A stretch of 6,462 bases of DNA from Clostridia bacterium. Its GTDB lineage: Bacteria > Bacillota_A > Clostridia > Oscillospirales > CAG-272. The notes beneath the pieces are model-generated. The model had not been told where the DNA came from, searched no databases, and was given only the letters and a program-made list of their open reading frames with translations. The stretch is taken from assembly GCA_017935805.1 (NCBI GenBank), contig JAGBGV010000323.1, positions 1 to 6,462 of the forward strand. The letters are read 5' to 3'. The translations under genes were made by a program, and so were the position numbers. Of this stretch, positions 1-6,462 are shown in pieces; position 1 is the stretch's first letter, and each line of letters starts with the position of its first letter.

Positions 1-121
1 GGTTGATATCAAAAACTCCGCAAAGCTCGGTTACATCCTTGAGCTCCTCTGATGCCATAGGCTTAGCATACATCCAAAGGGCACGTGAGGATGAACCTGC
101 AAATACATATCTCTTCTTCAT
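1..121 (-). CDS. N-terminus of a probable Gfo/Idh/MocA-family NAD(P)-dependent oxidoreductase (partial)
   Basis: Only the first 40 codons are present; the gene runs off the left edge. The protein begins MKKRYVFAGSSSRALWMYAK, and the visible part ends with CGVFDIN. A first beta strand running into a glycine/serine turn with Arg (G9-SSS-R13), followed about 25 residues later by a second strand ending in an acidic residue (VFD38), is the start of a Rossmann NAD(P)-binding fold. The wording is typical of Gfo/Idh/MocA dehydrogenases, which act on sugars, inositols and related substrates. Substrate and cofactor cannot be told from this fragment. The start is supported by an AAAGGA ribosome binding site at 131-136, nine bases upstream, and by a good promoter at 164-192. 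It forms a separate transcription unit from the catalase gene, with a terminator between them. The family call rests on a short fragment and is moderate. Confidence 0.62.
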   Translation of the reverse strand, partial: MKKRYVFAGSSSRALWMYAKPMASEELKDVTELCGVFDIN

Positions 122-163
122 AGTAGTTTGTCCTTTCATTATTTGTAAAAAACATACAAGGTC

Positions 164-192
164 ATTTTACCCCCGATAATGTCAAATGTCAA
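164..192 (-). promoter_or_regulatory. Sigma-A-type promoter for the partial oxidoreductase gene
   Basis: On the minus strand a perfect -35 box TTGACA (187-192) is followed by a 17-base spacer and a -10 box TAAAAT (164-169, 5 of 6 consensus). The start of transcription would fall near 157, giving a leader of about 36 bases with the AAAGGA ribosome binding site. A second TTGACA (180-185) lies inside the spacer, making a tandem TTGACAT repeat, but it has no -10 box at proper distance. Confidence 0.75.
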
Positions 193-202
193 TGAGTTTT
201 TA

Positions 203-245
203 GAAAAAAAGCAACAAAAAGTGCAAAGCTACACACCTTGCACTT
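203..245 (-). terminator. Rho-independent terminator after the manganese catalase gene
   Basis: Read on the minus strand, arms AAGTGCAA (245-238) and TTGCACTT (226-219) form an 8-bp perfect stem around an 11-base loop. They are followed at once by T-rich sequence with runs of five and seven T. The stem begins seven bases after the catalase stop codon. The next promoter starts only about ten bases beyond the T tract. Confidence 0.85.
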
Positions 246-252
246 CACATAT

Positions 253-918
253 TCATTTGAACGCCACTTCTTTGACTTTAGTGTCGGCAAAGCTGTCTGA
301 CGGAGACGGCTCTGACATACTGAAATACATTTTTGCCGCCTTGGTTGTGCCGAAATCTCGGTTTGAACCACTGTTCTGAACTTTGTTGAATGCCTCACGG
401 AACATGGCGTTATGTGCTTCCTCACGGTTTAGCAGAAAATCGATAGTCTCACGCACCTTTTTGTCCTCGATCTGACGGTAGAGATATTCGTAAACCACTT
501 TTGCCCGTTGCTCGGATGCTATGTTTGATAGCAGATCGGCACAAAGATCTCCTGTGACGGTAACATAATCTGCTGTCCACGAGTATCCGGAGGCGTTGAT
601 AAGACCGGGGTTGAGCCCAAGCTGGACGTGTGTCTGTATCTCTCCGTGAGGGACAGTTGTTGCGTTTACATCATGACCGTTGAGCAGATTGATGGTCTGT
701 GCCACCATTTCCATATGACCTAGCTCCTCTGCGGCAATATCGAGAAACAGATCTTTTATTTCCTGATCTTTGATGCGGAAGCTTTGTGACATATACTGCA
801 TAGCAGCCTTCAGTTCACCGTTGCCGCCTCCGAGCTGCTCCTGGAGAAGTGCGGCGTATTGGGGATTGGGCTTTTCAATAGCTACCGGGTGAAATAACGC
901 TTTTTCATGCTTGAACAT
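253..918 (-). CDS. Manganese (non-haem) catalase, CotJC-like
   Basis: This 221-residue protein belongs to the dimanganese catalase family, which converts hydrogen peroxide to water and oxygen. It begins MFKHEKALFHPVAIEKPNP, a hallmark start of the family. The family's metal ligands are all present: E35 (GGNGE), E65 and H68 (EELGH), E136 (ASEQRAK) and H169 (REEAH), with the second-shell glutamate E166. The four-helix ferritin-like core spans roughly residues 20-180; the tail 183-221 is polar and probably extended. It has no signal peptide, so it is cytosolic or, like CotJC of Bacillus, spore-coat associated. An in-frame ATG at 951 would add 11 residues, but it lacks a good ribosome binding site. 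The ATG at 918 has GAGGA seven bases upstream and restores the family's usual N-terminus, so I chose 918. The gene is a single transcription unit between two terminators. It probably gives peroxide tolerance to an anaerobe. Its start lies in a large inverted repeat. Confidence 0.92.
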   Translation of the reverse strand: MFKHEKALFHPVAIEKPNPQYAALLQEQLGGGNGELKAAMQYMSQSFRIKDQEIKDLFLDIAAEELGHMEMVAQTINLLNGHDVNATTVPHGEIQTHVQLGLNPGLINASGYSWTADYVTVTGDLCADLLSNIASEQRAKVVYEYLYRQIEDKKVRETIDFLLNREEAHNAMFREAFNKVQNSGSNRDFGTTKAAKMYFSMSEPSPSDSFADTKVKEVAFK

Positions 919-951
919 TAATTTATCCTCACTTTCTGTTTGTTCAAGCAT
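907..951 (-). promoter_or_regulatory. 11-bp inverted repeat around the catalase start codon (putative translational hairpin or operator)
   Basis: On the minus strand ATGCTTGAACA (951-941) and TGTTCAAGCAT (917-907) are perfect inverted copies separated by 23 bases (940-918). A G-U pair (952/906) could extend the stem. In the mRNA the ribosome binding site GAGGA would sit in the loop, and the UG of the start codon would be paired in the stem. That geometry suits control of translation initiation. As DNA it could equally be a repressor site. The repeat is seen directly; its role is inferred. Confidence 0.6.
926..930 (-). promoter_or_regulatory. Ribosome binding site deciding the catalase start
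   Basis: GAGGA (in the context GTGAGGAT) lies seven bases upstream of the ATG at 918. It selects this start over the in-frame upstream ATG at 951, which is itself part of an inverted-repeat arm and has only a poor GGTGG upstream. Confidence 0.8.
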
Positions 952-982
952 ATTATTCCACCGTACTTGCTTGGCTATACAT

Positions 983-1025
983 AAAAAGGAAAAACCGCAT
1001 CTGTCATTATGACTTTTGCGGTTTT
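983..1025 (-). terminator. Rho-independent terminator overlapping the 3' end of the GTPase-NYN gene
   Basis: On the minus strand AAAACCGCA (1025-1017) pairs perfectly with TGCGGTTTT (999-991) over 9 bp, followed by TCC and a run of five T. The 5' arm lies within the last codons of the GTPase-NYN gene, and its TAA stop (1009-1007) falls in the loop region. A short inner palindrome (GTCAT/ATGAC) could lengthen the stem. It isolates the gene from the catalase gene downstream. Confidence 0.82.
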
Positions 1026-3598
1026 CTTGTGTTTTTCTTCAGTTCCTTGAGTATTTCGTTGATCTCCTCATCAACTGAGGTGATCTCGCTCCAGAACTCT
1101 CTTGCGGACAGCCTGAGTACTCCCGAACGGAACGCTTGCAGCTGAATGAGTCCGTCGGATGTGACAACTCGCACGTTATAGTCGCGACCGATCTTGTCAA
1201 CGAATTTTTCAATGTAGGTGTCTCCAAGCTCGTCCTCTTTGGTGTAGACTACGTTTATGCCGTTGTAGTCGAACTTACGCTCAACCGAGCCTTTCACGTT
1301 GTATGCGTCAAAGACGACAACTATATCGCGCTTGGTAAATCCGTGGTAGTTTGCAAGAATGTCGCACAAGTCCCGCCGCGCCGTCTCAAGATCGTGCTCT
1401 GCAATAGCGGCAAGCTCATCGCAAGCAAAGATCACGTTATAGCCGTCGATGACATACAGTGATTTCTTGTATTTTTTAGTTTTGACATCGGGGAGATGAG
1501 CCTGTTCCTTCGGCTTTCCGTAAACGCGGCGCTTGATTGGTCCGAATTCGCGCTCCATTATGGCTTCAAGCTCTTTTTCGTCAATGTTTATATTCTGGTG
1601 TATTACTCGTGGGGTGGTGTCAATAAGTGACAAGTCTATTTCACCTTTGACCTCCGCCGCGCCGAGATGCATGTATTCAGTCACCTGCCACCAGGGAACA
1701 ACAAATCCGGCGCCGTGAGAGCAGAATACGGAGTCGGGAGTGTTGTCAAGATCCGCCTCAGGCTCGTAATTGAACTGGGCAATGACTTCTTCGCTGTTGT
1801 GGCAGGGGTAGTATCCGTCAACTCGACAGGAGAAACGTCCTTTTCCGTGTGTGTATGCCGCAACCTCCTTTGCGTAGTCCGCAAGAGTTGCAACGGGTGC
1901 GCGTCCTTTGAGTAGGGAAGTGCCTGGAGCGGACTCGTGCTCACTGAACGTTCCTTGGCGGGCAACAATGTCGGATATTGCTCGTCCGACACACTCTCCC
2001 GGAACTTCAAGTGTGAATGTGTAATAAGGTTCGAGTAATCGACATTTTCCGCGCTCGCGAAGCATCATGAGACCATGACGTACAGCGCGGTAAGTCGCTT
2101 CTCGGAAGTCGCCGCCGCTTGTGTGCTTTAGATGAGCTCTGCCGGAAACAAGGGTGATCTTTGCGTCTGTAAGCGGAGAGCCTGTCAGCACGCCGAGATG
2201 CTGTTTTGCCTCAAGGAAAAACATTACAAGTCTCTGCCAGTTGCGTTCAAAGTGGTTTTCGTCTGCTACTGTGTCAAATACCATGCCTGATCCTGCGGGT
2301 AACGGCTCTATAACCAGATGTACTTCAGAATAATGACGCAGAGGCTCGAAATGACCAACGCCCTCGCCGGATGCTGTGATCGTCTCTTTATACATGATCC
2401 GTCCATCGGCAAATGACACGTCGATACCGCAGCGCTCTTTGATGATACTAACGAGCACCTCACATTGAACTTGTCCCATAAGCTGTGCGTGTATCTCTCC
2501 GAAACGCTCATTCCAGACGATGTGCAGAAGTGGCTCTTCCTCCTCAAGCACCTTGAGCTTGGGCATCACCAATCGCGGGTCAGCCTCTTTTGGCAAAACT
2601 ATGCGATAATTCAGTACCGGCTCGAGATATGGAACGGACGATGCACTTTCACCACCGAGCCCCTGACCGATATATGTTCCCGAGAGCCCCATAACAGCGC
2701 ACACCTGACCTGCAGGACATGAGTCAAGAGGCTCGTATTTTGCGCCGGAGTAAGCTCTGATGCCTGTGATTTTTTCTTCAATTTGGTCGTCTTCTCCGAG
2801 GGGAGCGTATTTTAGCACCTGACGCTGCACCAGCTTCCCGCCTGTGATCTTCATATAGGTGATGCGTGCGCCGCCGACATCGTGTCCGATCTTGTAAACC
2901 CGAGCTGCGAACTCCTCGGGATATTTCTTCTCAACGGTGTATTTTTCAAGAGCTTCTACAAGCTTGTCTACACCTTCCATTTTCAAGCCGCTGCCGAAAA
3001 AGCAGGGGAACAGCTTACGTTCTGCTACGAGTCCGGAGATGTCGTTCTCTTTTACCTCTCCGCTTTCCATGAATCTGTCAAGCAGTTCTTCATCTGTCAT
3101 GGCAACCCGTTCTAAAAGATCTTCTTCGGTAGAAAAATCCACACAGGATGAGGAAAGATGAGCGGTGAGGTCGCGCATTATGAATTCTCTGTCGAATGAG
3201 GAGAGATCCATTTTGGTTACAAAAATAAAAGTAGGTACTGAATAACGCTCCAAGAGATGCCACAGGGTTTCTGTGTGAGCCTGAACACCCTCCGAACCGC
3301 TTATCACAAGGATCGCATAGTCGAGTACAGAGAGGGTGCGTTCTGCCTCTGCTGAAAAATCCACGTGACCGGGGGTGTCAAGCAGAGTGACCTTTATGTT
3401 CGGCGTTTCAAATATCGCCTGCTTGGAGAAAATTGTGATCCCGCGGTCTCTCTCAAGCTCATGTGTGTCAAGGTAAGTGTTGCGGTGATCTACACGACCA
3501 GCTTTTTTTATCTTACCTGTGGTGTAGAGCAAGGCTTCCGACAACGTCGTTTTACCTGCGTCAACATGAGCAAGGATCCCGATTACTTGATTCTTCAT
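1007..3598 (-). CDS. Tet(M)/EF-G-like translational GTPase fused to a C-terminal NYN (YacP/Rae1-like) ribonuclease domain
   Basis: An 863-residue cytosolic protein in two parts. Residues 1-610 follow the ribosomal-protection/EF-G plan: G1 AHVDAGKTT (10-18), switch I RGIT (52-55), G3 DTPGH with His78 (74-78), G4 TKMD (128-131, Thr in place of the usual Asn), G5 GSG (202-204), domain II from about 230, III from about 325, IV from about 405 and V from about 523. A connector (611-710) carries a CSHGAG...VVPW...YMHL motif (626-645), then a charged helix. Residues 711-840 match YacP/Rae1: IDGYN (D718), VVFDAYNVKG (D764), YTKEDELGDTYIEK (D793), VVTSD (D815), GVLRLSARE. Canonical Tet(M) ends near 639 residues, so the NYN part is an addition. 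The Tet(M) domain-IV loop (YSPVSTPADF as I recall it) reads AHLKHTSGGDF here, which argues against drug resistance. The start has AAAGGA five bases upstream; the gene has its own promoter and terminator. Inferred role: a GTP-dependent ribosome-binding factor that may cut mRNA in the A site. Confidence 0.9.
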   Translation of the reverse strand: MKNQVIGILAHVDAGKTTLSEALLYTTGKIKKAGRVDHRNTYLDTHELERDRGITIFSKQAIFETPNIKVTLLDTPGHVDFSAEAERTLSVLDYAILVISGSEGVQAHTETLWHLLERYSVPTFIFVTKMDLSSFDREFIMRDLTAHLSSSCVDFSTEEDLLERVAMTDEELLDRFMESGEVKENDISGLVAERKLFPCFFGSGLKMEGVDKLVEALEKYTVEKKYPEEFAARVYKIGHDVGGARITYMKITGGKLVQRQVLKYAPLGEDDQIEEKITGIRAYSGAKYEPLDSCPAGQVCAVMGLSGTYIGQGLGGESASSVPYLEPVLNYRIVLPKEADPRLVMPKLKVLEEEEPLLHIVWNERFGEIHAQLMGQVQCEVLVSIIKERCGIDVSFADGRIMYKETITASGEGVGHFEPLRHYSEVHLVIEPLPAGSGMVFDTVADENHFERNWQRLVMFFLEAKQHLGVLTGSPLTDAKITLVSGRAHLKHTSGGDFREATYRAVRHGLMMLRERGKCRLLEPYYTFTLEVPGECVGRAISDIVARQGTFSEHESAPGTSLLKGRAPVATLADYAKEVAAYTHGKGRFSCRVDGYYPCHNSEEVIAQFNYEPEADLDNTPDSVFCSHGAGFVVPWWQVTEYMHLGAAEVKGEIDLSLIDTTPRVIHQNINIDEKELEAIMEREFGPIKRRVYGKPKEQAHLPDVKTKKYKKSLYVIDGYNVIFACDELAAIAEHDLETARRDLCDILANYHGFTKRDIVVVFDAYNVKGSVERKFDYNGINVVYTKEDELGDTYIEKFVDKIGRDYNVRVVTSDGLIQLQAFRSGVLRLSAREFWSEITSVDEEINEILKELKKNTRKPQKS

Positions 3599-3631
3599 AG
3601 CGTTCCTTTACATTTGTTATTTCAAATAATT

Positions 3632-3660
3632 ATTATACCATAAAAAGCAATCAAAGTCTA
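3632..3660 (-). promoter_or_regulatory. Sigma-A-type promoter for the GTPase-NYN gene
   Basis: On the minus strand a -35 box TAGACT (3655-3660, 4 of 6 consensus) is followed by a 17-base spacer and a perfect -10 box TATAAT (3632-3637). The leader would be only about 25-30 bases, ending in AAAGGA (3604-3609). There is no room for the long attenuating leader with a leader peptide known upstream of tet(M). The promoter directly abuts the preceding terminator. Confidence 0.78.
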
Positions 3661-3703
3661 CAGCAAAACAAAAATCTCCCCGTTTTTAGCCGATTCGGGG
3701 AGA
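3661..3703 (-). terminator. Rho-independent terminator of the dnaX-ybaB-recR operon
   Basis: On the minus strand TCTCCCCG (3703-3696) pairs with CGGGGAGA (3682-3675), an 8-bp GC-rich stem with a 13-base loop. It is followed by TTTTTGTTTTG. It starts seven bases after the recR stop codon. Confidence 0.9.
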
Positions 3704-3710
3704 AATTATC

Positions 3711-4319
3711 TTATAGAATTGAGTATCTGCCCTCCATTGCACGGCGAAGGGTTACTTCATCCGCATATTCAAGGTCGCCGCCTACGGGAACACCGTTAGC
3801 AATTCTCGTTACCTTAACTCCAAGGGGAGAGATAAGCTTTGCAATGTACATAGCGGTAGCTTCACCTTCAACGGTGGGGTTTGTAGCGAGAATAAGTTCC
3901 TTAACGGGATGCTCCTCGTCGCCGATTCGTGCAATAAGCTCCTTGATTGTGAGACGGTCGGGAGTTATACCGCGCATTGGAGAGATCGTACCGTGGAGCA
4001 CATGGTAAACACCGCCAAACTGACGTGTCTTTTCAATAGCAAGCACGGCGCGAGGGTCCTCAACAACGCAGACGGTGGAGTGATCTCTTGTGTCGGAGTC
4101 GCAAATATCACAAGTGTCGTGTGTGGTTATGTTACAGCACACAGAGCACTTTTTTATTTCGGTTTTCGCAGAAATGATTGCCTGTGCGAAGTCATACGCT
4201 TCAGATTCTGTGAAATTCAGAACGCAAAAGGCATAACGGGCGGCAGATTTTTTACCTACGCCGTCCAGTTTGCGGAACATGTCCGTCAGCCTCTCGAGAG
4301 GCTCAATGTTTTCTGCCAT
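3711..4319 (-). CDS. recR: Recombination mediator protein RecR
   Basis: A 202-residue protein of normal RecR length. RecR acts with RecO (and RecF) to load RecA on single-stranded DNA at gaps and stalled forks. In order: an N-terminal helix-hairpin-helix (LDGVGKKSAARYAF, about 18-31); a four-cysteine zinc finger (C58, C61, C70, C73); a Toprim domain beginning STVCVVEDPR (81-90) and including NPTVEGEATA (147-156); and the conserved C-terminal RIANGVPVGGDLEYADEVTL segment (172-191). All key residues appear intact. The start codon follows the ybaB stop by only three bases, and no strong Shine-Dalgarno sequence precedes it (the upstream bases are GGTCTCTTCTAAGCC). Translation is therefore probably coupled to ybaB. 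This is the last gene of the operon, with a terminator immediately after it. Confidence 0.97.
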   Translation of the reverse strand: MAENIEPLERLTDMFRKLDGVGKKSAARYAFCVLNFTESEAYDFAQAIISAKTEIKKCSVCCNITTHDTCDICDSDTRDHSTVCVVEDPRAVLAIEKTRQFGGVYHVLHGTISPMRGITPDRLTIKELIARIGDEEHPVKELILATNPTVEGEATAMYIAKLISPLGVKVTRIANGVPVGGDLEYADEVTLRRAMEGRYSIL

Positions 4320-4322
4320 GGC

Positions 4323-4676
4323 TTAGAAGAGACCGGGCATACCGAGATTCAGGCTGCCGGTGATCTTGTTCATCTCTTCGTTGTTGGTGTCGTTAACCTT
4401 TTTGATAGCCTCGTTTACACCTGCTGTGAGAATGTCGGAGAGAGTTTCGATATCATCGGGGTCAACGATCTCAGGGTCGATGTCTATGCCAAGGATCTCA
4501 AGCTTACCGTTGATCTTTACGGTTACAACACCGCCGCCTGCCTTAACTTCATATTCACGTTCGTCAAGCTCGTCGCGGAGATTGTTCATATCCTCCTGCA
4601 TCTTCTGCGCCTGCTTGAGCATGCTTTGCATATTGGACGGACCGCCGCCAACGCCCTTTGGAAGTTTTGCTTTCAT
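4323..4676 (-). CDS. YbaB/EbfC family nucleoid-associated protein (YaaK)
   Basis: A 117-residue protein of the YbaB/EbfC family, small dimeric DNA-binding proteins coating the nucleoid, almost always encoded between dnaX and recR. A glycine-rich N-terminus (KGVGGGPSNM) leads into a long helix (MQSMLKQAQKMQEDMNNL, about 16-33). The family core follows: REYEVKAGGGVVTVKINGK (40-58), the ILGIDIDPEIVDPDD strand (61-75) and the helix ETLSDILTAGVNEAIKK (77-93). The C-terminus is short, Gly- and Met-containing (LGMPGLF). GAGGT (4685-4689) lies eight bases before the ATG. The gap after dnaX is 56 bp, with no terminator and no convincing promoter. The gene runs into recR with three bases between them. 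The precise cellular role of the family is still poorly defined. Confidence 0.95.
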   Translation of the reverse strand: MKAKLPKGVGGGPSNMQSMLKQAQKMQEDMNNLRDELDEREYEVKAGGGVVTVKINGKLEILGIDIDPEIVDPDDIETLSDILTAGVNEAIKKVNDTNNEEMNKITGSLNLGMPGLF

Positions 4677-4732
4677 GTTTATGTACCTCGTATATTTAGA
4701 AAATTTAATTCGGAATTATTGCGCCGCTTGTT

Positions 4733-6319
4733 TTAGAACTCTTCGAGCTCGTCAATTGCGGGTTTTTTCTTTGCTACTTCACCGACCTCGACTGCTATGG
4801 ACGCACCGGGCTGTGTGATACCGCACATTCTGAATGCAGACTGCATGGACTGCATAGCGGATTCGGTAGTGAGCATCATTTTTGCGAAATTATTCGGAAC
4901 GCGCAGAAGAATCTGTGTGCCGTCCTCGTCAGAGAAGCAGTCACATTCTATGAGGAAACCGGAAACTGACGGATTCTTTTCGGAAATTCGCTCTGCAACG
5001 TCAGACAAGTCAACCGGGTTCATTTCTGTTGCTTTTGCAGGCTCATCGGGCTCTTCTTCCGGAGCTTCTTCCACAGCGTCTGCGATGAGAGCAGGTGCAG
5101 GGACCACAGGTTGAGCGGGTGTTGCACTATCTTTAACAGACGGTGCTACTCTTGGAGCGGACTCGAGAAGACTCACATTTTCCTCAAGCTCGGATATGCG
5201 GGAGAGCAGAGCAGAGGTGGTGGTGTCAAGAGAGTTGTCTCCCATTTTAATAAGTGTCAGCTCGGAAATGAGCCGTTTTGTTTGTGGAAGCCGTGTCATT
5301 TCGCGAAGCGCTTCGTCAAGCAGCTCGAAATGATAAGTCAGTGATTCTGCCGTGAATCTGCGTGACGCATCGGCGAGGAGCCTCATCTCCGGTTCTGTCA
5401 AGTCAAGATAGTCTGTGCGCTCATTCTCCGGCAGATACTTGAACACAAGCATATCCCTCCAGAATCCGATGAGCTCTGACCAATATACGGAAATATCCTT
5501 TGATGATGTGTCAACGGTTTTAATAATTTTGAATATTGCCGAAGCGTCGTTTCTTGCAACGGCAACTGCGGTTTTATACAGAATTTCGATGCCTGTGAGA
5601 CCGAGTACGTCGGAAACGTGTTCCGTAGTAACGTCATGACCGCCGGCAGAACAAAGCTCAAACAGACTGATCGCGTCACGCATACCGCCCTGTGCCTGCT
5701 TTGCAATAACTTTGGCAGCATTGTCCTCAAGTGAGATCTTTTCTACCCCTGCTATATACATGAGTCGGTCAGCGATAACATCCGCCTTGATTCGTCTGAA
5801 ATCAAATCTTTGACAGCGGGAGACAATAGTTGCAGGCAGCTTGTGGAATTCGGTGGTTGCCAGGATAAATACAACGTGCTCCGGCGGCTCTTCAAGGGTT
5901 TTGAGAAGTGCATTGAACGCGCTGACAGAGAGCATATGCACCTCGTCAATGATATACACGCGCTTTTTCAGAGACGAGGGAGTGTAGTTTACCTCATCGC
6001 GGATGTCACGGATGTAGTCAACACCGTTGTTGGATGCCGCGTCCATTTCAAGAACGTCTGTAGCACGTCCTTCGTCTATTGAAGTACACGCAAAGCACTT
6101 TCCGCATGGATTTCCGTCGATGGGAGACTCACAGTTGAGCGCCTTTGCGAGTATTTTCGCGCAGGTTGTCTTACCTGTGCCGCGAGGACCGCAGAAAAGG
6201 TAAGCATGAGAGAAGCGTGATTCACGAGCCTCGTATTTCAGAACAGATGTAACATGATCTTCACCGCATACGTCGTCAAATGTCCGCGGTCTGTATTTGC
6301 GGTATAATGCCTGGTGCAT
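4733..6319 (-). CDS. dnaX: DNA polymerase III subunit gamma/tau (clamp loader ATPase)
   Basis: A 528-residue AAA+ subunit of the replicative clamp loader, which opens and loads the beta sliding clamp and, through the tau C-terminus, ties polymerases to the helicase. It shows the family start MHQALYRKYRPRTFDDVCGE, Walker A GPRGTGKTT (44-52), a zinc-binding set C63, C72, C75, C78, Walker B VYIIDEVH (121-128), the sensor-1 region ILATTEFHK (152-160), SRC with the arginine finger (167-169) and the sensor-2 region GGMRDA (211-216). The collar domain follows to about 360, then a short coiled coil (371-386), a Pro/Ala/Glu-rich linker (about 388-432) and a small C-terminal tau domain (about 434-528). 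The reading frame could open at 6373, but that ATG lies in the SRP RNA. The ATG at 6319 has a strong AAAGGAGGG and restores the family N-terminus. Its length is close to that of Bacillus DnaX (about 560). I see no programmed frameshift site. It is the first protein gene of the operon with ybaB and recR. Confidence 0.97.
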   Translation of the reverse strand: MHQALYRKYRPRTFDDVCGEDHVTSVLKYEARESRFSHAYLFCGPRGTGKTTCAKILAKALNCESPIDGNPCGKCFACTSIDEGRATDVLEMDAASNNGVDYIRDIRDEVNYTPSSLKKRVYIIDEVHMLSVSAFNALLKTLEEPPEHVVFILATTEFHKLPATIVSRCQRFDFRRIKADVIADRLMYIAGVEKISLEDNAAKVIAKQAQGGMRDAISLFELCSAGGHDVTTEHVSDVLGLTGIEILYKTAVAVARNDASAIFKIIKTVDTSSKDISVYWSELIGFWRDMLVFKYLPENERTDYLDLTEPEMRLLADASRRFTAESLTYHFELLDEALREMTRLPQTKRLISELTLIKMGDNSLDTTTSALLSRISELEENVSLLESAPRVAPSVKDSATPAQPVVPAPALIADAVEEAPEEEPDEPAKATEMNPVDLSDVAERISEKNPSVSGFLIECDCFSDEDGTQILLRVPNNFAKMMLTTESAMQSMQSAFRMCGITQPGASIAVEVGEVAKKKPAIDELEEF

Positions 6320-6326
6320 GAGTACG

Positions 6327-6335
6327 CCCTCCTTT
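6327..6335 (-). promoter_or_regulatory. Strong ribosome binding site deciding the dnaX start
   Basis: AAAGGAGGG lies seven bases upstream of the ATG at 6319, a near-perfect match to the 16S rRNA tail. It rules out the longer reading frame that begins at 6373 inside the SRP RNA. Confidence 0.9.
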
Positions 6336-6365
6336 GAAGAATTAACAAGAAATAGCTCGCAAATC

Positions 6366-6462
6366 AAGACCATACACCTTCAGTTCGAACGGTTATTACG
6401 CACGACACCATAGTTTCCTGCTCGAAACAGGCTACCCTGCGGCGCATCAGCTAAACTGCTTA
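6366..6462 (-). ncRNA. ffs: Signal recognition particle RNA, large Firmicutes type (3' portion, 5' truncated by window)
   Basis: On the minus strand the last ~97 bases match the 3' half of Bacillus/Clostridium scRNA as I remember it. Recognisable blocks are TAAGCAG near 6462, GCGCCGCAGGGTAGCCTG (6445-6428), CGAGC, a GTAA segment (6400-6397), and the 3' signature GAAGGTGTATGG (6382-6371; Bacillus has GAAGGTGCACGG). The GGAA-tetraloop tip (GGAAGGAAGCAGC) that binds Ffh should lie just outside the window. The 3' end is estimated at about 6366 and could be off by several bases. This RNA forms the core of the particle that delivers nascent membrane and secreted proteins to the translocon. Its place directly upstream of dnaX is the usual one in Firmicutes. 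There is no terminator between it and dnaX. Confidence 0.85.

Follow-up and report, generated by a model that had tools for sequence, protein, structure and literature searches.

A translational GTPase fused to a YacP-like NYN nuclease in a Clostridia bacterium is probably the Rae1 (YacP) of its lineage, namely a ribosome-dependent endoribonuclease tethered by a linker of about 70 residues to a GTPase of its own subfamily. The architecture itself has been in print since 2015, when Atkinson 2015 described "Tet proteins" from ten Clostridiales that carry a YacP-like NYN domain, together with a guess at antibiotic resistance (PMC4342817). The first-pass annotation, which knew of no functional description, was therefore nearly right and missed this report. 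A search by title and abstract start over the open-access literature, a scope outside which most subscription papers fall, returned no later treatment. New here are the GTPase subfamily, the mutual exclusion of fused and stand-alone yacP, the decayed yacP genes, the absent C-terminal tail and the near-constant tether.

Domain architecture of the fusion protein

The window, that is, the whole 6,462-nucleotide stretch analysed, carries the following features:

1007-3598, minus strand: GTPase-NYN fusion gene, 863 aa (ORF translation, Pfam)
2936..3586, minus strand: G domain, residues 5-221 (Pfam GTP_EFTU, 2.8e-50)
2675..2911, minus strand: EF-G domain II-like, residues 230-308 (Pfam EF-G_D2, 18.6 bits, under the cut-off of 27)
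2411..2623, minus strand: EF-G domain III-like, residues 326-396 (Pfam EFG_III, 25 bits, just under the cut-off of 27)
2069..2404, minus strand: EF-G domain IV, residues 399-510 (Pfam EFG_IV, 6e-14)
1793..2041, minus strand: EF-G domain V / EFG_C, residues 520-602 (Pfam, 8e-19)
1664..1804, minus strand: C-terminal extension of the GTPase, residues 599-645, PDSVFCSHGAGF...YMHL (alignment)
1466..1663, minus strand: linker, residues 646-711 (alignment, AlphaFold model)
1022..1453, minus strand: NYN_YacP nuclease domain, residues 716-859 (Pfam, 1.1e-42, 146 bits, cut-off 24.6)
3632..3660, minus strand: promoter-like site TAGACT-17-TATAAT with TG, 5' of the fusion gene (consensus match only)
3676..3702, minus strand: hairpin CTCCCC...GGGGAG with a T-run after recR (by eye)

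Translation and Pfam bear out the earlier reading of one uninterrupted 863-residue frame with a GTPase body followed by an NYN domain; the frame starts with ATG and lies on the minus strand, and the plus-strand reading of 1007-3598 is stop-ridden. The window protein is a translational GTPase of the EF-G superfamily, with G-domain motifs (P-loop AHVDAGKTT, switch RGITI, DTPGH and the G4 motif TKMD) and EF-G domains, of which II and III fall short of the Pfam cut-offs. A Foldseek search with the AlphaFold model returned EF-G, EF-G-like and EF-2 chains among 50 rows, the best EF-G at E 6e-52. Relatives were found at 51 loci in genome contigs, and 47 of their proteins were aligned with the window protein (48 rows; L039, L040, L046 and L051 omitted as partial). 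The P-loop AHVDAGKTT is present in 47/48 rows, DTPGH in 48/48 and RGIT in 47/48; with the patterns tried, the G4 motif reads TKMD in 46/48 fused rows and NKTD or NKID in 8/9 unfused relatives. Judging from its relatives, the fusion is no assembly chimera, because 7972/7995 scored database candidates match its C-terminal 304 residues and all 120 candidates listed carry EFG_C, EFG_IV and NYN_YacP, a few of these being without GTP_EFTU.

A GTPase subfamily separate from Tet proteins and EF-G

On sequence grounds, the GTPase body is a distinct subfamily that exists both fused and unfused and is not a Tet protein. The body had been annotated as Tet(M)/EF-G-like, of which the EF-G fold and the intact nucleotide motifs stand; the likeness to Tet(M) is only loose. 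Its nearest sequences among solved structures are Tet(O)/Tet(M) (244 bits), and it shares their EF-G-like body. Against NCBIfam tet_protect, however, the window protein scores 395 bits (cut-off 775), and against tet_protect_M_W 268 bits (cut-off 1100), where the Tet(M/W)-type relative L092 reaches 1308. A profile of the fused bodies, searched for unfused relatives over 50 genomes of a class sample of 196 (requested at ≥90% completeness), matched same-subfamily proteins at 748-793 bits in frames of 654-671 aa, plus one in G166 at 549 bits for the larger piece (729 aa); other matches were Tet-like (~320-495 bits) or EF-G-like (~200-230 bits). Unfused frames stop where the linker begins in fused ones, and the C-terminal extension is common to both. 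A zinc site at C599/H600/C626/H628 in this extension was considered and does not hold up, since C599, H600 and H628 differ between the aligned rows.

In a GTPase tree of 42 rows (20/48 fused, 8/9 unfused, 4 Tet-like and 10 EF-G-like; quick method, no bootstrap), fused and unfused GTPases group together with SH-aLRT 100, apart from the Tet-like and EF-G-like rows. Within this group the fused bodies form one clade (99) and the unfused ones another (99). The Tet-like group is weak (76), with only 4 rows and a long branch for L095. The tip of domain IV has loops particular to the subfamily (EGVGHFEPLRHYSEVHL, HLGVLTGSP and GRAHLKHTSGGDFR), in which 14 residues (H416, E418, P419, L420, H422, Y423, E425, H427, K491, H492, T493, G495, G496 and D497) are invariant in 47/47 fused and 9/9 unfused rows (L038 dropped). 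The commonest residue at these positions differs at 13/14 in 16 EF-G-like rows and at 10/14 in 5 Tet-like rows. KHT at 491-493 accordingly stands in 47/47 fused and 9/9 unfused rows where Tet(M/W)-type rows read YSPVS (letters from L092). The YSPV loop is the Tet-type domain-IV tip. Compared with EF-G, the fusion shares the overall fold and GTPase motifs, but is only ~25% identical, differs at the domain-IV tip and adds a C-terminal extension and a nuclease; the same extension, nuclease and altered tip set it apart from Tet(M)/Tet(O).

These results bear on the suggestion of Atkinson 2015 that such proteins are tetracycline-resistance ribosomal protection proteins to which the NYN domain adds RNase-based resistance (PMC4342817). 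The nearest solved structures fit that suggestion, as do the source names, given for 11 of the 120 candidates listed: five are of the TetM/TetW/TetO/TetS family, three read GTP-binding protein and three NYN domain-containing. The scores far below both Tet cut-offs, the KHT loop and the separate position in the tree argue against it, as does the distribution of the fusion, which is found widely in the class sample, mostly as a single copy, and is matched over ≥80% of the C-terminal query in only 2/72,556 plasmid records and 2/50,697 phage records (phage-labelled metagenome records). Taken together, a resistance function is quite improbable. Given these few records, some mobility of the fusion is conceivable. 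The proteins of Atkinson 2015 have the same architecture and are classed there as Tet (PMC4342817); in the present data the GTPase body falls outside the Tet-like rows, and the fusion takes the place of stand-alone yacP. Some proteins named for tetracycline resistance, as are five of the 11 named among the 120 listed, thus probably act in mRNA decay, a point to heed in surveys of resistance genes.

Fused and stand-alone YacP exclude each other

In 20/20 genomes reached through fused loci, the sole NYN_YacP domain is the fused one, and the genomes of the nearest relatives of the window protein (L001 and L002, 86 and 84% identical) likewise have no form other than the fusion. The class sample agrees: NYN_YacP scores above the cut-off in 133/196 genomes, once in each and twice in none, with 59 frames at ≤220 aa, 69 at ≥700 aa and 5 intermediate. 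Among the intermediate frames, those of G192 and G176 are separated from a GTPase body that lies on a different contig, G064 and G210 carry a broken frame within one contig, and G205 was counted as a contig-cut fusion solely from its 451-aa frame. The totals are 74 genomes with a fused form (5 in broken or cut frames), 59 with a stand-alone form, 63 with neither and 0 with both (n = 196; Fisher p 6e-16, genomes counted regardless of kinship). A lack of stand-alone yacP in fusion-bearing genomes, raised in the first-pass annotation as a point to survey, thus holds for an intact gene in 20/20 genomes reached through fused loci and 74/74 in the class sample. Since 63/196 genomes have no NYN_YacP, the activity is dispensable in the class. 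Two genomes, G140 and G194, have an extra NYN_YacP match below the cut-off (21 bits, ~165-aa frames), outside the yacP count.

In a phylum sample of 299 genomes, 161 have NYN_YacP above the cut-off; among the matches listed there are at least 18 frames of ≥700 aa, G414 has two stand-alone matches, and no genome has both forms. In a tree of NYN domains (all 20 stand-alone ones, read from L052-L081, and 25 of the 55 fused), one branch divides fused from stand-alone domains (96/97, 97% of bootstrap trees), and the exclusion could go back to few events. An unfused GTPase of the subfamily occurs in 11/196 class genomes, 6 with stand-alone yacP and 5 without any NYN_YacP, and therefore the GTPase has a role of its own.

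Remnants of yacP at its former locus

Stand-alone yacP typically lies in the order rlmB-yacP-sigma-factor gene. The upstream gene is rlmB by profile in 3/3 loci scanned and by its C-terminal letters, judged by eye, in 15/20, the others (for example, L061 and L064) having a different gene; sigma regions 2 and 4 are present in 10/10 scanned genes downstream. The window fusion gene lies outside this locus, between recR and a manganese-catalase-like gene. In the 50 fused genomes in which rlmB was located, rlmB is followed directly on the same strand by a sigma-factor gene without an intact yacP between them in 19 (gap -24 to 589 nt; sigma identity Pfam-confirmed for four genes), a sigma-like match lies elsewhere in 3, and no sigma-factor gene was found near rlmB in 28, most with ~1.5 kb of downstream sequence.

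The E-value of tblastn for a relic depends on target size (2e-9 when the target is the gap by itself, 0.001 when it is 50 loci); therefore a profile built from 20 stand-alone YacP proteins was searched against the 15 long-enough gaps in rlmB sense, with X at stops, and controlled by 100 shuffles per gap (two-base blocks moved, not all dinucleotides kept) and by the antisense strand. Seven of the 15 gaps outscore every one of their 100 shuffles, six of them clearly (L114 35.1 bits, L148 17.1, L149 15.5, L145 10.3, L157 9.0 and L144 8.7) and L113 marginally (5.2 bits, its shuffles reaching at most 3.7); antisense scores go no higher than 1.0 bits. With the same profile and shuffle control, no yacP trace was found in the other 8/15. 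The clearest relic, in G042 (L114/L133), has stops in every frame and still carries the tail IFEKLDKIRKGK. The positive gaps are decayed yacP genes in fusion-bearing genomes, and in many clostridia the fusion apparently took over the job of the stand-alone enzyme.

A nuclease for rRNA or tRNA maturation, delivered to the ribosome by the GTPase for trimming, is another reading of the domain: a part in rRNA and tRNA maturation has been proposed for NYN domains (Anantharaman and Aravind 2006, cited in PMC4342817), and stand-alone yacP adjoins rlmB. However, the closest characterised relative, Rae1, is described as an A-site endoribonuclease (PMC6613710, PMC8266666) and as non-essential (PMC8266666), and the replacement of stand-alone by fused forms, and the reverse, suggests that both have the same substrate. 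Maturation is thus unlikely to be the function, and cleavage of mRNA in the manner of Rae1 is preferred.

Active site, C-terminal tail and linker of the NYN domain

The match to YacP/Rae1 noted in the first-pass annotation extends along the NYN domain: its sole significant sequence match in the PDB is Bacillus subtilis YacP (5mq8/5mq9; 75 bits, 6e-20, 140 residues aligned), and D718 of the window protein aligns with chain residue D7 of that structure. All four acidic residues singled out earlier (D718, D764, D793 and D815) are kept in 47/48 rows, the exception being L038, whose frame stops before the domain, and alignment A2 (44 rows) shows all four without variation. This conservation speaks against the idea that the working part is the GTPase, for instance through an EF-G-like push that clears stalled ribosomes, while the NYN domain merely binds or shields RNA. 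Unfused GTPases in 5/196 genomes without any NYN_YacP would fit such a role, but pure binding does not demand four invariant acidic residues in every fused row that reaches the domain, and we regard this idea as very unlikely compared with an active nuclease.

The fused domains differ from stand-alone ones at the C terminus. The pattern LE(1-3)R[RK] lies within the last 16 residues of 18/20 stand-alone YacP proteins, and the two others (L054 and L056) read LDKIRK in their printed tails; an LExxRR-type tail was found in none of the 55 fused proteins (last 40 residues searched). In the alignment to 5mq8, chain residue 166 is the last of the tail FEKWRR, chain numbering being taken as Rae1 numbering. 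Rae1 R166P is among the efp suppressors, which their authors read as mutations that inactivate yacO or rae1 (PMC6613710). The fused NYN domains thus lack the Rae1 C-terminal tail, in which R166P looks like a loss-of-function change, and this absence fits a GTPase that has taken over docking.

From H644, at the end of the GTPase extension, to D718, at the start of the NYN domain, the distance is 67-74 residues in 45/47 rows, the exceptions being L041 (81 residues) and L042 (102). The linker contains a conserved helix, ELEAIMEREFG (674-685 of the window protein), with the pattern E[LM]xxIMxREFG in 41/47 rows. The AlphaFold model has a mean pLDDT of 82.8 and a pTM of 0.66, with low confidence in some stretches of the linker that precedes the NYN domain; given these stretches and a pTM of only 0.66, the model does not fix the position of the NYN domain. 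Relative to Rae1/YacP of B. subtilis, then, the fusion has the same domain over the aligned length with the same acidic residues and takes its genomic place, but it adds a GTPase and a ~70-residue linker, lacks the LExxRR tail and is not found between rlmB and the sigma-factor gene.

A tentative scheme for ribosome surveillance

By analogy with EF-G, Tet(M) and Rae1, we infer that the fusion binds ribosomes, cuts in the A site and is controlled by GTP. A possible scheme, advanced more tentatively than the assignment to Rae1, is a GTP-timed ribosome-surveillance nuclease in which the GTPase subfamily uses its domain-IV tip to recognise ribosomes whose A site is vacant and passes the mRNA on to the tethered Rae1 domain, making free-standing Rae1 redundant across much of Clostridia. 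Where the A site is empty or stalled, the GTP-bound EF-G-like body would enter the ribosomal factor site, binding in the manner of EF-G and Tet(M), and the unusual invariant domain-IV tip would read the state of the A site. Because the A site would then be filled by domain IV, the cut would have to follow GTP hydrolysis or the exit of domain IV, or happen elsewhere. Rae1 reportedly docks (Leroy's 2017 work) in a way from which competition with domain IV for the A site would be expected. Hydrolysis or departure of domain IV would free the tethered NYN domain to reach the mRNA and cut it in or at the A site, as reported for Rae1, and the cut would start mRNA decay and ribosome recycling. Targets named for Rae1 are S1025/yrzI and bmrCD (PMC10632193). 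A GTPase fusion that replaces Rae1 and lacks its tail suggests that a GTPase can provide the docking, and makes the way in which Rae1 is brought to particular ribosomes testable with one protein.

Genomic neighbourhood and transcription

Same-strand neighbours of the fusion gene are dnaX, ybaB and recR upstream and the manganese-catalase-like gene downstream. An operon with dnaX-ybaB-recR was rejected as a functional clue: these neighbours lie near the gene in only 2/51 loci by tblastn (L001 and L002), many of the 51 having short flanks. Ten neighbour genes in seven other loci are mutually unrelated except for YlmH-like genes in two, and ten neighbours of unfused GTPase genes are likewise heterogeneous. 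A nuclease that shuts off translation on stress or phage infection would be compatible with the architecture, by inference only, since an mRNA-cutting factor could act in this way. Against it, no PADLOC family matched, and the heterogeneous neighbours include no recognised defence system among the ten scanned, one of which (at L041) is a DNA methylase; we give this reading hardly any credence, and the replacement of Rae1 remains the preferred one.

A search for an RNA leader gave no Rfam match in the window. The promoter scan gave 2 matches in the region versus a shuffle mean of 0.7, and the terminator scan reports none, the loop of the post-recR hairpin being longer than it allows. The promoter-like site, together with this hairpin and T-run identified by eye, suggests that the fusion gene is in a separate transcription unit.

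Decayed yacP in genomes with the fusion

Remnants of a decayed stand-alone yacP lie between rlmB and the sigma-factor gene at six loci (L114, L148, L149, L145, L157 and L144), and the same gap at L113 holds a marginal trace. The genomes with these yacP remnants all have the fusion. In genome G126, the GTPase subfamily is present twice in unfused form, together with a stand-alone yacP.

L133, about 1730-2100: decayed yacP of L114, in the rlmB-sigma gap
L082 and G126:C1:577258-579195: unfused GTPase copies of G126

Conserved elements of the fusion protein

The G4 motif of the GTPase reads TKMD in 46/48 fused rows, and NKTD or NKID in eight of nine unfused relatives. The linker helix ELEAIMEREFG is strongly conserved, found no match in a Pfam search and is a candidate docking element.

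Window 3206-3217, reverse strand: G4 motif, residues 128-131
Window 1544-1579, reverse strand: linker helix ELEAIMEREFG

Database names and the adjoining gene

Fusion proteins (database candidates P0024, P0061, P0078, P0091 and P0097, and the plasmid match H2) are named in public sources as TetM/TetW/TetO/TetS family tetracycline resistance proteins; the fusion protein of the window scores far under the cut-off of that family's model. Adjoining the fusion gene is a short manganese-catalase-like gene, whose 232-aa product scores 139 bits, below the ManCatBAC cut-off of 350.

Window 253-951: manganese-catalase-like gene
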